Assembly (NCBI GenBank): GCA_027486795.1
Contig: JAIXOI010000042.1
Span: forward strand, 1 to 64,000
Direction: 5' to 3'
DNA length: 64,000 bases
Source: Sphingobacteriales bacterium
GTDB lineage: Bacteria > Bacteroidota > Bacteroidia > Chitinophagales > CAIOSU01
Under the pieces are notes generated by a model that ran no database searches, had not been told where the DNA came from, and saw only the letters and a program-made list of their open reading frames with translations. Below, one piece after another: positions 1 through 64,000 of this stretch. Each line of letters opens with the position of its first letter. The first letter of the stretch is position 1. Made by a program: the position numbers and the translations under genes.

Positions 1-3000
1 ACTTCGCCAATAGTTACTTGCTCATTATAAGGGCCTGAACTTGGCACCACTGCAAAGGTTACATCACCCAAAATGCCACAAGACAATGCAGCAGCTACAT
101 CGGCAAACGTTTGATAGTTACCGCTACCAGTAGGCAATGCACTGTTTATGGTATAGCTACCGGTCGGTAAAGCCAAGCAAAGGTTTACGCTTATGGTATC
201 ATTTAAAGGGTTCGCATCAGGTCCACCGTTTGGCTCACTAGTCCATACGGTAACAGTATAAGATTGGCTCGTAAAGTCGAATGAGCCAATGGTTAAGGTA
301 TCACTTGCTAAACTAGCCAACGAAATAGGGCTATGCACATAAACCGGAAGGGTGGTATCAATAATACCATCATTGATATTTACATACACATTCACTTCAG
401 TTAAGTTAGCTACACCTAAGTTCTGAATAACCACCTCGATAGGATAGTTGCCTGGGGCAAAAGGCTGCGATGGGGTTAACAAATCGTTGGTTGCCGCATC
501 ATCGGCCGCTGGGGTATACTCTATCGCGCCAGGGTCGGGGGTAGCACTGCGGGCTACGCCAAAGAAATCGGTTGGGACAGCCGCCAGAGCTTCAGCCAAA
601 TCGTTGAATACAGCCGATGTAGGGGTGTAATCAAAATTGGCCGGATCGGCAAAACGCGGGTTGCGAGAGAAACCACCTAAATCATAGGTGCCCAAGTTAG
701 CTGCTTGCCAATCGGCTAGCGTTGGCTGTGCCGTTGTGTAGTAACCTACGTTGTTGGTGCCAGTAGGCGAATTGATAAAATAAACGTTTTTATCAAAAAC
801 AATATCGCTGGTGCTGGTAGACATGTAGGAACCATACTTAGCTCCAGTTCCTGTAGTGGTGTTATAAAAAATGTTATTCTTCACCACAACATTAGTAGCT
901 AATGTTACCTGATAGAAACAAGAAACTATGCTTGTTGAAACGAAATTCTGGTTATCCAATACCACAGTATTGTTCAGTACATGCATACCATCGCTACTGC
1001 TGTTGTAAATAGCATAAGTAAGCGAGCTATTGTTAAAATCGTAAATAAGGTTGTTGCTTACCACGTTTACAGTTGCTGAATCGGCATCTGCGCCAGTAAA
1101 ATATATGCCATAAGTAGAACTTGTTAGGCTACTTGCCCCGCCGTGGGTGTTGTGTATTCGGTTGGCATTTATTTTTGCATTAAACAAACTAGTTGCACCA
1201 TATATGCCATTAAAAGTGGTTACGGTTGCTAGGGTCGGGCGGCTAATATCATTACCTTGTACCAAGCTGTTGCTATTATATCCAAGGTATATTCCAAAGC
1301 TATAGAAATCCTTAACGGTATTGTTTAATACTCTATTGTTAACGGTACTAGTGCCGCCTGTTGGCCCATAAACGGTTATGCCATATGCACCTCCAAGGAT
1401 GGTATTGCCTTCAATCAAGTTATCGCTGCCGGTAGGCCCTGCGGTTGAGATTGGGCTAGTAGTAGATGCTGACAAAACAATACCTGCAGAGTTTGCGGTT
1501 GTGGTACTGGTTACCAAAGTCAAATCAACAACGCTATTAGTTATGGTATTGTGGTCGGCATTATTCAACAATTGAATGCCGTAGCCATAGACTGCACTCA
1601 ACGAACGGATTACCAAACTATCGATAGTTACATATTGCGCACCATCGAGCTGCAAGATATGCCTAGCTCCTGCAATTGCGGCAAACTCAAGCGTATCGCC
1701 ATTACCATTGAAGGTAATCGGGTTAGAAGCACCCATACCATTTATAGCCGGAATAATAACTTGCTCGTTGTAAGGGCCGCTACCAGGGGTTACATTAAAC
1801 GTTACTGGGCCCGTAATACCACAAACCAACATAGAGTCGATGGCATCGGTAAAGCTTGCAAAGTTGTTACCAGCTGTAGGCAAAGTAGCATCAATGGTAA
1901 ATACGCCTTGCATACCGATGCAAGTAAATATAGTTAAGGTATCGTTGGCTTGAAATGCATCGGCCACTGCATTTGGATTTAAGGTCCAAGCTCGAATGGT
2001 ATCAAAACCTGTTGGCAAATAACTGCCCAAGGCTATAGGGCTGCTATTGGTTGATGGCGCAACCGGCGTTGATGAGCTGCTTAAGGTTTGCCCAACACCA
2101 TTTACGCTCCATTGCAAATCATATGTGTTCACCGTGTTAGTACCAAAGTTCCTAACCTCTACTTCAACGTTTTGTGATGCTTGGGTTACAATTTGCAATG
2201 GTGCTACAAAATTGAACACACCTATATCGTTGGCGACACCCGAAAATTCAATTGCTCCTGGGTCAGTACTTGTACCACGGCTTGTGCCAAAAATATCGAC
2301 CAGAATACCTTGGTTGGGTACAACATTGTTAAACGATGGGTTGCCTGGTGTAAAATCGCCTGTAGCAGCACTCACAAAAAGTGGATTAGCCGAGTAGCTG
2401 TTCAAATCTTGCGAGGTAGCCGTTTGCCATGCGCCCAATGTTGCAAACGAAGAACTAAGGTAACCGAACGAATTTGCACCTGTTGGAGCATTAACAAAAG
2501 CCACATTATAATTGCTAGTAAATACAGTAGTGGCTGTATTGAAATATAAGGCCACGTGAGGTGAAGTACCTGTTCGGCTCAAATTGAAAATATTACCAAA
2601 AAACTCTAAGCCTGTGGCCGTTGTGGTTTGGTAAACCCCATAAGTATTTCCAGTGGTGGTGGTGGTGGCACTTGTTAAGTTAACCGTATTGTGAAGATAC
2701 TTTACCCCATCGCTTCCACCATTATAAATGGCATTTATTTGGCCATTGTTGTTAATGTCATAAATCAAGTTATTGCTTACAATGTTCTCATTGCCCACGG
2801 TAGCATCGCAAACGGTATGGTATATTCCAAAATGGTTGCTGGTTGATAGCGGAATGCCGCCAGCAGTGTTATGTATCTTGTTCGCATTTATGATACAGTT
2901 TTCGGAATTACCACTGAAATATATAGCATAAACTACAATAACTCCTGTTCTATTAGGCCTACTTATATCATTACCATCAACTACAGTAGCATTGTTATCA

Positions 3001-4472
3001 GCTAGGAAATAGAAACCATAGGCGTAAAAATCCAACAAAGTGTTGTTTGTGAAACTGTTGCTGTTGCTGCCACCGGAATTAATCCTAACAGAATAATATC
3101 CGCCCAATAAGGTGTTGTTTTCGAACGTATTGTTGCTGCCACTGTTACCGTTGGTAGCGTTTGTGTTTGCTGCACCAGAGAATACTATCGCCCCAGTGTT
3201 AGTAGCTGTAGCGCTGGTAGTTGCACGATTGTCAATTATACAATTGCGAAGAACATTATTGTCAGATTTGTTGGAAAACAAAACGCCAAATCCGAAGGTT
3301 GCATTCACTGTTTGAATAACCAGACTATCGATAGTAACATAATCAGCGCCATTGAATCGAAGCGTAAATCTGTTGGTTGTAGTAGCATCAAATCTCAAAG
3401 TATCGCCATTACCATTAAAGGTAATGGTATTAGTAGCGCTTGCGCCCAAAATTTCGGGAATGGTTACTTGTTCGTTATAAGGGCCGCTGCCAGGCACTAC
3501 ATTAAACACTACTGGGCCTGTAACGCCACAAAGGGCTAAAGAGTCGATAGCATCGGTAAAGCTGGCAAAATTGGTTGAACTGGTTGGCTGAGTGGCATCA
3601 ATGGTAAAAGTACCAGACATACCAATACAAACACTCAAACTTGCGGTATCATTAGAGTTAATGGTATCGACTATGCCATTTGGCATCGACGTCCATGCCC
3701 TAAGCAAGTCTCCGCTAACGGGGGTATACGTACCAATAACAATTGGCGCAGAAGTAGCGGCAGATGCCAATGGTGGACCGGTATAGTTAAAAGATGGCTG
3801 TTGCACTCCATTAATCTCCCAACCTACCATTACCGAATCAAGCGGTAAATTGCCAAAATTCTTTACATCAACCGTTACGTTTTGAAGACTTGCTGTAGTT
3901 GGGCTCAATGGATTGCTGATAGTGAGTCCTGCATCAACATCGCCAGCCGGAGAAGCGATAATGTTGGCAATAAATCCTGCATCATTAACTACGGTACTAG
4001 AATAAAACTCAACAGTTAAGCAACCGCTTGGGTTGGTAGCCGTAACCAGTCCCGGGCCCGCACATTTGTCGTTTACCTGTGCACCTCCGGTGGTGTTATT
4101 GTAAAGCTCGGCGCCGGCAACAGTATTGCCGTTATGCACTATCACATAATCGAAGGTTGAGTTTACACCAAACTGCGTAAAGTCAAGTCCTACAGGAGTA
4201 CCTGGAATGTCGTGGCAAATGGTAACAACAGTGTTACATCCACAGTTTGGGTAGTTTTGTGCTGCTGTGCCGATATTTATGCCTGAGCATAAAATAACTG
4301 AACCACCAGGCCCACCTGGATCGGAAAAACTAGTAAAGCCTCCACTTGGAGCAAAAATTGTTTGAGTAGAACCTGCTACTGGGGTCAAGTTTTGGGCAAA
4401 CAGGCCACCAGATAGAAACATAAGTAGTGAAGCTATAAGGGAACCTACAATTAGAGTAAAGGTCGGTTTCAT
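1..4472 (-). CDS. Giant secreted modular protein, CUB-like plus repeated beta-helix/CARDB-like modules (3' end outside window)
   Basis: An uninterrupted minus-strand frame begins with ATG at 4472 and is still open at base 1, giving about 1490 residues. The N-terminus is a signal peptide ending near GGLFAQ. Residues about 28-170 are a cysteine-containing CUB-like domain. A CARDB-like Ig segment follows, then a module of roughly 570 residues that begins near a FTDAIDSL motif and contains the phrase GPYNEQV, continues as an Asn-rich right-handed beta-helix (NNTL, NNLIYD, GND-IS turns), and closes with another CARDB-like segment (VEVEVRNFG). GPYNEQV recurs at residues about 335, 904 and 1485, so at least three copies exist. 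Such proteins are typically exported by the type IX system and displayed or released, as adhesins or polysaccharide-active proteins. The C-terminal sorting domain would lie off the window. The molecular role is not known. Confidence 0.9.
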   Translation of the reverse strand, partial: MKPTFTLIVGSLIASLLMFLSGGLFAQNLTPVAGSTQTIFAPSGGFTSFSDPGGPGGSVILCSGINIGTAAQNYPNCGCNTVVTICHDIPGTPVGLDFTQFGVNSTFDYVIVHNGNTVAGAELYNNTTGGAQVNDKCAGPGLVTATNPSGCLTVEFYSSTVVNDAGFIANIIASPAGDVDAGLTISNPLSPTTASLQNVTVDVKNFGNLPLDSVMVGWEINGVQQPSFNYTGPPLASAATSAPIVIGTYTPVSGDLLRAWTSMPNGIVDTINSNDTASLSVCIGMSGTFTIDATQPTSSTNFASFTDAIDSLALCGVTGPVVFNVVPGSGPYNEQVTIPEILGASATNTITFNGNGDTLRFDATTTNRFTLRFNGADYVTIDSLVIQTVNATFGFGVLFSNKSDNNVLRNCIIDNRATTSATATNTGAIVFSGAANTNATNGNSGSNNTFENNTLLGGYYSVRINSGGSNSNSFTNNTLLDFYAYGFYFLADNNATVVDGNDISRPNRTGVIVVYAIYFSGNSENCIINANKIHNTAGGIPLSTSNHFGIYHTVCDATVGNENIVSNNLIYDINNNGQINAIYNGGSDGVKYLHNTVNLTSATTTTTGNTYGVYQTTTATGLEFFGNIFNLSRTGTSPHVALYFNTATTVFTSNYNVAFVNAPTGANSFGYLSSSFATLGAWQTATSQDLNSYSANPLFVSAATGDFTPGNPSFNNVVPNQGILVDIFGTSRGTSTDPGAIEFSGVANDIGVFNFVAPLQIVTQASQNVEVEVRNFGTNTVNTYDLQWSVNGVGQTLSSSSTPVAPSTNSSPIALGSYLPTGFDTIRAWTLNPNAVADAFQANDTLTIFTCIGMQGVFTIDATLPTAGNNFASFTDAIDSMLVCGITGPVTFNVTPGSGPYNEQVIIPAINGMGASNPITFNGNGDTLEFAAIAGARHILQLDGAQYVTIDSLVIRSLSAVYGYGIQLLNNADHNTITNSVVDLTLVTSTTTANSAGIVLSASTTSPISTAGPTGSDNLIEGNTILGGAYGITVYGPTGGTSTVNNRVLNNTVKDFYSFGIYLGYNSNSLVQGNDISRPTLATVTTFNGIYGATSLFNAKINANRIHNTHGGASSLTSSTYGIYFTGADADSATVNVVSNNLIYDFNNSSLTYAIYNSSSDGMHVLNNTVVLDNQNFVSTSIVSCFYQVTLATNVVVKNNIFYNTTTGTGAKYGSYMSTSTSDIVFDKNVYFINSPTGTNNVGYYTTAQPTLADWQAANLGTYDLGGFSRNPRFADPANFDYTPTSAVFNDLAEALAAVPTDFFGVARSATPDPGAIEYTPAADDAATNDLLTPSQPFAPGNYPIEVVIQNLGVANLTEVNVYVNINDGIIDTTLPVYVHSPISLASLASDTLTIGSFDFTSQSYTVTVWTSEPNGGPDANPLNDTISVNLCLALPTGSYTINSALPTGSGNYQTFADVAAALSCGILGDVTFAVVPSSGPYNEQVTIGE
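2..3560 (-). repeat. Tandem protein modules of about 1.7 kb inside the giant secreted gene
   Basis: The coding sequence for GPYNEQV(T/I) occurs near 3465-3490, 1758-1785 and 15-40, always in the same frame, with spacings of about 1707 and 1743 bp. The stretches between share the order: DAIDSL lead-in, beta-helix turns, CARDB-like end. The nucleotide copies are diverged, so this is an old in-frame duplication rather than a recent one. Confidence 0.75.
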
Positions 4473-4853
4473 AATAAAGTTTGGATTGTCATTAAATCAA
4501 ATAAGCAAGCGGCTATTTTCGGGGGATAGCCAAGTGCTAAGAATTACTTCTGTTAAATTACTGCGTTAAAATAGCATTAACAATCGGTAATTAATTAAAA
4601 AAAGGGATTTTCTATCAGTGTTTTTATTAAATTGATTATCAATAAACTACACCATTTAAATTTAATCAATTCATTGACGGAAATGTTGAACAAAATACTC
4701 AGAACATAAGCTGTACAACAACTTTAGCATCCAACAAAAAATTAATTATTTTTTTTCCTCAATAAAAATGCAATTAGGAGGTCTAACGCTACAATATAGT
4801 CATTATTTATTTGAAAATCAATTAGTTAAGAGACACAAACTATGACTTCAATT
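4473..4853. other. AT-rich intergenic region, leader of the giant secreted gene
   Basis: This 381-bp gap separates the start of the giant secreted gene from the stop of the M28 peptidase gene, both on the minus strand. It is strongly AT-rich with no credible ORF. It holds a hairpin (GGCTAT 4511-4516 and ATAGCC 4526-4531) about 40 nt in front of the ATG at 4472, and a weaker 9-bp inverted repeat AATTGATTA/TAATCAATT at 4630-4638 and 4663-4671. No promoter with both consensus boxes was found by eye. Confidence 0.6.
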
Positions 4854-7712
4854 TCACTTCACCGTTGGAGTAATATTTAACACTAGCTGCTTACCATCCC
4901 GTAATATAAAAATTTCCACTGTTTTATCTGGTTGCAAATCGCCCAAGACGTAAGTATAGTCGTAAACGTTTTTAATATCCTTACCAGCAAGTTTTATAAT
5001 CACATCTCCTGCTTTCAAACCGGCCTTTTCGGCTGGGGCTCCGGTGCGAACGCCACTGAGCTTAACCCCCTCAACTTCGGCAACATAATCGGGTATAGTG
5101 CCTAAGTATACACTAAATCCTTTGCTGCCAGCGCTCATGCTTTTGCTCATTTCTACCTTCAAAAAGTCAATCTTATCTGCTTTTAGCAACTCTTCAACTA
5201 TACCTTGGGCAAACTTAGCAATGCGTTCCATGCCAGCGTAATCAATCTTATCGGCATCGTCGCTCGGACGGTGGTAATCGTCGTGTATACCAGTAAATAT
5301 TGCCAAAACAGGCACCCCAGCTTGATATAGGCTCATAGCATCGGTAGGCACATAAGGGTCGTCTTGTAAAGTAAGATTGAAGCCAGCAGCCACGTTGCGC
5401 TTCTCAATCATTTTCTTCCATGCCGATGAAGAGCCGAGACCCTGCAATATAAGCTTGTTATCCTTTAGCCGGCCTACCATATCAAAATTGATATATGCCT
5501 CTACATTCTTCATGTTAATCACACTATCAGCAGCCAATTTATGGCTACCTACAAGACCAAGTTCTTCGCCACTCCAGAGCACAAATACCAAGTTGCGGGT
5601 AAACAACTCAGGTTTATCCTTCTTCAATTGGGCAAAATACTCTGCCAACTCCATCACCGTTGCAGTACCCGATGCATTGTCGTCGGCACCATTGTGTATT
5701 TGCTTGATGTCTTCACCACTAGCTAACGAACTCGTTTCGCCGTATCCTAAATGGTCATAATGGCCACCAATAAAAATATACTTATCCGATTTGTTGGCAG
5801 CAGGTATCATACCCAATACGTTATAATCGGTTTTTTGCACCTTGTCTAGCACTACCTCTAAGTCTATTTTTAAGTCTTTTAGTGCGGTCTCATTTTTTAT
5901 ATGTGGGTTAAATTCTTGGTAGCGGCTTTTCAAGTCGGCAACAGTAAGCTTATTGCTAGCAAGTAATTTGTCAGCCACCGATGGGTTAATGCTAACAGCC
6001 ACAATGCCACTGTTGCCTGGGGTGTTTTCGTGGTGCACTGAGCCATAAGTATTTTCAATTTCGCTTACAAAAACAATAGCCGCAGCACCCAGTTCGCGGG
6101 CAACCAAAGCTTTGTATCGGGAAGTAGCATAGCGCAGCAGCTCCTTTTCGTCATCGTCGCTTAAGTATGGAGGCGTGCCATTGAATACCAGCACCACTTT
6201 GCCTTTCACATCCAACCCATTGTATGAGTTGTACTCTACGGCACTCTTATCAGCAGATTTGATGCCATACCCTGCAAATACCACATCTCCAGTTGCCTTT
6301 CCATTCATACTAAACGATTGCGGCAACCAATGCGTAAACAAATCCAAATACTGGCGTTTGCCATTGATAGTAATAGAGAACTTGCTTTGCTCTTTATTCA
6401 CTTTAGTATTGGCTACAAACTCAAAAGCATATTTATAGTCCTTTAAGTTTCCAACTGGTTGCAAACCAATTCCTTTAAATTGGCTGGAGATGTAACTTGC
6501 AGCAGCCTCTATACCCTTGCTACCTGTCATACGGCCCTCTAGCGAGTCACTTGCCAGATACTCAACCTTATGTTGCATTTCGGTGGCCTTGATAGCGGGG
6601 GTAAAGCCACTACCCTGCCCTTTCAACGGTGCTTTTTTAAGGGCATCTACTGCGGCAGGATGATTCCAGTTGGCCAAAAACAACTGTGAAGCGCCACCCG
6701 AAGTGCGGGTGCTGGTCCAAGCCAACTTACTGCCATCAGGCGAAAACACGGGCAAACCATCAAAACCATCGGTAAAGGTTATTTGCACCGGTTCCTTTAA
6801 TCCAGCAGTATCAACAATATACAATTCAAAATTGCTGAACCCCAGTTTATTACTTGCAAAAATGATATAGTCTTGTGTTGGGCAATAATACGGTGCCCAG
6901 CTCATAGCCTTAAACTCGGTTATCCGTCTCACATCGGTGCCATCAATATTCATGGTATAAATATCGGCACTCATGCCATCGGGCGTAAATCGGCGCCAAA
7001 CAATACGTTTGCCGTCGGGCGAAAAAAACGGACCACCATCGTAACCACCATAATTAGTAAGCCGTTTTACATTCTTACCATCGGCATCCATAATATATAT
7101 CTCGCCATAAAAAGAAGGGTCAATTTCCAGTAGCTTTTGTTCTTCTGGGGTTAGTTTGCGGTTGTAAGCATCGCGTATGGAGCAAAAGGCAATTTTTTTG
7201 CCATCGGGGCTATAACTGCCCTCGGCATCGTAGCCAAGTGTATTGGTAAGGTTCTTTGGGCTTTTACCATCTTGGTCGGCAGCAAAAATGTCCATAGTCT
7301 CGTCATAGTCCCAACTGTATCGGCGCTTTTGCCCACTATTTCTAAAATCAAGCTCATCCTTTTGCTTTTGCTTGGCTTTTGGGTCTTGGTGCGTTGACGA
7401 GTACAATATCTTGCTGCCCCCGCCCCACTGAAAGTAAGCACAGGTAGTTTTACCGTCGCCGGTACTTACCAATGCTACATCGCCGGTTTCAAGGTCGAGG
7501 GTGTAAATCTGGTAAAACGGGTTGTCGCCCAATCGCTCACTTTGGAAAATAATCTTGGTACCATCTTGCGAAAAGTAGCCTTCACCAGAGCGTTTGCCCT
7601 CGTAAATCAGTTGGCGGGCATTCGTAATAAACGCCTGTTCTTTAACAGCATCGGTTTGGGCAAAGACCGGGGCAGCCAATAATACCAATAACAATAAGAC
7701 AAAATTACGCAT
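4854..7712 (-). CDS. Secreted M28-family metallopeptidase with N-terminal TolB/PD40 propeller and C-terminal PDZ
   Basis: A 952-residue exported zinc aminopeptidase-type enzyme. A signal peptide (to about residue 18, ending VFAQ) is followed by PD40/WD-like propeller repeats to about residue 360 (repeated SPDGKKI-type strands). A PA-like insert follows. The M28 catalytic domain shows the metal ligands in order: GGHYDHLG, ADDNASGT, WSGEELG, NFDMVGR and the final His in DDYHRPSD. The last 80 residues form a PDZ domain (AGLKAGDVI). The fold order suggests that a periplasmic or surface peptidase recognises peptides through propeller and PDZ domains. The neighbour on the left is in the same direction but 380 bp away; the gene on the right is divergent. 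Substrate is unknown. Confidence 0.92.
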   Translation of the reverse strand: MRNFVLLLLVLLAAPVFAQTDAVKEQAFITNARQLIYEGKRSGEGYFSQDGTKIIFQSERLGDNPFYQIYTLDLETGDVALVSTGDGKTTCAYFQWGGGSKILYSSTHQDPKAKQKQKDELDFRNSGQKRRYSWDYDETMDIFAADQDGKSPKNLTNTLGYDAEGSYSPDGKKIAFCSIRDAYNRKLTPEEQKLLEIDPSFYGEIYIMDADGKNVKRLTNYGGYDGGPFFSPDGKRIVWRRFTPDGMSADIYTMNIDGTDVRRITEFKAMSWAPYYCPTQDYIIFASNKLGFSNFELYIVDTAGLKEPVQITFTDGFDGLPVFSPDGSKLAWTSTRTSGGASQLFLANWNHPAAVDALKKAPLKGQGSGFTPAIKATEMQHKVEYLASDSLEGRMTGSKGIEAAASYISSQFKGIGLQPVGNLKDYKYAFEFVANTKVNKEQSKFSITINGKRQYLDLFTHWLPQSFSMNGKATGDVVFAGYGIKSADKSAVEYNSYNGLDVKGKVVLVFNGTPPYLSDDDEKELLRYATSRYKALVARELGAAAIVFVSEIENTYGSVHHENTPGNSGIVAVSINPSVADKLLASNKLTVADLKSRYQEFNPHIKNETALKDLKIDLEVVLDKVQKTDYNVLGMIPAANKSDKYIFIGGHYDHLGYGETSSLASGEDIKQIHNGADDNASGTATVMELAEYFAQLKKDKPELFTRNLVFVLWSGEELGLVGSHKLAADSVINMKNVEAYINFDMVGRLKDNKLILQGLGSSSAWKKMIEKRNVAAGFNLTLQDDPYVPTDAMSLYQAGVPVLAIFTGIHDDYHRPSDDADKIDYAGMERIAKFAQGIVEELLKADKIDFLKVEMSKSMSAGSKGFSVYLGTIPDYVAEVEGVKLSGVRTGAPAEKAGLKAGDVIIKLAGKDIKNVYDYTYVLGDLQPDKTVEIFILRDGKQLVLNITPTVK

Positions 7713-7735
7713 GGTGAGGTTTGTATGATTCGGCT

Positions 7736-7763
7736 ACAAAGTTCTCACTTGTAAGCCAAAGCA
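7736..7763 (-). promoter_or_regulatory. Candidate promoter of the M28 peptidase gene
   Basis: Read on the minus strand, TTG (7763-7761) is followed after 17 nt by GAACTTTG (7743-7736), one mismatch from the Bacteroidota -7 consensus TAnnTTTG. The ATG at 7712 lies 23 nt further on. Spacing and orientation fit; there is no experimental support. Confidence 0.4.
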
Positions 7764-7908
7764 AGGCATACATTTGTCACAATTGGGTAAAAATACTGGG
7801 AAACGGTAATCAAGTGATGCCCTATAAAATCCACTATTTTTATTACCTTAAACCTTTTACGTTGAAAAGATTGTTTTCAGCAGTGTACTTTAACATTTAT
7901 TTATGCCG

Positions 7909-7936
7909 TTGGGTGTAAGCAAGGCTTATATAATTG
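7909..7936 (+). promoter_or_regulatory. Candidate promoter of the membrane J-domain gene
   Basis: TTG at 7909-7911 and TATAATTG at 7929-7936 are separated by 17 nt, close to the Bacteroidota sigma factor consensus (one mismatch in TTTG). The ATG follows at 7956. It diverges from the M28 peptidase promoter about 150 bp away. Confidence 0.4.
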
Positions 7937-7955
7937 CAAACTGGATTAGTTATAA

Positions 7956-9140
7956 ATGGGGCAGCAGCAAACCGATAATTACTACCAAATACTGGGTGTG
8001 GAGCGCACTGCTACCGAGGGGGCCATAAAAACGGCATACCGCAAATTGGTGCTTATGTACCACCCCGATAGAAGTAGCGAGCCCAATGCCGTGGCCATTT
8101 TTACGCGCATACAACGCGCCTACGAGGTGCTGAGCCACCCCAGCCACCGGCAAGAATATGATCGGCAGCTTGAGCTAAATGCCGAGATAGCAAACAAATA
8201 TGTAAACATTAAAACACGCCATGCGAGCCACAATATTGGCATGCATGTAAGCAAGCAAAACGTGCAGGTAGGCGAGCCGTTTACCGTAATTTTTCGGTGT
8301 CCAAAACGCGTGCAAGCGTTTAACTTGCTAGGAATGGAACATTTTGAATTGGTAAGAAGGGTAGAACACGATATGCCTTATAAGGGCACCATTGTTACCC
8401 AAGTACACTTTGTGCTTAAAGCCCTTAGCGAGGGACATCATACGTTGGGCCCTGCCAAAGCTGTTTCGATGAATATCGAATATGTTTCGCCGGAAATAGT
8501 GATGGTAGTAACAGGGAATTATAAGAAGCCCAATTGGGCAGAGCGTGGTTTTTTCGGAAAGTATTACCCTGCCGTAATGATAGCCATTGCCCTTTTGCTA
8601 CCCGCCATGGTGTTGTATAACGTGGCAGTTTATGGCATTAGAAAAAACAATGGCACCACAATAGGAGCATATTATCCATTTGAGAAGGTAATCAGTAGGT
8701 TCGAAAACGGTACATCGCCTTACCCATCCACTTACAACCCTACCGATACTTACTCGCACAACGGCAGCGTGGTTATAGAAAATGGATTTGATGTTGATGC
8801 CGTATTTGTGCTACTAGATAAAAACGAGGTAATAATCAGGAACCACTTTGTAAGTGCTGGCTCTAATTATGAAGTAAATAATATTGCTGCCGGAGAATAT
8901 TACTGGACCATTTTAGCAGGAAACAATTGGAACCCCAACATACCTTCGCCTGTTGAAGGTTATTTCGGCAACTTTAAAAATGGCATGCCATTTGGTAATC
9001 CTCAACCATTGCAATTTGAAGAAAAGAAAAATGACACTACCGTATTTTACTCCAAGTTTAAGTTGAAAATGGTTTCGGGCAGCACTGGAAGCTTCGTAAG
9101 TATGGAAAGTGACATGGGGTTTCATATCTTCAAATATTAA
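7956..9140 (+). CDS. Membrane-anchored J-domain protein with a BatD-like middle region
   Basis: A 394-residue protein. Residues 8-71 form a canonical J domain with HPD at 36-38, so it should stimulate a DnaK-type Hsp70. There is no glycine-rich or zinc-finger region, so it is not DnaJ itself. Residues about 90-186 (VGEPFTVIF through a Gly-Pro-Ala step to IEYVSPEIVMVV) resemble the Ig-like repeats of BatD. One strong membrane segment spans about 204-226, and the last 165 residues carry no recognised domain. With no signal peptide, the J domain should be cytoplasmic and the C-terminal part outside. It seems to be transcribed alone, since the next gene starts 42 bp downstream after its own TATTTTTG box. 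Confidence 0.85.
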   Translation: MGQQQTDNYYQILGVERTATEGAIKTAYRKLVLMYHPDRSSEPNAVAIFTRIQRAYEVLSHPSHRQEYDRQLELNAEIANKYVNIKTRHASHNIGMHVSKQNVQVGEPFTVIFRCPKRVQAFNLLGMEHFELVRRVEHDMPYKGTIVTQVHFVLKALSEGHHTLGPAKAVSMNIEYVSPEIVMVVTGNYKKPNWAERGFFGKYYPAVMIAIALLLPAMVLYNVAVYGIRKNNGTTIGAYYPFEKVISRFENGTSPYPSTYNPTDTYSHNGSVVIENGFDVDAVFVLLDKNEVIIRNHFVSAGSNYEVNNIAAGEYYWTILAGNNWNPNIPSPVEGYFGNFKNGMPFGNPQPLQFEEKKNDTTVFYSKFKLKMVSGSTGSFVSMESDMGFHIFKY

Positions 9141-9182
9141 CTGGATTGATTATTTTTGCCTTCCTAAAGTAAAACTACCACT

Positions 9183-9983
9183 ATGATGAAGACGCATATA
9201 ACCTGGATACTTCTGCTGGCAATGCTGGTAGGGGCTGGTTGTAATAAAGATGATAAGAGCATCAACATTTTTACCATTACCGATGATAAGAACCTTGGCC
9301 TTCAGGTAAAAGGCCAAATAGAATCAGATCCTGCCGCTTATCCAATACTATCCGAATCTCAATACCCACAAGCTTATGCATACATTCGTGGATTGCGAGA
9401 TAAGATTTTAAATGGGGGCAAAATACGTTACAAAAACGAATTTGCTTGGGAAGTTTACATCATTGAAGACGACAATACCTTAAATGCTTTTTGCACACCG
9501 GGCGGTTACATATACATTTATACAGGATTGATTAAATTCTTAGAATCGGAGGATGAATTGGCTGGTGTATTGGGCCACGAAATGGCACATGCCGACCGCC
9601 GGCACAGCACCGACCAATTGACCAAGGAATATGGCTTTAGTACTTTGATAAGCATTGCATTGGGCAACAACCAAAACCAATTGACCGATATAGCCCAAAG
9701 CTTGGTAACACTTGCCTTTAGCCGTGCTGATGAAACCGAAGCAGACAAATACTCGGTAATATACCTTTGCCCTACCGACCTAAACCCAACTGGTGCCGCT
9801 GGTTTCTTTGAGAAAATTGAAGCACAAGGTGGTTCCAATACTCCACAGTTTTTGTTAACACACCCGAACCCCGAAAACCGCATTGCTAAAATAAACGCGG
9901 TAGAAACCGATGAAAACCTAACTTGTAACGGCACCCTTACCAACAATGCAGCATATGCCGCATTCAAAGCGAGCCTGCCTTAG
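9183..9983 (+). CDS. M48-family metallopeptidase lipoprotein
   Basis: A 266-residue lipoprotein with lipobox LVGAGC (lipidated Cys20). It has the zinc motif HEMAH at residues 132-136 and a downstream DETEAD carrying the third ligand Glu. The short M48 type (BepA/YfgC/Oma1-like core without the TPR tail) acts in outer-membrane or periplasmic quality control in other bacteria. The second codon is also ATG, so the start may be 9186. A TATTTTTG box lies at 9151-9158, but a matching TTG at the right distance is not evident. It ends in a strong terminator at 10022. Confidence 0.88.
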   Translation: MMKTHITWILLLAMLVGAGCNKDDKSINIFTITDDKNLGLQVKGQIESDPAAYPILSESQYPQAYAYIRGLRDKILNGGKIRYKNEFAWEVYIIEDDNTLNAFCTPGGYIYIYTGLIKFLESEDELAGVLGHEMAHADRRHSTDQLTKEYGFSTLISIALGNNQNQLTDIAQSLVTLAFSRADETEADKYSVIYLCPTDLNPTGAAGFFEKIEAQGGSNTPQFLLTHPNPENRIAKINAVETDENLTCNGTLTNNAAYAAFKASLP

Positions 9984-10021
9984 TTGAGGTACAATTTTTA
10001 GAATTTATTCACGAAACTTTT

Positions 10022-10046
10022 GGGGCCGCTAATGGCCCCTTTTTTT
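10022..10046 (+). terminator. Rho-independent terminator after the M48 gene
   Basis: GGGGCC (10022-10027) and GGCCCC (10034-10039) form a 6-bp GC stem with a 6-nt loop, followed by seven T residues. Confidence 0.85.
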
Positions 10047-10123
10047 GCTTGCCGAAATCTTAAAAACTAATTAAATCCGTATTTTGTTCTTTATCTCAAA
10101 GTAAGTTGGGTCTAAAAAGAAAA

Positions 10124-10804
10124 ATGAACTTTCTCTCCCATTATTTTATCGATAGCGACAATCCTTCGGCTTACTTTAAGTTCGGATTGATAATGCCCGA
10201 TTTAGTTAGCGGGTATAACCAAAAAATGCGGAAAAGGGTAGCCTCATACCACCCTGAACTGGGAGAGCATTCTGCTATTTCGCAAGGCATTACCAAACAT
10301 CAGCTTACCGATAAGATTTTCCACAGCTTACCCGAATTTGAACTTTTACAGGCTAATTTAAAAAGTGAACTGAAAAGCCTACAGTTGCTAGAGGTACTGC
10401 CCCGCTCATGGTTTTTGGCCCATATTGCCGTCGAAATGATGATTGACCGTACTTTGTTAAAACTTTATCCGCATTTATGCGTAGAATTCTACGAAACGCT
10501 GGCAATAGTATCACAACCTGTAGTGGAAAAGTATTTCGCTAAAACGGGCTGTAATCATTTGTCCAGCGATTTTTTTGGTAATTTTAAAACATTCACGGAG
10601 CGTAGGTTTTTACAATATTACCCACGCGACGACCATTTTACCGAAGCATTGCTGGGGGCATGGTATAGGGCAACAGGAAACAAGGTGGATGCTGATGTGC
10701 GACAAAAAACACAAGAAGCGTTGCTGAAGTTTGAGCGCCAAAACGCTAACCTGCTGCAAGACATGCCCCAAATAGTGGTTCAACTGCTCAAAACTGCCAC
10801 ATGA
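10124..10804 (+). CDS. AcpH-like (acyl carrier protein phosphodiesterase family) protein
   Basis: A protein of 226 residues from the ATG at 10124 (an in-frame TTG at 10106 adds six residues but is less likely). The opening MNFLSHY and the later KHQLTDKIFHSLPEF and LAHIAVEMMIDR match the layout of AcpH, which removes phosphopantetheine from acyl carrier protein: MNFLAH start, an MHRRID-like helix, and an alpha-helical HD-like core. Identity is low by eye, so catalytic function is not assured. The stop TGA overlaps the ATG of the next gene (ATGA), indicating translational coupling with the PorV/PorQ-family gene, although no functional link is evident. Confidence 0.6.
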   Translation: MNFLSHYFIDSDNPSAYFKFGLIMPDLVSGYNQKMRKRVASYHPELGEHSAISQGITKHQLTDKIFHSLPEFELLQANLKSELKSLQLLEVLPRSWFLAHIAVEMMIDRTLLKLYPHLCVEFYETLAIVSQPVVEKYFAKTGCNHLSSDFFGNFKTFTERRFLQYYPRDDHFTEALLGAWYRATGNKVDADVRQKTQEALLKFERQNANLLQDMPQIVVQLLKTAT

Positions 10805-11910
10805 CACCAAAGACCGGAATCACCATAACCGGACTGTTAGTTCTCGCACTGATGCTGTTGCCGGTATTCGCCGCCAAAGCACAAGTGCGTAAATACAGCA
10901 ACGAGTTCCTATCTATAGGCGTTGGTGCCCGTGGCATGGCCATGTCGGGCGCACAAGTAGCTAGCGTTGACGACGTAACCGCAGGCTATTGGAACCCCGC
11001 CGGACTAGCACAAGTAACCCACAACTTTCAAGGTAGTTTTATGCATGCCGAGTATTTTGCAGGCATCGCCAAATACGACTACGGCTCAATCGTTATTCCG
11101 ATGAAAGACAAAAAACGGTTTTTGGGCGTTTCGCTCATCCGTTTTGCAGTTGACGACATTCCGAATACGATCAACCTATTTGACCCTGATGGCACCATAA
11201 ACTACGACAACATCCGTTCGTTTTCGGTGGGCGATTACGGTACATTTATCAGCTATGCCCAAAGTATACCCAAGCTCAAAGATTTGCGCATTGGGGTAAA
11301 TGCCAAGGTTATTTATCGTAAAGCGGGCGACTTTGCCACCGCATGGGGTTTTGGCCTCGATTTGGGTGCCCAATACGATATTAAAAAACTAAAATTGGGT
11401 TTTATGGCCCGCGACGTAACAAGTACATTCAACGCTTGGTCGTTTAACTTTACCGATGAAGAAAAAGATGTATTGGTAGCTACTGGCAACACATTACCAT
11501 CCAGTTCGCTTGAAATTACGGTACCCAAGTTCATTTTTGGTGCCGCTTACGATTTTAGTATCAAAGACAAGTTCCATATTTTACCAGAGCTCAACTTTGA
11601 GATGAGTACCGATGGAAAACGTAACGTGCCTATACGCACCAATAGTGTTAGCATCGACCCGAAGTTTGGCCTCGAAATGAACTATGCAAAGATCATCTAT
11701 GTTCGGTTTGGGGTAGGCAATATTCAACGAGTAACCGATGATATTGACGGCAGCGCTATAGTAACCTGGCAGCCAAATATTGGAGTGGGCTTGCGCATAA
11801 AAGGTATTAAAATTGATTATGCCTTCACCGATATTGGCAACCAGAGCGATGCCCTATACTCGCATGTGTTTTCGCTAAATGTAGGGATTAACAAAAGGCA
11901 ACAAAAATAA
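10801..11910 (+). CDS. PorV/PorQ-family outer-membrane beta-barrel protein
   Basis: A 369-residue protein with a signal peptide (to about KAQ, residue 28) and the N-terminal signature of the family: GVGARGMAMSGAQVA then GYWNPAGLA. The rest alternates hydrophobic and polar residues as expected for a FadL-like barrel. In type IX secretion, PorV forms the shuttle that moves cargo to the PorU sortase, and PorQ relatives act in the attachment complex. The gene overlaps the AcpH-like gene by 4 nt and is 3 nt before the C25 peptidase gene, so it is almost certainly cotranscribed with it. The sequence is a general family member, not diagnostic for PorV itself. Confidence 0.85.
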   Translation: MTPKTGITITGLLVLALMLLPVFAAKAQVRKYSNEFLSIGVGARGMAMSGAQVASVDDVTAGYWNPAGLAQVTHNFQGSFMHAEYFAGIAKYDYGSIVIPMKDKKRFLGVSLIRFAVDDIPNTINLFDPDGTINYDNIRSFSVGDYGTFISYAQSIPKLKDLRIGVNAKVIYRKAGDFATAWGFGLDLGAQYDIKKLKLGFMARDVTSTFNAWSFNFTDEEKDVLVATGNTLPSSSLEITVPKFIFGAAYDFSIKDKFHILPELNFEMSTDGKRNVPIRTNSVSIDPKFGLEMNYAKIIYVRFGVGNIQRVTDDIDGSAIVTWQPNIGVGLRIKGIKIDYAFTDIGNQSDALYSHVFSLNVGINKRQQK

Positions 11911-11913
11911 GGT

Positions 11914-14900
11914 ATGAAAAGCTCAGTGACATTTAGGTTTTTCTTGGCGTTATTGCTGGCTATGCCATTATATATGCAAGCGCAAACCTATGGTAACGAA
12001 TGGATTGATTACAGCAAAACGTACTACAAAATAAAAGTGGCCCGCGATGGTATATACCGCATACCATATAGCGTGTTAAGCGCAGCCAATATACCCGTAA
12101 CATCGGTAGCTGGTAGCCAGTTTACGATGTTCTGCAAAGGCGAGGTAGTGCCAATTTATGTATCTACCACAGGCCTTATGGGCAATAATGATTACATCGA
12201 ATTTATCGGCAAAAAAAATGATGGCTCCGTTGACCTTCAAATGTTTGAAGACCCATTTTTACAAGCCAATCCATCTTACAGCTTAATTACCGACACCATA
12301 TCCTATTTTTTGGCTTGGAACACTATACAGCCTGGCAAATTCTTTTCGGCCATACCCAATGACCTTACCAACCTGCCAAATAAGGAGATTTTTTGCACAA
12401 CCACCATTACCCAATCAACCAACGGAACGTACAACCAAGGTAAACCCGCTGTGCTTGCCGGCGTATCGTTATACGAATCCATGTTTGATGATGCAGAAGG
12501 ATACGGTGACGCAACTTTTAACTTAGCCAACAAAACATACTCTTTTGCTACACCTGGCCTAGTGGCATCTTCGGCGCTTAATTTTACGCTGAAATTAAAT
12601 TTGGTTTCAACCTCTATATCCGATCACCGCCTTCGCATTTCGTTCAATGCACTACCGGTGTTAATTGATACCAGTTATTATGGCTATCGCTTAAACAAAT
12701 GGGAGTGGACCAACACATCAAACAACCTTAATGCCAATAATACCCTTAATATATCGGCCATTGGCCCAGGTAGCATCGATAGAAACCAAGTGATGTTTTT
12801 GAGCCTTACCTATCCTCACAATTTCAATGTAAGCGGAGCTACCAAGTTTGAGTTTAATCTAAACACAAATTCTGGGGTGAAATTCTTGGAGTTCACTTCG
12901 TTTTCGAGCGGCAACACCACACCTATCCTTTACGACCTAACCAATCAGATTCGCATTGAAGGGCAAAACAACTCAGGCACACAGCAATTCAAAATACCTA
13001 CTCACGGTGGAGCTGCCGAAAGGGTTTTTTACCTTTCCAACACCAGCAGCACCGAACTATTTAGTGTTGCAAACCTAACTCGAACCACATTTATAAACTA
13101 CAGCAACCCGAGCAACCAAGGTAGCTACATAATTATTACTAGCAATTCGCTAACAAATGACGGCAACGGCAACAATTGGGTAAATGAATATGCACGCTAT
13201 AGGGCAAGTTTAGCTGGCGGTGGCTATAGCGTTGCAACCGTAATAGCTGAGCAGTTGTACGACCAATTTGCTTATGGCATTGCCAAGCATCCTTCGGCGA
13301 TACGAAACTTTATGCACTTTGCCGACGTGAACTGGGTTGACAAAAGACCCCAATACCTGTTTTTGATAGGTAAAGGCTTTGAATACAGAAATATGCGGTC
13401 TAGTTCGGGCACATTCAATGCTTGCCTTATACCCACTTGGGGATACCCAGGAAGCGATAATTTGCTAGCTGGCACGCCCGGTACACTTATACCGCTGATA
13501 CCTGTAGGGCGCATAGCGGCTACCACACCTGCACAAGTAAAAGATTATTTGGATAAAGTGAAGGTGTTTGAGGCCGAACAGAATTTGGTTGGCGACCCCT
13601 ACCAAACCATTGCCAATAAATTATGGACGAAAGAATTGCTGCACCTAGGGGGCGGTAACAACAGCAGCGAGCAAGCAACCTTTAAGTTTTACCTAGAGAG
13701 CTTTGAGGATATAGTACGGGATACTTTTTATGGGGGTAATGTTACCTCGTTTTTTAAAAACAGCAGCAACCCTATACAAATTGCCCAATCGAACTTCCTA
13801 AGTAGCAGAATAAACCAAGGCGTATCGCTATTAACGTTCTTTGGTCACTCGTCTCCGAACTCTTTTGATTTTACCATCGACGATCCAAATAACTACAACA
13901 ACTCTCCAAGGTTTCCTTTCATTCTTTCCAACGGATGTTATAGTGGCAATATTTTCAACCCCGACCCAGGCATTAGTGAAAATTTTATTTTTGCCCAAAA
14001 CAAAGGAGCCATAGCGTTCTTGGCAACTACAGCCCTATCCTCGTCGAACGGTCTAAGTACTTACAGTCGTAATTTCTATTTCAACCTTTCGCCCAAAAAC
14101 TACCTAAGCACCGTGGGGGAGCTAATGAAAAAAACAATTGCCGATATTGAGAGTTGCTGCAATAGCTCGTTCAATAGAATGGTAGCACAAGACCTTATTT
14201 TGCATGGCGACCCAGCCCTAAAAATAAACCCACACCCTAAGCCCGATTATGCACTTGAGGCCCAAAACGTGTTTTTCGACCCTCCGATTGTTACCCTGCA
14301 AACCGATTCGTTTGACCTGTATGTAGCTATTGCAAACCTTGGAATGGCTATTGATACGCAAATAAATTTGGAAGTAATACGCACCCTGCCTGACGGCACC
14401 TCGTTTACTTACAACCTATCGGTGGATGGTACTCACTATCTGGATACTTTTAAACTGACCTTGCCAACGGGTTCGGGCGAGGCATTTGGCTTAAACAACC
14501 TACAGATAACTATTGATGCTGGCGATAAAGTGCCCTTAGAACTATCAGAAACCAACAATACTCTGGGCATTACTTTCAGTATACTCTCTGAAGATGTGTA
14601 CCCTATCCATCCATACGAGTTTGCAATAGTACCCAACCAAGGGGTTATATTAAAAGCCTCCACAGCTAATGCTTTTGCTGCGCAAAAGACCTATATTATG
14701 GAGATTGACACTACCGAGTTGTTTAACAGCCCCGTAAAACGAAGCACTAGCCTGGTACAAACCGGTGGTGTGCTGAGCTGGACACCCGGAATAGTGATGA
14801 CCGATAGCACGGTATACTACTGGCGCGTTGGTATTGACTCAACCGGAGCCGGCACTCCATATCGTTGGAGGAATAGTTCGTTTATTTACATCCAAGATGA

Positions 14901-16983
14901 ATTCCCGGGCTGGAACCAAAGCCACTACTACCAGTATCTTAAAGACGATTTCCAGAACCTAGAACTACCTGCCGACCGCCGGTTTAAATTTGCCGACGAT
15001 ATAAAGACCATTGCCGTGCGAACAGGAACTTGGGACGGGCAAGGTGGTGCCGTGCCTTTTGATCAAATGGCATACTTTATAAACAACGTAAAAAAACAAG
15101 ATTGGAACTGCGGTGGCAGTGGTGGATTTCCTGCCGGTGTTACCATTGCCGTTATTGACCCATCGACAGGCAACAACTGGGTGAGCCGCTATGCCGATGT
15201 GGTAACCGATGCCCAATCGGGATACAAGATAAACAGCATACACAAGAGCATCCATTGTAAAACCATTGATGTGGGCGGCTTTATGTTTCCGGTAAACACC
15301 GCTTACTGGCAGCAACGTATAGTTGATTTTGTGAACAGTATACCCAATGGCTACTATGTGCTGGTGTACAGTGTAAACTTTGCCAACTATGCTGGCTGGG
15401 GAGCGCCACTGCAACAAACATTTACCGATTTAGGCTCCGCTGCTATACCGCAACTGGTGAACCAAAGCGGCAGTTCGCCTTGGATAATGTTCACTACCAA
15501 AGGTAACCCGAGCGCAACCCAAGAAGTATCTGGTAATAGTATAAACGACATACTGAATTTCAATACCAGCATAACAGCTAGTTGGTACGAAGGCCAAATG
15601 ACCACCCCGTTAATTGGCCCGGCCTTTGAATGGGGATCGGTACATTGGCGTTGGAATTCCTTGGATTCTTTGCCTAACGACATTGCCAGTATTGATGTGA
15701 TTGGGGTAAACAATGCTGGTATTGAAACCGTTTTGATTCCTAACTTGACCAATTTAGATCAACCATTAACTAACATTAATGCGGCACAATATCCGTTCCT
15801 TAAACTGAAGCTAACTACCCGCGATGATAGCACACGCACCCCGGTACAACTTGACTACTGGCGCGTGCTTTACAAAAAAGTTCCTGAGGCTGCCTTGAAC
15901 GCTTTCCAACTATACCAGTTTACCGACTCGATTACATTGGGCGACAACTTGAAACTGGATATAGCGGTAGAGAACGTATCGCCGGTTGATATGGATAGCC
16001 TTCTAGTGAAATACTCCATCCTAACATCGAATAGGGCCGAATATACCGAATACATACGCTACGACTCGCTGAAAGCCTTCCAATCGGTAAACCTCACTTA
16101 TCAGTTTAACTCTAGCTGCAATTGTCTGGATGACGTAAATACGTTGATAATAGAAATAAACCCTGATGATGATCAACCGGAGCAGTTCCATTTCAATAAC
16201 TTGGGCATACTGCAGTTCCGCCAACAAGGCGATATTGCCAACCCGCTGTTGGATGTAACGTTCGACAATGTGCACATTATTAATGGCGACATCGTTTCGG
16301 CAGAGCCAGAGATATTGATTAAGCTGAAGGATGAAAACCGTTTCTTGGCCTTGAACGACACCTCATTACTTAATATTTTCTTGAAATACCCCAACGGGCA
16401 GTTGATTCGTCAAAACTTTACCGACCCAAAGGTACAATTTCGCCCAGCTACCACCAGCCAAGCCAACAATAAAAACAACTTAGCCGAGGTGCAGCTTAAC
16501 AAAACCTTTGAGCAAGACGGCACTTATGAACTATTGGTGCAAGCACAAGATAGAAGCGCTAACGTATCGGGCACTTATGGTGTAGCTGGTGATGGTATTG
16601 ACTATCGTCTTTCGTTCGAAATCATCAACAAATCGATGATAAGCAACGTGCTGAACTACCCCAACCCATTTACTACCCAAACTAGGTTTGTATTTACCCT
16701 TACGGGTTCGCAAGTGCCTACATTCTTCAAAATACAGATAATGACCGTATCGGGTAAAGTGGTGCGCGAAATTATGTTGGATGAGTTGGGCCCAATTCGT
16801 ATTGGCCGAAACATAACCGAGTTTGCCTGGAACGGCACCGACCAATACGGCGACCCACTTGGCAACGGTCTATACCTTTACCGCATAGTAGCCTCTATTG
16901 ACGGCCAAAGCATTGAGAAAATGGGCACTGGCGCCGACAAATACTTCAAAAGCGGATTTGGTAAGATGTATTTGGCGCGGTAA
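11914..16983 (+). CDS. Secreted C25-family (gingipain-like) cysteine peptidase, PorU-like candidate
   Basis: A 1689-residue protein with a signal peptide (to about YMQAQ). An N-terminal segment WIDYSKTYYKIKV...GIYRI resembles PorU and gingipain N-domains. The C25 catalytic pair is visible as GHSSPNSFD (His645) and ILSNGCYSGN (Cys675). Long Ig/CARDB-like regions follow. The C-terminus is a FlgD-like beta-sandwich starting NYPNPFTTQTRF and ending GKMYLAR, as found in type IX cargo and sortase. PorU is normally about 1100-1300 residues, so this protein is longer and may be a distinct surface peptidase. Its tight linkage to a PorV/PorQ-family barrel gene supports a role in, or export by, type IX secretion. 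Confidence 0.85.
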   Translation: MKSSVTFRFFLALLLAMPLYMQAQTYGNEWIDYSKTYYKIKVARDGIYRIPYSVLSAANIPVTSVAGSQFTMFCKGEVVPIYVSTTGLMGNNDYIEFIGKKNDGSVDLQMFEDPFLQANPSYSLITDTISYFLAWNTIQPGKFFSAIPNDLTNLPNKEIFCTTTITQSTNGTYNQGKPAVLAGVSLYESMFDDAEGYGDATFNLANKTYSFATPGLVASSALNFTLKLNLVSTSISDHRLRISFNALPVLIDTSYYGYRLNKWEWTNTSNNLNANNTLNISAIGPGSIDRNQVMFLSLTYPHNFNVSGATKFEFNLNTNSGVKFLEFTSFSSGNTTPILYDLTNQIRIEGQNNSGTQQFKIPTHGGAAERVFYLSNTSSTELFSVANLTRTTFINYSNPSNQGSYIIITSNSLTNDGNGNNWVNEYARYRASLAGGGYSVATVIAEQLYDQFAYGIAKHPSAIRNFMHFADVNWVDKRPQYLFLIGKGFEYRNMRSSSGTFNACLIPTWGYPGSDNLLAGTPGTLIPLIPVGRIAATTPAQVKDYLDKVKVFEAEQNLVGDPYQTIANKLWTKELLHLGGGNNSSEQATFKFYLESFEDIVRDTFYGGNVTSFFKNSSNPIQIAQSNFLSSRINQGVSLLTFFGHSSPNSFDFTIDDPNNYNNSPRFPFILSNGCYSGNIFNPDPGISENFIFAQNKGAIAFLATTALSSSNGLSTYSRNFYFNLSPKNYLSTVGELMKKTIADIESCCNSSFNRMVAQDLILHGDPALKINPHPKPDYALEAQNVFFDPPIVTLQTDSFDLYVAIANLGMAIDTQINLEVIRTLPDGTSFTYNLSVDGTHYLDTFKLTLPTGSGEAFGLNNLQITIDAGDKVPLELSETNNTLGITFSILSEDVYPIHPYEFAIVPNQGVILKASTANAFAAQKTYIMEIDTTELFNSPVKRSTSLVQTGGVLSWTPGIVMTDSTVYYWRVGIDSTGAGTPYRWRNSSFIYIQDEFPGWNQSHYYQYLKDDFQNLELPADRRFKFADDIKTIAVRTGTWDGQGGAVPFDQMAYFINNVKKQDWNCGGSGGFPAGVTIAVIDPSTGNNWVSRYADVVTDAQSGYKINSIHKSIHCKTIDVGGFMFPVNTAYWQQRIVDFVNSIPNGYYVLVYSVNFANYAGWGAPLQQTFTDLGSAAIPQLVNQSGSSPWIMFTTKGNPSATQEVSGNSINDILNFNTSITASWYEGQMTTPLIGPAFEWGSVHWRWNSLDSLPNDIASIDVIGVNNAGIETVLIPNLTNLDQPLTNINAAQYPFLKLKLTTRDDSTRTPVQLDYWRVLYKKVPEAALNAFQLYQFTDSITLGDNLKLDIAVENVSPVDMDSLLVKYSILTSNRAEYTEYIRYDSLKAFQSVNLTYQFNSSCNCLDDVNTLIIEINPDDDQPEQFHFNNLGILQFRQQGDIANPLLDVTFDNVHIINGDIVSAEPEILIKLKDENRFLALNDTSLLNIFLKYPNGQLIRQNFTDPKVQFRPATTSQANNKNNLAEVQLNKTFEQDGTYELLVQAQDRSANVSGTYGVAGDGIDYRLSFEIINKSMISNVLNYPNPFTTQTRFVFTLTGSQVPTFFKIQIMTVSGKVVREIMLDELGPIRIGRNITEFAWNGTDQYGDPLGNGLYLYRIVASIDGQSIEKMGTGADKYFKSGFGKMYLAR

Positions 16984-16995
16984 ACCCAGTTTGGG

Positions 16996-17019
16996 AACCT
17001 GCTTGCTGGCAGGCAGGTT
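16996..17019. terminator. Hairpin between convergent C25 peptidase and GMC genes
   Basis: AACCTGC (16996-17002) and GCAGGTT (17013-17019) form a 7-bp stem just after the stop at 16983. The T-tract is weak (TTTAAAAA). It probably helps end transcription of the C25 operon. Confidence 0.45.
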
Positions 17020-17146
17020 TAAAAATGCGGTATTTTGAAAATGGGGGCTATTCGCTAAATTTTTAATAAATAATTTAAGAGGGCTAATGGAAAGATTTTA
17101 TCCTTTGATATGATAGTTTACGAACGCAGCTTAACTCAAGGATAAA

Positions 17147-17187
17147 GCCATTTTCAAATTTCCAAATTAGCACATTTTCAAATTGGC
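17147..17187 (-). repeat. AT-rich 3' boundary element, copy 1 (after GMC gene)
   Basis: A 41-bp block containing CATTTTCAAATTTCCAAATT then AGCACATTTTCAAATTGGC. It ends 4 nt from the stop codon (17192-17194) of the minus-strand GMC gene. Copy 2 at 40710-40750 differs at only two positions. Confidence 0.85.
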
Positions 17188-17191
17188 AGCA

Positions 17192-18793
17192 TTACGCTAT
17201 CATCCCTTCCACCATTCTCCTTTCCAACGGTTGGTTGTCATTGCCGGCTTTTTCAGGCACTTGCGCCATGGCGTATTCGCTTAGGGCAGTAATGCTTAGG
17301 CTGGGGTTTACGCCCAAGTTGCAAGGGATGATAGAGCCATCCAAAATGTACATATTAGGGTAGCCAAACACTTGGAAATTTTCGTTTACCACACCCTTGT
17401 CTGCAGTTTCGCCCATGGGGCAGCCACCTAGTATGTGCGCCGTGGTGCTCATATTAAACATCACTTCGGTTACGGCATTCATCGGCACACCACCCGTTTT
17501 TTCAGCATAGCGGTTCATTACCTCTTGCCCGATGGGGATGTAGGCAGGCACTTTATCTTGCCCGCTATTATCAATAGCCATGCTACCTCCAAAAAGTCCT
17601 CTCCTCCAAACCATTTTCATGGAGCTATCCAGTGTTTGCATCACCAAGAAAATGATAGAGGTGCTAGCAAGTTTGCGATTGAACATAAACTTGATAACTG
17701 AACGAGGTTTAGTAATCAAGTTACCGATCATTTTGGCGGTGCGCACCAGCGGCTTGCCTTCTCCAGTAGCCAGTGTGCTCAATCGTGCCAGTGCATCCGA
17801 GCCATTGGAGTATTTTACAATCTCCACATGGGTGTGGTCGTCGGGGTTGAATACCGAACTGATAGCCACCCCGTGATTCAGTTTTTGGTTGCCGCCCATT
17901 ACCCCGCACAACGATTCAGAATTGGTGCGCAGGTTCTCCCCTAGCCTGTCGCTAAGGTTGGGCATGGTTTTGAGTGCATACTTTTGCTTCAATAGCAAGT
18001 CCATAGTACCCAGCACACCTCCGCTCACCACCAATCCTTTCGATTGATATACCTTAACTTTCTTCCTAAACCATGATGTGCTGCTCTGGGTGTGCACATG
18101 GTACACATCGTTTAGGTACTCTATTTTAGTAACTATCGTTTCCGCCACCACTTCGGCACCATATTGCTGAGCAAAATATAGGTAGTTTTTATCGAGGGTA
18201 TTTTTTGCACCATGCCTGCAACCTACCATACAACCAGCACACTCTGTGCAACCCGTGCGCTTGGGCCCTAATCCGTTAAAGTACGGATCGATAGGGTTTT
18301 TAGTATCGCCAAAGTAAACGCCCACATCCACGTGCCCATAGCTATCGCCGCGTCCCATATCTTGGGCTACCTCCTTCAAAAAGGTATCTTCCGGGTACTC
18401 CCTGTTTACTTTGGTGCTGCCCAGCATAAACTGTGCCTTTCGGTAATAGGGCATCAGCGCTGTTTTCCAATCTTTTATGTGCGACCAAGCAGGGTTCTTG
18501 AAGAATGCATCGGGCGGTACAAAGTGTGTGTTGGCATACACCAAGCTACCACCACCAACACCCACGCCGCTCAAAATAAAGACATCCTTAAAGAAGGTTA
18601 GTTTTTGAAAGCCAAACCATTTCAGCATAGGCACCCAAAGGTACTTGGGGGCGTTCCAGTTGGTTTTCGGGAAATCTTTGGCCTCGTAGCGCTTGCCTTT
18701 TTCTAGCACCGTTACACTATAACCCTTCTCTGCCAGCCGCATGGCCGCCACACTTCCCCCGAAACCGGAGCCGATGATAATGTAATCTTTCAT
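17192..18793 (-). CDS. GMC-family FAD oxidoreductase (cholesterol-oxidase-like)
   Basis: A 533-residue enzyme. The FAD-binding Rossmann motif GSGFGGS is at residues 8-14, followed by the GMC signature GVGVGGGSLVYAN. A cysteine-rich stretch, CTECAGCMVGC, about residues 198-208, is typical of the cholesterol-oxidase-like branch of the family. The C-terminus has HILGGCPMG and NPSLSITALSEYAMA, which complete the FAD site. Likely reaction: oxidation of a sterol-like or other hydrophobic alcohol, with the substrate unknown. It is separated from the membrane-protein gene upstream by 151 bp that hold a heptamer array just before its ATG. Confidence 0.88.
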   Translation of the reverse strand: MKDYIIIGSGFGGSVAAMRLAEKGYSVTVLEKGKRYEAKDFPKTNWNAPKYLWVPMLKWFGFQKLTFFKDVFILSGVGVGGGSLVYANTHFVPPDAFFKNPAWSHIKDWKTALMPYYRKAQFMLGSTKVNREYPEDTFLKEVAQDMGRGDSYGHVDVGVYFGDTKNPIDPYFNGLGPKRTGCTECAGCMVGCRHGAKNTLDKNYLYFAQQYGAEVVAETIVTKIEYLNDVYHVHTQSSTSWFRKKVKVYQSKGLVVSGGVLGTMDLLLKQKYALKTMPNLSDRLGENLRTNSESLCGVMGGNQKLNHGVAISSVFNPDDHTHVEIVKYSNGSDALARLSTLATGEGKPLVRTAKMIGNLITKPRSVIKFMFNRKLASTSIIFLVMQTLDSSMKMVWRRGLFGGSMAIDNSGQDKVPAYIPIGQEVMNRYAEKTGGVPMNAVTEVMFNMSTTAHILGGCPMGETADKGVVNENFQVFGYPNMYILDGSIIPCNLGVNPSLSITALSEYAMAQVPEKAGNDNQPLERRMVEGMIA

Positions 18794-18800
18794 ATTTTAG

Positions 18801-18828
18801 ACACAAGAGGCAAGACACAAGACACAAG
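18801..18828 (-). repeat. Heptamer array ACACAAG x4 in front of GMC gene
   Basis: Four consecutive 7-bp units: ACACAAG, AGGCAAG, ACACAAG, ACACAAG. On the coding strand the unit reads CTTGTGT, and the array ends 7 nt before the start codon at 18793. Confidence 0.9.
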
Positions 18829-18944
18829 ACTGAATCATGGTTATGCTATTAAAGAAAAACCATGAACCGTGGTCTGTCTACTTTTGACCATCTTAAACTT
18901 AGGTATTTTTTGGGAGATTGGGAAACTATGTGGTGAGTTTTAGT

Positions 18945-19703
18945 TTACCATCCCCTACCCTGCAAGGCCCACCAAAACGTGAAACTGGTAAACAGGAGGT
19001 AACCAATACCGAATGCAATGGCCCACTTTACATCTCGAAGCAAATAGAAACAAACCAATGGTATAATTTGTAGCGCATGCATGCCCAGAAAATGTGCAAT
19101 GCGCAAGTCGCCAAACTGGCGGCTCCACCCGACCACTGGCAAGCCTTTGGTTCCATCGGGTGCGCCAACAGTATGCGAGAGTTGCGAACCCATGGTTAAT
19201 CCTTGTAAGGCAAAAACCACAAATACCACAATGCCCAAGCGTATACCCCATAAATAAGCTGGAGGCAATGCAGGAAAGTCGCGGATAAAAAATAACAAAC
19301 CGTAGTATGCCGTCCACAGGGCAATAACAACCGCGCAAAACCCCATCACACTGAACATAAACGAATAAAATGGCGTTGAGACATTAAAATGCGACAATTG
19401 GCCTTTGCTGGCTTGCCAAGTTATATAAACATCTTCAACCAGCAACAACAATATCAAACCCCATGAATAAACCTGAACACTGGGTACTTTGCCTATGTAA
19501 TGCAAGTACCAAGCCATAGTACTTGCCAAAATTGCCGACGAAAGCCAAAACTTAAATGGCTTAAACCAAGCACTGGTGCCCAACAAATCTATTGGGTAAA
19601 GTTTAACCAACACAAGGCTAAGAATAGCCATCATAAGGCTGGCTAAACTGAAGTAAAACAATAACACGTTCCGTTCTTTCAATGTCTCTAAAAAAGTAAT
19701 CAT
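18945..19703 (-). CDS. Polytopic membrane protein, unknown
   Basis: A 252-residue protein with about seven hydrophobic helices and no motif I recognise. Polar loops include SAWFKPFKFW, VEDVYITWQASKGQ and GSQLSHTVGAPDGTKG. The start ATG overlaps the stop of the SDR gene by 4 nt (ATGA), so the two are translationally coupled and probably share the TetR-controlled promoter at 20511-20541. A membrane enzyme or transporter working with the dehydrogenase is plausible, but nothing in the sequence names the substrate. Confidence 0.8.
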   Translation of the reverse strand: MITFLETLKERNVLLFYFSLASLMMAILSLVLVKLYPIDLLGTSAWFKPFKFWLSSAILASTMAWYLHYIGKVPSVQVYSWGLILLLLVEDVYITWQASKGQLSHFNVSTPFYSFMFSVMGFCAVVIALWTAYYGLLFFIRDFPALPPAYLWGIRLGIVVFVVFALQGLTMGSQLSHTVGAPDGTKGLPVVGWSRQFGDLRIAHFLGMHALQIIPLVCFYLLRDVKWAIAFGIGYLLFTSFTFWWALQGRGW

Positions 19704-20488
19704 GCTTTTTGTTTTACTTGGCTAGCAAGATTCTTCTTAATCTTAACCATTATGGAGTCGGGGGTTACCCTAGGTAAGTTGGAAATAAACCAGTTATTAA
19801 AACCTATAACTTTATTGCCCTTTCCATGCAACAAGTGTTTTACCGCAATTTTGGCCACAAAACTGGCTTCAACAGGTTTGTTGGTTTTGTATGCGTTAGT
19901 GCCAAGCATTTCGGCAGTAGTAAAATTGGTATCAACTGGCCCAGGGCAAATGGAAGTTACTATCACACCGGTGCCATCTAGCTCGGCACCCACAGTTTCG
20001 GTAAAAGCCAATACAAATGCCTTAGTGGCAGAGTAAACCGAGTAGTAAGGAAATGGTAAGAAAGATAGTAGCGATGCCACGTTCATAATCCTTCCTTCAC
20101 CGCGCTTTTTCATATCTATGGCAAACAGCTTGGTAAGCACTACCAATGAGCTTACATTGAGATCAATCATGCTCAATTCTGTTTCCAACGGTGTATCTAC
20201 AAATTCGCCATACAGGCCTACACCAGCATTGTTAACCAACATATTCACTTGCAAGCCTTTAGCTGTTATTTCTTGATGGAGGTCTTTTGCAGACTCAGGG
20301 TTCGATAGATCCTTAACAATTACGTGAACGGAAATGCCAAACTTTCGCTCTAACTCAATTTTAGCCTCTATTAGCTTTGATCCATTTCTAGCAACCAATA
20401 TCAAATCAATTTGTTGGGCAGCGGCCTCGTATGCAAGTGCCTTACCTATACCCGAAGATGCTCCAGTAATAAGGGCTAATTGTTTCAT
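19700..20488 (-). CDS. Short-chain dehydrogenase/reductase
   Basis: A 262-residue classical SDR. The NAD(P)-binding motif TGASSGIG is at residues 8-15, NNAG in the fourth strand, a catalytic Ser in MNVASLLS, and YSVYSATKAF with the YxxxK catalytic pair. The arginine and lysine after the second strand (VARNGSK) favour NADPH. Family members of this form reduce carbonyl groups on lipids or steroids. The gene is first in an operon with the membrane-protein gene, and sits behind a TetR gene whose presumed operator lies in its promoter. Confidence 0.92.
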   Translation of the reverse strand: MKQLALITGASSGIGKALAYEAAAQQIDLILVARNGSKLIEAKIELERKFGISVHVIVKDLSNPESAKDLHQEITAKGLQVNMLVNNAGVGLYGEFVDTPLETELSMIDLNVSSLVVLTKLFAIDMKKRGEGRIMNVASLLSFLPFPYYSVYSATKAFVLAFTETVGAELDGTGVIVTSICPGPVDTNFTTAEMLGTNAYKTNKPVEASFVAKIAVKHLLHGKGNKVIGFNNWFISNLPRVTPDSIMVKIKKNLASQVKQKA

Positions 20489-20510
20489 GAAGTTTAATTT
20501 TATTGAACTA

Positions 20511-20541
20511 ACAATATAAAATGAACATTGTTCAATTGCAA
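20511..20541 (-). promoter_or_regulatory. Candidate promoter of SDR operon with TetR operator in the spacer
   Basis: On the minus strand TTG (20541-20539) is followed after 20 nt by TATATTGT (20518-20511), an imperfect -7 box. The palindrome TGAACATTGTTCA (20522-20534) lies in the spacer, where a bound repressor would block RNA polymerase. The ATG is at 20488. Confidence 0.5.
20522..20534. promoter_or_regulatory. Putative TetR operator TGAAC-N3-GTTCA, copy 1
   Basis: Perfect 5-bp arms with a 3-bp centre (ATT). The same arms with centre AAG occur at 21178-21190, on the other side of the TetR gene. Confidence 0.65.
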
Positions 20542-20549
20542 CTGAAAAA

Positions 20550-21164
20550 TTATTCCCCTATTATCTTCAAGAACTCTTCGTATCCTCTTTCAACAATGGT
20601 ATTAGGGTCAGTTAGGTTCACTCCTTTAGCCCGCTCACTAATATATAAGGCACACATTCCGTGCACGGCACTCCAAAACATATAGGTCAAGGGTTCTAAG
20701 GTATGCCCCTTAAAATAACCCTGCTCAATGCATTGGGCTAAGGTACCTTTCAGTACATTAAATGCTAGCACACCTTCCTTCCATTCGTCGGCATGTTCCT
20801 CTTCTAAATAATCAATAGGGGCAGGTTGGCTAAACATTAAGCTATACATATCGGCATTGGCCTTAGCGAAATTGATATATACCCTGCCCAAAGCTTTTAC
20901 ACGCTCCATAGGGTTCTCAACGGCCATTAGCAATGCCAGTTGTTGGCCAAGTTCATTAAATCCTTGTGAATGCAATGCATGAAAAATGGCATTCTTATCC
21001 TTAAAGTAAACGTAAACAGTACCCACGCTGTAATCAATAGCCTCGGCAATATTGCGGATGGTGGTATGCTCAATACCCTTGGTTACAAAAAGCTTTTTTG
21101 CAGCACTCAAAACCAATGCCCGTAATTCAATCTTTTCTTTCTCCCTGCGTTCTGCAATTCCCAT
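20550..21164 (-). CDS. TetR/AcrR-family transcriptional repressor
   Basis: A 204-residue regulator. Residues about 15-60 form the TetR helix-turn-helix: VLSAAKKLFVTKGIEHTTIR, then IAEAIDYSVGTVYVYFKDK. The remainder is an all-helical ligand and dimer domain of the WHG type common in lipid-responsive regulators. It is followed by the SDR and membrane-protein genes on the same strand and is divergent from the photolyase gene. Matching palindromes in its own promoter and in the SDR promoter suggest autoregulation and control of the SDR operon. The ligand is unknown. Confidence 0.93.
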   Translation of the reverse strand: MGIAERREKEKIELRALVLSAAKKLFVTKGIEHTTIRNIAEAIDYSVGTVYVYFKDKNAIFHALHSQGFNELGQQLALLMAVENPMERVKALGRVYINFAKANADMYSLMFSQPAPIDYLEEEHADEWKEGVLAFNVLKGTLAQCIEQGYFKGHTLEPLTYMFWSAVHGMCALYISERAKGVNLTDPNTIVERGYEEFLKIIGE

Positions 21165-21168
21165 TGTC

Positions 21169-21198
21169 CAAATTTAATGAACAAGGTTCAGAGGGCAA
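21169..21198 (-). promoter_or_regulatory. Promoter of the TetR gene, near-leaderless
   Basis: On the minus strand TTG (21198-21196), a 19-nt spacer and TAAATTTG (21176-21169) match the Bacteroidota consensus exactly. The ATG (21164) begins 4 nt after the -7 box, so the mRNA should have almost no leader. The TetR palindrome occupies the spacer. Confidence 0.65.
21178..21190. promoter_or_regulatory. Putative TetR operator TGAAC-N3-GTTCA, copy 2
   Basis: TGAAC and GTTCA arms with centre AAG, between the -33 and -7 boxes of the tetR promoter. It is also 31 bp before the first ATG of the divergent photolyase gene, which it could influence. Confidence 0.65.
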
Positions 21199-21220
21199 AA
21201 AATAATCCTTTTGCAAGGCT

Positions 21221-22582
21221 ATGTTTAGTTTGAACCAATTGAAAACTACTTTGTTTCATAGTTTCACATTTCAAATCCCAAATTTGAAATCCATTTCCAT
21301 CTTCTGGTTTCGCCGCGATATGCGCTTGCAAGACAACACCGCTTTGCACAATGCCCTTAGTGGTGAGCATCCGGTATTGCCTATCTTCATTTTTGACACA
21401 GCTATATTGGATAAACTACCCACCAAAGATACCCGGGTGGAGTTTATACACCAGACTATAACCAGCATTAATGAGCAACTTAAAAACAAAGGCACTACCT
21501 TATTAGTAAAGTACGGCAAGCCCATTGAGGTTTGGAAGGAATTGCTTGAAACCTATGATATACAAGCCTTGTACGCCAACCGAGACTATGAGCCTTATGC
21601 CCGTGAACGCGATAAGGCTGTATACGAATTGCTTGACGCAAAGAACATCCAATTTAAGAGCTACAAAGACCATGTAATATTTGAGAAAAACGAGGTAGTA
21701 AAAGAAAATGGTGAGCCTTATGTAGTTTATACGCCTTTTAGCAAATTGTGGCTTGCAAAGCTGCAAGATAAAGACTTGGAAAGTTATCCTTCTGGGTTGA
21801 TGTTCGACAATTGGTACCAAACTAAATGGCAAGAACCTATTTCACTTAAAGAAATGGGGTTTGAGCCAACGGGTTTGGAGTTTCCCGATACCAACGTAAG
21901 CGATACGTTGCTGGCGCACTATCAAGAGAAGCGCAACTTCCCATCACAGCCGGGCACGTCGCACTTGGGGTTGCATTTTAGGTTTGGTACAGTAAGCATT
22001 AGGGAGAAAGCTAGGCAAGCCAAGGCACATAGCGCTACGTTTTTGAACGAATTGATTTGGCGCGAGTTTTATCAAACTATTTTATGGCATTTTCCAAGAG
22101 TAGTAACGGAATCGTTTAGAAAGGAATATGACCAGATTGAGTGGCGCAACAACGAGTCAGAGTTTAAAATTTGGTGCGAAGGGAAAACGGGCTACCCGAT
22201 AGTAGATGCCGGTATGCGTGAGCTTAATACCACTGGCTTTATGCATAACAGGGTAAGGATGATAGTAGCCAGTTTCCTTACCAAGCATTTACTAATTGAT
22301 TGGCGTTGGGGTGAGGCCTACTTTGCTGAAAAGCTATTGGACTTTGATTTGGCCGCCAACAACGGCGGCTGGCAATGGGCCGCTGGCACAGGAGTGGATG
22401 CCGCACCATATTTCCGTGTATTCAATCCTACCCTGCAGCAAGAAAAGTTTGATAAGGATGGCAAGTATGTGCGCCAATGGGTACCTGAAGTAAACACCCC
22501 TAACTACCCTAAACCAATGGTAGAGCATAGCTTTGCAAGGCAACGTGCACTGGATACTTACAAAAGAGGACTAAACAAATGA
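21221..22582 (+). CDS. Cryptochrome/photolyase family protein (CPD photolyase type)
   Basis: Up to 453 residues. The photolyase alpha/beta domain opens with ISIFWFRRDMRLQDN, and the FAD domain shows LNELIWREFYQ, GKTGYPIVDAGMRELNTTGFMHNR and LDFDLAANNGGWQWAAGTG, the usual class I signatures for light-driven repair of pyrimidine dimers. Family members normally begin directly with the first beta strand. Here about 22 extra residues come from a low-complexity stretch with an ATTTCAAAT/ATTTGAAAT hairpin (21268-21290). An in-frame TTG at 21284 would give the usual MKSISIFWFRRD start, so 21284 is a serious alternative. The stop overlaps the next photolyase-family gene by 4 nt. Confidence 0.93.
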   Translation: MFSLNQLKTTLFHSFTFQIPNLKSISIFWFRRDMRLQDNTALHNALSGEHPVLPIFIFDTAILDKLPTKDTRVEFIHQTITSINEQLKNKGTTLLVKYGKPIEVWKELLETYDIQALYANRDYEPYARERDKAVYELLDAKNIQFKSYKDHVIFEKNEVVKENGEPYVVYTPFSKLWLAKLQDKDLESYPSGLMFDNWYQTKWQEPISLKEMGFEPTGLEFPDTNVSDTLLAHYQEKRNFPSQPGTSHLGLHFRFGTVSIREKARQAKAHSATFLNELIWREFYQTILWHFPRVVTESFRKEYDQIEWRNNESEFKIWCEGKTGYPIVDAGMRELNTTGFMHNRVRMIVASFLTKHLLIDWRWGEAYFAEKLLDFDLAANNGGWQWAAGTGVDAAPYFRVFNPTLQQEKFDKDGKYVRQWVPEVNTPNYPKPMVEHSFARQRALDTYKRGLNK

Positions 22583-23865
22583 GAGGCCTCGTTTGGTTTC
22601 GAAATGACTTGAGGTTGCATGATAACGAAGCTCTATACCAGGCTACCGAAACTTGCGATGAGTTGCTTTGCGTGTATTGCATTGACAAAAGAGAGTTTGC
22701 CCATATCCCATATGGTTTTAGCAAAACGGGACCATTTAGAACAAAATTCCTACTTGAAACATTAGAATACCTCAAAGCCTCCTTACAAAGTATCGGAGGT
22801 GATTTGCTAGTAATTACCGAAAACCCTGAGCACGCATTGCCCCAATTACTTGCGGCATATAACATTGAACACTTGTTTTTTCAACATCAAGTAGGCACCA
22901 AGGAGGCAGCAATAGAAACCAAAATAGCAGACTATTGCCGTGTCCATAACATCAAAGCATCCATTATCTATGGGTCAACTTTGTTTCATGTAGACGATAT
23001 TCCTTTCAAGCTTACGTCGCTGCCCAATATCTTTACCGATTTCAGAAAAGCTACCGAGAAAAACAGCACTGTTCGGTCATTATTTCCTTCGCCCACCTTA
23101 ATTGCACCAATATTTACTGCCGAGCCCAATACCATACCTAAATTAACTGAATTAGGATTTAAAATACCGGAGCCCGACCCGCGTGCTGCCATACGTTTTA
23201 AAGGTGGAGAAGTCGAAGCGTCAAAACGCTTGCAACATTATTTCTGGGAAACGAAAGCACTAAAAACCTACAAAGAAACCCGAAATGAACTTTTAGGTGC
23301 CAATTATTCATCTAAGTTTTCGGCATGGTTGGCGCTGGGGTGCATTTCGCCACGCACCATTTATTGGGAGATAAAGAAATTTGAGCAAGATGTGGTTGCC
23401 AACAGCTCCACTTATTGGCTCATTTTTGAATTAATCTGGCGCGACTATTTCTATTTTGTAGCCATGAAATACGGAAAACTCCTGTTTCGTAAAGGCGGTA
23501 TAAAACAAAAACCTTTGTACTGCATCTCAAACGAAGCCATGTTCGAAAATTGGAGAACCGGCAATACGGGCATTGTATTTATTGATGCCAATATGCGCGA
23601 GCTGTTGCATACCGGTTTCATGAGCAACAGGGGCAGGCAAAACGTAGCCAGCTATTTGGTAAAAGACTTGAAGCTTGATTGGAGAATGGGTGCCGCTTGG
23701 TTTGAGCATTGCTTGGTTGATTACGACGTAGCCAGCAACTACGGTAACTGGAATTATGCAGCTGGTATTGGCAACGACCCCCGTGAAGATCGTTATTTCA
23801 ATATACCTACCCAAGTCGCCAAATATGACCCTGAAGGCAATTATGTGCGGCATTGGTTGGGGTAA
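22579..23865 (+). CDS. Cryptochrome-DASH-type photolyase family protein
   Basis: A 428-residue second member of the photolyase/cryptochrome family. It begins MRGLVWFRNDLRLHDNEAL and carries the DASH-like features GFSKTGPFRTKFLLE, a FTDFRKATE segment and DANMRELLHTGFMSNRGRQNVAS plus DYDVASNYGNWNYAAGIG for FAD binding. Cry-DASH proteins repair dimers in single-stranded DNA and may act as light sensors. Its ATG overlaps the stop of the first photolyase gene (ATGA), so the two are one transcription unit. Confidence 0.92.
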   Translation: MRGLVWFRNDLRLHDNEALYQATETCDELLCVYCIDKREFAHIPYGFSKTGPFRTKFLLETLEYLKASLQSIGGDLLVITENPEHALPQLLAAYNIEHLFFQHQVGTKEAAIETKIADYCRVHNIKASIIYGSTLFHVDDIPFKLTSLPNIFTDFRKATEKNSTVRSLFPSPTLIAPIFTAEPNTIPKLTELGFKIPEPDPRAAIRFKGGEVEASKRLQHYFWETKALKTYKETRNELLGANYSSKFSAWLALGCISPRTIYWEIKKFEQDVVANSSTYWLIFELIWRDYFYFVAMKYGKLLFRKGGIKQKPLYCISNEAMFENWRTGNTGIVFIDANMRELLHTGFMSNRGRQNVASYLVKDLKLDWRMGAAWFEHCLVDYDVASNYGNWNYAAGIGNDPREDRYFNIPTQVAKYDPEGNYVRHWLG

Positions 23866-23876
23866 AAAAGTGCAAG

Positions 23877-23892
23877 TAATGGTTAACCATTA
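23877..23892. promoter_or_regulatory. Perfect 16-bp palindrome TAATGGTTAACCATTA
   Basis: A fully symmetric 16-mer 12 bp after the Cry-DASH stop codon and 112 bp before the GlmU-like gene. It could be an operator for a dimeric regulator or a weak hairpin; nothing else identifies it. Confidence 0.45.
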
Positions 23893-23945
23893 TCTGATAA
23901 AAGGACAACGGGGCATACTCAATAAGGTAAAGTAAATTCTAATCA

Positions 23946-23977
23946 GCATATTGGCACATTAGCACATTGGTACATTC
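23946..23977 (+). repeat. Octamer array GCACATTG x4 before the GlmU-like gene
   Basis: Four consecutive 8-bp units: GCATATTG, GCACATTA, GCACATTG, GTACATTC. The array ends 26 nt before the ATG at 24004. Its unit and orientation match the array at 62941-62980. Confidence 0.85.
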
Positions 23978-23999
23978 ACCGTGCTTTTCTTTATTTTTG
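23967..23999 (+). promoter_or_regulatory. Candidate promoter of the GlmU-like gene
   Basis: TATTTTTG (23992-23999) matches the -7 consensus. A TTG 22 nt upstream (23967-23969) lies inside the octamer array. The ATG follows the -7 box by only 4 nt, which implies a leaderless or nearly leaderless mRNA. Confidence 0.45.
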
Positions 24000-24003
24000 T
24001 TAC

Positions 24004-25218
24004 ATGAGCCACCCGCAAGTACTGTTGTTTGACGAAACCTCGGTCAGGAATAACTTATTGCCCTTTACCTTTACCCGCCCAGTATGCGATATCCGCATAG
24101 GCATACTCACTATTAGAGAGAAGTGGGAGCACGACCTTAAATGCAAAACAAGCACCGTTACTCAACCTTATTTAAGGGGAAAATTCCCAGTGGAGGAAGG
24201 TGAGGACAACTTGTTCATTAATGGGTCGTTGCTGCCTTATGATTTATTGGTGGAAGCGATTAAATCATTAGCCTTTGGCGAAACCTTGGTGCAACATGGT
24301 GTAGTACTGGCAATGCGCTTCGGAAGAGATAAAAACGACTTTCAACAGCGCTTAACCAATAACACCTCTTCAAACATTCGTGCTTACGAGCACCCCGTTT
24401 TTAGGGTACAAAACGTTTGGGATATTTTTAGCAAAAACGGCATGGCCATTGAGGCCGACTTTAAGCGTCTTACTGCTGGCCGAACCAGCGCAACCGCCCA
24501 TGAAAGCAATACCCTCATCAACCCCGAAAAGATATTTATTGAGCCGGGTGCCACGGTAATGTGCTCGGTATTAAATGCCAGTGGTGGGTCCATTTATATT
24601 GGCAAAGACACAGAGGTTATGGAGGGCAGTTTGGTGCGAGGACCGTTTGCTTTAGGCGAGCACTCAGCATTGAAACTAGGCACTAAGATATATGGCCCAA
24701 CCACCATTGGCCCACATAGCAAAGTAGGTGGCGAAGTAAATAACAGTGTGATATTTGGTTATACTAATAAAGGCCACGATGGCTTTTTAGGTAATTCCGT
24801 ATTAGGCGAATGGTGCAACTTGGGTGCCGACACCAACAACAGCAACTTAAAAAATAACTACGGCAACGTAAAGCTTTGGAACTACAGCCAAAGCAGTATG
24901 ACCGATACAGGGCTGCAATTTTGCGGGCTTTTTATGGGCGACCATAGCAAATGTGGAATCAATACCATGTTCAACACTGGTACAGTAGTGGGTGTATGTG
25001 CCAATATTTTTGGTGCGGGCTTTCCTCCAAACTTCATCCCTTCCTTTTCGTGGGGCGGAGCAGATGGTTTTACTACCTACCAACTTAATAAAGCTTACGA
25101 CGTAGCCGAGCGAGTGATGAGTCGACGAGAAGTGGCATTGACCATAGAAGATAAGGCCATTTTTAAGCATATTTTTGAATCTACGGAACAATACCGTAAA
25201 AAGGAACATAATGCCTAA
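24004..25218 (+). CDS. GlmU-family sugar nucleotidyltransferase-like protein
   Basis: A 404-residue protein. The N-terminal half starts QVLLFDETSVRNNLLPFTFTRPV, a degenerate nucleotidyltransferase fold seen in the Bacteroidota GlmU-like group. The C-terminal half, from about residue 180, is a left-handed beta-helix of hexapeptide repeats (IFIEPGATV, IYIGKDTEV, GPTTIGPHSKVGG, ADTNNSNLKNNYG). The layout suggests acyl or nucleotidyl transfer onto a sugar phosphate, but the canonical GlmU pyrophosphorylase loop is not evident, so the reaction is uncertain. The stop overlaps the tpiA start by 8 bp. Confidence 0.85.
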   Translation: MSHPQVLLFDETSVRNNLLPFTFTRPVCDIRIGILTIREKWEHDLKCKTSTVTQPYLRGKFPVEEGEDNLFINGSLLPYDLLVEAIKSLAFGETLVQHGVVLAMRFGRDKNDFQQRLTNNTSSNIRAYEHPVFRVQNVWDIFSKNGMAIEADFKRLTAGRTSATAHESNTLINPEKIFIEPGATVMCSVLNASGGSIYIGKDTEVMEGSLVRGPFALGEHSALKLGTKIYGPTTIGPHSKVGGEVNNSVIFGYTNKGHDGFLGNSVLGEWCNLGADTNNSNLKNNYGNVKLWNYSQSSMTDTGLQFCGLFMGDHSKCGINTMFNTGTVVGVCANIFGAGFPPNFIPSFSWGGADGFTTYQLNKAYDVAERVMSRREVALTIEDKAIFKHIFESTEQYRKKEHNA

Positions 25219-25981
25219 TCAACGGGAAAAAATAATAGCAGCTAACTGGAAAATGCACAAAACCTTTCATCAAGGTATTGCATTGCTGGTGGAGTTGAAT
25301 ATGCTGATTAGCAGCAAACCCACCAAGCACACCGTGGTGGTTGCGCCACCCTTCATCCATTTGCAAAGTGCCGCACATACCGTTGCCGAAACGGGCATAA
25401 AAATAGCTGCCCAAAACTGCCACCAAGCCCCACAAGGTGCCTACACAGGAGAAGTTTCAGCAGAAATGCTGCAATCGGTGGGCACGGAATATGTGATACT
25501 AGGCCACAGCGAACGCCGCCAATACTTTGGCGATACAGATGAACTGGTTGCCGAAAAGATAATAGCCGCCACCAACTTTGGGCTAAAAGTAATTTACTGC
25601 TGCGGAGAATCGTTGGCAGAACGTGAAGCAGGAACGCACTTTGAGTTGGTAAAACATCAAATAACAACTGCCCTGAAAGGCTTTAAGCCAAACATTATAA
25701 AAGATGTGGTTGTTGCCTACGAGCCCGTTTGGGCAATAGGCACTGGCCTTACTGCTAGCCCCGAGCAAGCACAGGAAATGCACGCCTTTATACGCGAAAC
25801 GTTACAAGGCCTATTTGGCGCGGAAATTGCCAATAACACCCCTATATTGTATGGCGGAAGCATGAAACCAGCCAATGCCACTGGTTTGCTTAGCCAACCC
25901 GATGTGGATGGCGGTCTTATTGGCGGTGCATCGCTCATAGCACAAGATTTTTTTGATATCATCCATAGTATACCTGCCTGA
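25211..25981 (+). CDS. tpiA: Triosephosphate isomerase
   Basis: A 256-residue glycolytic enzyme interconverting dihydroxyacetone phosphate and glyceraldehyde 3-phosphate. The catalytic signatures are complete: AANWKMHK (Asn12, Lys14), the His in ILGHSERRQYFGD, the Glu in VVAYEPVWAIGTG, and the phosphate loop YGGSMKPANA with DGGLIGGASL. ATG 25211 is preferred; an in-frame TTG at 25175 would add 12 non-homologous residues inside the previous gene. The stop shares one base with the prmA start (TGATG). Confidence 0.97.
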   Translation: MPNQREKIIAANWKMHKTFHQGIALLVELNMLISSKPTKHTVVVAPPFIHLQSAAHTVAETGIKIAAQNCHQAPQGAYTGEVSAEMLQSVGTEYVILGHSERRQYFGDTDELVAEKIIAATNFGLKVIYCCGESLAEREAGTHFELVKHQITTALKGFKPNIIKDVVVAYEPVWAIGTGLTASPEQAQEMHAFIRETLQGLFGAEIANNTPILYGGSMKPANATGLLSQPDVDGGLIGGASLIAQDFFDIIHSIPA

Positions 25982-26802
25982 TGCAATACCTCGCTTTTAC
26001 CTTTCCGATAACGGATAACGACCAACAAGAAATGCTTGCCGCCATTTTAGATGGTCAAAACTTTGAAGGGTTCGAGTTTCACGACGACCACATGAAGGCA
26101 TTTTTGCCCGAGAAACTGTTTAATGAGGCCGAGCTAAAAGAAACGCTAGCAAACCTAAGCCTACCAGCAGACTATAGTACCGAAATTATACCCGAAACCA
26201 ACTGGAACCAAGTATGGGAAAGTAACTACAGTCCAATTTGGGTAGATGACAAAGTATACATCCGGGCAACGTTTCACGAACCCGCACCAAAAGCAGCTTT
26301 TGAAGTAATAATTGACCCGAAAATGTCTTTTGGCACGGGGCACCACGAAACCACCTATATGATGTCGGCAGCTATGTTAAATGATGATTTTGCTGGTCAA
26401 GACACCTTGGATTTTGGCAGCGGCACCGGAATATTAGCCATTTTAGCCAGTAAAATGGGTGCCAAATCGTTAGTTGCTATCGACCATGAAGAGTGGGCCT
26501 ACCGCAATAGCTTGGAGAACATGGAACTCAATAACATCAACAACATAACCGTTATTGAAGGCGACGAAAGCACCATACCGCAAAGTCAATTCGGACGTAT
26601 ATTAGCTAATGTAAATAAAAATGTTATTTTTCGGAACTTAGAGGTATTGCACGAACGCTTGCTGCCAGATGGATTGCTTTATCTAAGCGGCCTATTGCAC
26701 GAAGACGAAAGCGATATTATGGGCAAGGCCAACAGTCTTGGTTTTCGATTGATTGATAAGAAAACCAGAGGTAATTGGATTTGCTTAAAACTAACAAAAT
26801 AA
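25981..26802 (+). CDS. prmA: Ribosomal protein L11 methyltransferase
   Basis: A 273-residue SAM-dependent methyltransferase that modifies ribosomal protein L11. The substrate-recognition N-domain is followed by MSFGTGHHETT, the PrmA-specific active-site segment, then LDFGSGTGILAILASKMGA for SAM and RILANVNKNVI in place of the usual NILA loop. The start is fixed by a TGATG overlap with tpiA, so the two are translated together. Confidence 0.95.
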   Translation: MQYLAFTFPITDNDQQEMLAAILDGQNFEGFEFHDDHMKAFLPEKLFNEAELKETLANLSLPADYSTEIIPETNWNQVWESNYSPIWVDDKVYIRATFHEPAPKAAFEVIIDPKMSFGTGHHETTYMMSAAMLNDDFAGQDTLDFGSGTGILAILASKMGAKSLVAIDHEEWAYRNSLENMELNNINNITVIEGDESTIPQSQFGRILANVNKNVIFRNLEVLHERLLPDGLLYLSGLLHEDESDIMGKANSLGFRLIDKKTRGNWICLKLTK

Positions 26803-26824
26803 TATTACCAAGAATCGCCACCCT

Positions 26825-29800
26825 ATGAAGTATATTATACTGCTGCTAAGTTTGACTATTGGCCTTTACACGCAGGCACAAACTATTACTAGTTTTCCTG
26901 CCGACCCAGCTGCATTTTTAAAGGAGTTGGACGTATTCATGAACACTACAAAACGAGACGATGCAAAAGAAGCAACCGATAAGTTTTTAGCACTCAATAA
27001 AGCAGGTAAAATTACGCCCGACATTATTGCGAAAGTAATAGAAAATAGCAATGCTATGTTGGCGCAAAAACTTCGAGCAGCACCGCATTTTGTTGACTAC
27101 CTAACAGCCGTGAATATATATGCAGAGAGTGGGACAGCAGCCGATGTGTTCGGGAAATGGTCGAGTATATTAAATGAGGTGATTAAAATCCAACGCAAGG
27201 GAAGCAGCAAAGAGTTTACCCAATACATCGAATTCTCGGTTGGACTGTTTAAAGAGAACGCATTTTACTATACTAAATCGAAAATTTGGAAAGCCACCAG
27301 TAAATCATACGAATTGGGTTTTGCAAACGAGAAACCGTTTATCAAATTTGCTAGCACCGATTTGTTGGGAATTTCTACGGCTGATACCGTTTTTGTTTTT
27401 GGTACATCGGGCATTTACTATCCGCTTGATGAAGTGTGGAACGGCGGTAAAGGCAAAGTTAACTGGGAAAAAGTAGGCTTACCTGCCGACCAAGTGTATG
27501 CCGAACTGAAAGGCTACACTATTGAAATGAACAAGGCTGACTATTCTGTTGATAGTGTTACCTTTTACAACAAAACTTATTTTGATTTTGGCTTGCAAGG
27601 CTCGTTTAAAGACCGCCTTACTGCCCAAAAATCAATGACGGGCTTTCCGAACTTCGTATCCTATCGCAAAGACCTACCCATCAAAAATCTAGGCCCCAAC
27701 ATTAAATATCTTGGTGGTTTTGCAATGGAGGGCTCACAAATTGTTGGTGGTGGCGATAGCACTGCCAAAGCTACCTTGATTTTTACGCAAGACAACGGCC
27801 GCACAGCTGTAATGCTCAAATCAAGCTATATTGTTATAAAAACCAACGATGAGTTGAGCGCCAACAATGCAGAGGTTTCTATATATGTTGGCAAAGACTC
27901 AATTTATCATCCAGGCTTAACCATTAAGTACAAAATGCAAAAGCGCGAGTTGGCGTTTTATGCAGGCAACGAGGGTGTTTCGGCCAGTTCATTTTACGAT
28001 TCGTATCATCGTCAAGAATTTAATGCCGAGGCCATTGTTTGGGATTTAAACACCAACGACCTTCAAGTAAAAATGACCAGCGGTGCAGGCAAAAACCCTA
28101 TGGTAGTTACTTCATACAATTATTTCAGAAAAGGAGAATTGGATAAGTACCAAGGTGCTATGGATTTCAACCCTATTTCGGTTATCAAGATATATTGCGA
28201 CGAAACCAGTAGCAGAGACTTTTACGCCGAAACACTAGCCAAGCGTATGAACCCCAACTATACTGAAAACACCATTAAGCGCATGCTTTATAAGCTAGTA
28301 GAGGATGGATTTATATACTACGATAACATTACTGGTATTATAACAGTAAAGGACAAAGTATTCAACTTTGTATTATCCAATGCCGATAAAATTGACTACG
28401 ATGTAATCCAATTCAATTCGTACTCAACCAAAAACAATGCAGTGTTAAATCTCGACACCTTTGACATGACCGTAGAAGGGGTGCGCATGATTGTGCTGAG
28501 CGACTCACAAGAAGTACGAATTTTCCCTGGCGACACCATTGATATTCAATTGAGGGAAGACCAGGATATTGCTTTTTCAAATATAGTAATGGCCGGTATT
28601 ATTGATTTTGTGGGCGAAGGGTTCTATTTTGACTACGACTCGTTTAAAGTTGACCTAACCGACCTAGCTGCAGCAACCATAAATGTACCCACAGGCGAAA
28701 AGGATAAAGATGGCGACCCTGTTTTTGTGCCTCTTCGTTCAAAAATTGAAGGCCTTACTGGGTACCTAAACATTGCCCAGCCTGATAATAAAGCTGGTAA
28801 AAAACCCGCCTTACAATACCCAATTTTTACAAATAGGAAAAAATCATTTGTTTACTACTCAGCAGATAGCATTCACCAAGGTGCCTACACTCGAGATAGT
28901 TTTTATTTTCAGCTTGATCCGTTTCAGCTAGATAGCCTCATAAGCTTCGACCCATACTATACCGATTTGGGCGGCAGGCTGGTTTCTTATGGCATTTTCC
29001 CAACCTTTGATGAGCAACTCAAAATACAAGAAGACTTATCATTGGGTTTCCAGAGAACTACCCCACCCAAAGGATTTGAGCTTTATCGCGGAAAAGGTAC
29101 ATACACCGATAGCATTAAGTTGAGCAATACCGGCCTTAGGGGCAGCGGCAAAGTTGATTACCTGTTTACTAGCTTTAACTCTTCCGACATCATCTTCTTC
29201 CCTGATTCGTTAGATGCCGTTACCGACTCATTTAACATGAAAAAAACCACTTACAAGGGATTTACTTATCCGCTGGTTGAGGGTTTCGATAACGATATAC
29301 ATTGGTTGCCATACGGAGATAGCATGTACATCAAAATGCGCACCGTGCCTTTTACCATGTACGAGGAAGGTAGCAACTTGAAAGGGAACTTACTACTTAC
29401 GGCCTCAGGCTTGAAAGGTGATGGTAGATTTGAATTTAAAGAAGCAGTTTTAGCTTCAACCCAGTTCAATTTCAAGAGCGAATCAATGAGCTCTGATACC
29501 ATGAGCATGCAGATTAAATCGATTGGCGAAGATAGGGTAACCTTCAACACGCCAAACGTAAGCGGAGATGTGGATTTTGTGAAGCGACAAGGACAGTTTA
29601 AGGCGAATGATGAAAACATCCCGACTGACTTTAGCAACAACTATTACAAAACCGAGATAAACGAGTTTTTCTGGGATATGGATGCCAATATCCTCGATTT
29701 CAAATCGCCAGAAGGTAGCGCAGGAGCTTACTTCGTTTCCACCAAATCAGATCAAGACTCCCTTAAGTTCCTTGGTAAACGAGGCGTATTTGATATGACC

Positions 29801-31684
29801 AGCTCTATTATTGAGGTTACTGGGGTGCCTGAAGTACGTGTTGCCGATGCCAGCATTATACCGGATAGTGGCAAAGTGGTAATAGAACCAGGAGGCTTAT
29901 TGCGCAACCTAACCAATGCTGTGGTAATTGCCGATACTGCAAACAAATCGCACCGATTATACAAAGCCGATTTGACCATTGAGAGTAAAAAAAGCTACAA
30001 AGGCAGCGGATTGTACGATTATGTATATGGCAAAACAAAACCACAACCCATTTTTTTCAGCAACATACAGGTAAAAGATGAAACAGGTAAACGGAAGCGT
30101 GTTTTCTTTAAAACCTATGCTGATACGCAGATACCGGATACCACCAACTTTATGCTCAACGATGGCTTTGCCTTTAAGGGCATGGCCAAGTTAGAAGCCG
30201 AATTGAAAAGCCTTATGTTTGATGGCTTTGGCAAACTATCGTTGCTCGATGAGCGCTTAGGCGAAAAATATTGGTTTACTTTATTAGATTCTATAGACCC
30301 TAACAATGCCTTAATACACTACGACAAAGTTTATAGCGACAGCAAAGACACCTTAACTGTTGGTGTGTTCTATAATCCTTTAGATACAGTTAGTAGCTTT
30401 TATACTAACTTAATGCAGCCGCTTCACAACCCAAATGATTTCCCGACATTGCAAGTAAAAGGTATTTTGAAATACGATGACTTGCTTAAAACCTACCACT
30501 TCGGCAATGAAGAACGCCTAAACACTGCCAACCCCTATGGCAGTACGCTTACCTACGATACCAAAAACGGTGTGGTAAAAGCAGAAGGAAAAATGAACTT
30601 CCCGTTGGTGTTTAATCCATTGAAGTTGATTGTATCGGGTAACATGGAGCAAACCTTGGACTCAAACAAGTTTGTGTTTACCACAACCATTGGCCTTGAC
30701 CTAATCATGGAAAAAGACCTATTGGAAATGTTTGCCCGCGATGTGATTGCATTTAGCTTTGATAAGCCAAATGCCGATTACACTACCAATTTCTTTGAGA
30801 ATGCATTGAGCAACTTGATGGATAAAAACAAGGCCAAGAAAACCATTGAAGAAATGCGCAAAACTGGGTTGTTTGCAAAACCCAAAGAACTAAGCACCAG
30901 CCTTGTAATAAGCGAAGTAAAGCTAATATACGACCCTTATTATCAAATATTCCGTTCCGATGGCCCAATAACCGTTTCATATATCGGCGAATCGGGTGTA
31001 CACAAAAAATTGAATGGTTATCTAGAGTTTGGTATGAGGCAAAATAATGACTTCTTTAACTTTTATATAGAAAGTACATTCGACGATTGGTACTACATAA
31101 CTTACAACAACAAAACCCTTCAAATAGCCTCAAGCAAAGAAGATTTCAACAAACTTTTAGCTGCTATACCCGCCGAAAAACGCCAAGTTAAACTGCCCAA
31201 CAACGAATTTTACTTCTACACTATCAGCAGCTTTGGAGCTATGGAATCGTTTTTGGATAGGATGAATAAGATAGCCAGTGGAGTAAGAGTAGACCTTGAC
31301 CTTTTTCCTAGTGATGATGATTTAATGGAAGATGAGTTGAACGATTTACGCCAGCAGCTTTTGGAGGAGGAAGAGATGAACAGGTTAGATCAAGAAGAAG
31401 AAGACCTACTCAATCAAGAAGAGGATGGCCCTGTAATTGTTGACCCAAGACCAAAGGACAATACACCTCCGCCAAGCGATGAAGATTTGAATAACGATGC
31501 GCAACCTAAAGGTGGTAAAAAGAAAAAGGATGACACCAGTACCATTGAAGAAACTGATGATGAACCAGTTGACGAGGAAGTAGAACCGCAGCCCAAAGAA
31601 GAGGAAAATACGATACCAAAAGAAGTGCTAGACTGGGAGCAAAACCAAGATGGCAAAAAGAAAAAGAAAGGCAAAGACGAATAG
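26825..31684 (+). CDS. Large secreted protein of unknown function with charged C-terminal tail
   Basis: A 1619-residue protein with a signal peptide ending at about YTQAQ. The body is beta-rich, with repeated strand phrases such as LRGSGKVDYLF, LKGDGRFEF and YKGSGLYDYV, and a segment VADASIIPDSGKVVIEPGG. These recall stacked beta-taco or jelly-roll repeats of lipopolysaccharide-transport proteins, but I cannot assign a family. The last 130 residues are low-complexity: strongly acidic stretches, then KKKK clusters, ending KKKKKGKDE. The gene follows prmA by 22 bp and precedes the methyltransferase gene by 6 bp. No type IX sorting domain is visible at the C-terminus. Confidence 0.85.
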   Translation: MKYIILLLSLTIGLYTQAQTITSFPADPAAFLKELDVFMNTTKRDDAKEATDKFLALNKAGKITPDIIAKVIENSNAMLAQKLRAAPHFVDYLTAVNIYAESGTAADVFGKWSSILNEVIKIQRKGSSKEFTQYIEFSVGLFKENAFYYTKSKIWKATSKSYELGFANEKPFIKFASTDLLGISTADTVFVFGTSGIYYPLDEVWNGGKGKVNWEKVGLPADQVYAELKGYTIEMNKADYSVDSVTFYNKTYFDFGLQGSFKDRLTAQKSMTGFPNFVSYRKDLPIKNLGPNIKYLGGFAMEGSQIVGGGDSTAKATLIFTQDNGRTAVMLKSSYIVIKTNDELSANNAEVSIYVGKDSIYHPGLTIKYKMQKRELAFYAGNEGVSASSFYDSYHRQEFNAEAIVWDLNTNDLQVKMTSGAGKNPMVVTSYNYFRKGELDKYQGAMDFNPISVIKIYCDETSSRDFYAETLAKRMNPNYTENTIKRMLYKLVEDGFIYYDNITGIITVKDKVFNFVLSNADKIDYDVIQFNSYSTKNNAVLNLDTFDMTVEGVRMIVLSDSQEVRIFPGDTIDIQLREDQDIAFSNIVMAGIIDFVGEGFYFDYDSFKVDLTDLAAATINVPTGEKDKDGDPVFVPLRSKIEGLTGYLNIAQPDNKAGKKPALQYPIFTNRKKSFVYYSADSIHQGAYTRDSFYFQLDPFQLDSLISFDPYYTDLGGRLVSYGIFPTFDEQLKIQEDLSLGFQRTTPPKGFELYRGKGTYTDSIKLSNTGLRGSGKVDYLFTSFNSSDIIFFPDSLDAVTDSFNMKKTTYKGFTYPLVEGFDNDIHWLPYGDSMYIKMRTVPFTMYEEGSNLKGNLLLTASGLKGDGRFEFKEAVLASTQFNFKSESMSSDTMSMQIKSIGEDRVTFNTPNVSGDVDFVKRQGQFKANDENIPTDFSNNYYKTEINEFFWDMDANILDFKSPEGSAGAYFVSTKSDQDSLKFLGKRGVFDMTSSIIEVTGVPEVRVADASIIPDSGKVVIEPGGLLRNLTNAVVIADTANKSHRLYKADLTIESKKSYKGSGLYDYVYGKTKPQPIFFSNIQVKDETGKRKRVFFKTYADTQIPDTTNFMLNDGFAFKGMAKLEAELKSLMFDGFGKLSLLDERLGEKYWFTLLDSIDPNNALIHYDKVYSDSKDTLTVGVFYNPLDTVSSFYTNLMQPLHNPNDFPTLQVKGILKYDDLLKTYHFGNEERLNTANPYGSTLTYDTKNGVVKAEGKMNFPLVFNPLKLIVSGNMEQTLDSNKFVFTTTIGLDLIMEKDLLEMFARDVIAFSFDKPNADYTTNFFENALSNLMDKNKAKKTIEEMRKTGLFAKPKELSTSLVISEVKLIYDPYYQIFRSDGPITVSYIGESGVHKKLNGYLEFGMRQNNDFFNFYIESTFDDWYYITYNNKTLQIASSKEDFNKLLAAIPAEKRQVKLPNNEFYFYTISSFGAMESFLDRMNKIASGVRVDLDLFPSDDDLMEDELNDLRQQLLEEEEMNRLDQEEEDLLNQEEDGPVIVDPRPKDNTPPPSDEDLNNDAQPKGGKKKKDDTSTIEETDDEPVDEEVEPQPKEEENTIPKEVLDWEQNQDGKKKKKGKDE

Positions 31685-31690
31685 GAAGAT

Positions 31691-32356
31691 ATGTGGGATT
31701 TAATTTTGAAAGGACTAAGCTATTTGGTAAGTATACCTGTGGAAACTAGAAACAGTGATCATAGCCCAAAACTTAAAGTATCATTAAAGAACGGGAGATA
31801 TGCTCTAGCTACTAATGCGGTTTATTATTCGCACGAGGATAATTATACGTCATTTGTAAAAGCATTTGAGCAGCTAAAACCTACCCAAGAAAATACCAAT
31901 CGTGTATTGGTGCTAGGTTATGGGTTGGGTAGCATACCCCATATATTGCACAAGCGCCACCATATTAAGGCACACTACACTGCGGTAGAAATTGACCCAG
32001 TAGTAGTTGGTATGGCACAGCGATATGGAAATTTACCTGAAGGCAGCCAAGTAAGTTGGTTAAATGCCGATGCCATATCTTTTGTAACCTTCAGTAAAGA
32101 GCAATATGACATGATTTGTATAGACGTATTTATTGACGAAAAGGTGCCCGCAGGTTTTTTAAAGAAAGAGTTTTTGCACGAAACAGTTAAGCTGTTAAAA
32201 CCTGGCGGTAAATTGCTGTTTAGCCACTTAGTGGTTTCACCTGAGCAAAAACAAAGGGCTGGCGCCTATTTTGAAGAAACCTTCAAAGACATTTTCCCAA
32301 CTGCTAGCGTTATAGATACAGGTGGAAATTGGGTGCTGCTTGGCAATAAAAATTAA
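31691..32356 (+). CDS. Spermidine-synthase-like methyltransferase-fold protein
   Basis: A 221-residue Rossmann-fold protein. VLVLGYGLGSIPHIL is the nucleotide-binding glycine motif, TAVEIDPVVVGMA carries the acidic residue at the end of strand 2, and MICIDVFIDEKVP corresponds to the spermidine synthase strand 4 region. The polyamine-binding Asp and Tyr pattern of true SpeE is incomplete, so the substrate is unsure. The gene starts 6 bp after the large secreted protein. Confidence 0.8.
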   Translation: MWDLILKGLSYLVSIPVETRNSDHSPKLKVSLKNGRYALATNAVYYSHEDNYTSFVKAFEQLKPTQENTNRVLVLGYGLGSIPHILHKRHHIKAHYTAVEIDPVVVGMAQRYGNLPEGSQVSWLNADAISFVTFSKEQYDMICIDVFIDEKVPAGFLKKEFLHETVKLLKPGGKLLFSHLVVSPEQKQRAGAYFEETFKDIFPTASVIDTGGNWVLLGNKN

Positions 32357-32425
32357 GCTTTAAATCCAGTATCCACCCACTTTATTTATCTTCGTTCAAC
32401 TTCTTCCTAAACTAAAAAAGGGTAT

Positions 32426-33955
32426 ATGAGAATATTGTTTTTGTCAATGGCGCTATTATGCGCTTCACTTTCGTCTTTTGCTCAAAAATTTCAAGTTAAA
32501 TGGGGACTTGAGTATAAAAAGGAGGGTGGAATGTTCTCTCGCGATTTTCTATTGGGCAGCGATGGTAAGTACTTTTATGTACTAAGCGACCCTAGGGGCT
32601 AAGCGAAGGTGCTTAAGTTTGATTTCACTTGTAAATTATTGACCGCAACACCAATTACCTTTAGCACAGGTGGCAAAGAAAAAGCCCAAGTGGGTGGAAT
32701 GCTTACCATGAAAAATAAAACTTATCTTATTTTGGCTAGCCGAAACAAAAAAGCCGATATTATCACGTTTTATCACACAGAGCTAAAGAATGGCTCCTTC
32801 AGCCCAACTGTAAAAAGCTTCTATTCCATTCCATTTTCATTCAATTTTGGTTCTGCTCTAAGCTTAGGTTACGGTTTTGCATCAATGGATGCAACTGAGT
32901 CTGCCGATTTTAAGAAAAGCCCAGGTGGTAACGTGGCAGCAATTGCTGCATCGGGTATTGGGGTAAATAAAGAAGAAGTGATTAAAATTTCTGTGCTAGA
33001 TGAAAACTTAAAAGTACTTTGGGAAAAGCCATTTCCGCTAAAAGTTTCGGATCGTAACATATACATAGAACAATATGTTGTGAATGACAAAGGAGAAGTA
33101 TTTATTGCCGCTAAACAATGGGACTCTAAAGAATCTTACAAAAAAGGATTACCTAAGTACGATTACAAAGTATACAAATTTACGGAAAGCGGCATGGCAG
33201 AAAGTACCATAAAATTAGATGGCGACAATGCACCATGGGATGCAGGACTTTTTCCAGCTCCTGATGGAGGTGTAAATTTAGGTGGTTTCTATACTAAAAC
33301 CTCCACCCCTAAAGGAAGTGCTGACGGTGTTTTTTTTAGCATGGTAGATGAATCGAACAAAGTAAAATCAAGCGCTTATCCATTCACCGAGGAATTTTTA
33401 GAAGGATTACAAACCAAAAAGCAGGATAAAAAAGACGAGGGTATTACTAGGTTTTCAATTGATTACTTAGTTCGCTTTCCGGACGGTACATATTCGTTTA
33501 TTGCTGAAAAATATTACATAACTACCTATACAACTACCGACAGCAAAGGAAACACCACTACAACTACTATTTATCACTCCGATGAAATTGTGGTGCCCCG
33601 TTTTTCTGGTACTGGCGAGTTGTTATCAATGGCAAAAGTGGAGAAAACTTTCTCGTTTAGAAACACGCCAATTTTTACATCTTACTCCTTCTTTGTTAAA
33701 GACAACAGCATAGTATTGGTATATAATGATTTTAAAACCAAAGAGGAACGCAAAGCCTCAGGAAAAGGCCGCGCTATATACACTGATATATGCTATGTAA
33801 GTGAAAATGGGGATGTAAAAATTGACAATATTTTTACAAGCAAAGACGTAGAGAAATATTACGTTCCAGGCAGCAGCGTAGATCTTGGAAACGGCAAGCA
33901 CGTAGTAAAAGCAATAAAAGGCAAAATGTATACTTATGGGATAATTTCGCTCTAA
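32426..33955 (+). pseudogene. Secreted protein gene interrupted by an in-frame TAA
   Basis: ATG 32426 opens a frame encoding a clear signal peptide (RILFLSMALLCASLSSFAQ) and 58 residues ending YVLSDPRG, then TAA at 32600-32602. The same frame resumes directly with AKVLKFDFTC and continues without a further stop to 33955, giving 510 codons overall. The downstream part alone, from GTG 32609, would encode 448 residues with no signal peptide. It is beta-rich, with acidic and lysine-rich loops, and no domain is recognised. A single base change restores the frame, so this is a recent nonsense mutation, a sequencing error or a recoded stop. A weak TATCTTCG box precedes it. Confidence 0.75.
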
Positions 33956-33966
33956 GCTTTCCCTAT

Positions 33967-34014
33967 TAGGCACAAAAAAGCCCCCAGAATATTCTGGGGG
34001 CTTTTTTGTGCCTA
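33967..34014. terminator. Perfect 48-bp bidirectional terminator
   Basis: A perfect palindrome with GCCCCCAGAAT and ATTCTGGGGGC at its core, flanked by AAAAAA on the left and TTTTTT on the right. It serves the interrupted gene on the left and the E1 gene on the right, which converge on it. Confidence 0.95.
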
Positions 34015-34019
34015 TTTGT

Positions 34020-36446
34020 TTAATATACCTTAGGAAACCTTGTTGGGTCAGCCTCATGCATGAGGCCATAAAGCGTTTCAAAAACATCGTCAGGGCTTGG
34101 CTTGCTAAAGTAGTCTCCATCGCTGCCATAAGCTGCGCGGTGCGGCTGGGCGGTAATGGTTCGCGGCTCGGCATCCAGATGGAAATACCCCTTTTGGGTT
34201 TCCAATATCTGCTGTAAAATATATGCCGAAGCACCACCAGGCACATCTTCATCTAACACCACCAACCGGTTGGTCTTTTTCACCGATTCTACTATCTGGT
34301 GGTCAACATCAAACGGTAATAGCGTTTGCACATCCACCAACTCCACCGAAATGCCAAATGGCTTCAGCATTTCAATAGCTTCTTGCGCTACACGCACACA
34401 AGAGCCATAGGTAACCAAAGCAATATCAGTACCAGCTTGTAATACCTCTGGCTGCCCCAATGCTATTCTGAACTCACCTATGTTATTGGGTATGGCTTCT
34501 TTCAAACGGTATCCGTTCAAACACTCCACCACCAAAGCCGGTTCGTCGGCAGCCAACAAGGTATTGTACATACCAGCGGCTTGTACCATATTGCGCGGCA
34601 CACAAACGTGCAAACCACGCAGGCTATTAATAATCATACCCATGGGGCTGCCCGTATGCCAAATACCCTCTAGCCTGTGCCCACGAGTACGGATAATCAA
34701 CGGAGCCTTCTGGCCACCACGGGTGCGGTATTGCAGTGTAGCTAAATCATCGGTAAGCGGTTGCAAACCATAAATAAGATAATCAAGATATTGTATCTCG
34801 GCTATAGGTCTCAAACCACGCATAGCCAACCCCATTCCTTGTCCCATTATAGTAGCCTCACGGATACCAGTATCAAACACGCGCTTTACGCCATACTTAT
34901 CTTGCAGGCCAGCAAATGCTTGGTTCACATCACCAATTTTGCCTACATCTTCACCAAAAGCCACTACCCTACTATCGCGCGCTAGTATGCTGTCAAAACA
35001 TTGATTCAATATCTCGTAGCCATTTAGCTGCTGCGCAACATCATCATATTGGGCAGCTATCGGTTCTATCCTTAGGGCCGCTTGTGCCGACTCGCTGTGC
35101 AAATGGCTATTGAATTTCACTTTGCCATCTTGTAATAAGGTATCCAAATAACCTATCACGTTGTTTCGAGCAGCGCTATCCTCCCCTGTGGTAAGGCGCA
35201 GCGCCTTTTTAAGCGCAAGTATCACCTCTTTGCGCAAAGGCTCTAATGTTTTCTGTAAAGCCTCATTAGCTGCAGAAATGGCATCGCCATTAGCACTTTC
35301 TGTTGCCAGCGTATCCAACAACTGGCCCGCATAATTTATTTGGTTCTTTATCGGCTCCAAAAAGTTCTGTAGTGCCGATTTTTGGGCAGCACGCACGCTC
35401 TTTTTAGCCGCTTCTTCTATCTCCGTTAGCTCATCATCTGTAGCTAATTCGTTATCCAATATCCATTTCCGGAACTGGAGGTTACAGTCATATTCTTTCT
35501 CCCACTCTAAGCGCTCAGCACTTTTGTATCGCTCATGCGAACCTGAAGTTGAGTGCCCCTGCGGCTGGGTAACCTCTGTAATATGAAACAAGGCAGGAAT
35601 ATGTGTTTCGCGCACGCGCTCAACGGCTTTGGTGAAAGTTTCAATAAGCGCGGCATAGTCCCAACCATTCACGGTGTAAATTGCTATCCCTTTGCCTTCA
35701 TCATCTACTTGAAAACCAGACAAAGCTTCGGAAATGCTTCCTTTGGTGGTTTGGTACTCCTTAGGCACAGATATGCCATAGCCATCGTCCCAAACACAAG
35801 TTACCAAAGGTATACCTTGCACGCCAGCGGCATTGATGGCTTCCCAAAATAACCCTTCGGAAGTGCTGGCATCGCCAATGGTAGCAAAGCTTACCTCACT
35901 GCCATTATGCGAAAACTTATGAGAACCTTCAACTACATTTTCCCTATATACTTTCGAGGCCAATGCCAAACCAACGGCGCGTGCCATTTGGCATGCAGTG
36001 GGTGAAGCATCGGCACTAGTATTAAATCGGCTGGTAAGGTCAACCCAGTTGCCATCGGCATCTAGGCTCCGGGTAGCAAAGTGCGCGTTCATTTGGCGAC
36101 CTGCCGAAGATGGCTCGGCTTCCACATCGGGGTTGGCATATAATTGAGCAAAAAATTGCTCCATGGTGATTACACCAGTTGCAAACATCAAAGTCTGGTC
36201 TCGGTAGTAACCACTGCGGAAATCGCCATTGCGCACAACCTTAGCCAAAGCCACTTGGGCTAGCTCTTTACCATCGCCAAAAATTCCAAATTTGGCCTTA
36301 CCTGTAAGCACTTCTTTACGGCCCAAAAGGCTCCCTTCGCGACTCTCGGTTACAAAACGATAGTCGTTGTGCACTTGGGCTTTAAACTCCTCGAAGGATA
36401 GTTCAGAACCTTGTCCAAACTTAGTTTTCACGTCGTTTTCCACCAT
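34020..36446 (-). CDS. Alpha/beta-fused E1 component of a 2-oxoacid (branched-chain type) dehydrogenase
   Basis: An 808-residue fusion of the thiamine-diphosphate E1 subunits. The alpha part (to about residue 350) has the ThDP motif IGDASTSEG ... VWDDGYGIS and a HSTSGSHERY loop. A helical linker follows. The beta part starts near NQCFDSILARDSRVVAFGEDVG and includes FDTGIREATIMGQGMGLA, IIRTRGHRLEG and VDVQTLLPFD. The complex would decarboxylate a 2-oxoacid and pass the acyl group to lipoyl-E2. The GDA/DD version of the ThDP motif and the fusion are typical of Bacteroidota enzymes of this group. No E2 or E3 gene is nearby. Confidence 0.92.
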   Translation of the reverse strand: MVENDVKTKFGQGSELSFEEFKAQVHNDYRFVTESREGSLLGRKEVLTGKAKFGIFGDGKELAQVALAKVVRNGDFRSGYYRDQTLMFATGVITMEQFFAQLYANPDVEAEPSSAGRQMNAHFATRSLDADGNWVDLTSRFNTSADASPTACQMARAVGLALASKVYRENVVEGSHKFSHNGSEVSFATIGDASTSEGLFWEAINAAGVQGIPLVTCVWDDGYGISVPKEYQTTKGSISEALSGFQVDDEGKGIAIYTVNGWDYAALIETFTKAVERVRETHIPALFHITEVTQPQGHSTSGSHERYKSAERLEWEKEYDCNLQFRKWILDNELATDDELTEIEEAAKKSVRAAQKSALQNFLEPIKNQINYAGQLLDTLATESANGDAISAANEALQKTLEPLRKEVILALKKALRLTTGEDSAARNNVIGYLDTLLQDGKVKFNSHLHSESAQAALRIEPIAAQYDDVAQQLNGYEILNQCFDSILARDSRVVAFGEDVGKIGDVNQAFAGLQDKYGVKRVFDTGIREATIMGQGMGLAMRGLRPIAEIQYLDYLIYGLQPLTDDLATLQYRTRGGQKAPLIIRTRGHRLEGIWHTGSPMGMIINSLRGLHVCVPRNMVQAAGMYNTLLAADEPALVVECLNGYRLKEAIPNNIGEFRIALGQPEVLQAGTDIALVTYGSCVRVAQEAIEMLKPFGISVELVDVQTLLPFDVDHQIVESVKKTNRLVVLDEDVPGGASAYILQQILETQKGYFHLDAEPRTITAQPHRAAYGSDGDYFSKPSPDDVFETLYGLMHEADPTRFPKVY

Positions 36447-36483
36447 TACTTTAGGCTTTTTTTGGGATAGTAAAGATAGGAAA

Positions 36484-36840
36484 TTATAGGCTCATTTGAT
36501 TTATTTCCTGCTGCTTCTTCTTGGTTAGCCCGGCCTTTACTAGTGCATAGCTTTGGCGTACAAGGAACTCCCATTCTTTTTGACTGAGGGCGTTAGCGGT
36601 TTTTACATGTATCCATTTGTAGCGAGCCAAATAAGCGGCTGGGATGATTTCAGGCCGAGCAATCAGTTCCTCAAACTCCTCATCCGCTACCTTAAAAGAA
36701 GCTTGAAACGGTCCATTTCCTAACCAAGTGGTGCAAAACATCTTATCACCAATAAGAAAGCATAAATCGTTGCCCCATTTAATATCTTCGGTTGCGCCTT
36801 TAAGGCTTAAACACAGGTCACGTAGTTGTTCATGGTGCAT
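36484..36840 (-). CDS. MmcQ/YjbR-family protein
   Basis: A 118-residue protein with the family layout: an N-terminal helix LRDLCLSLKGATEDIKWGNDLCFLIGDKMFC, a central ASFKVADEEFEEL strand and helix, and the conserved WIHVKTANALSQKEWEFLVRQSYALV end. The family has a double-wing DNA-binding-like fold with no established role. It ends 37 bp before the E1 start and is on the same strand, so it may precede E1 in one transcript. Confidence 0.9.
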   Translation of the reverse strand: MHHEQLRDLCLSLKGATEDIKWGNDLCFLIGDKMFCTTWLGNGPFQASFKVADEEFEELIARPEIIPAAYLARYKWIHVKTANALSQKEWEFLVRQSYALVKAGLTKKKQQEINQMSL

Positions 36841-36942
36841 AGGGTTGAAGTTAACAAATCCTTAATTATCAATTTAGATAAGCAAAGTGCAACGTTTACT
36901 TTATCTTAACCATCCAATAAGCACAAACCCTCAATCCGCTCC

Positions 36943-39051
36943 ATGAATTTTAACACTCCTTTAAAAACCATCGTTGTAATTTACCTTCTTTTTGCCACAA
37001 CGATTGCACTTTATGCACAAGTAAATCCAGCAAATGTTACTATAGCCCGCGACTCGTTTGGCGTTCCGCACATTTTCGCCAAAACCGATGCTGAAGTAGC
37101 TTACGGTCTTGCGTGGGCGCATAGCGAAGATAATTTTAAAGACATACAGTTAAGTATGCTGGCCCCTAAAAACATGCTAGGCAGTGAATTGGGCAAGGAT
37201 GGGGTGCTCTTTGACTACGCCATGCAATTTTTACAGATAGACTCTATTGTTGAAGCTCGGTATGAGTTGGATTTATCGCCACACTTTCGAGGAGTACTAG
37301 ATGGTTATGTGCAAGGGCTTAACGACTATGCAACAGCCCACCCTAAAGAAGTTTTGAAGAAGAAAGCATTCCCGATAACGGGCAAAGATGTGATAAAGGG
37401 TTACGTAATGAATACCTCGCTAATGGCTGGCTTGGGCATGGCCCTAAAAGCCGCCAAAGACAATAAGATTACTGACTTTTTTAGCGCCAACGATATAGGC
37501 AGTAATGCCGTAGCTGTCGACCCAGAGCATATGGCCGATGGTAAAGGATACCTAGCCATTAATTCACATCAACCTATTGAGGGGCGTTTTGCTTGGTATG
37601 AAGCACATGTAAACAGCGAAGAGGGCTGGAACATGATTGGCGGCTTGTTCCCCGGTGGTATGTCGATTTTTGTCGGTAGCAACCCTAACCTTGGCTGGGC
37701 GCACACCACCAACTACCATAACTTTGGCGATATCCACTTACTGGAAATCAACCCTAAAAACAAGAACCAATATAAGTATGATGGCGAGTGGCGTACCTTT
37801 AAAAAAGATAAAGCCAAACTGCGCATCAAGCTGGCGGGTATTGTTATCGGTGTAAAAAAGAAATTGCAATGGACTGAGTTTGGCCCGGTGTTTAAAACCA
37901 AACAAGGCAAGTATTCCTTCCGTTTCCCTGGTTACATGGATATTAAGGCTGCAGAGCAATGGTTCTTAATGAACAAAGCAAGCAATTTTAAGGAATTTGA
38001 AACTGCCATAAAAATGCAGTCGGTGCCCTTATTCAATATCGTGTATGCCGATGTGGATGGCAATATTATGTTACATTCTGGCGGCCGAGTGCCAGAGCGT
38101 GACACAAAGCTAGATTGGACTTTCCCTATAACCGCTGCTACCTCTGCATATAAGTGGAACAAAATTGTGCCTTACGAACAGATGCCAACGGTGCTGAACC
38201 CTAGCTGTGGTTATGTTTTTAATGCAAACAATACTCCGCTGAAAGCTACTGGCGATACTTGTGATTGGACTGGCGAATTTGTGGGTCTGCAGCGGTTTAT
38301 GTACAACCGCGGTGATCAATTTGACCGCCTATTGAAAGAGGCCCCAAAACCTTTTACAGTGGCTAAACTGAATGAGATTAAATTCAATACCAGCTATGCG
38401 CCCAACGGCACATACATGAGCCACTTTAAGGCTATGTATACTTTGGATGGAAGCAAGTACCCAGACATTACCGATGCCATACAGAAGCTTAAAAATTGGA
38501 ACTTGGGCGGCAATGCCGATAATAAAGATGCTTCCTTAGCCTTGATAATACATGATAAACTCAGCAAAAAGCACGATGTGCCTTTTGCTTTCTTGATGAT
38601 ACAGCAGAAACTGGTGAGCGAAGAGGATGCTGTTTGGGCCATACGTGAAGCCAAAAAATTTCTACTAAAAACCCATGGCACTTTAGATGTACCCCTAGGC
38701 ATGGTGCAGCGACACATACGTGGTGAGGTAAGCTTGCCTGCTAGCGGCCTGCGCGAAGTGCCCCGTGCTGCCGATGCTGTGCTATTCGACAAAAAGAAGG
38801 GTATTTATCGTTTAAATGGCGGAGATGGATACATACAGATAGTGCGTTACAGCAAGGATAAGGGTGCCGAGATATTGAGTGTAAACGCCTATGGTGCCAG
38901 CGACCACCCGGATAGCCCACACTATACCGACCAAATGGAGCTGTTTACCAACCAACAGTTTAAACCGATGACGTTTGATAAAACCACCATCCTTAAAAAC
39001 GCTTTAAAGGTTTACACCCCTGGACAGATAGACTGGAATGCGGGTAAATAA
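36943..39051 (+). CDS. Penicillin-acylase-family N-terminal nucleophile hydrolase
   Basis: A 702-residue secreted enzyme with a signal peptide (to LYAQ, about residue 26). VTIARDSFGVPHIFAKTDAEVAYGLAWAHSEDNF is the family start. The autoprocessing site and nucleophile are seen as DIGSNAVAV with Ser187 (most relatives have GSNxW). The C-terminal beta chain carries INSHQPIE and VGSNPNLGWAHTTN. Relatives hydrolyse amide bonds of acyl-homoserine lactones or beta-lactams; the substrate here is not shown. The gene is divergent from the MmcQ/YjbR gene. Confidence 0.9.
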   Translation: MNFNTPLKTIVVIYLLFATTIALYAQVNPANVTIARDSFGVPHIFAKTDAEVAYGLAWAHSEDNFKDIQLSMLAPKNMLGSELGKDGVLFDYAMQFLQIDSIVEARYELDLSPHFRGVLDGYVQGLNDYATAHPKEVLKKKAFPITGKDVIKGYVMNTSLMAGLGMALKAAKDNKITDFFSANDIGSNAVAVDPEHMADGKGYLAINSHQPIEGRFAWYEAHVNSEEGWNMIGGLFPGGMSIFVGSNPNLGWAHTTNYHNFGDIHLLEINPKNKNQYKYDGEWRTFKKDKAKLRIKLAGIVIGVKKKLQWTEFGPVFKTKQGKYSFRFPGYMDIKAAEQWFLMNKASNFKEFETAIKMQSVPLFNIVYADVDGNIMLHSGGRVPERDTKLDWTFPITAATSAYKWNKIVPYEQMPTVLNPSCGYVFNANNTPLKATGDTCDWTGEFVGLQRFMYNRGDQFDRLLKEAPKPFTVAKLNEIKFNTSYAPNGTYMSHFKAMYTLDGSKYPDITDAIQKLKNWNLGGNADNKDASLALIIHDKLSKKHDVPFAFLMIQQKLVSEEDAVWAIREAKKFLLKTHGTLDVPLGMVQRHIRGEVSLPASGLREVPRAADAVLFDKKKGIYRLNGGDGYIQIVRYSKDKGAEILSVNAYGASDHPDSPHYTDQMELFTNQQFKPMTFDKTTILKNALKVYTPGQIDWNAGK

Positions 39052-39066
39052 TGGCTATACAGGCTA

Positions 39067-39104
39067 TAAGGGTGCTAGCTATGTTAAATACCCTTACTTT
39101 TTTG
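39067..39104 (+). terminator. Likely terminator after penicillin-acylase gene
   Basis: TAAGGGT (39067-39073) pairs with ACCCTTA (39090-39096), followed by CTTTTTT. The 16-nt loop is long, so efficiency is uncertain. Confidence 0.45.
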
Positions 39105-39168
39105 CTGCTGACAAGGCTTGCATTATCATCTACAGGTATACTTAAATGGACTTGTTCAACGTTTGGTT

Positions 39169-40002
39169 TTATTGCAAAGTACCTGAAAATACAAGCTGGT
39201 GGGAGTTTTCGTCGTGTAACGTAAAAGGCACCGAGCCTTGCCCTTGGCCCAACGATAGGCGTTGGGTGCTCGGTAAGTAAACGGGAGATTTAAACGCCAC
39301 TTCGATACTTTGATATGGGCGACCGTTAAGCTCCTCGGCGTACTTTACCAAGCGACCGACGGAATACCAACCATGTAATATGGATGTTTTGAATCCCATG
39401 ACTTTGGCAAATAGCTTGGAGATGTGTATCGGATTAATATCGCCCGACACGCGGGCATAGCGCCTACCGTAGTTGGCGGGTATGGTCCATAACTCAGTGT
39501 GGGCCACTGCAAATTCCAAATTCGGTGCCTCATGTCGTTGACCTTTGGTTTTCGATTTGCGTTTGGCCATATATTGGCTTTCGCAATAGGCAACCTTTGT
39601 GCCGTTTTGTATTATATCAACAACAAAACTTGGCAACAACGAACCCTCACCTTTGTATGGCACTGTGGCATAAGAAACTAGTGTAAATGGCTGCCCAAAA
39701 TCGAGTGGTGCCAATTGCTCTAGCTTGTTGGCCATGTGCACCATGCCTGGTATGGCAATGGTAAACTCCTTATCGGCCATTAGGGCTACCTGTGCCCGCT
39801 GAGCCAGCAAATACAAGTAACATAGCGGTTGTGGGTTGTTCCATTCCAAAAAAGCGCAGTACTGCTTCACATCCGCGGCATCAATCATTACCCCATCAAA
39901 CACTCGCTGCAAGCTGATACCTCCGGGCTTAACCTTCACGCCCTTTATCAAACTAAGCGCCGAAGGAATAATGAGTTGCGATAGTTTGGGCAGTTGGTAC
40001 AT
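39169..40002 (-). CDS. MaoC-like hotdog-fold hydratase family protein
   Basis: A 277-residue protein. The C-terminal half has the MaoC motif YARVSGDINPIHIS ... GFKTSILHGWYSVGR, where the Asp and His of the hydratase active site sit five residues apart. The N-terminal half is probably a second, degenerate hotdog domain, giving a double-hotdog arrangement. Such enzymes hydrate enoyl-CoA or enoyl-ACP. The gene is alone on this strand and convergent with the acylase gene. Confidence 0.85.
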   Translation of the reverse strand: MYQLPKLSQLIIPSALSLIKGVKVKPGGISLQRVFDGVMIDAADVKQYCAFLEWNNPQPLCYLYLLAQRAQVALMADKEFTIAIPGMVHMANKLEQLAPLDFGQPFTLVSYATVPYKGEGSLLPSFVVDIIQNGTKVAYCESQYMAKRKSKTKGQRHEAPNLEFAVAHTELWTIPANYGRRYARVSGDINPIHISKLFAKVMGFKTSILHGWYSVGRLVKYAEELNGRPYQSIEVAFKSPVYLPSTQRLSLGQGQGSVPFTLHDENSHQLVFSGTLQ

Positions 40003-40160
40003 TGGTGGTTGGCTAATTATTTGGAGGTGAATACTAAAGTTACGGCTTTTTGAGATTGGTAACCCATAATGCGGTTTGCCTTTTTTCAGTTTTCATTATC
40101 TTAGTCTAAGTATCAGACTAGCGCCTTACTTACCGTAGTATTGAACATTAATATACCACA

Positions 40161-40637
40161 ATGTTATTTCAAGAAACCCAATTCCTTAGATATCCACCGC
40201 TATATATTTTGCTTGCAACTTGCTGGGGTAGTACTGTTGGCCTCATGCTTATAAGCGATGCTATCTGGTGGTACTATTTGGCCATAAGCGCAGTATTTTT
40301 GAGCGTAATTTTGCTTTTGTATTCGAGTAAACTTACCATCAAAATAGTTGCTGAAAATATTACCCTCAGCATGTTTCCTTTTTTTGGGAACAAGGTGTTT
40401 TCCTTTTCTGAAATCGCGTCCATTAGGGTGCACGAAATAAACCCATTGTTGGATTATGGCGGCTGGGGATACCGCATTGTTCCATTTCAAAACACCGCCG
40501 CCTGCATTATGCAAGGCAGCAAAGGAGCTACTTTGGTTTTGAAAAAAAGCGACCAGAAAATTGTAATCAGTTTAAAAAATGTAGCAGCATTTGAAATGGC
40601 CTTGACCCAAACAATGTATGGTAGCAAAAATCCTTAA
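40161..40637 (+). CDS. Small membrane protein with bacterial PH-like domain
   Basis: A 158-residue protein. Two hydrophobic helices (about residues 13-58) are followed by a beta-rich cytoplasmic domain with KVFSFSEIASIRVHEINPL, the pattern of bacterial PH-like domains in two-helix membrane proteins. It has no clear functional link to its neighbours. Confidence 0.75.
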   Translation: MLFQETQFLRYPPLYILLATCWGSTVGLMLISDAIWWYYLAISAVFLSVILLLYSSKLTIKIVAENITLSMFPFFGNKVFSFSEIASIRVHEINPLLDYGGWGYRIVPFQNTAACIMQGSKGATLVLKKSDQKIVISLKNVAAFEMALTQTMYGSKNP

Positions 40638-40709
40638 CCATTAGTTGTTCAATTTCATATTCACTTTTCAAAAGCTTAAGGTAAGGTTTGAGTGACCTAA
40701 ATACAATTT

Positions 40710-40750
40710 GCCATTTTCAAATTTCCAAATTGGCACATTTTCAAATTAGC
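40710..40750 (-). repeat. AT-rich 3' boundary element, copy 2 (after AAA gene)
   Basis: A 41-bp block with CATTTTCAAATTTCCAAATT followed by GGCACATTTTCAAATTAGC. It reaches the first base of the stop codon (40750-40752) of the minus-strand AAA gene. It matches copy 1 at 39 of 41 positions. Confidence 0.9.
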
Positions 40751-42222
40751 TAGTTCTCCCCGCCACTCATATCAAACATAGCACCCAACAAATCTTTGAA
40801 GCGCACGCCAGTTTCTAGTTGGTGCTTATTCAGTTGACTAAACTCAGCCAACCCGTGCAACACAAACTCCATATAAAAGAGTTTTTCAGGACCTTTTACT
40901 TCGGGGTGGTACTTTTTTACAAGGTCGTCTAGGCCATCTACAGCCAATAGGCGGTGGGCATAGTCCTTATCTTTTACCTCGTTCAATATATCCAGGGTAT
41001 TCAGGTTAAACCAGTCTACAATTACTTGGTACGGATTGGCATCCTTCTTTTTGCGCAGCTTCTCTGGGTTCGGGAAATACTCTGCAAACAGGGTACGGAT
41101 AGATTTGCTCAATAGGTTTTGAGCCACAATGTACGGGCCTTCTTGCTCGCCTTCGTACACCAACTCTATCTTGCCCGTAATGGCGGGTATAATGCCCCAA
41201 AAATCGCCCATGCGAACGTAAGTCTTGTCCTCGCCATTGATGATGCTGCGGCGTTCGGCAGCACTAAACAAGTTCTCAAAAGCCGAGATGGTCAAACGCG
41301 CGCTTACGCCGCTCTTGGCATCCACAAACTCGCTGCTGCGCGCCTCCACGGCAATCTGCTCGTTTAGGGTTAGGGCCAAATCGCTATAGCCCACCGTGGC
41401 TTTTTGCTCGGCGGTAAGCTCCGCTTCTTGCAATGTTATAGATTTGGAGATGGCAATATCCTTAGGGTAGTGCGTGAGTATTTGGCTCTCTATGCGGTCT
41501 TTCAGTGGTGTAACAATGCTGCCACGGTTGGTGTAATCCTCAGGGTTGGCCGTAAACACAAACTGAATATCCAGCGGCAGGCGCAGCTTAAAGCCACGTA
41601 TCTGTACATCGCCCTCCTGCAAAATATTGAATAGCGATACCTGTATGCGCGCCTGCAAATCGGGCAACTCATTGATTACGAAGATGCACCTATTGCTGCG
41701 CGGCACCAACCCAAAATGGATTACCCGCTCGTCGGCATAGCTAAGGCGCATGTTGGCGGCCTTAATAGGGTCCACATCGCCAATCAAATCGGCCACCGAA
41801 ACATCGGGCGTAGCCAGTTTTTCGGCATACCTATCGCTGCGGTGCAGCCAGGTTATCGGGGTTTTGTCGCCCAGCTCGGCTATCTTTTCCACGCTCTGTT
41901 TGGTAATGGGCAGCAGCGTGTCCTCGTTCAGTTCGCTGCCTTCCAGCACGGGCACCCACTCATCCAGCAAGTCCACCATCAGGCGGGCAATGCGCGTTTT
42001 AGCTTGACCGCGCAGACCCAGCAAAATCATGTTGTGCCTCGATAGTATGGAGCGTTGCACATCGGGTATCACGGTTTGGTCGTAGCCCAAAATGCCCTCA
42101 AACATGGGCTGTTTAGCCTTCATGCGCGCCACTAGGTTGTCGCGTATTTCTTGCTTTATCGTTTTCGGGGTATATCCAGCGGCCTTTAGTTCGCCGATGG
42201 TTTGGGATTTTGGTTGTTTCAT
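40750..42222 (-). CDS. MoxR/ChlI-type AAA+ ATPase
   Basis: A 490-residue AAA+ protein of the MoxR/magnesium-chelatase-I type. Walker A is GLRGQAKTR, sensor 1 lies in FVFTANPEDYTNRG, and the expected Walker B reads IFVINELPDL, with Asn in place of the usual first acidic residue. LKDRIESQILTHYP provides the arginine region. Such ATPases act with VWA partners as metal-insertion or complex-remodelling chaperones. The VWA partner gene lies directly upstream on the same strand, 101 bp away, separated by repeat-word DNA. Confidence 0.9.
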   Translation of the reverse strand: MKQPKSQTIGELKAAGYTPKTIKQEIRDNLVARMKAKQPMFEGILGYDQTVIPDVQRSILSRHNMILLGLRGQAKTRIARLMVDLLDEWVPVLEGSELNEDTLLPITKQSVEKIAELGDKTPITWLHRSDRYAEKLATPDVSVADLIGDVDPIKAANMRLSYADERVIHFGLVPRSNRCIFVINELPDLQARIQVSLFNILQEGDVQIRGFKLRLPLDIQFVFTANPEDYTNRGSIVTPLKDRIESQILTHYPKDIAISKSITLQEAELTAEQKATVGYSDLALTLNEQIAVEARSSEFVDAKSGVSARLTISAFENLFSAAERRSIINGEDKTYVRMGDFWGIIPAITGKIELVYEGEQEGPYIVAQNLLSKSIRTLFAEYFPNPEKLRKKKDANPYQVIVDWFNLNTLDILNEVKDKDYAHRLLAVDGLDDLVKKYHPEVKGPEKLFYMEFVLHGLAEFSQLNKHQLETGVRFKDLLGAMFDMSGGEN

Positions 42223-42225
42223 ATT

Positions 42226-42276
42226 GTTTTGTCTGAATCAGAATTCACAGAATTCCTAAATTTTAGAATTCAAATA
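42226..42276 (-). repeat. AATTCTG word cluster before the AAA gene
   Basis: On the coding strand GAATTC and AATTCTG recur four times at spacings of 9-19 nt, ending about 20 nt before the ATG at 42222. The copies are imperfect. Confidence 0.55.
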
Positions 42277-42283
42277 TTATGGG

Positions 42284-42322
42284 TCATTTTCAAATTTTCA
42301 AATTGGCTAATTTTCAAATTAA
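42284..42322 (-). repeat. AT-rich 3' boundary element, copy 3 (after VWA gene)
   Basis: The block contains CATTTTCAAATTTTCAAATT then GGCTAATTTTCAAATTAA. It ends immediately next to the stop codon (42323-42325) of the minus-strand VWA gene. Confidence 0.85.
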
Positions 42323-43417
42323 CTACATCCGCTTCTTCCTACCCCTTTCAAAATCTTCAAACAGCAGCTCACCTAAACCTTTAAGGCCGGTGTAGAAGGC
42401 TTTGCCGTGGTTTACTTCCGTAAACTCCTCTACAAAGCGCTGCAGGTGCGGGTCGGTGGCAATCATGAAGGTAGTGATAGGTATGCGCAGGCGGCGGGCG
42501 GCTTTGGCCAGCGTGAGGGTTTTATTGATGATTTTTCGGTCGAGCCCGAAGCTGTTTTTATAGTATTCGCCGTTTTCCATCATACAAGTTGGCTTGCCAT
42601 CGGTTACCATCATTATTTGCTTGTTGGCATTTTTGCGGCGGCGTAGCAAGTCCATGGCCAGTTCAAGACCGGCAATAGTGTTAGTATGGAAAGGCCCCAC
42701 TTGCAGGTACGGTAGGTCTTTTATCTCAATTTGCCAGGCATCGTTGCCAAACACGATAATGTCCAGCGTGTCTTTCGGGTAGCGGGTGGTAATTAGTTCG
42801 GCCAATGCCATGGCCACCTTTTTGGCGGGTGTAATGCGGTCTTCGCCATACAATATCATGCTATGCGAAATATCAATCATCAGCACAGTGCTGGTGTTGG
42901 TATTGAATTCCGTTTCGAGCACCTCTAGGTCGTCTTGCGTTAGCTTAAACGAATCCATGCCGTGATTTATTTGCGCATTGCGCATGCTCTCGGTAAGGCT
43001 TATGTTTTCCAGCGCATCGCCAAACTCAAACGGGCGACTGTCGCTGCTGCGCTCGTCGCCTAGACCAGAAAATGGAGTTTTGTGACTGCCGCGATTGCCC
43101 TTCTTGAGTTTTCCAAAAATCTCTTCTAACGCATTCTGGCGGATGGCTTGCTCGGTTTTTGGTGTTATGGTCATGCCACCCGTTACTTCATCATCTTTCA
43201 AGTAGCCTTTCTTTTTGAGGTCTTCGATGAAGTCGCCAATGCCATATTTGTTGTCGGTCAGTTTGTACTCGTTGTCCAATTCGTTTAGCCAGCTAATAGC
43301 CTCGTTCACATCGCCACTGGTATAGGTAAGCAACTCTTTAAAAATTTTTAATAGCTTATCGAAAGGCGTTTGGTCCTTGTCAGATGGGTCGAATTTGGAG
43401 AAGCGATAGCCGAGCAT
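42323..43417 (-). CDS. VWA-domain protein, partner of the MoxR-type ATPase
   Basis: A 364-residue protein. The N-terminal half is helical and charged. The VWA domain from about residue 170 has a complete MIDAS metal site: DISHS (DxSxS), a conserved Thr in FHTNTIAG, and TDGKPT. It is the usual partner of MoxR/ChlI ATPases (compare ChlD or CoxE-type proteins). It ends in basic residues FERGRKKRM. The ATG lies 5 nt after a five-copy heptamer array. Confidence 0.9.
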   Translation of the reverse strand: MLGYRFSKFDPSDKDQTPFDKLLKIFKELLTYTSGDVNEAISWLNELDNEYKLTDNKYGIGDFIEDLKKKGYLKDDEVTGGMTITPKTEQAIRQNALEEIFGKLKKGNRGSHKTPFSGLGDERSSDSRPFEFGDALENISLTESMRNAQINHGMDSFKLTQDDLEVLETEFNTNTSTVLMIDISHSMILYGEDRITPAKKVAMALAELITTRYPKDTLDIIVFGNDAWQIEIKDLPYLQVGPFHTNTIAGLELAMDLLRRRKNANKQIMMVTDGKPTCMMENGEYYKNSFGLDRKIINKTLTLAKAARRLRIPITTFMIATDPHLQRFVEEFTEVNHGKAFYTGLKGLGELLFEDFERGRKKRM

Positions 43418-43422
43418 GCTAT

Positions 43423-43457
43423 TTGGTTATTGGTTATTGGTTATTGGTTATTGGTTA
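43423..43457 (-). repeat. Perfect heptamer array TTGGTTA x5 (AACCAAT family) before the VWA gene
   Basis: Five identical 7-bp units without a mismatch. On the coding strand the unit is TAACCAA, a rotation of AACCAAT, and the array ends 5 nt before the start codon. The same word forms the array at 63683-63748. Confidence 0.95.
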
Positions 43458-43505
43458 AAGTGTGTTCAACTTAAAAAGTTCACTATTTTCATTCAATCTT
43501 ACTTC

Positions 43506-43520
43506 CTCGCCTAAGGCGAG
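43506..43520. promoter_or_regulatory. Near-perfect palindrome CTCGCCTAAGGCGAG
   Basis: Seven-base arms with a single central base, GC-rich against AT-rich surroundings. It could be an operator for either divergent gene or a short hairpin. Confidence 0.45.
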
Positions 43521-43546
43521 ACAAGCTTTAAATCGCATTTCGTACC

Positions 43547-43588
43547 TGATACTTGATACTTGATACTTGATACTTGATACTTGATACT
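43547..43588 (+). repeat. Perfect heptamer array TGATACT x6
   Basis: Six identical 7-bp units, 42 bp, with no mismatch. It lies 154 bp before the symporter start and 130 bp from the VWA gene start. Confidence 0.95.
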
Positions 43589-43742
43589 ATCAAACACTAT
43601 TACCGCAGATTGGTTTCAAAAAAAGGAAAGAAAGCGTGCAATCACTTCCAATACTGGTTGTACAGTTAGGTCATCAGGCTGTTTATAACTCCAACACTAC
43701 CAACTATGCTTTTTCCGTTTATTTGTATCCAAACCCTATATT

Positions 43743-45242
43743 TTGGATCAGGAACAGATTTTATCTCCAAAGCTGATATTGTCATTCGTACTGGGTTATT
43801 TTGCTTTGCTACTGGCTGTGGCTTGGTATACCGGTCGCAAAAGCAGCAACCAGAGTTTTTTTATCGGTAGTAAAAGCTCGCCTTGGTACCTTGTGGCCTT
43901 TGGCATGATAGGCGCCAGCGTGAGCGGGGTTACGTTTATATCTATACCCGGTGCGGTGGGCAATGCAACCAGCCCTAACTTCGCGTTTAGTTATATGCAG
44001 ATGGCCTTGGGCTATGTGCTGGGTTATGTGGTGATTGCCCTAGTTCTTATGCCGCTTTATTACCGCCTCAACCTTACTTCTATTTATACCTACCTAGAGC
44101 AGCGGTTCGGTACTTTTTCGCACAAAACTGGGGCCACATTTTTCCTTATTTCTCGCACTATAGGCTCGGCATTTCGGCTCTATTTGGTGGCCATTGTGCT
44201 GCAAATGTTCGTGTTCGATCATTGGGGTCTGCCCTTTGTGTTTACCGTTGCATTCACCTTGCTCCTTATCTGGATATATACCCGTAAGGGAGGTATACAC
44301 ACCGTAGTGTGGACCGATATACTTCAGACCATTTTTATGCTGCTATCGGTAGTGATTACTATCTATTACATCAGCAGTGACATGGGACTTTCTGTTGGAG
44401 AGCTTGTTAACTTGGTGGCGGATAGCCAGTACTCCCAAATGTTTTTTTGGGATCCTAAAGCTGATTCCTATTTCTGGAAGCAGTTTATAGGCGGGGCGCT
44501 CATTGCGATTGCAATGACTGGGCTTGACCAAGATATGATGCAAAAGAACAATAGCTGCAAAAACATTGGCGAGGCACAGCTCAATATGTTCAGTTCTAGC
44601 TTTGTGTTTTTGTTTGCCAACCTCCTGTTCGTATCGGTTGGAGCTATGCTTTACCTTTATGCCGCTAGCAAAGGCATCGCTATACCCGAAAAAACCGATT
44701 ATCTATTCCCTACTTTAGCCTTTAAGTATTTTACACCTTTTGCCGGCATTGTGTTTATTATTGGGCTCATTGCCGCAGCCTACTCTAGTGTCGATAGCGC
44801 CCTTACGGCGCTTACTACTTCGGTTTGTGTAGATTTATTGGGTTTCGAAAAAGAGCAGCTTAAAACCGAGGCGCAACTGCAGCAAACCCGCGAGCGGGTG
44901 CACATTGGTGTTACTATGGTGATGTTTTTGGTAGTAGTGGCCTTTAAATATGTCCTCTCTGCCGATGTGGTATCGGCCCTGTTCAAAATTGCGGGTTTTA
45001 CTTATGGGCCATTGCTGGGACTTTTTACCTTTGGTATCCTCACCAAGCGCAGTATACAAGATAACCTGGCACCACTGGTTTGTATAGCGGCACCCGTTAT
45101 ATGCGTTATCCTCAACGCCAACTCAGCCCAGTGGTTTGGCGGCTACAAATTCGGCATCGAAATATTATTATTAAACGGGGGTTTAACCTTTGTGGGGCTG
45201 TGGCTAATAAGCAAACGTGGCGAGTTGGTTTTGGGTAGGTAG
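43743..45242 (+). CDS. Sodium:solute symporter (SSS family)
   Basis: A 499-residue membrane transporter with about 13 helices. GMIGASVSGVTFISIPGAVG and YTRKGGIHTVVWTDILQTI are family signatures, with the sodium-site helix AAYSSVDSALTALTTS. The substrate is not readable from sequence; relatives take up sugars, inositol, sialic acid or monocarboxylates. The start is TTG at 43743; no ATG is available in frame upstream, and the N-terminal helix would be damaged by a later start. Confidence 0.92.
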   Translation: MDQEQILSPKLILSFVLGYFALLLAVAWYTGRKSSNQSFFIGSKSSPWYLVAFGMIGASVSGVTFISIPGAVGNATSPNFAFSYMQMALGYVLGYVVIALVLMPLYYRLNLTSIYTYLEQRFGTFSHKTGATFFLISRTIGSAFRLYLVAIVLQMFVFDHWGLPFVFTVAFTLLLIWIYTRKGGIHTVVWTDILQTIFMLLSVVITIYYISSDMGLSVGELVNLVADSQYSQMFFWDPKADSYFWKQFIGGALIAIAMTGLDQDMMQKNNSCKNIGEAQLNMFSSSFVFLFANLLFVSVGAMLYLYAASKGIAIPEKTDYLFPTLAFKYFTPFAGIVFIIGLIAAAYSSVDSALTALTTSVCVDLLGFEKEQLKTEAQLQQTRERVHIGVTMVMFLVVVAFKYVLSADVVSALFKIAGFTYGPLLGLFTFGILTKRSIQDNLAPLVCIAAPVICVILNANSAQWFGGYKFGIEILLLNGGLTFVGLWLISKRGELVLGR

Positions 45243-45503
45243 GTTAATTTTAGACGATAGAATCACAGCCTGTTTTGACTAACCCACGTCCTTTTTTGAC
45301 GAGGACGAAACGCACCTCGCGTCTTTAGACGCACAGCAAGCCGTAACTCAAATTCGCCTTTTATTTTCGATTTTAGGTTTACGACTTATGAATGGGTTAT
45401 GTAATTAGCATTTTGGGTTGAGCAATTAACGAAGCGCTGTAATATAAAATTGATTTTCCACTTTACCTCAATCGTAAATCTAAAATCGTACCTCATAAAT
45501 ATT

Positions 45504-45519
45504 TTTAGTCTAGTCTAAA
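45504..45519. promoter_or_regulatory. Putative metalloregulator operator 1 (TTTAGTCTAGTCTAAA)
   Basis: Palindromic around CTAG apart from one symmetrical T/T pair, and placed 8 nt before the -33 box. The core TAGTCTAGT recurs inverted at 45564-45572. DtxR/MntR-type repressors bind palindromes of this size. Confidence 0.5.
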
Positions 45520-45527
45520 TTTTAGTT

Positions 45528-45558
45528 TTGATAGTTTAAAATTTTGTTGTTAATTTTG
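45528..45558 (+). promoter_or_regulatory. Promoter of the metal importer operon
   Basis: TTG (45528-45530), 20-nt spacer and TAATTTTG (45551-45558) fit the Bacteroidota consensus exactly. Transcription should begin near 45563-45566, 6-9 nt before the ATG at 45572. Confidence 0.7.
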
Positions 45559-45563
45559 TGTTA

Positions 45564-45572
45564 ACTAGACTA
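45564..45572. promoter_or_regulatory. Putative metalloregulator operator 2 (ACTAGACTA)
   Basis: Inverted copy of TAGTCTAGT, covering the expected transcription start and the first base of the start codon. Confidence 0.45.
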
Positions 45573-46489
45573 TGAGAACTCCTGCGCTGATACTATTAAC
45601 CTTTTGCACCCTGCTTTGGATGGGGTGCACCAACGAGGCTAAGAAAACCACTACCACCGGCGGTAAAATTTATATAGTAACCACCACGGGTATGCTAGCC
45701 GATGCCGTGCAACACGTGGCGGGCGAATATGCCACCGTTGAAGCCCTGATGGGCCCAGGCGTTGACCCACACCTTTACAAAGCTACGGGCAGCGACCTGA
45801 GCAAACTGAACAAAGCCGACCTGATATATTACAACGGCCTGCACCTTGAAGGCAAAATGACCGAGGTAATGGTCAAGCTTGGGCAAAAGAAACCAGTAAT
45901 AGCATTGGGCGATAAACTTCCGCCCGAAAGGCTTATAAACCATGGTGCGGCGCACGACCCACATATTTGGTTTGATGTATCACTATGGGCCGAAATTTTG
46001 CCTTTGATAGCAGATGAACTGATAGCTTTTGATGGTGCACATGGCCAAGTATATGCCGAAAACTCGATCAAGTATCAAAAAGAACTATTAGAACTGGATG
46101 CTTGGGTGAAGGAGCAACTGAACAACATACCACCCAACCAACGGATATTGGTAACGGCGCACGATGCTTTCGAGTATTTCGGCAAAGCTTATGATATGGA
46201 AGTGCGTGGCCTGCAAGGTATATCAACCGTGAGTGAGTATGGCTTAAAAGACGTAACCGATGTGGTAGATATGCTTGTGAGCCGCAAGATAAATGCCGTG
46301 TTTGTGGAAAGCTCGGTAAGCGATAAGGCTCTTAAAGCCGTGGTGCAAGGGGCCGCCGACCAAGGGCACACCGTAAAAATTGGCGGCACGCTATTTAGCG
46401 ATGCCATGGGTGCGGGCGATAAACCAGAAGGTACCTATGTGGGCATGGTAAAGTATAACGTAACAACCATAGTAGAGGCCCTGAAATGA
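45572..46489 (+). CDS. TroA-type metal-binding lipoprotein of a Mn/Zn/Fe ABC importer
   Basis: A 305-residue solute-binding protein with lipobox LWMGC (Cys19). The four metal ligands can be read as His67 (VDPHLYK), His131 (HDPHIWFD), His197 (VTAHDAFEYF) and Asp277 (LFSDAMGAG), the His-His-His-Asp set described for treponemal TroA, which binds Zn or Mn. The long helix and GISTVSEYGL match this cluster. It is the first gene of a four-gene operon and overlaps the ATPase gene by 4 nt. Confidence 0.93.
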   Translation: MRTPALILLTFCTLLWMGCTNEAKKTTTTGGKIYIVTTTGMLADAVQHVAGEYATVEALMGPGVDPHLYKATGSDLSKLNKADLIYYNGLHLEGKMTEVMVKLGQKKPVIALGDKLPPERLINHGAAHDPHIWFDVSLWAEILPLIADELIAFDGAHGQVYAENSIKYQKELLELDAWVKEQLNNIPPNQRILVTAHDAFEYFGKAYDMEVRGLQGISTVSEYGLKDVTDVVDMLVSRKINAVFVESSVSDKALKAVVQGAADQGHTVKIGGTLFSDAMGAGDKPEGTYVGMVKYNVTTIVEALK

Positions 46490-47271
46490 TTCAGCACGTT
46501 GACAACCCGATAATTGAGGTGCACGACCTTACCGTGAGCTACGACAAAAAACCGGTGCTCTGGAACGTCGATTTCACGATACCCGCAGGGGCTTTGGTGG
46601 GCATCATAGGACCAAACGGTGCGGGAAAATCAACGCTAATAAAAGCCATGATGGGTTTGTTGCCATTGAGCAGCGGCTATACGGAGTTGTTTGGCAAAAA
46701 GCTTAACGATGTGCGCAAGCGCGTGAGTTATGTACCGCAGCGCGAAAGCGTGGATTGGGATTTTCCAGCAAGCGTGATGGATATTGCCCTGATGGGTCGC
46801 TACGGACAGCGCGGACTGTTCAATCGTATTACTGCCGAAGACCGGTCTATTGCTCGTCAAGCATTGGAGGAAGTGCACATGCTGGAGTTTGCCAACAGGC
46901 AAATCGGTCAACTTTCGGGTGGGCAACAGCAACGGGTATTTCTGGCCCGTGCCCTTGCGCAACAAGCCGACCTATACTTTATGGACGAGCCCTTTGCTGG
47001 CGTAGATGCCGCAACCGAAGGTGCCATAATTGAGCTATTGAAAGAACTAAAATCGCAAGGCAAAACCATACTTGTGGTGCACCACGATTTGCAATCGGCT
47101 GCCGATTATTTCGATTGGATAGTATTGCTCAATACCCGTTTGGTAGCATCTGGCCCAGTAAAAGAAGTGCTCACCCCTACCCTGTTGCAAGAAACCTACG
47201 GCGGCAAGCTTTCGCTGCTAGCCCAAGTTGGCGACATTGCCAGTAGCAAGGGTGTGGGAACACGAGAATAA
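46486..47271 (+). CDS. ATPase of the Mn/Zn/Fe ABC importer (TroB/YtgB type)
   Basis: A 261-residue ABC ATPase. Walker A is GPNGAGKST, the Q-loop is in SYVPQRESVDWDFP (typical for metal importers), the signature is LSGGQQQR, Walker B is LYFMDEPFAGVD, and the switch His is in VVHHDLQ. It energises uptake through the two permeases encoded next. Its stop codon is followed at once by an AT-rich boundary element. Confidence 0.95.
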   Translation: MIQHVDNPIIEVHDLTVSYDKKPVLWNVDFTIPAGALVGIIGPNGAGKSTLIKAMMGLLPLSSGYTELFGKKLNDVRKRVSYVPQRESVDWDFPASVMDIALMGRYGQRGLFNRITAEDRSIARQALEEVHMLEFANRQIGQLSGGQQQRVFLARALAQQADLYFMDEPFAGVDAATEGAIIELLKELKSQGKTILVVHHDLQSAADYFDWIVLLNTRLVASGPVKEVLTPTLLQETYGGKLSLLAQVGDIASSKGVGTRE

Positions 47272-47305
47272 TTTGAAAATGTGGCAATTTGAAAATTTGA
47301 AAATG
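47272..47305 (+). repeat. AT-rich 3' boundary element, copy 4 (after ATPase gene)
   Basis: Starts at the first base after the stop codon (47269-47271): TTTGAAAATGTGGCAATTTG then AAAATTTGAAAATG. Orientation relative to the gene is the same as in copies 1-3. Confidence 0.85.
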
Positions 47306-47334
47306 AAAACAATTAAGAACATACCTTTTTAACC

Positions 47335-47369
47335 GCCATTTCCAAATTAGCTCATTTTCAAATTTCCTA
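47335..47369 (-). repeat. AT-rich boundary element, copy 5, inverted relative to copy 4
   Basis: GCCATTTCCAAATTAGCTCA followed by TTTTCAAATTTCC. It faces copy 4 across about 30 bp, so the pair can fold into a long AT-rich hairpin between the ATPase and permease genes. The 11-mer AATTAAGAACA brackets it (47311-47321 and 47369-47379). Confidence 0.75.
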
Positions 47370-47381
47370 ATTAAGAACAAC

Positions 47382-48689
47382 ATGAATTCACTATCCCAAT
47401 TCCTCTCACTCTCCGATGCCAACGTGCGATACGTGGTTATCGGGTGTGTGTTGTTGGGTATTAGTTCAGGTTTGATGGGGGTTTATACCCTACTGCGCAA
47501 GCGCGCCCTTATTGGCGATGCCATTGCGCACGCGGTATTGCCGGGAATATGTATCGCCTTTATGCTTAGTGGCGTGCGCAATACTTGGGTGTTGTTTGCA
47601 GGGGCAGTGGTTACGGGTAGTTTGGCCGTTTATTTGGTCGATTTAATTACCCGCCGCAGCCGCCTAAAGCCCGATGCTGCCATAGCTTTAGTGCTTTCCG
47701 TATTTTTTGGGGCTGGAATTTTATTGCTCACCATTATACAAAGCAGCGGAAACGCAGCCCAATCGGGGCTGGATAAGTTTTTGTTTGGTAAAGCCGCCGC
47801 CATGTTGCCCGAAGATTTGTGGCTATTTGGCGTGGTGCTATTGTTGGTCGTTTTGGTCTTACTTACTGGATATAAAGATTTTAAGCTACTGGCGTTTGAT
47901 AAGGGCTATGCCCAAAGCCAAGGCATCCCCGTGAAAGCCTTAGAGATGGTGCTTTCAACGCTTACTGTGCTCACTGTTGCTACTGGCATACAAGCCGTGG
48001 GCGTGGTGTTAATGTCATCCTTGCTAATTGCCCCTGCCGCAGCCTCACGCTATTGGACCCACCGCCTATCGGGTATGTTGATATTATCGGCTATTTTGGC
48101 CACCCTTGGTGCTTACATTGGCGCGTTTATATCCTACACCAAACCCGGCATGCCTACCGGGCCTTGGATAGTAGTGGTGCTATCTTGCATTACCCTTGCC
48201 TCTATGCTGTTGGCACCCAACCAAGGGGTTATAGCCCGTTACTTACAACGCCGCAAGCACCGCAACAAAATATTGCAAGAGAACATTCTCAAGGCGTTTT
48301 TCCATTTGGGAGAGAAAAAGAACAACCAAGCCTTGGCCTTTGGGATGGAAGTGCTGCGCCAACAGCGCGACATGCCTGTTGCCCGATTAAAATCGGGTCT
48401 TAGACAACTGGTGCGCCAGGGCAGCTTATTAGACACTAACGAAGGCTACCAACTTACTCGCTCAGGCTTGGAAGCCGCCACCCGCGTGGTAAGGTTGCAC
48501 CGCTTATGGGAACTGTACCTATCGCGCCACCTAAATATTGCGCCCGACCACGTGCACGAAGATGCCGAAGGTATTGAGCACTTAATAACCCCGGAACTGG
48601 AGCGCGAATTAGAACTATTGCTCGATAGCCCTGGCATTGACCCACATGATAGCCAAATACCTTACACCCAAAAAGACCGAAACCGCTAA
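47382..48689 (+). CDS. Metal ABC permease fused to a DtxR/MntR-type repressor domain (YtgC-YtgR-like)
   Basis: A 435-residue fusion. Residues 1 to about 285 are an ABC-3 permease with 8-9 helices (GDAIAHAVLPGI motif near residue 45). From residue 287 (basic RRKHRNK) a cytoplasmic part begins: a winged helix at about 295-360 and a dimerisation/metal domain at 361-425 with RLHRLWELYL, HVHEDAEGIEH and DPHDSQIP. The EGIEH motif (Glu396, Glu399, His400) matches manganese MntR, where iron DtxR has Cys; Glu300 aligns with MntR Asp8. The same fusion is known in chlamydial YtgC, which releases YtgR as a repressor. The stop and the next start share one base (TAATG). Confidence 0.92.
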   Translation: MNSLSQFLSLSDANVRYVVIGCVLLGISSGLMGVYTLLRKRALIGDAIAHAVLPGICIAFMLSGVRNTWVLFAGAVVTGSLAVYLVDLITRRSRLKPDAAIALVLSVFFGAGILLLTIIQSSGNAAQSGLDKFLFGKAAAMLPEDLWLFGVVLLLVVLVLLTGYKDFKLLAFDKGYAQSQGIPVKALEMVLSTLTVLTVATGIQAVGVVLMSSLLIAPAAASRYWTHRLSGMLILSAILATLGAYIGAFISYTKPGMPTGPWIVVVLSCITLASMLLAPNQGVIARYLQRRKHRNKILQENILKAFFHLGEKKNNQALAFGMEVLRQQRDMPVARLKSGLRQLVRQGSLLDTNEGYQLTRSGLEAATRVVRLHRLWELYLSRHLNIAPDHVHEDAEGIEHLITPELERELELLLDSPGIDPHDSQIPYTQKDRNR

Positions 48690-49531
48690 TGGATGCCTTC
48701 TGGATCATATTAACCGGTAGTTTGGTGGCGCTCAATGGGGCGCTGTTGGGCAGCTTTTTGCTGCTTCGCCGCATGAGCTTGGTAGGAGATGCCATTAGCC
48801 ATGCCGTATTGCCAGGCATAGTAGTGGCCTACCTTTTTACCGCCAGCCTTACCTCGCCGTTTCTGCTAGTAGGCGCGGCACTTACTGGTCTGGCTGCTAC
48901 TTGGATTATCGAAACCCTAAACCAAAAGGCACGTTTGCAACACGATGCCGCCATTGGCTTAACTTTTACGCTGCTGTTTGCCATTGGGGTTATACTAGTA
49001 GCCTCCTTTGCAGGGCAAATTGACCTAGACATGGACTGTGTGCTATATGGTGAAATAGCTTACGTGCCACTCGATACTATTACCCTTGCCTCAGGAATAG
49101 GCATGGGACCTAAGCAAGTCTGGACATTGGGCATTGTATTTGTTGGACTAATCATACTACTACTTACTGGCTACCGCGGCCTCAGCCTTACCACCTTCGA
49201 TGCGGGCTATGCCGCGGCGCTGGGTTTCAACACCTCGTTTTGGCACTATGCCTTAATGGGTGCTGTGTCGCTGTCAACGGTAGCAGCTTTTGAGTCGGTG
49301 GGTGCTATATTGGTGGTGGCTTTTTTAGTAGGCCCAGCTGCTACTGCCTTTTTACTCACTCGTAGCCTAAAATGGATGCTACTTATTGCCAGTGCCGTGG
49401 GCATTGCCTCGGCAATAAGCGGTTATTACCTGGCCCTTTGGCTCGATGGTTCTATCTCTGGCGCTATGGCTTTGATGACAGGGGTGATATTTGCTTTAGC
49501 GTTTGTTTGGCAAATGGTGGTGAAACGATAA
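48689..49531 (+). CDS. Second permease of the Mn/Zn/Fe ABC importer (TroD/YtgD type)
   Basis: A 280-residue ABC-3 permease with about eight helices and the GDAISHAVLPGIV motif near residue 33, closely matching the permease part of the preceding fusion. It lacks any repressor extension. It overlaps the fusion gene by one base and closes the operon; no terminator hairpin is obvious after it. Confidence 0.93.
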   Translation: MDAFWIILTGSLVALNGALLGSFLLLRRMSLVGDAISHAVLPGIVVAYLFTASLTSPFLLVGAALTGLAATWIIETLNQKARLQHDAAIGLTFTLLFAIGVILVASFAGQIDLDMDCVLYGEIAYVPLDTITLASGIGMGPKQVWTLGIVFVGLIILLLTGYRGLSLTTFDAGYAAALGFNTSFWHYALMGAVSLSTVAAFESVGAILVVAFLVGPAATAFLLTRSLKWMLLIASAVGIASAISGYYLALWLDGSISGAMALMTGVIFALAFVWQMVVKR

Positions 49532-49601
49532 TAACAAGTTAGGAAGTGAACAAATAAAGCAATAGGCGGGTTAATCATCTTGAAAACCGCCCCATACCAT
49601 C

Positions 49602-49883
49602 ATGAAAGCCATTTGGAACAACCAAGTTATAGCAGAAAGCGACGAGACCATTGTAGTAGAGCGTAACCATTACTTTCCGCCCTCAAGCATCAAAAGTGAT
49701 TTTTTTAAACAGTCGGATAAGCAAACTACTTGCCCTTGGAAAGGTTTGGCATCATACTACACTATCGATGTTGACGGAAAGGCCAACACCGATGCCGCAT
49801 GGTACTATCCTGAACCTAAAGATGCTGCCCAGAACATTAAAGGCTACGTGGCTTTTTGGAAAGGAGTGACCATTGAGAATTAA
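49602..49883 (+). CDS. DUF427 family protein
   Basis: A 93-residue protein that is nearly all one DUF427 domain: an opening MKAIWNNQVIAESDETIVVE, then NHYFPPSSI, CPWKGLASYY and AAWYYPEPK, and GYVAFWKGV at the end. Function is not established. It converges with the flavodoxin gene and their stops overlap by 4 bp. Confidence 0.9.
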   Translation: MKAIWNNQVIAESDETIVVERNHYFPPSSIKSDFFKQSDKQTTCPWKGLASYYTIDVDGKANTDAAWYYPEPKDAAQNIKGYVAFWKGVTIEN

Positions 49884-50416
49884 GCCAATTTCTTTAATTC
49901 TGTAAATTCGTTCACAAAAGCCTTTATTTCGTCCCACTGAGTGTATTCATGGTCATGTTTGGTATCAGTGCTAGCACCTGATTTCTTGGCAATTAATCGC
50001 ATTATCATCTTTTTAAGGAAATCATATTCCATATATTTAAGAGCCCCTGCCACTTGCAAGGTTTGAGTTGGTTTCCACTCGCAATATTTCAAAAAGTGGT
50101 TGGTTATTTCGTATAACTCTTCCCACGATTCTTTATCATCGCTAGCAGCAGTAAGGCTTACCGATAAAAATGCCGAAGGCATCTTATTTAGCTGGATTGA
50201 ATATTTCTTTGCATACTCGGCCACGGCGGCATGATACTTACCCATGTGAATTGACGAGGCAATAATCACTGCATCAAAACCATCTGGATTAAATAACTCA
50301 TTGGCCGAATCGCATAGGGTAACTATACATTCACGCTCTTGCGCTACATCTTCAACGAAGTGCGCAATCTTTCTTGTTTGGCCCTCAGTAGTGCCATATA
50401 GTATCAATAGTTTCAT
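49880..50416 (-). CDS. Flavodoxin-fold protein, HemG-like
   Basis: A 178-residue protein from ATG 50416 (an upstream in-frame ATG at 50440 adds eight residues). The FMN phosphate loop is LYGTTEGQTRKIA, and IIASSIHMGKYHAAV and SVSLTAASDD match the flavodoxin-like menaquinone-dependent protoporphyrinogen oxidase HemG. It may oxidise protoporphyrinogen IX or be a general flavodoxin. The last codons overlap a word-like AATTCTTTAATTCTG stretch (49888-49915) that resembles intergenic repeat words. Confidence 0.8.
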   Translation of the reverse strand: MKLLILYGTTEGQTRKIAHFVEDVAQERECIVTLCDSANELFNPDGFDAVIIASSIHMGKYHAAVAEYAKKYSIQLNKMPSAFLSVSLTAASDDKESWEELYEITNHFLKYCEWKPTQTLQVAGALKYMEYDFLKKMIMRLIAKKSGASTDTKHDHEYTQWDEIKAFVNEFTELKKLA

Positions 50417-50508
50417 AGTTATTATTTGTACAAATTTCATTTATATTGCTATTCAAAATAGTAACAAGCCTCATCTACCAACATGATAAACACTTCTTTT
50501 CGTTGCTA

Positions 50509-51390
50509 ATGTTTTATCTTGCATCTATGTTATTCAAAAACATACATTACCAAGGCACATTAAGCAATTTGCTTCTGTTGCCTACCATTTTTTTTGTCAT
50601 TGTTACTGCAATATTGGCGATAGTATGCTATTTGGTTTGGGATGTAAATATGTGGGAAGGTTGGACTTTAGGCAGCAACGGCACCAACACCATTTTTTGC
50701 GAGCAAAACCACCTAACTGAATTTATTCGCCAGCGCGCCAATACCTGGAGCAATTTGGCATACCTCTTTTATGGGTTGATTTGTGCCAAGCTTGCCCTGC
50801 ACGACAAGGCCAGCAAACCACAAGCTAACTTCATTACTCGCAACCCAGCAATATCGTGGGTGTTTGGGTTTACGTTTTTATACCTTTGCTTTGGCAGCTT
50901 CTTTTTCCATGCCTCTATTACCCGCATAGGGCAGCACTTTGATATGGGCGGCACTTATGCACTAGTTGCTTTTCCGGTATTGATTAACCTATCCCAGATT
51001 TATCGTCACTATAAAGCAATAAGCGATACAAGGCTAACTCAAATAACGATAGTTGCTGCAATAGCAGTATTTGCACTTTTATTTGGTCTTAAATGGCAAA
51101 TGAATTCTAGCATATTGCTGCCAGCTTTAATCGTAGCGGTATTGGTTTCAACGCTATGGTATCATGGCATAAGCAAAGCGCCATATCAAATGTGGTTTGG
51201 GGCTTTGGCAATCCTAAGCATGAGCACAGCCTTTTTTATTTGGTGGCAAGATGTTACAAAAAATTGGTGCGACCCTGAGAGCCTGATTCAAGGCCATGCC
51301 TTTTGGCATGTACTTACAGGCTTAGGCGGTTTCTTTGTATATTTAATGTTGCGAAGTGAAAAAACTACTGCCCAGCCAGCTCAGGAATAA
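50509..51390 (+). CDS. Alkaline-ceramidase-like membrane hydrolase
   Basis: About 293 residues from ATG 50509; a TTG at 50446 and an ATG at 50527 are alternatives. Seven hydrophobic helices carry the ceramidase-family signature: FCEQN, NTWSNLAY, FGSFFFHAS, a GQHFDMGG Asp, and GHAFWHVLTG near the end, giving the three His and one Asp zinc ligands expected. It likely cleaves the amide of ceramide-like lipids. Many Bacteroidota make sphingolipids, which fits. The 3' end overlaps the convergent gene by 26 bp. Confidence 0.85.
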   Translation: MFYLASMLFKNIHYQGTLSNLLLLPTIFFVIVTAILAIVCYLVWDVNMWEGWTLGSNGTNTIFCEQNHLTEFIRQRANTWSNLAYLFYGLICAKLALHDKASKPQANFITRNPAISWVFGFTFLYLCFGSFFFHASITRIGQHFDMGGTYALVAFPVLINLSQIYRHYKAISDTRLTQITIVAAIAVFALLFGLKWQMNSSILLPALIVAVLVSTLWYHGISKAPYQMWFGALAILSMSTAFFIWWQDVTKNWCDPESLIQGHAFWHVLTGLGGFFVYLMLRSEKTTAQPAQE

Positions 51391-51931
51391 AGCGAAACTT
51401 GCCAAAATACAGTTTTGAGAAAAGACTGTCGCTATTGCCATAGAATAATTGTCCATTAGGTGCCTGAACCAACAAGTTGGTATCAACTACAAAAGTACTG
51501 TAGATAAAAGTATCTAAATTATTGGTGATTATCTTCAGCACATAATCAGGCATTTTCAATGCTCTGTCTTCGCCATAAACCACCCTGCAACTTGTTTGTG
51601 CATTGGTAATTTTACTAAAGTAAGTGGCCGTGGCTGCGGCATCGGTTTGTATGGTATCCATAAACCAAGCTCCGGCCCTTCTATCCAAATTATAGGAGCT
51701 AAAACTAGGCAACGTATACTCTAGGCGTATCCAAGTTGATGTATCGGCACTTACCAATTGCTTTAGGCTACCTGAACAGTCTATTTCAAAATCTCTCAAT
51801 TGTTTTCGCTCCTGAAACTTCCTATTTTCGTTTACCTCAATAGCTGTATCAATATTGCGGGTAATAACTATACCCACCAGCAACACTGCACAAAGCACGA
51901 TAATAGTAATATTGGAAAACCGATTTAACAT
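51365..51931 (-). CDS. Membrane-anchored protein, unknown
   Basis: A 188-residue protein with an N-terminal membrane anchor (about 8-25) and an extracytoplasmic domain with two Cys (DCSGSL and TSCRVVYG). No domain is recognised. It converges on the ceramidase gene with a 26-bp overlap, so the two mRNAs would be complementary at their ends. Confidence 0.75.
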   Translation of the reverse strand: MLNRFSNITIIVLCAVLLVGIVITRNIDTAIEVNENRKFQERKQLRDFEIDCSGSLKQLVSADTSTWIRLEYTLPSFSSYNLDRRAGAWFMDTIQTDAAATATYFSKITNAQTSCRVVYGEDRALKMPDYVLKIITNNLDTFIYSTFVVDTNLLVQAPNGQLFYGNSDSLFSKLYFGKFRFIPELAGQ

Positions 51932-51960
51932 AAGCCCAAAACTGAGGAAAATATTACAAT

Positions 51961-51986
51961 AAAAAAAGGTAGCCCGAAGGCTACCT
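51961..51986 (-). terminator. Terminator of small lipoprotein gene 1
   Basis: On the minus strand AGGTAGCC, TTCG tetraloop, GGCTACCT, then seven T. Perfect 8-bp stem. Confidence 0.9.
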
Positions 51987-52009
51987 CACAGTTAATAAGT
52001 CGTGACTGG

Positions 52010-52249
52010 TTAGTCAATCTTACAGATGTAGGTGTCAGGATCCAGCGGGCGGTCGTTTAGCTGGTCTTCTGAATCCGAGCAGGCATCCTGTGCATCAATT
52101 AGGTTTTGATTCACAATTGCAGTACTGCTCTCAACATTACCATCTTGATCTTTACAAGTGCACACATAGTCGCCGTTCTCATCTTTGTTGCATGATGCAG
52201 CAAATACCATAGTAGATGCAATACCTAATACTAAAATCCAATTTTTCAT
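52010..52249 (-). CDS. Small Cys-rich lipoprotein 1
   Basis: A 79-residue lipoprotein with lipobox FAASC (Cys20). The mature part has VCTCKDQDG and DACSDSEDQL, then one more Cys near the end. Together with the next small gene it forms a pair of distant relatives with the pattern CxC, glycine, and a Cys near ALP-like helices. Role unknown. Confidence 0.75.
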   Translation of the reverse strand: MKNWILVLGIASTMVFAASCNKDENGDYVCTCKDQDGNVESSTAIVNQNLIDAQDACSDSEDQLNDRPLDPDTYICKID

Positions 52250-52467
52250 AAAACTTTGTTTTTATACTTAACCAATTGAAAATTAAATTAGTTCATATAA
52301 AAATAAAATAAAATGAAATTACAACTTGGATGAGGTACTTTTTTAGCTAGAACCGATGTGAGTTGTCACTATTGGATAAAAAATATCCTTAATAAAAGGA
52401 TGAATTAAATGCAAGTTTAGGTAACATTACATCCAATCTGGTATAAAAATTGTTGAATGGTATGGAC

Positions 52468-52495
52468 AAAAAAGGCCACCCGAAGGCAGCCTTTT
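52468..52495 (-). terminator. Terminator of small lipoprotein gene 2
   Basis: On the minus strand AAAAGGCTGCC, TTCG tetraloop, GGTGGCCTTTT with two wobble pairs, ending in a T-run. Same tetraloop design as the terminator of the neighbouring small gene. Confidence 0.8.
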
Positions 52496-52516
52496 CATAA
52501 CTCGTGGCTTTTGAAC

Positions 52517-52696
52517 TTACTTGATAGAACCACCTACTAATAAGCAGCCTGCTTCGAACGCATCTCGCTCATCGCCGTCTTTTGAGCAAAACTCTTGGTC
52601 AGCTACACCTGAACCATACTCACAAGTAATACATTTTTCACAAGAAGTGAACCCTACAGCAGCAAATACTGCTATCATTAAAATAATTTTGTTCAT
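52517..52696 (-). CDS. Small Cys-rich lipoprotein 2 (59 residues)
   Basis: ATG 52696 to TAA 52517 encodes 59 residues. A signal peptide MNKIILMIAVFAAVGFTSC ends in a lipobox, followed by EKCITCEYGSG, EFCSKDGDERDAFEAGC and a short tail. Five Cys lie in 45 residues. The CxTC-like start and the A-helix before the last Cys match small lipoprotein 1, so both are probably one family. It has its own terminator. Confidence 0.75.
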   Translation of the reverse strand: MNKIILMIAVFAAVGFTSCEKCITCEYGSGVADQEFCSKDGDERDAFEAGCLLVGGSIK

Positions 52697-52856
52697 TTGT
52701 TTTAGTTTAAGTTAGTTTGTTAGTAATCCTTATACAATATTAATAAAGCTTTACCAAAAACAAAACCTATCAAGGATTAAACATTAATACCAAAATACTT
52801 AACAACCTCTAACAAATACAAACCAGCTATCCACGGCTGAATAACACATCCCTTTA

Positions 52857-53933
52857 TCACTTCTGGGCCTTTTTAAACAACCAGATACCCAGCCCAAGAA
52901 AAACAAAATTCGGAATCCAGATACCTAAAATAGGGGGCAAATTTCCGTTGGTAGAGAAAGTTTTGGAAAACTGGGTAAACACTATATAAAGACCTGCCAA
53001 TGCAAAGCCCATTGCCAAATGAAACCCCATACCACCGCGAACTTTTCGAGATGCTATAGTGGCACCAATTAAAGTTAATATAAGCACCATAGCGCTATCG
53101 GCAGTTCGCCGGTATAACTCAATGTAATAAAATTCAACACCTTCCTCTCCTCTGGCCTTCATCAAATCAATATATTCTAGCAACTCGGTGGTATTCATTT
53201 CCTCCTTACTGTTTTTCCTTTTTTCAAGATCAATTGGGGTAAAGTTATAAATGGTATCAAAGCTTTTACCCTGTTCAAAGGTTTCTCCATCCCGATTAAA
53301 CTCTCTTACAACATAGTTTTTTACCGTCCATTTACCTGTATTGCCATTCCATTGAACCCTATCGCTTCGTAACTTATATACCAATTGCCCTTGGTTAAAT
53401 ATTTCGTAAGAAAACTTGTAACCCGTGCTATCATTACTAGCATAATTTTCCATGAAAATATAATGGTTCTTTTGCACCTGCAGATGAACATTTTTACGAT
53501 ATCTAGCATAGGCATTTATATACTTAACCTCAAATGCCAGTCTTTGTTTGTTGGCATTAGGTACAGCATAGTTATTGCCCCACCACAACATAGCAGCAAT
53601 GAGCAAAGCAGCCACGAAAAATGGAAGTAACACCCTGTAATAGCTTATGCCACTGGCCAACATGGCCACTATCTCGGTTCGGTATGCTAGCCTGGAAGTA
53701 AAAAATATTACTGCAATGAACACAAATAGCGGCGTAAGCAGCGCATCGATATGCGGAATAAAATTGACATAGTAATCTAAAATTAGCTCGCTTATCGGTA
53801 CTTGCTTTTCAATCAGGTCGTCAAGCTTCTCAACCAAGTCAATTACCACTGCCACCATAGTAAATAGCAATAGCGCAAACACAAATGTGCTTATAAACTT
53901 ATGGAAGATGTATATGTCGAGCTGCTTAAACAC
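52857..53933 (-). CDS. LptF/LptG-family lipopolysaccharide export permease
   Basis: A 358-residue permease. The N-terminal helix pair with DIYIFHKFISTFVFALLLF, the FIPHIDALLTPLFVFIAVIFF helices, a beta-jelly-roll periplasmic part (about 130-260) and the C-terminal ASRKVRGGMGFHLAMGF helices are the LptG layout. It pulls lipopolysaccharide from the inner membrane with the LptB ATPase. It follows tgt by 5 bp and is cotranscribed with it. Confidence 0.9.
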   Translation of the reverse strand: MFKQLDIYIFHKFISTFVFALLLFTMVAVVIDLVEKLDDLIEKQVPISELILDYYVNFIPHIDALLTPLFVFIAVIFFTSRLAYRTEIVAMLASGISYYRVLLPFFVAALLIAAMLWWGNNYAVPNANKQRLAFEVKYINAYARYRKNVHLQVQKNHYIFMENYASNDSTGYKFSYEIFNQGQLVYKLRSDRVQWNGNTGKWTVKNYVVREFNRDGETFEQGKSFDTIYNFTPIDLEKRKNSKEEMNTTELLEYIDLMKARGEEGVEFYYIELYRRTADSAMVLILTLIGATIASRKVRGGMGFHLAMGFALAGLYIVFTQFSKTFSTNGNLPPILGIWIPNFVFLGLGIWLFKKAQK

Positions 53934-53938
53934 CTATG

Positions 53939-55069
53939 TTATAGTCGTTGCATGAATTTTTTAATGGCACCTTCTTTCCAAGTATAAAACGTACCTGCCA
54001 ATATTTGCTTTCGTGCCTCGCCTACCATCCATAAATAAAAAGAGATGTTGTTAATGCTTGCTATTTGCAAGCCCAACAGTTCGTTGGCAGCAAACAAGTG
54101 CCTTAAGTAAGCCTTGCTGTGCCTGCGGCTTGTGCTTGCTGGGCTAAACTCATCAATGGCACTAAAATCGTGCTCCCACTTTTTATTCTTAATATTAATG
54201 ATACCCTGAGTAGTAAACATCATTCCATTACGGCCATTGCGCGTAGGCATTACGCAATCAAACATATCCACGCCTAAGGCTATACTTTCTATAATATTAG
54301 CAGGAGTGCCAACGCCCATTAGGTAGCGAGGCTTATCGGCTGGCAAAATATTGCAAACCAGTTCGGTCATAGCATACATATCTTCGGCTGGCTCTCCAAC
54401 GCTCAATCCGCCTATGGCATTGCCTGGCATACCCTTGCTGGCAATATATTCTGCCGACTGTTTCCTCAAATCAGGGTAAACACTACCCTGTACAATGGGG
54501 AACAGGGCTTGCTCATAGCCATACAGCGGCTCGGTTTCGTTAAAACGCTTCACACACCTATCCAACCATCTATGGGTAAGGTGCATGCTATTGGTGGCAT
54601 ACTTCAGCTCACAAGGGTATGGCGTGCATTCGTCAAAGGCCATAATTATATCGGCACCAATGGTACGCTCCGTATCCATTACATTTTCGGGCGTAAATAA
54701 GTGCTTGCTACCATCAATATGCGATTGGAATTTTACACCCTCCTCGGTTATCTTGCGTCTTTCGGCCAACGAAAACACTTGGTAGCCACCGCTATCCGTT
54801 AATATCGGGCCGCTCCAGGTATTAAATTTATGCAATCCGCCAGCCATTTTAAGGGTTTCGAGGCCTGGGCGAAGGTATAAGTGATAGGTATTGCCTAAAA
54901 TAACTTGGGCCTGCACTTCTGTTTCCAATTCGGCAAAGTGCACCGCCTTTACCGTACCCACTGTGCCAACTGGCATAAATATGGGCGTTTGGATGACGCC
55001 GTGCCCTGTTGTAATTTCGCCTGCCCTTGCTTTGCTACCAGGGTCCTTTGCTTGTATGTTAAATTCCAC
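53939..55069 (-). CDS. tgt: Queuine tRNA-ribosyltransferase, zinc cysteines replaced
   Basis: A 376-residue enzyme that exchanges guanine-34 for a queuosine precursor in tRNAs for Asp, Asn, His and Tyr. LTDSGGYQVFSL and MPTRNGRNG hold the two catalytic Asp residues, with AIGGLSVGEP as base pocket. The usual zinc site CxCxxC before (Y)SRAYLHHL is absent: the window reads SPASTSRRHSKAYLRHL, with Ser, Ala and Ser at the Cys positions. The start is GTG at 55069; a stop precedes any upstream ATG. Confidence 0.95.
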   Translation of the reverse strand: MEFNIQAKDPGSKARAGEITTGHGVIQTPIFMPVGTVGTVKAVHFAELETEVQAQVILGNTYHLYLRPGLETLKMAGGLHKFNTWSGPILTDSGGYQVFSLAERRKITEEGVKFQSHIDGSKHLFTPENVMDTERTIGADIIMAFDECTPYPCELKYATNSMHLTHRWLDRCVKRFNETEPLYGYEQALFPIVQGSVYPDLRKQSAEYIASKGMPGNAIGGLSVGEPAEDMYAMTELVCNILPADKPRYLMGVGTPANIIESIALGVDMFDCVMPTRNGRNGMMFTTQGIINIKNKKWEHDFSAIDEFSPASTSRRHSKAYLRHLFAANELLGLQIASINNISFYLWMVGEARKQILAGTFYTWKEGAIKKFMQRL

Positions 55070-55121
55070 GATGCCTACAGAAAATGATTAATTTAGGCAA
55101 AGTAACGAAACCCCCACCAAT

Positions 55122-56270
55122 TTGGACATTTGGCTACTGATTATTTACATTTTGATTGGCACACAGTTGGCGGCCTTTATTCCGCTTGCTGCTGTGTGGA
55201 TGCTTTATGAGTATCCGCATCGCGACAAAAATGAAAAAGCTTATCGCCCGAAAGTATCCATTATTGTTTGTGCCCGCAACGAAGCCGAAAACCTGCGTAG
55301 CAATTTAGATTATCTCTTGCAACAGCAATACCCCGGTTTTGAAGTAATAGTTGTAAACGATTGCTCAACTGACCTTACCGCTAAGGTGTTACAAGTTTTT
55401 ATGCATCGACACCATAATTTGAAGGTGGTAACCATTGAAGGAGAAGTTGGCAATAAAAAAAAGGCTTTGGATGTTGGTATAAGGGCAGCCGCCCATGATA
55501 TTATTTTGGTTACAGATGCCGATTGCCGACCAGTTGGACCGTTTTGGGTACAAGCCATGATAAATTGCTTTGACAATGAAACAGACATAGTACTTGGCTT
55601 TTCGCCATATACTCCCCAAAAAGGATTACTAAACAAACTCATTCGATTCGAGACCCTATACACTGCTTTTCTATATGGTGGTATGGCCCTGCTCGGTATG
55701 CCTTATATGGGGGTTGGCAGAAATTTGGCATACCGAAAATCAATATACCTAAACTCAAAGGCTCGATACAAATATGCATCTACCCTATCGGGCGACGACG
55801 ATTTGCTGGTAAATGAAATGGCAAAGCGGAATAATACGGCAATATGTGCAATTTCGGAAGGGATAGTTAAAAGCAAGCCAAAAACAGATTGGAGTAGTTG
55901 GTGGCACCAAAAAAGAAGGCATACAAGTGCCGGTTTGCATTATAATTTATCCTCTCAAATATTTTTAACAATCGTATATTTATCAACCACCTTTCTTTAC
56001 GCTTTGATTTTTATGTTGCTCCTAGCCGGAATTTTCGGTACCCCCCAGTTTATTGTATACGCGGGTGGTTTGTTGTTGATAAGATTGATAATCTTATTAG
56101 TAGGTTTGCCTGTACCAATCAACGTGCTAGAACAGGCATCGCTGCTACTATTTGTATTGATATGTGATTTTCTACTGTCAGTATTTTTATTTAGCTTGGG
56201 CTTGCTATCTGCAATTAAGGTAAGTACATGGAACAACTATCACCATCACAACGTTCGCAAGAAGACTTAG
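55122..56270 (+). CDS. Membrane glycosyltransferase, family 2
   Basis: A 382-residue GT-A glycosyltransferase. An N-terminal helix is followed by SIIVCARNEAENL, VVNDCSTDLT, VTDADC (the metal-binding DxD-type site) and WWHQKRRHTS (Q/KxxRW-like). Two to four C-terminal helices follow. It transfers a sugar onto a lipid or polymer; the acceptor is unknown. The TTG at 55122 is the only start that keeps the first helix. Its last 43 bp overlap the sigma factor gene. Confidence 0.88.
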   Translation: MDIWLLIIYILIGTQLAAFIPLAAVWMLYEYPHRDKNEKAYRPKVSIIVCARNEAENLRSNLDYLLQQQYPGFEVIVVNDCSTDLTAKVLQVFMHRHHNLKVVTIEGEVGNKKKALDVGIRAAAHDIILVTDADCRPVGPFWVQAMINCFDNETDIVLGFSPYTPQKGLLNKLIRFETLYTAFLYGGMALLGMPYMGVGRNLAYRKSIYLNSKARYKYASTLSGDDDLLVNEMAKRNNTAICAISEGIVKSKPKTDWSSWWHQKRRHTSAGLHYNLSSQIFLTIVYLSTTFLYALIFMLLLAGIFGTPQFIVYAGGLLLIRLIILLVGLPVPINVLEQASLLLFVLICDFLLSVFLFSLGLLSAIKVSTWNNYHHHNVRKKT

Positions 56271-56833
56271 AACTCGTAAGGCTCGCAGTCGAAAACAAAG
56301 ACCAGCAGGCTTTTGCGAAGTTAATGGCGCGCTATAAAGATTCCATCTTCTTCATGGTATTGAAGATGGTGCACAACCGTGATGATGCAGAGGATATTAC
56401 TATTGAGTCGTTTGGTAAAGCATTTAATAGGCTTGATAAATATGACGCCAAGTATGCCTTTAGTACTTGGTTGTTTAAAATTGCGACCAATAATTGTATC
56501 GATTTCATACGCAAAAAGCGCTTGGAAACTACCAGTATTGACCAAACTTTTGGCAACGACGAAGGAGATGAGATGTCAATCGACATCAAATCTGACTCAT
56601 TGAACCCTGAAGAGAAATACATGCGCAAACAGCGCTCTATTTCGGTACGCGGCACTTTAGAGAAGTTGGATGAAAAGTACAAAGTGCTTATAGAAATGCG
56701 CTACTACCAAGAGTTGAGCTACGAAGAAATAGCCCAAGAGTTGAACATACCTTTGGGTACGGTAAAAGCTCAATTGTTCCGAGCCAAGGAACTGCTTTTT
56801 AAAATGCTTGACAAATCGAAGGATAAAATCTAG
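56228..56833 (+). CDS. ECF-type RNA polymerase sigma factor
   Basis: A 201-residue sigma-70-family factor of the RpoE/SigW type. Region 2 is RDDAEDITIESFGKAFNRLDKYD with FSTWLFKIATNNCIDFIRKK; region 4 is YQELSYEEIAQELNIPLGTVKAQLFRAK. An acidic linker separates them. No anti-sigma gene follows; rsmG is next. It overlaps the glycosyltransferase gene by 43 bp, so translation of the two is likely linked. Confidence 0.92.
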   Translation: MEQLSPSQRSQEDLELVRLAVENKDQQAFAKLMARYKDSIFFMVLKMVHNRDDAEDITIESFGKAFNRLDKYDAKYAFSTWLFKIATNNCIDFIRKKRLETTSIDQTFGNDEGDEMSIDIKSDSLNPEEKYMRKQRSISVRGTLEKLDEKYKVLIEMRYYQELSYEEIAQELNIPLGTVKAQLFRAKELLFKMLDKSKDKI

Positions 56834-56903
56834 CAACCCTCTTAGTTTACCTTTATTACCACTATTTACCGACCTTTGCGAATCTATCGCAAACAGCAGC
56901 ACT

Positions 56904-57539
56904 ATGACCCCGAACGGCATCGAACTTGTTTACCACCACTTCCCTACCCTTACGGCACAACAAAAAGAACGGTTTGCTATGCTACAAGGCGTATATGCTG
57001 ATTGGAACACTCGCATAAACGTTATTTCGCGCAAGGATATAGATAACCTTTACGAACGCCACGTAATGCACTCCTTGGCTATTGCCAAACTGGTGAAATT
57101 TAATCCAGGTGCCGAAATCTTGGATGTGGGCACAGGTGGCGGCTTTCCTGGCATTCCGTTGGCTATAATGTTTCCTGATACATTGTTTTACCTTACCGAC
57201 TCGATAGGCAAGAAAATTACTGTAGTGCAAGCCGTTAAAGAGGCTATTGGGTTGGATAATGTATTTGCTGAGAATATTCGCTCAGAAAGGTTTGATGGGC
57301 ATGTGGACTTTGCCATTACCCGAGCGGTGGCCCCCATGGAAGATTTAGTGCAATGGACTCGCGGCAAAATCAAGAAACGCTCAAATCACCCCTTAGCCAA
57401 TGGTCTTATTGCCTTAAAAGGGGGCGATTTAAAAGCTGAACTGGAGCCCTACGGCAAACGTGCCAAAGTAACTCCTTTGTCTAAATTCTTTGATGATCCG
57501 TTTTATGCAGAGAAGTTTATAGTAACCTTGGCTTTATAG
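56904..57539 (+). CDS. rsmG: 16S rRNA (guanine-527-N7)-methyltransferase
   Basis: A 211-residue SAM-dependent methyltransferase for 16S rRNA G527. LDVGTGGGFPGIPLAI is the SAM loop, FAITRAVAPMEDL and LIALKGGDL complete the RsmG signature. ATG 56904 is chosen; an in-frame TTG at 56808 lies inside the sigma factor gene and would add 32 unrelated residues. Confidence 0.95.
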   Translation: MTPNGIELVYHHFPTLTAQQKERFAMLQGVYADWNTRINVISRKDIDNLYERHVMHSLAIAKLVKFNPGAEILDVGTGGGFPGIPLAIMFPDTLFYLTDSIGKKITVVQAVKEAIGLDNVFAENIRSERFDGHVDFAITRAVAPMEDLVQWTRGKIKKRSNHPLANGLIALKGGDLKAELEPYGKRAKVTPLSKFFDDPFYAEKFIVTLAL

Positions 57540-57540
57540 C

Positions 57541-57575
57541 GTTTTTGAGCTTAAGGCTCAAAACAGATATTTTTA
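57541..57575 (+). terminator. Hairpin after rsmG
   Basis: TTTTGAGC (57543-57550) and GCTCAAAA (57556-57563) form an 8-bp stem with a 5-nt loop just after the stop. A broken T-run follows. Confidence 0.6.
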
Positions 57576-57632
57576 ATAGCGAGGGCTTCTATTGAATGCA
57601 AACTGATTGAATACCGAACATTGCAAAAGGCT

Positions 57633-57998
57633 ATGGATGCTAAAAAGATGTTTCTGATTGACAGTATTGGCGCAGTTATATCAGCCTGTATGCTAGGCCT
57701 GGTACTCGTGCATTTTCAACAATATATAGGCATGTCTACTAAGGTGCTATACTCGCTTGCGGTTCTGGCTGCCGTATTTGCTAGCTATTCGTTTTTTGGT
57801 TACTTAGGTAAACTGTGGGCAAATACTATCGCATTAAAAGTAATATCGCTGGCCAATTTGGCATATTGCTGCCTAACTATTTGCCTCATAGTTTACTTTT
57901 ACGATAGCCTCACGCTACTTGGTATAACCTATTTCGCACTAGAGAAACTGATAGTAATACCGCTGGCAATACTTGAATGGAAAACCAGTAAATCTTAA
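57633..57998 (+). CDS. Small four-helix membrane protein, unknown
   Basis: A 121-residue protein from ATG 57633 (an in-frame TTG at 57621 adds four residues). Four hydrophobic helices and no recognised motif. It converges with the DinB gene. Confidence 0.7.
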   Translation: MDAKKMFLIDSIGAVISACMLGLVLVHFQQYIGMSTKVLYSLAVLAAVFASYSFFGYLGKLWANTIALKVISLANLAYCCLTICLIVYFYDSLTLLGITYFALEKLIVIPLAILEWKTSKS

Positions 57999-58021
57999 TG
58001 TCCAGTATTGCTTTTACAAAT

Positions 58022-58516
58022 CTATTTATTCGCTCTTGCATAAACGATGTAATCAGTGCGCGGAATACTACCAATGCCACTCTGCCTGAATAAGGTAACC
58101 AACTGCCCCCTGTGAAAACCAGAATGGTTGAACAGGTGCATCAAAATGTCGCTCAACTTATCAGTATGCGCGTTGCCCTTCATATCCTTGTACTCATATT
58201 CCAGTTCAAAATCAGCGTCGATTAGCTTTTCAATGTGAAAAGCCAATTGCTGAGAACCATTCAACCAAGCTGCTGCCAAATCTTTAGTTGATTTTTTTGG
58301 GTCGTATTGTGGCCACTCCGTCAGCAAATTACCCTGCAAACGGTTAAGCCAAATGTACTCAGCACTGCGTATGTGGTTTATGGTTGAGCGGATACTTGGG
58401 AAGCTACTTTCAATTTCCTTATCAATATAAGATGGAGTTATACCTCCAATTACATCAGCAAATTGTGCATTTGCCCAAAGATTATATGCCGCGTATTGTG
58501 TAAAAATATCTTTCAT
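58022..58516 (-). CDS. DinB-family four-helix protein
   Basis: A 164-residue protein from ATG 58516. Family features: an N-terminal Tyr/Asn-Trp-Ala region (YAAYNLWANAQF), STINHIRSAEYIWLNRL and LMHLFNHSGFHRGQLVTL, with three His available for a metal. DinB-like proteins act as thiol- or metal-dependent transferases. An ATG at 58558 is possible but overlaps the divergent PLP gene. Confidence 0.85.
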   Translation of the reverse strand: MKDIFTQYAAYNLWANAQFADVIGGITPSYIDKEIESSFPSIRSTINHIRSAEYIWLNRLQGNLLTEWPQYDPKKSTKDLAAAWLNGSQQLAFHIEKLIDADFELEYEYKDMKGNAHTDKLSDILMHLFNHSGFHRGQLVTLFRQSGIGSIPRTDYIVYARANK

Positions 58517-58548
58517 TACGGTACTTTTGGTCTTACTTAGACGGTTAA

Positions 58549-59781
58549 ATGTCATCAAACGTAGTCAACATGTCAAAAAATATTTCAAAAAAGGGTTTTG
58601 AAACCCTTTGCATTAGCGATAGACTCCCTGGTAGAACCGAGGGATTCTCGCACGTACCACCTATCCATGCCACTTCTACGTTTGTTTATGAGAGCGCTGA
58701 AAAAGCCATGAACGTTTTTCAAGGCAAAGAGGAAGCCTATATATATGGCCGCTGGCACAATCCCAGCTATACCATTGTTGAACAAAAGGTGGCACTCTTA
58801 GAAAGCTACGGCTTGGATATTGAAACTCCTGAGGCTATCCTTTTTAGTTCGGGCATGGCAGCTATAAGCAGCGTATTTCTTTCGCTTAGCCTAAAGCAAG
58901 GCGATGCGGTACTAACGCAAGGTAACTTATACGGTACTACAACCGAAATGCTAAATACCATGCTTGGCGAGCATGGGGTAAACATTATTTACGAAAACCT
59001 GAAGGACCTAAAGCAAGTGGAAACGTTGCTTAAGAAAAATAAGTCAATCAAAATAATTTACATCGAAACGCCCGCCAACCCGACGCTGGATTGCTATGAT
59101 TTGGGTGCTTTGGCGGCTTTAGTCAAAAAATATGGCAAACTTACCGCCGTTGACAATACATTTGCCACCCCATACCTGCAACAACCATTGGCCCACGGCA
59201 TCGATTTTGTGATGCACTCTACCACTAAATTCCTCAACGGCCATGGCAATGCCATTGGGGGTATAGTGGTTGGCACCGATGCCAAGCTAATGAAACAAGT
59301 TTGGCGCATGCGCAAGCTACTTGGCAGCAACCCTAGCCCCTTCGACGCTTTTTTATTGAACAATGGCATAAAAACCTTGGTGCTACGCATGGAGAAACAC
59401 TGCGACAATGCCGAGAAGGTAGCTGAGTGGCTGCAAAAACACCCAGCGGTGGCCAAGGTAAACTATACTGGCTTGCCCACGCACCCCGACCATGAACTTG
59501 CTATTGCACAAATGCGCCGCTTTGGCGGCATATTGAGCTTTGAACTAAAAGGCGGTGTTGAAGCAGGGATTAAACTAATGAACGGCGTAAAACACTGCGT
59601 GCTTACTGCGTCATTAGGCACGGTAGATACTTTGATACAACACCCGGCCAGCATGACCCACGTGCAGGTGGACAAAGCGCAACGCTTGCAATTTGGTATT
59701 ACCGACGGATTAGTGCGCTTATCAGTAGGTATTGAAGATGTGGATGACATTATCAACGATTTGGAACAGGCACTGGCATAA
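58549..59781 (+). CDS. Cys/Met-metabolism PLP enzyme (trans-sulfuration family)
   Basis: A 410-residue fold-type I PLP enzyme. The PLP Lys is Lys227 in HSTTKFLNGHGN; YGRWHNPSY (phosphate binding from the other subunit), SSGMAAISSVF and ETPANPTLDCYDL are family marks. It could be cystathionine gamma-synthase, methionine gamma-lyase or O-acyl-homoserine sulfhydrylase; the sequence alone does not decide. Another ATG at 58570 gives a shorter start. Confidence 0.9.
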   Translation: MSSNVVNMSKNISKKGFETLCISDRLPGRTEGFSHVPPIHATSTFVYESAEKAMNVFQGKEEAYIYGRWHNPSYTIVEQKVALLESYGLDIETPEAILFSSGMAAISSVFLSLSLKQGDAVLTQGNLYGTTTEMLNTMLGEHGVNIIYENLKDLKQVETLLKKNKSIKIIYIETPANPTLDCYDLGALAALVKKYGKLTAVDNTFATPYLQQPLAHGIDFVMHSTTKFLNGHGNAIGGIVVGTDAKLMKQVWRMRKLLGSNPSPFDAFLLNNGIKTLVLRMEKHCDNAEKVAEWLQKHPAVAKVNYTGLPTHPDHELAIAQMRRFGGILSFELKGGVEAGIKLMNGVKHCVLTASLGTVDTLIQHPASMTHVQVDKAQRLQFGITDGLVRLSVGIEDVDDIINDLEQALA

Positions 59782-59815
59782 AAAAAGCGACCATGCCTAA
59801 GCATGGTCGCTATAG
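59781..59815. terminator. Bidirectional terminator between PLP enzyme and lipoprotein genes
   Basis: GCGACCATGC (59787-59796) and GCATGGTCGC (59801-59810) form a perfect 10-bp stem with loop CTAA. AAAAAA precedes it, giving a T-run for the minus strand. Confidence 0.92.
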
Positions 59816-59840
59816 ATTTATACTTATAATCAATTATACA

Positions 59841-60542
59841 CTATACTACAATTGCCACTACCAGTGCGATATACAATATCCATATTAACAATGCAAAGGC
59901 ACCTAAACAAATGCCTGCGATAGCCATTCCGCGGCGACTAGTACCACGCTTAAGAGCTAAAATACCAAACGCGATGGCCGCTGGGCCGAAAAGGAAACCA
60001 GCATACCACAGAAAAGCAGCGACACCTGCTGATAGCGAAACGATGGCAAAAATATCGGCAATATCCATACCTTGCACACCTGCACCATTAAAGTGCTTAT
60101 TCATTTGGCGCTGAGCCATTTTGCTGAACATTTTCACCATTGCACGCTCCATAAAGTTCATTTTCTTTGGGGTAGCGTTAGGGTCAACTTCCTTGTTCAA
60201 GCCAAGTTTGTCTACCCACTTTTGCTCGCGCGGAGTCAACTCTATTCCGCTCAAATCAATTGGGTTAGTTGTTGCCGGTTTGGTAGTTACCACTGGCTCA
60301 TCGGTAGTATTCAATTCTACTTCAGTTGGTGGGGTGGTTTCTTCAATGGCCACCACTTCTTCGGCATTGATATCTTTTTGCTGGTTACTTGGTTGCTCAA
60401 CATTAGCGTCGCCATAACCTTTACCCGTAATGCGTTGCTCTGGGTAGTAGCCTTCAAAACTACGGCTACTGCTACAAGAATTCAAAAGCATAATGCCCAA
60501 AACACCTGCCATTAATTTTAACGATAGTTGAAAATTTTTCAT
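59841..60542 (-). CDS. Lipoprotein with C-terminal DUF4190-like membrane domain
   Basis: A 233-residue protein. Lipobox LLNSC (Cys23) is followed by a low-complexity Thr/Pro/Glu linker, a charged segment, and two C-terminal hydrophobic helices around a RGMAIAGICLG motif as in DUF4190-type proteins. A lipobox together with two C-terminal membrane helices is unusual. Function unknown. Confidence 0.78.
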   Translation of the reverse strand: MKNFQLSLKLMAGVLGIMLLNSCSSSRSFEGYYPEQRITGKGYGDANVEQPSNQQKDINAEEVVAIEETTPPTEVELNTTDEPVVTTKPATTNPIDLSGIELTPREQKWVDKLGLNKEVDPNATPKKMNFMERAMVKMFSKMAQRQMNKHFNGAGVQGMDIADIFAIVSLSAGVAAFLWYAGFLFGPAAIAFGILALKRGTSRRGMAIAGICLGAFALLIWILYIALVVAIVV

Positions 60543-60801
60543 GGTTTTTCTTTCGATTAAAAGTTTAAGTTAAAAATTAGTTTGATGAAACAAGTTACCA
60601 AAAAAGTTCTTCTATTGAGAAAAAATGATCTAAACTTTATCAGTTTGATTGAAAAACAACCAAAATGTAATTTCAGGTTATACCGCAAACAACTTACTTA
60701 ATCAAACTCAATATTAATAAATCTTGCCCATCTATGTAATGCTATTTTTAACGGATTACCGCAATTTAACTTAAGATTTTCTTTTGCACTTCGCATTTGC
60801 T
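60543..60801. other. Intergenic region with nothing recognised
   Basis: 259 bp of AT-rich DNA between two minus-strand genes. No ORF, hairpin or promoter box pair was found. Confidence 0.5.
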
Positions 60802-61398
60802 CTAAAATGCTACACCCAGCCTCATACCCATTTCAACAGGGAAATTGATAAACACTTTTCTCAAAAACCGGTAATCAGAGTAGGTATCATTATCTTGATA
60901 CATGTACTGGAATCCCCCGAATAGGTCGAGCGCGAAATGGTCTCTTCTTCCGAAAAAAAACTGGTAGCCACCCGCCAAACCACCTCCGAAACTATAAAAA
61001 AAGTCCTCACTATCCGTATTGCATACATAATTGCCATTAGCGTCATAGTAGCAATCATCGTAAACAAAATTACGTTTGTAAGCCCCAAAGCTACCTTTCA
61101 ATTGAACAAATGGTCCTTCGGGCGACTCCTCGGTAAAATACACCCTCACGAATGGCTCAACCTTGCCCCCATTCCACAAGATAAAGCGCCCCTTACCGTG
61201 AAACCCAAGAGAAACCCAGTCGCCAATACCTTGCTCAAATTTTATGGTCGGGCTCCAAAACGATGAAGGTCCAAAACCAATAACGGTTCGGTTGCGATGC
61301 GTTTCGGTTGGCGCTGTGAAAATTTCAGAATCAACTTGCGCAAATGCAGGCAATGCAAGGGCCAATGCTAGACAGATAATAAGGTATAAATTTTTCAT
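60802..61398 (-). CDS. Outer-membrane beta-barrel protein
   Basis: A 198-residue protein from ATG 61398; upstream starts lie in the fabD gene end. A signal peptide (to PAFAQ) is followed by alternating strands such as GFHGKGRFIL, PFVQLKGSFGAYKR and FGGGLAGGYQFFFGRRDHFALDLFGGFQYM, ending in a membrane-facing Phe (LGVAF). This is an 8-strand OmpA-type barrel layout with no peptidoglycan-binding domain. Confidence 0.82.
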   Translation of the reverse strand: MKNLYLIICLALALALPAFAQVDSEIFTAPTETHRNRTVIGFGPSSFWSPTIKFEQGIGDWVSLGFHGKGRFILWNGGKVEPFVRVYFTEESPEGPFVQLKGSFGAYKRNFVYDDCYYDANGNYVCNTDSEDFFYSFGGGLAGGYQFFFGRRDHFALDLFGGFQYMYQDNDTYSDYRFLRKVFINFPVEMGMRLGVAF

Positions 61399-61420
61399 AC
61401 AGCGTTTTAAATTTCCATTT

Positions 61421-62293
61421 TTATAATTGTACCAAAGCAACTTCGGCATTTATCTTTTTTATTAACCCTTGCAATACTGTTCCTGGGCCAGTTTCAGTAA
61501 AAGTGTTGGCCCCATCAGCTATCATTTGCTGCACACTTTGGGTCCACCTTACCGGTGCGGTAAGCTGTAGGTTCAAGTTGTGGCGTATCATATCTGGGTC
61601 GGTTACTGCTTGGGCAGTGGCATTTTGATAGATAGGAAACGATGGTGCTTTAAAAGGGGTTGCCTCGATGGCAATTTTTAGTTTGTCTTGTGCAGGCAAC
61701 ATCAACGGCGAGTGGAATGCACCAGCCACGTTCAATACCAGTACACGCTTAGCACCAGCAGCCTTCAAAGCCTCGGCAGCAAGTTCAATGCCAGCAATAG
61801 TGCCCGAAATAACAACCTGCCCTGGGCAATTGAAATTAGCCGCTACAACCGTTTCGCTAGTTATGCTAGCACAAATGTTACTAATCGTAGCATCATCCAA
61901 ACCTAATACCGCAGCCATTGTGCTTGGTTGTAGCTCGCAGGCTTCTTGCATGGCCATGGCTCGTTGGGCCACAAGTTTCAGTCCATCCTCAAAACTAAAA
62001 ACCCCTGCAGCCACCAATGCCGAAAATTCGCCCAGCGAATGACCAGCAACCATTTGCGGTTGTATGTTCCTTTCCTTAGCCAAAACTACTGAGTGAATAA
62101 ATATTGCAGGTTGGGTTATGTTAGTTTGTTTTAGCTCTTCGGCAGTGCCAGTAAACATGGTATCGGTTATACGGAAACCCAATACATCGTTGGCTTGCTC
62201 AAACAAGGCTTTTGCTGTTGTCGACTGCTCGTATAAGTCTTTGCCCATACCAGTATATTGCGAGCCTTGGCCTGGAAATACAAATGCATGCAT
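61421..62293 (-). CDS. fabD: Malonyl-CoA:ACP transacylase
   Basis: A 290-residue enzyme that loads malonyl groups onto acyl carrier protein for fatty-acid synthesis. FPGQGSQYTGMG opens the domain, the nucleophile is Ser86 in AGHSLGEFSAL, and the partner His is in GAFHSPLM. It is not clustered with other fab genes here. A TAATTTTG box lies 28 nt before the ATG. Confidence 0.97.
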   Translation of the reverse strand: MHAFVFPGQGSQYTGMGKDLYEQSTTAKALFEQANDVLGFRITDTMFTGTAEELKQTNITQPAIFIHSVVLAKERNIQPQMVAGHSLGEFSALVAAGVFSFEDGLKLVAQRAMAMQEACELQPSTMAAVLGLDDATISNICASITSETVVAANFNCPGQVVISGTIAGIELAAEALKAAGAKRVLVLNVAGAFHSPLMLPAQDKLKIAIEATPFKAPSFPIYQNATAQAVTDPDMIRHNLNLQLTAPVRWTQSVQQMIADGANTFTETGPGTVLQGLIKKINAEVALVQL

Positions 62294-62320
62294 ATTGATA
62301 GCGGGTGTTGGTCAATGGCT

Positions 62321-62345
62321 CAAAATTAGTATAAAAAATGTGCAA
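62321..62345 (-). promoter_or_regulatory. Candidate fabD promoter
   Basis: On the minus strand TAATTTTG (62328-62321) is a perfect -7 box. The only TTG nearby (62345-62343) is 14 nt away, shorter than usual. Confidence 0.35.
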
Positions 62346-62427
62346 GGCGTATAAGGTTACCTAATAAGCAGTTCTGCTTCGCTATTAGCCATCAGACAAT
62401 TAATGGATAAACTGGTATATTGCAGTA

Positions 62428-62901
62428 ATGGAAAAATGGGCCAAAATATACCATCAATACAAGTCGCTAATTGTGTGCAGCGAAGTAACCTTGCTATTAA
62501 TACTGTTAGGTCACTTTGAAGGTGCTATTTGGATAATTGCCCCGATTGTATTCCCGTTATTTTTCGTTTCTATTTTCGGGTACGTCGATAAGGGAGTATG
62601 GCAGCGGCATAATTTGCTCATGTATTGCACACTTATACCAGCATTCTTTATCGGGATTATTAAATTTGGTAATGGCAGCCACGACAGTGTAGGCAAAGTT
62701 TTGATTCAAATTGCCCATAGTGCTACCTTGCTGCTCTCGTTCATTGTGGTAGCAGTTATAAAGATAAACTCAATAGCGAATACCCGCAACCAGAATGCAG
62801 ATAAACCTACTTGGAGGCTTGCTTTAAAGCCAATATCCATCATGCTAATTACCTTTACGGGGAGCTATTTGTTGATTACTTATATTAACTACAATTTGTA
62901 G
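62428..62901 (+). CDS. Membrane protein, unknown
   Basis: A 157-residue protein with four or five hydrophobic helices. No family is recognised. It is followed by an octamer array and the deacetylase gene. Confidence 0.7.
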   Translation: MEKWAKIYHQYKSLIVCSEVTLLLILLGHFEGAIWIIAPIVFPLFFVSIFGYVDKGVWQRHNLLMYCTLIPAFFIGIIKFGNGSHDSVGKVLIQIAHSATLLLSFIVVAVIKINSIANTRNQNADKPTWRLALKPISIMLITFTGSYLLITYINYNL

Positions 62902-62940
62902 GCTAAGCATATACCGTTAACTTACATTTTGTTTTAATCA

Positions 62941-62980
62941 GCACATTGGTACATTAGCACATCGGCACATCGGCACATCA
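62941..62980 (+). repeat. Octamer array GCACATTG/GCACATCG x5 before the deacetylase gene
   Basis: Units GCACATTG, GTACATTA, GCACATCG, GCACATCG, GCACATCA in strict 8-bp register. The array ends 7 nt before ATG 62988 and has the same orientation as the array before the GlmU-like gene. Confidence 0.93.
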
Positions 62981-62987
62981 ACCAACC

Positions 62988-63599
62988 ATGTATTTATCTA
63001 AAACCCCAGCCATTATCCAACAACTTTTCCCCGATCTGCTGTGCAGGGTGCCGGGTGAGGGTAAAGTGGTTTATCTCACCTTCGATGATGGGCCAACCGC
63101 TGGAGTAACTGAGGAGGTGCTGAATGTTTTGGCGCAATATGGGGCCAAGGCTACATTCTTTTGCCTCGGCAGGCAAGTAGTGCAACACCCAGAATTATAT
63201 GCTCGCATATTGATTGAAGGGCACCGCGTAGGTAACCACAGCTATAACCATCCTGATGGTTGGCGCACTGGCACCGAAAATTATTTGCAAGATGTGGCCT
63301 TGGCCGAGCAATCAATAAATACCGATATATACCGTCCCCCATATGGAAGATTAAGGCCTGCACAATACACGGCACTTAAAAGTCGCTTTCGCGTGGTACT
63401 CTGGGATGTAATGCCCGGCGATTTTGACCCGAGCAAAACCCCTAACGATTGTTTCCAAATATTAACCCAACATGTTTCGCCTGGCAGCATTATTGTATTG
63501 CACGACAGCCAAAAAGCCCAACCGCGATTGAAGGAAATATTGCCTAGGTTTTTGGAAGAGTATTCGGCGAATGGGTATGTATTTAAGGCTTTGCCGTGA
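62988..63599 (+). CDS. Polysaccharide deacetylase (NodB family)
   Basis: A 203-residue zinc-dependent deacetylase with no signal peptide. YLTFDDGPTAG gives the catalytic Asp and a metal Asp, GNHSYNH the two metal His residues, RPPYG the third motif and VLHDS the catalytic His. It removes N- or O-acetyl groups from a glycan. Confidence 0.93.
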   Translation: MYLSKTPAIIQQLFPDLLCRVPGEGKVVYLTFDDGPTAGVTEEVLNVLAQYGAKATFFCLGRQVVQHPELYARILIEGHRVGNHSYNHPDGWRTGTENYLQDVALAEQSINTDIYRPPYGRLRPAQYTALKSRFRVVLWDVMPGDFDPSKTPNDCFQILTQHVSPGSIIVLHDSQKAQPRLKEILPRFLEEYSANGYVFKALP

Positions 63600-63621
63600 T
63601 CTCTAGTGCTCGAATGAGCAA

Positions 63622-63652
63622 CCCTCACCTAACCTCTCTCAGAGGGAGAGGG
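63622..63652. repeat. REP-like hairpin CCCTCACCTAACC...GAGAGGGA
   Basis: CCTCTC (63633-63638) and GAGAGG (63646-63651) form a short stem. The word pattern CCCTCACC...GGGAGAGGG recurs as an extragenic repeat in many bacterial genomes. Here it lies after the deacetylase gene. Confidence 0.55.
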
Positions 63653-63682
63653 ACTTACTTGTTTTGATAATCCAATTCAAGC

Positions 63683-63748
63683 AACCAATAACCGATTAAC
63701 CAATCAACCAGTAACCAATAACCAATAACTGATAACCAATCAACCAAA
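63683..63748 (+). repeat. Heptamer array AACCAAT, about nine copies, before tatD-like gene
   Basis: AACCAAT, AACCGAT, AACCAAT, AACCAGT, AACCAAT, AACCAAT, AACTGAT, AACCAAT, AACCAAA, with single extra bases at 63697, 63705 and 63741. It shares its word with the perfect array at 43423-43457 and has the same orientation relative to the next gene. Confidence 0.9.
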
Positions 63749-63753
63749 TTGCA

Positions 63754-63761
63754 TACCTTTG
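63754..63761 (+). promoter_or_regulatory. -7 box of the tatD-like gene
   Basis: TACCTTTG matches TAnnTTTG exactly and lies 10 nt before the ATG at 63772, so the leader would be very short. No TTG at the correct distance was found; the array occupies that site. Confidence 0.45.
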
Positions 63762-63771
63762 CCTGCCTAAC

Positions 63772-64000
63772 ATGATACTGACAGATACACACACACACCT
63801 GTATAGCAACAGATATGATGGCGACCGCGAGGAGATGATACAGCGGGCATTGGATGCAGGTGTTAAACGTTTGTTTTTGCCTAACGTAGATGCAGCTACC
63901 ATACCCGGTATGTTGGATTTGGCGGCCCAGTATCCGCAACACTGTTTCCCGATGATGGGGCTGCACCCCTGCCACGTAAAGGAAGATGTGGAGCAAGAAT
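63772..64000 (+). CDS. TatD-family metal-dependent hydrolase, 5' part
   Basis: ATG 63772 opens a frame that continues past the window (76 residues visible). TDTHTHLY carries the HxH metal motif, and MMGLHPCHVKED is the TatD family segment after strand 3. TatD proteins are DNase or D-amino-acyl-tRNA-type hydrolases. Confidence 0.88.
   Translation, partial: MILTDTHTHLYSNRYDGDREEMIQRALDAGVKRLFLPNVDAATIPGMLDLAAQYPQHCFPMMGLHPCHVKEDVEQE

Follow-up and report, generated by a model that had tools for sequence, protein, structure and literature searches.

The window analysed here, 64,000 nucleotides of contig JAIXOI010000042.1 from a Sphingobacteriales bacterium, harbors a metal importer operon in which the first ABC-3 permease carries a DtxR-like module as an in-frame C-terminal extension. 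This fusion is real, ancient and widely distributed. In the explanation that we prefer, and to which we give an even chance of being correct, transcription is regulated by a standalone DtxR, and the fused domain senses Mn/Fe in the cytosol and probably exerts feedback on the importer.

Domain structure of the fusion protein

The fusion is encoded by a single uninterrupted frame at positions 47382-48689 of the forward strand, which extends from ATG to TAA and corresponds to 435 amino acids. Pfam assigned residues 15-277 to ABC-3 (E 8e-63) and residues 359-427 to Fe_dep_repr_C (E 9e-22). In an AlphaFold2 model of the whole protein (pLDDT 85.6), residues 3-299 resembled PsaC (Z 35.7) and residues 294-433 resembled DtxR (Z 18.5). 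The C-terminal part modelled alone (residues 285-435; pLDDT 89.4) matched DtxR with a Z score of 18.3 over model residues 10-149, covering both domains of the DtxR fold, winged helix included; comparison with the Mn repressor DR2539 gave 33% identity and a Foldseek TM of 0.77-0.84. Reading frame, Pfam and structure model confirmed the first-pass annotation, which had described a permease and a DtxR-like module in one frame. Its description of the repressor as complete holds only in the sense of a two-domain DtxR: the fused module lacks the SH3/FeoA domain of standalone Bacteroidota DtxR, and its winged helix fails the family model for DtxR DNA binding.

The PsaC-like permease domain comprises residues 1-282 (47382-48227, forward strand, as are all parts of the fusion; Pfam and model), with Asp46 and His50 of the motif GDAIAH invariant across the family. 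It is followed by a basic juxtamembrane helix (residues 283-297, 48228-48272), delimited from the model and the alignment of relatives, which has a family mean net charge of +4.5 and runs on into helix 1 of the winged helix. The DtxR module begins about 16 residues past the last transmembrane helix, and in the model the two are connected by a short helix that is ordered and not by a flexible linker. The winged-helix domain (residues 298-358, 48273-48455) has kept the DtxR fold, but the sequence of its recognition helix is not conserved. The metal-binding and dimerisation domain extends over residues 359-428 (48456-48665; PF02742, E 9e-22). An assembly or frameshift artefact was rejected, as the full-length frame was found in four other genomes of the genus (87-97% identity) and in all 80 named loci described below; the frameshift or stop at the junction that the first-pass annotation had considered is absent.

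Organization of the importer operon

The genes of the operon, all on the forward strand, follow the order substrate-binding lipoprotein (45572-46489), ATPase subunit (46486-47271), fusion (from 47382) and second permease (48689-49531). The lipoprotein belongs to the ZnuA family of Mn/Zn/Fe ABC importers (PF01297, E 1e-77); its nearest NCBIfam models, AztC, EfaA and MntC, all scored below cut-off, as did the models nearest to the ATPase (PF00005), namely Mn/Fe ABC ATPase and MntA. The second ABC-3 permease (PF00950, E 3e-49) is without C-terminal extension. Neighbouring genes overlap by 1-4 bp, with 4 bp shared by the lipoprotein and ATPase genes and the start codon of the second permease overlapping the stop codon of the fusion, save for a gap of 110 bp ahead of the fusion. 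An ABC-3 permease fold with substrate-binding and ATPase partners in one operon identifies an ABC-3 Mn/Zn/Fe importer, and the Pfam assignments bear out the operon context proposed beforehand, with the layout of ytgABCD. The gap (47272-47381) contains repeated TTTGAAAAT/ATTTTCAAA-like words; in most relatives it is almost nil.

Distribution and phylogeny

The first-pass annotation had proposed a search for this domain pair across Bacteroidota. Full-length fusions were present in each of the five genomes of the genus, the source genome among them, and in one of two other genera of the source family. Across the phylum, fusions of the window type occurred in 14 of 198 genomes (about 1 in 14), divergent long fusions in three more (G043, G070, G164) and a shorter type in at least 13. 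When 84,980 named genomes were scanned with a profile, at least 572 matches were obtained, with at least 533 confirmed relatives, and 80 loci among the matches listed were kept. All 80 carried the pair as an in-frame fusion and originated from Bacteroidota or near relatives, e.g., Pontibacter, Rufibacter, Chryseobacterium, Roseivirga, Fulvivirga, Parapedobacter, Marivirga, a Balneolales MAG and a Kapaibacterium MAG; most also showed the gene order of the window. The earlier statement that the only known fusion of this kind is chlamydial agrees with the literature found, since permease-repressor fusions outside Chlamydia were not encountered in open-access literature, which misses most subscription papers; it does not hold for the architecture itself, which is widespread in Bacteroidota.

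The fused domains formed one clade apart from the standalone DtxRs (support 100/99, with many long branches and a rough bootstrap), and an origin as a recent copy of the neighbouring dtxR was therefore rejected. In the explanation that we prefer, the permease has borne a DtxR-derived module since early in the history of Bacteroidota. In one MAG (L078, 3151-4438), the permease part of the fusion is split across two overlapping frames, probably by a sequencing frameshift. The second permease of 1333 amino acids at L071 was rejected as a fusion; its length reflects a run of N.

Other architectures were found among the relatives. In class 2 (L034-L046) the two permeases each end in a C-terminal extension, and neither extension includes a metal domain. 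That of the first permease is a winged helix homologous to that of the window (hhalign probability 97.2%); it is DtxR-like and has a conserved HPH motif. The second permease has a His-rich extension (HLLHHE...HL.W). Class 3 (L047, L048) combines permease, winged helix, metal domain and an FeoA-like domain in 479 amino acids, the FeoA match lying just below cut-off. Furthermore, locus L095 (2237-4468) encodes ATPase, permease and DtxR-like module in one frame of 743 amino acids, seen in a single MAG so that a sequencing error is possible; such a chain would comprise a whole transporter half plus sensor. The class 2 operons and the L095 frame suggest that the module works as part of the transporter.

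The metal-binding site

Residues His373, Glu377, His392, Glu396, Glu399 and His400 correspond to the DtxR ligands His79, Glu83, His98, Cys102 (replaced by Glu), Glu105 and His106. These columns are invariant or nearly so among the relatives, few parts of the fusion protein are as well conserved as the metal site, and the metal-binding/dimerisation model PF02742 matched 59 of 59 fusions, as did the ABC-3 model. The metal motif EGIEH (Glu396, Glu399, His400) had been read correctly, and the site is intact and, with Glu at the position of DtxR Cys102, of the Mn type. Glu300 had been taken as the equivalent of MntR Asp8; this was wrong, as the alignment places Asn301, one residue further on, at the position of MntR Asp8 and DtxR Met10 (ligand positions as listed in PMC4805248). 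Standalone Bacteroidota DtxRs share this Asn, which is therefore a trait of the group rather than a loss.

In every pair where it was measurable, dN/dS of the metal domain was ≤0.07. It is extremely improbable that the module is a functionless evolutionary leftover or an assembly artefact, even though its winged helix evolves fast: the fusion recurs in four further congeneric genomes and in 80 independent named loci, and both the nearly invariant ligand columns and the low dN/dS argue against such an origin. A leftover without function is already refuted by the conservation of the metal site. The same conservation, together with the start of the module about 16 residues beyond the last transmembrane helix, would also suit a metal buffer, with imported Mn/Fe being captured at the cytosolic opening and either retained or handed over while the rate stays unaffected; we regard this as very doubtful, a dimerisation fold and a winged helix being superfluous for a simple buffer.

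The winged helix

The DtxR DNA-binding model PF01325 matched none of 59 fusions. When whole genomes were scanned, it detected a standalone DtxR in all 22 fusion-bearing genomes examined as well as in the source genome, and never the fusion frame. Across 51 genomes encoding fusion and standalone protein together, the recognition helix averaged 33% pairwise identity in the fusion versus 65% in the standalone protein, and HTH helices 2-3 averaged 32% versus 56%; the corresponding values for the metal domain were 71% and 73%, and the fusion permease reached 64%. The first-pass annotation had made its repressor reading depend on DNA-binding residues, and the base-contact positions 37, 39 and 43 of DtxR proved not to be conserved in the fusions, where the commonest residue accounted for 40, 18 and 25%, respectively, as compared to 81, 76 and 91% in the standalone proteins. 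Core positions 41, 45 and 48 are conserved and hydrophobic in both. Within the genus, dN of helices 2-3 rose to about 0.35 versus 0.035 in the metal domain, and the standalone HTH was identical in the same two congener genomes.

The fused winged helix is basic, with a mean net charge of +5.4 (against +1.9), and is under purifying selection where dS is measurable; it is therefore not a relic. It seems to be kept for fold and charge. Given the retained fold (Z 18.3), the basic character and the purifying selection, it may still bind DNA.

The operator and the standalone DtxR

A DtxR-type operator, TTTAGTCTAGTCTAAA (consensus TTTAG-N6-CTAAA), is predicted at 45504-45519, about 53 bp ahead of the start codon of the lipoprotein gene, and is the only copy in the window (0.25 expected). 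An operator had been supposed to lie within 45500-45575, and the palindrome and its conservation before related operons substantiate this: the exact motif with a spacer of 6 was found upstream of 42 of 68 related operons (0.0 in shuffles), and the palindrome did not occur upstream of the 68 with any other spacer. The copy of a congener (G003) differs from that of the window in the centre only. The Pontibacter and Rufibacter loci L091, L092, L096, L108, L110-L112, L114-L117, L123 and L127 had no TTTAG-N6-CTAAA upstream; they have fusion and standalone dtxR, and may use a different operator or one at another position.

A possible promoter of the Bacteroidota type can be read shortly after the operator, at 45527-45558 of the forward strand, with TTTG (45527-45530) and TAnnTTTG (45551-45558) 20 bp apart; these match the Bacteroidota consensus for the -33 and -7 elements. 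A scan for sigma-70 promoters found nothing. By the start codon of the lipoprotein gene (45560-45574), ACTAGACTA is the reverse complement of the operator core TAGTCTAGT and possibly a second half-site. Additionally, the source genome has a second operator, TTTAGATTAGGCTAAA (L163, contig C8, 32931-32946), upstream of a gene for a TonB-dependent receptor, likely a co-regulated outer-membrane metal receptor.

The source genome encodes one standalone three-domain DtxR (contig C42), and a canonical standalone DtxR was also present in 22 of 22 fusion-bearing genomes checked, so that in none of them is the fused module the only DtxR-type regulator. Standalone dtxR is usually the first gene of the operon that encodes the fusion: in 47 of 67 assessable loci it directly precedes the gene for the substrate-binding protein. 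Among genomes lacking the fusion, the operator stands beside standalone dtxR in 8 of 17, including G086 and G144 (these two from coordinates), and in six fetched loci it lies 17-50 bp from the dtxR start. The operator thus follows the standalone DtxR. We infer, with good support, that this separate DtxR controls transcription of the operon.

The first-pass annotation had instead cast the fused domain as the repressor of the operon, tethered or cut free like YtgR and binding the operator with Mn/Fe. Domain order and operon order are indeed those of chlamydial ytgABCD with its cleaved, autoregulating YtgR (PMC6504234, PMC5599777), and the DtxR fold with intact metal site, the basic winged helix and the presence of an operator are as this would require. 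We nevertheless consider it unlikely. The operator is conserved yet the recognition helix is not, PF01325 matched 0 of 59 fusions, and the same operator adjoins standalone dtxR where the fusion is missing; fusion-bearing genomes always have a canonical DtxR as well, whereas no iron-dependent regulator other than YtgR has been identified in Chlamydia. Internal translation initiation as a way of freeing the repressor was rejected, as no start codon is conserved near residues 268-311. The argument from PF01325 would weaken if YtgR itself failed this model; the contrast in conservation within the same genomes would stand.

Transporters can also sequester regulators, as is the case for Mlc or GlnK. 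In a comparable fashion, the fused domain could pair with the standalone DtxR via the dimerisation domain common to both, retaining it at the membrane or setting it free according to the state of the transporter. Within the same genomes, fusion and standalone protein show equal conservation of the dimer and metal domains, the two genes are usually adjacent, and a winged helix without specific DNA contacts would render mixed dimers inactive. The two proteins form separate clades, however, and class 2 permeases have retained the winged helix without a dimerisation domain; sequestration appears quite unlikely.

A possible role in feedback on the importer

The presence of a separate, normal repressor in the same genomes makes the fused domain look more like a sensor of the importer than a gene switch. 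By analogy with known transporters, we infer, with moderate support, that the module senses cytosolic Mn/Fe and, when loaded, slows the transporter. The importer would be of the Mn(II)/Fe(II) ABC type, its first permease bearing the DtxR-derived module at the cytosolic end. At high metal levels, cytosolic Mn/Fe would load this module, which would then dimerise or change shape and slow the transporter by feedback or trans-inhibition; the winged helix would be retained as a scaffold linking sensor to permease. Standalone DtxR would provide slow transcriptional control and the fused module fast post-translational feedback. Somewhat short of an even chance, in our estimate, is the further proposal that a repressor was co-opted once, early in Bacteroidota, as an allosteric importer sensor, so that this DtxR domain would function without DNA recognition. 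Besides the fold, charge and selection of the winged helix, two points count against the sensor reading: the module is present on only one of the two permeases, and a DtxR-type dimer would therefore have to bridge two transporters; furthermore, known trans-inhibition domains, such as the C-terminal ones of MetN and ModC, are located on the ATPase, whereas here the module is on the permease.

If the sensor reading is true, the same metal is sensed twice by two DtxR-family proteins, often encoded in one operon, one acting on DNA and the other on the pump. A DtxR domain would then have turned into a transport regulator, which reopens the question of the role of YtgC-YtgR in Chlamydia before cleavage. 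Pontibacter, Chryseobacterium, Roseivirga and Parapedobacter offer free-living, culturable hosts for studying permease-repressor fusions, and TTTAG-N6-CTAAA provides a defined operator for studying Mn/Fe regulation in Bacteroidota.

Comparison with known systems

The closest known protein, compared by its published description, is chlamydial YtgCR (CT069/CTL0325), which likewise joins an ABC-3 permease in frame to a C-terminal DtxR-like module. Its operon ytgABCD has the same order of substrate-binding protein, ATPase, fusion and second permease (PMC5599777, PMC6504234). Chlamydial YtgR, the sole iron-dependent regulator identified there, is cleaved off and represses (PMC6504234); in contrast, the Bacteroidota fusions are always accompanied by a separate canonical DtxR, and their recognition helix is not conserved.

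With DR2539, SloR, ScaR, MtsR and DtxR/IdeR the module shares fold and metal site, with Glu at the Cys102 position as in the Mn-type members. It differs from them in being joined to a permease, in lacking conserved DNA-contact residues, in having Asn at the Asp8/Met10 position and, in the window type, in being without SH3/FeoA. PsaC, from the Streptococcus pneumoniae Mn importer PsaBC, shares the permease fold (Z 35.7, 31% identity over 283 residues) but not the regulatory extension. PsaBC is described as homodimeric (PMC11779740), whereas the two permeases of the window operon differ from each other. Transporter control by regulatory domains fused on the cytosolic side is a recognised principle, in an account that does not mention DtxR (PMC10710835). 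The proposed logic would be shared with MetNI and ModABC, in which import slows once the substrate taken up has bound to a fused domain in the cytosol (PMC10710835); there the domain has another fold and resides on the ATPase, whereas the putative feedback module described here is derived from DtxR and borne by the permease.
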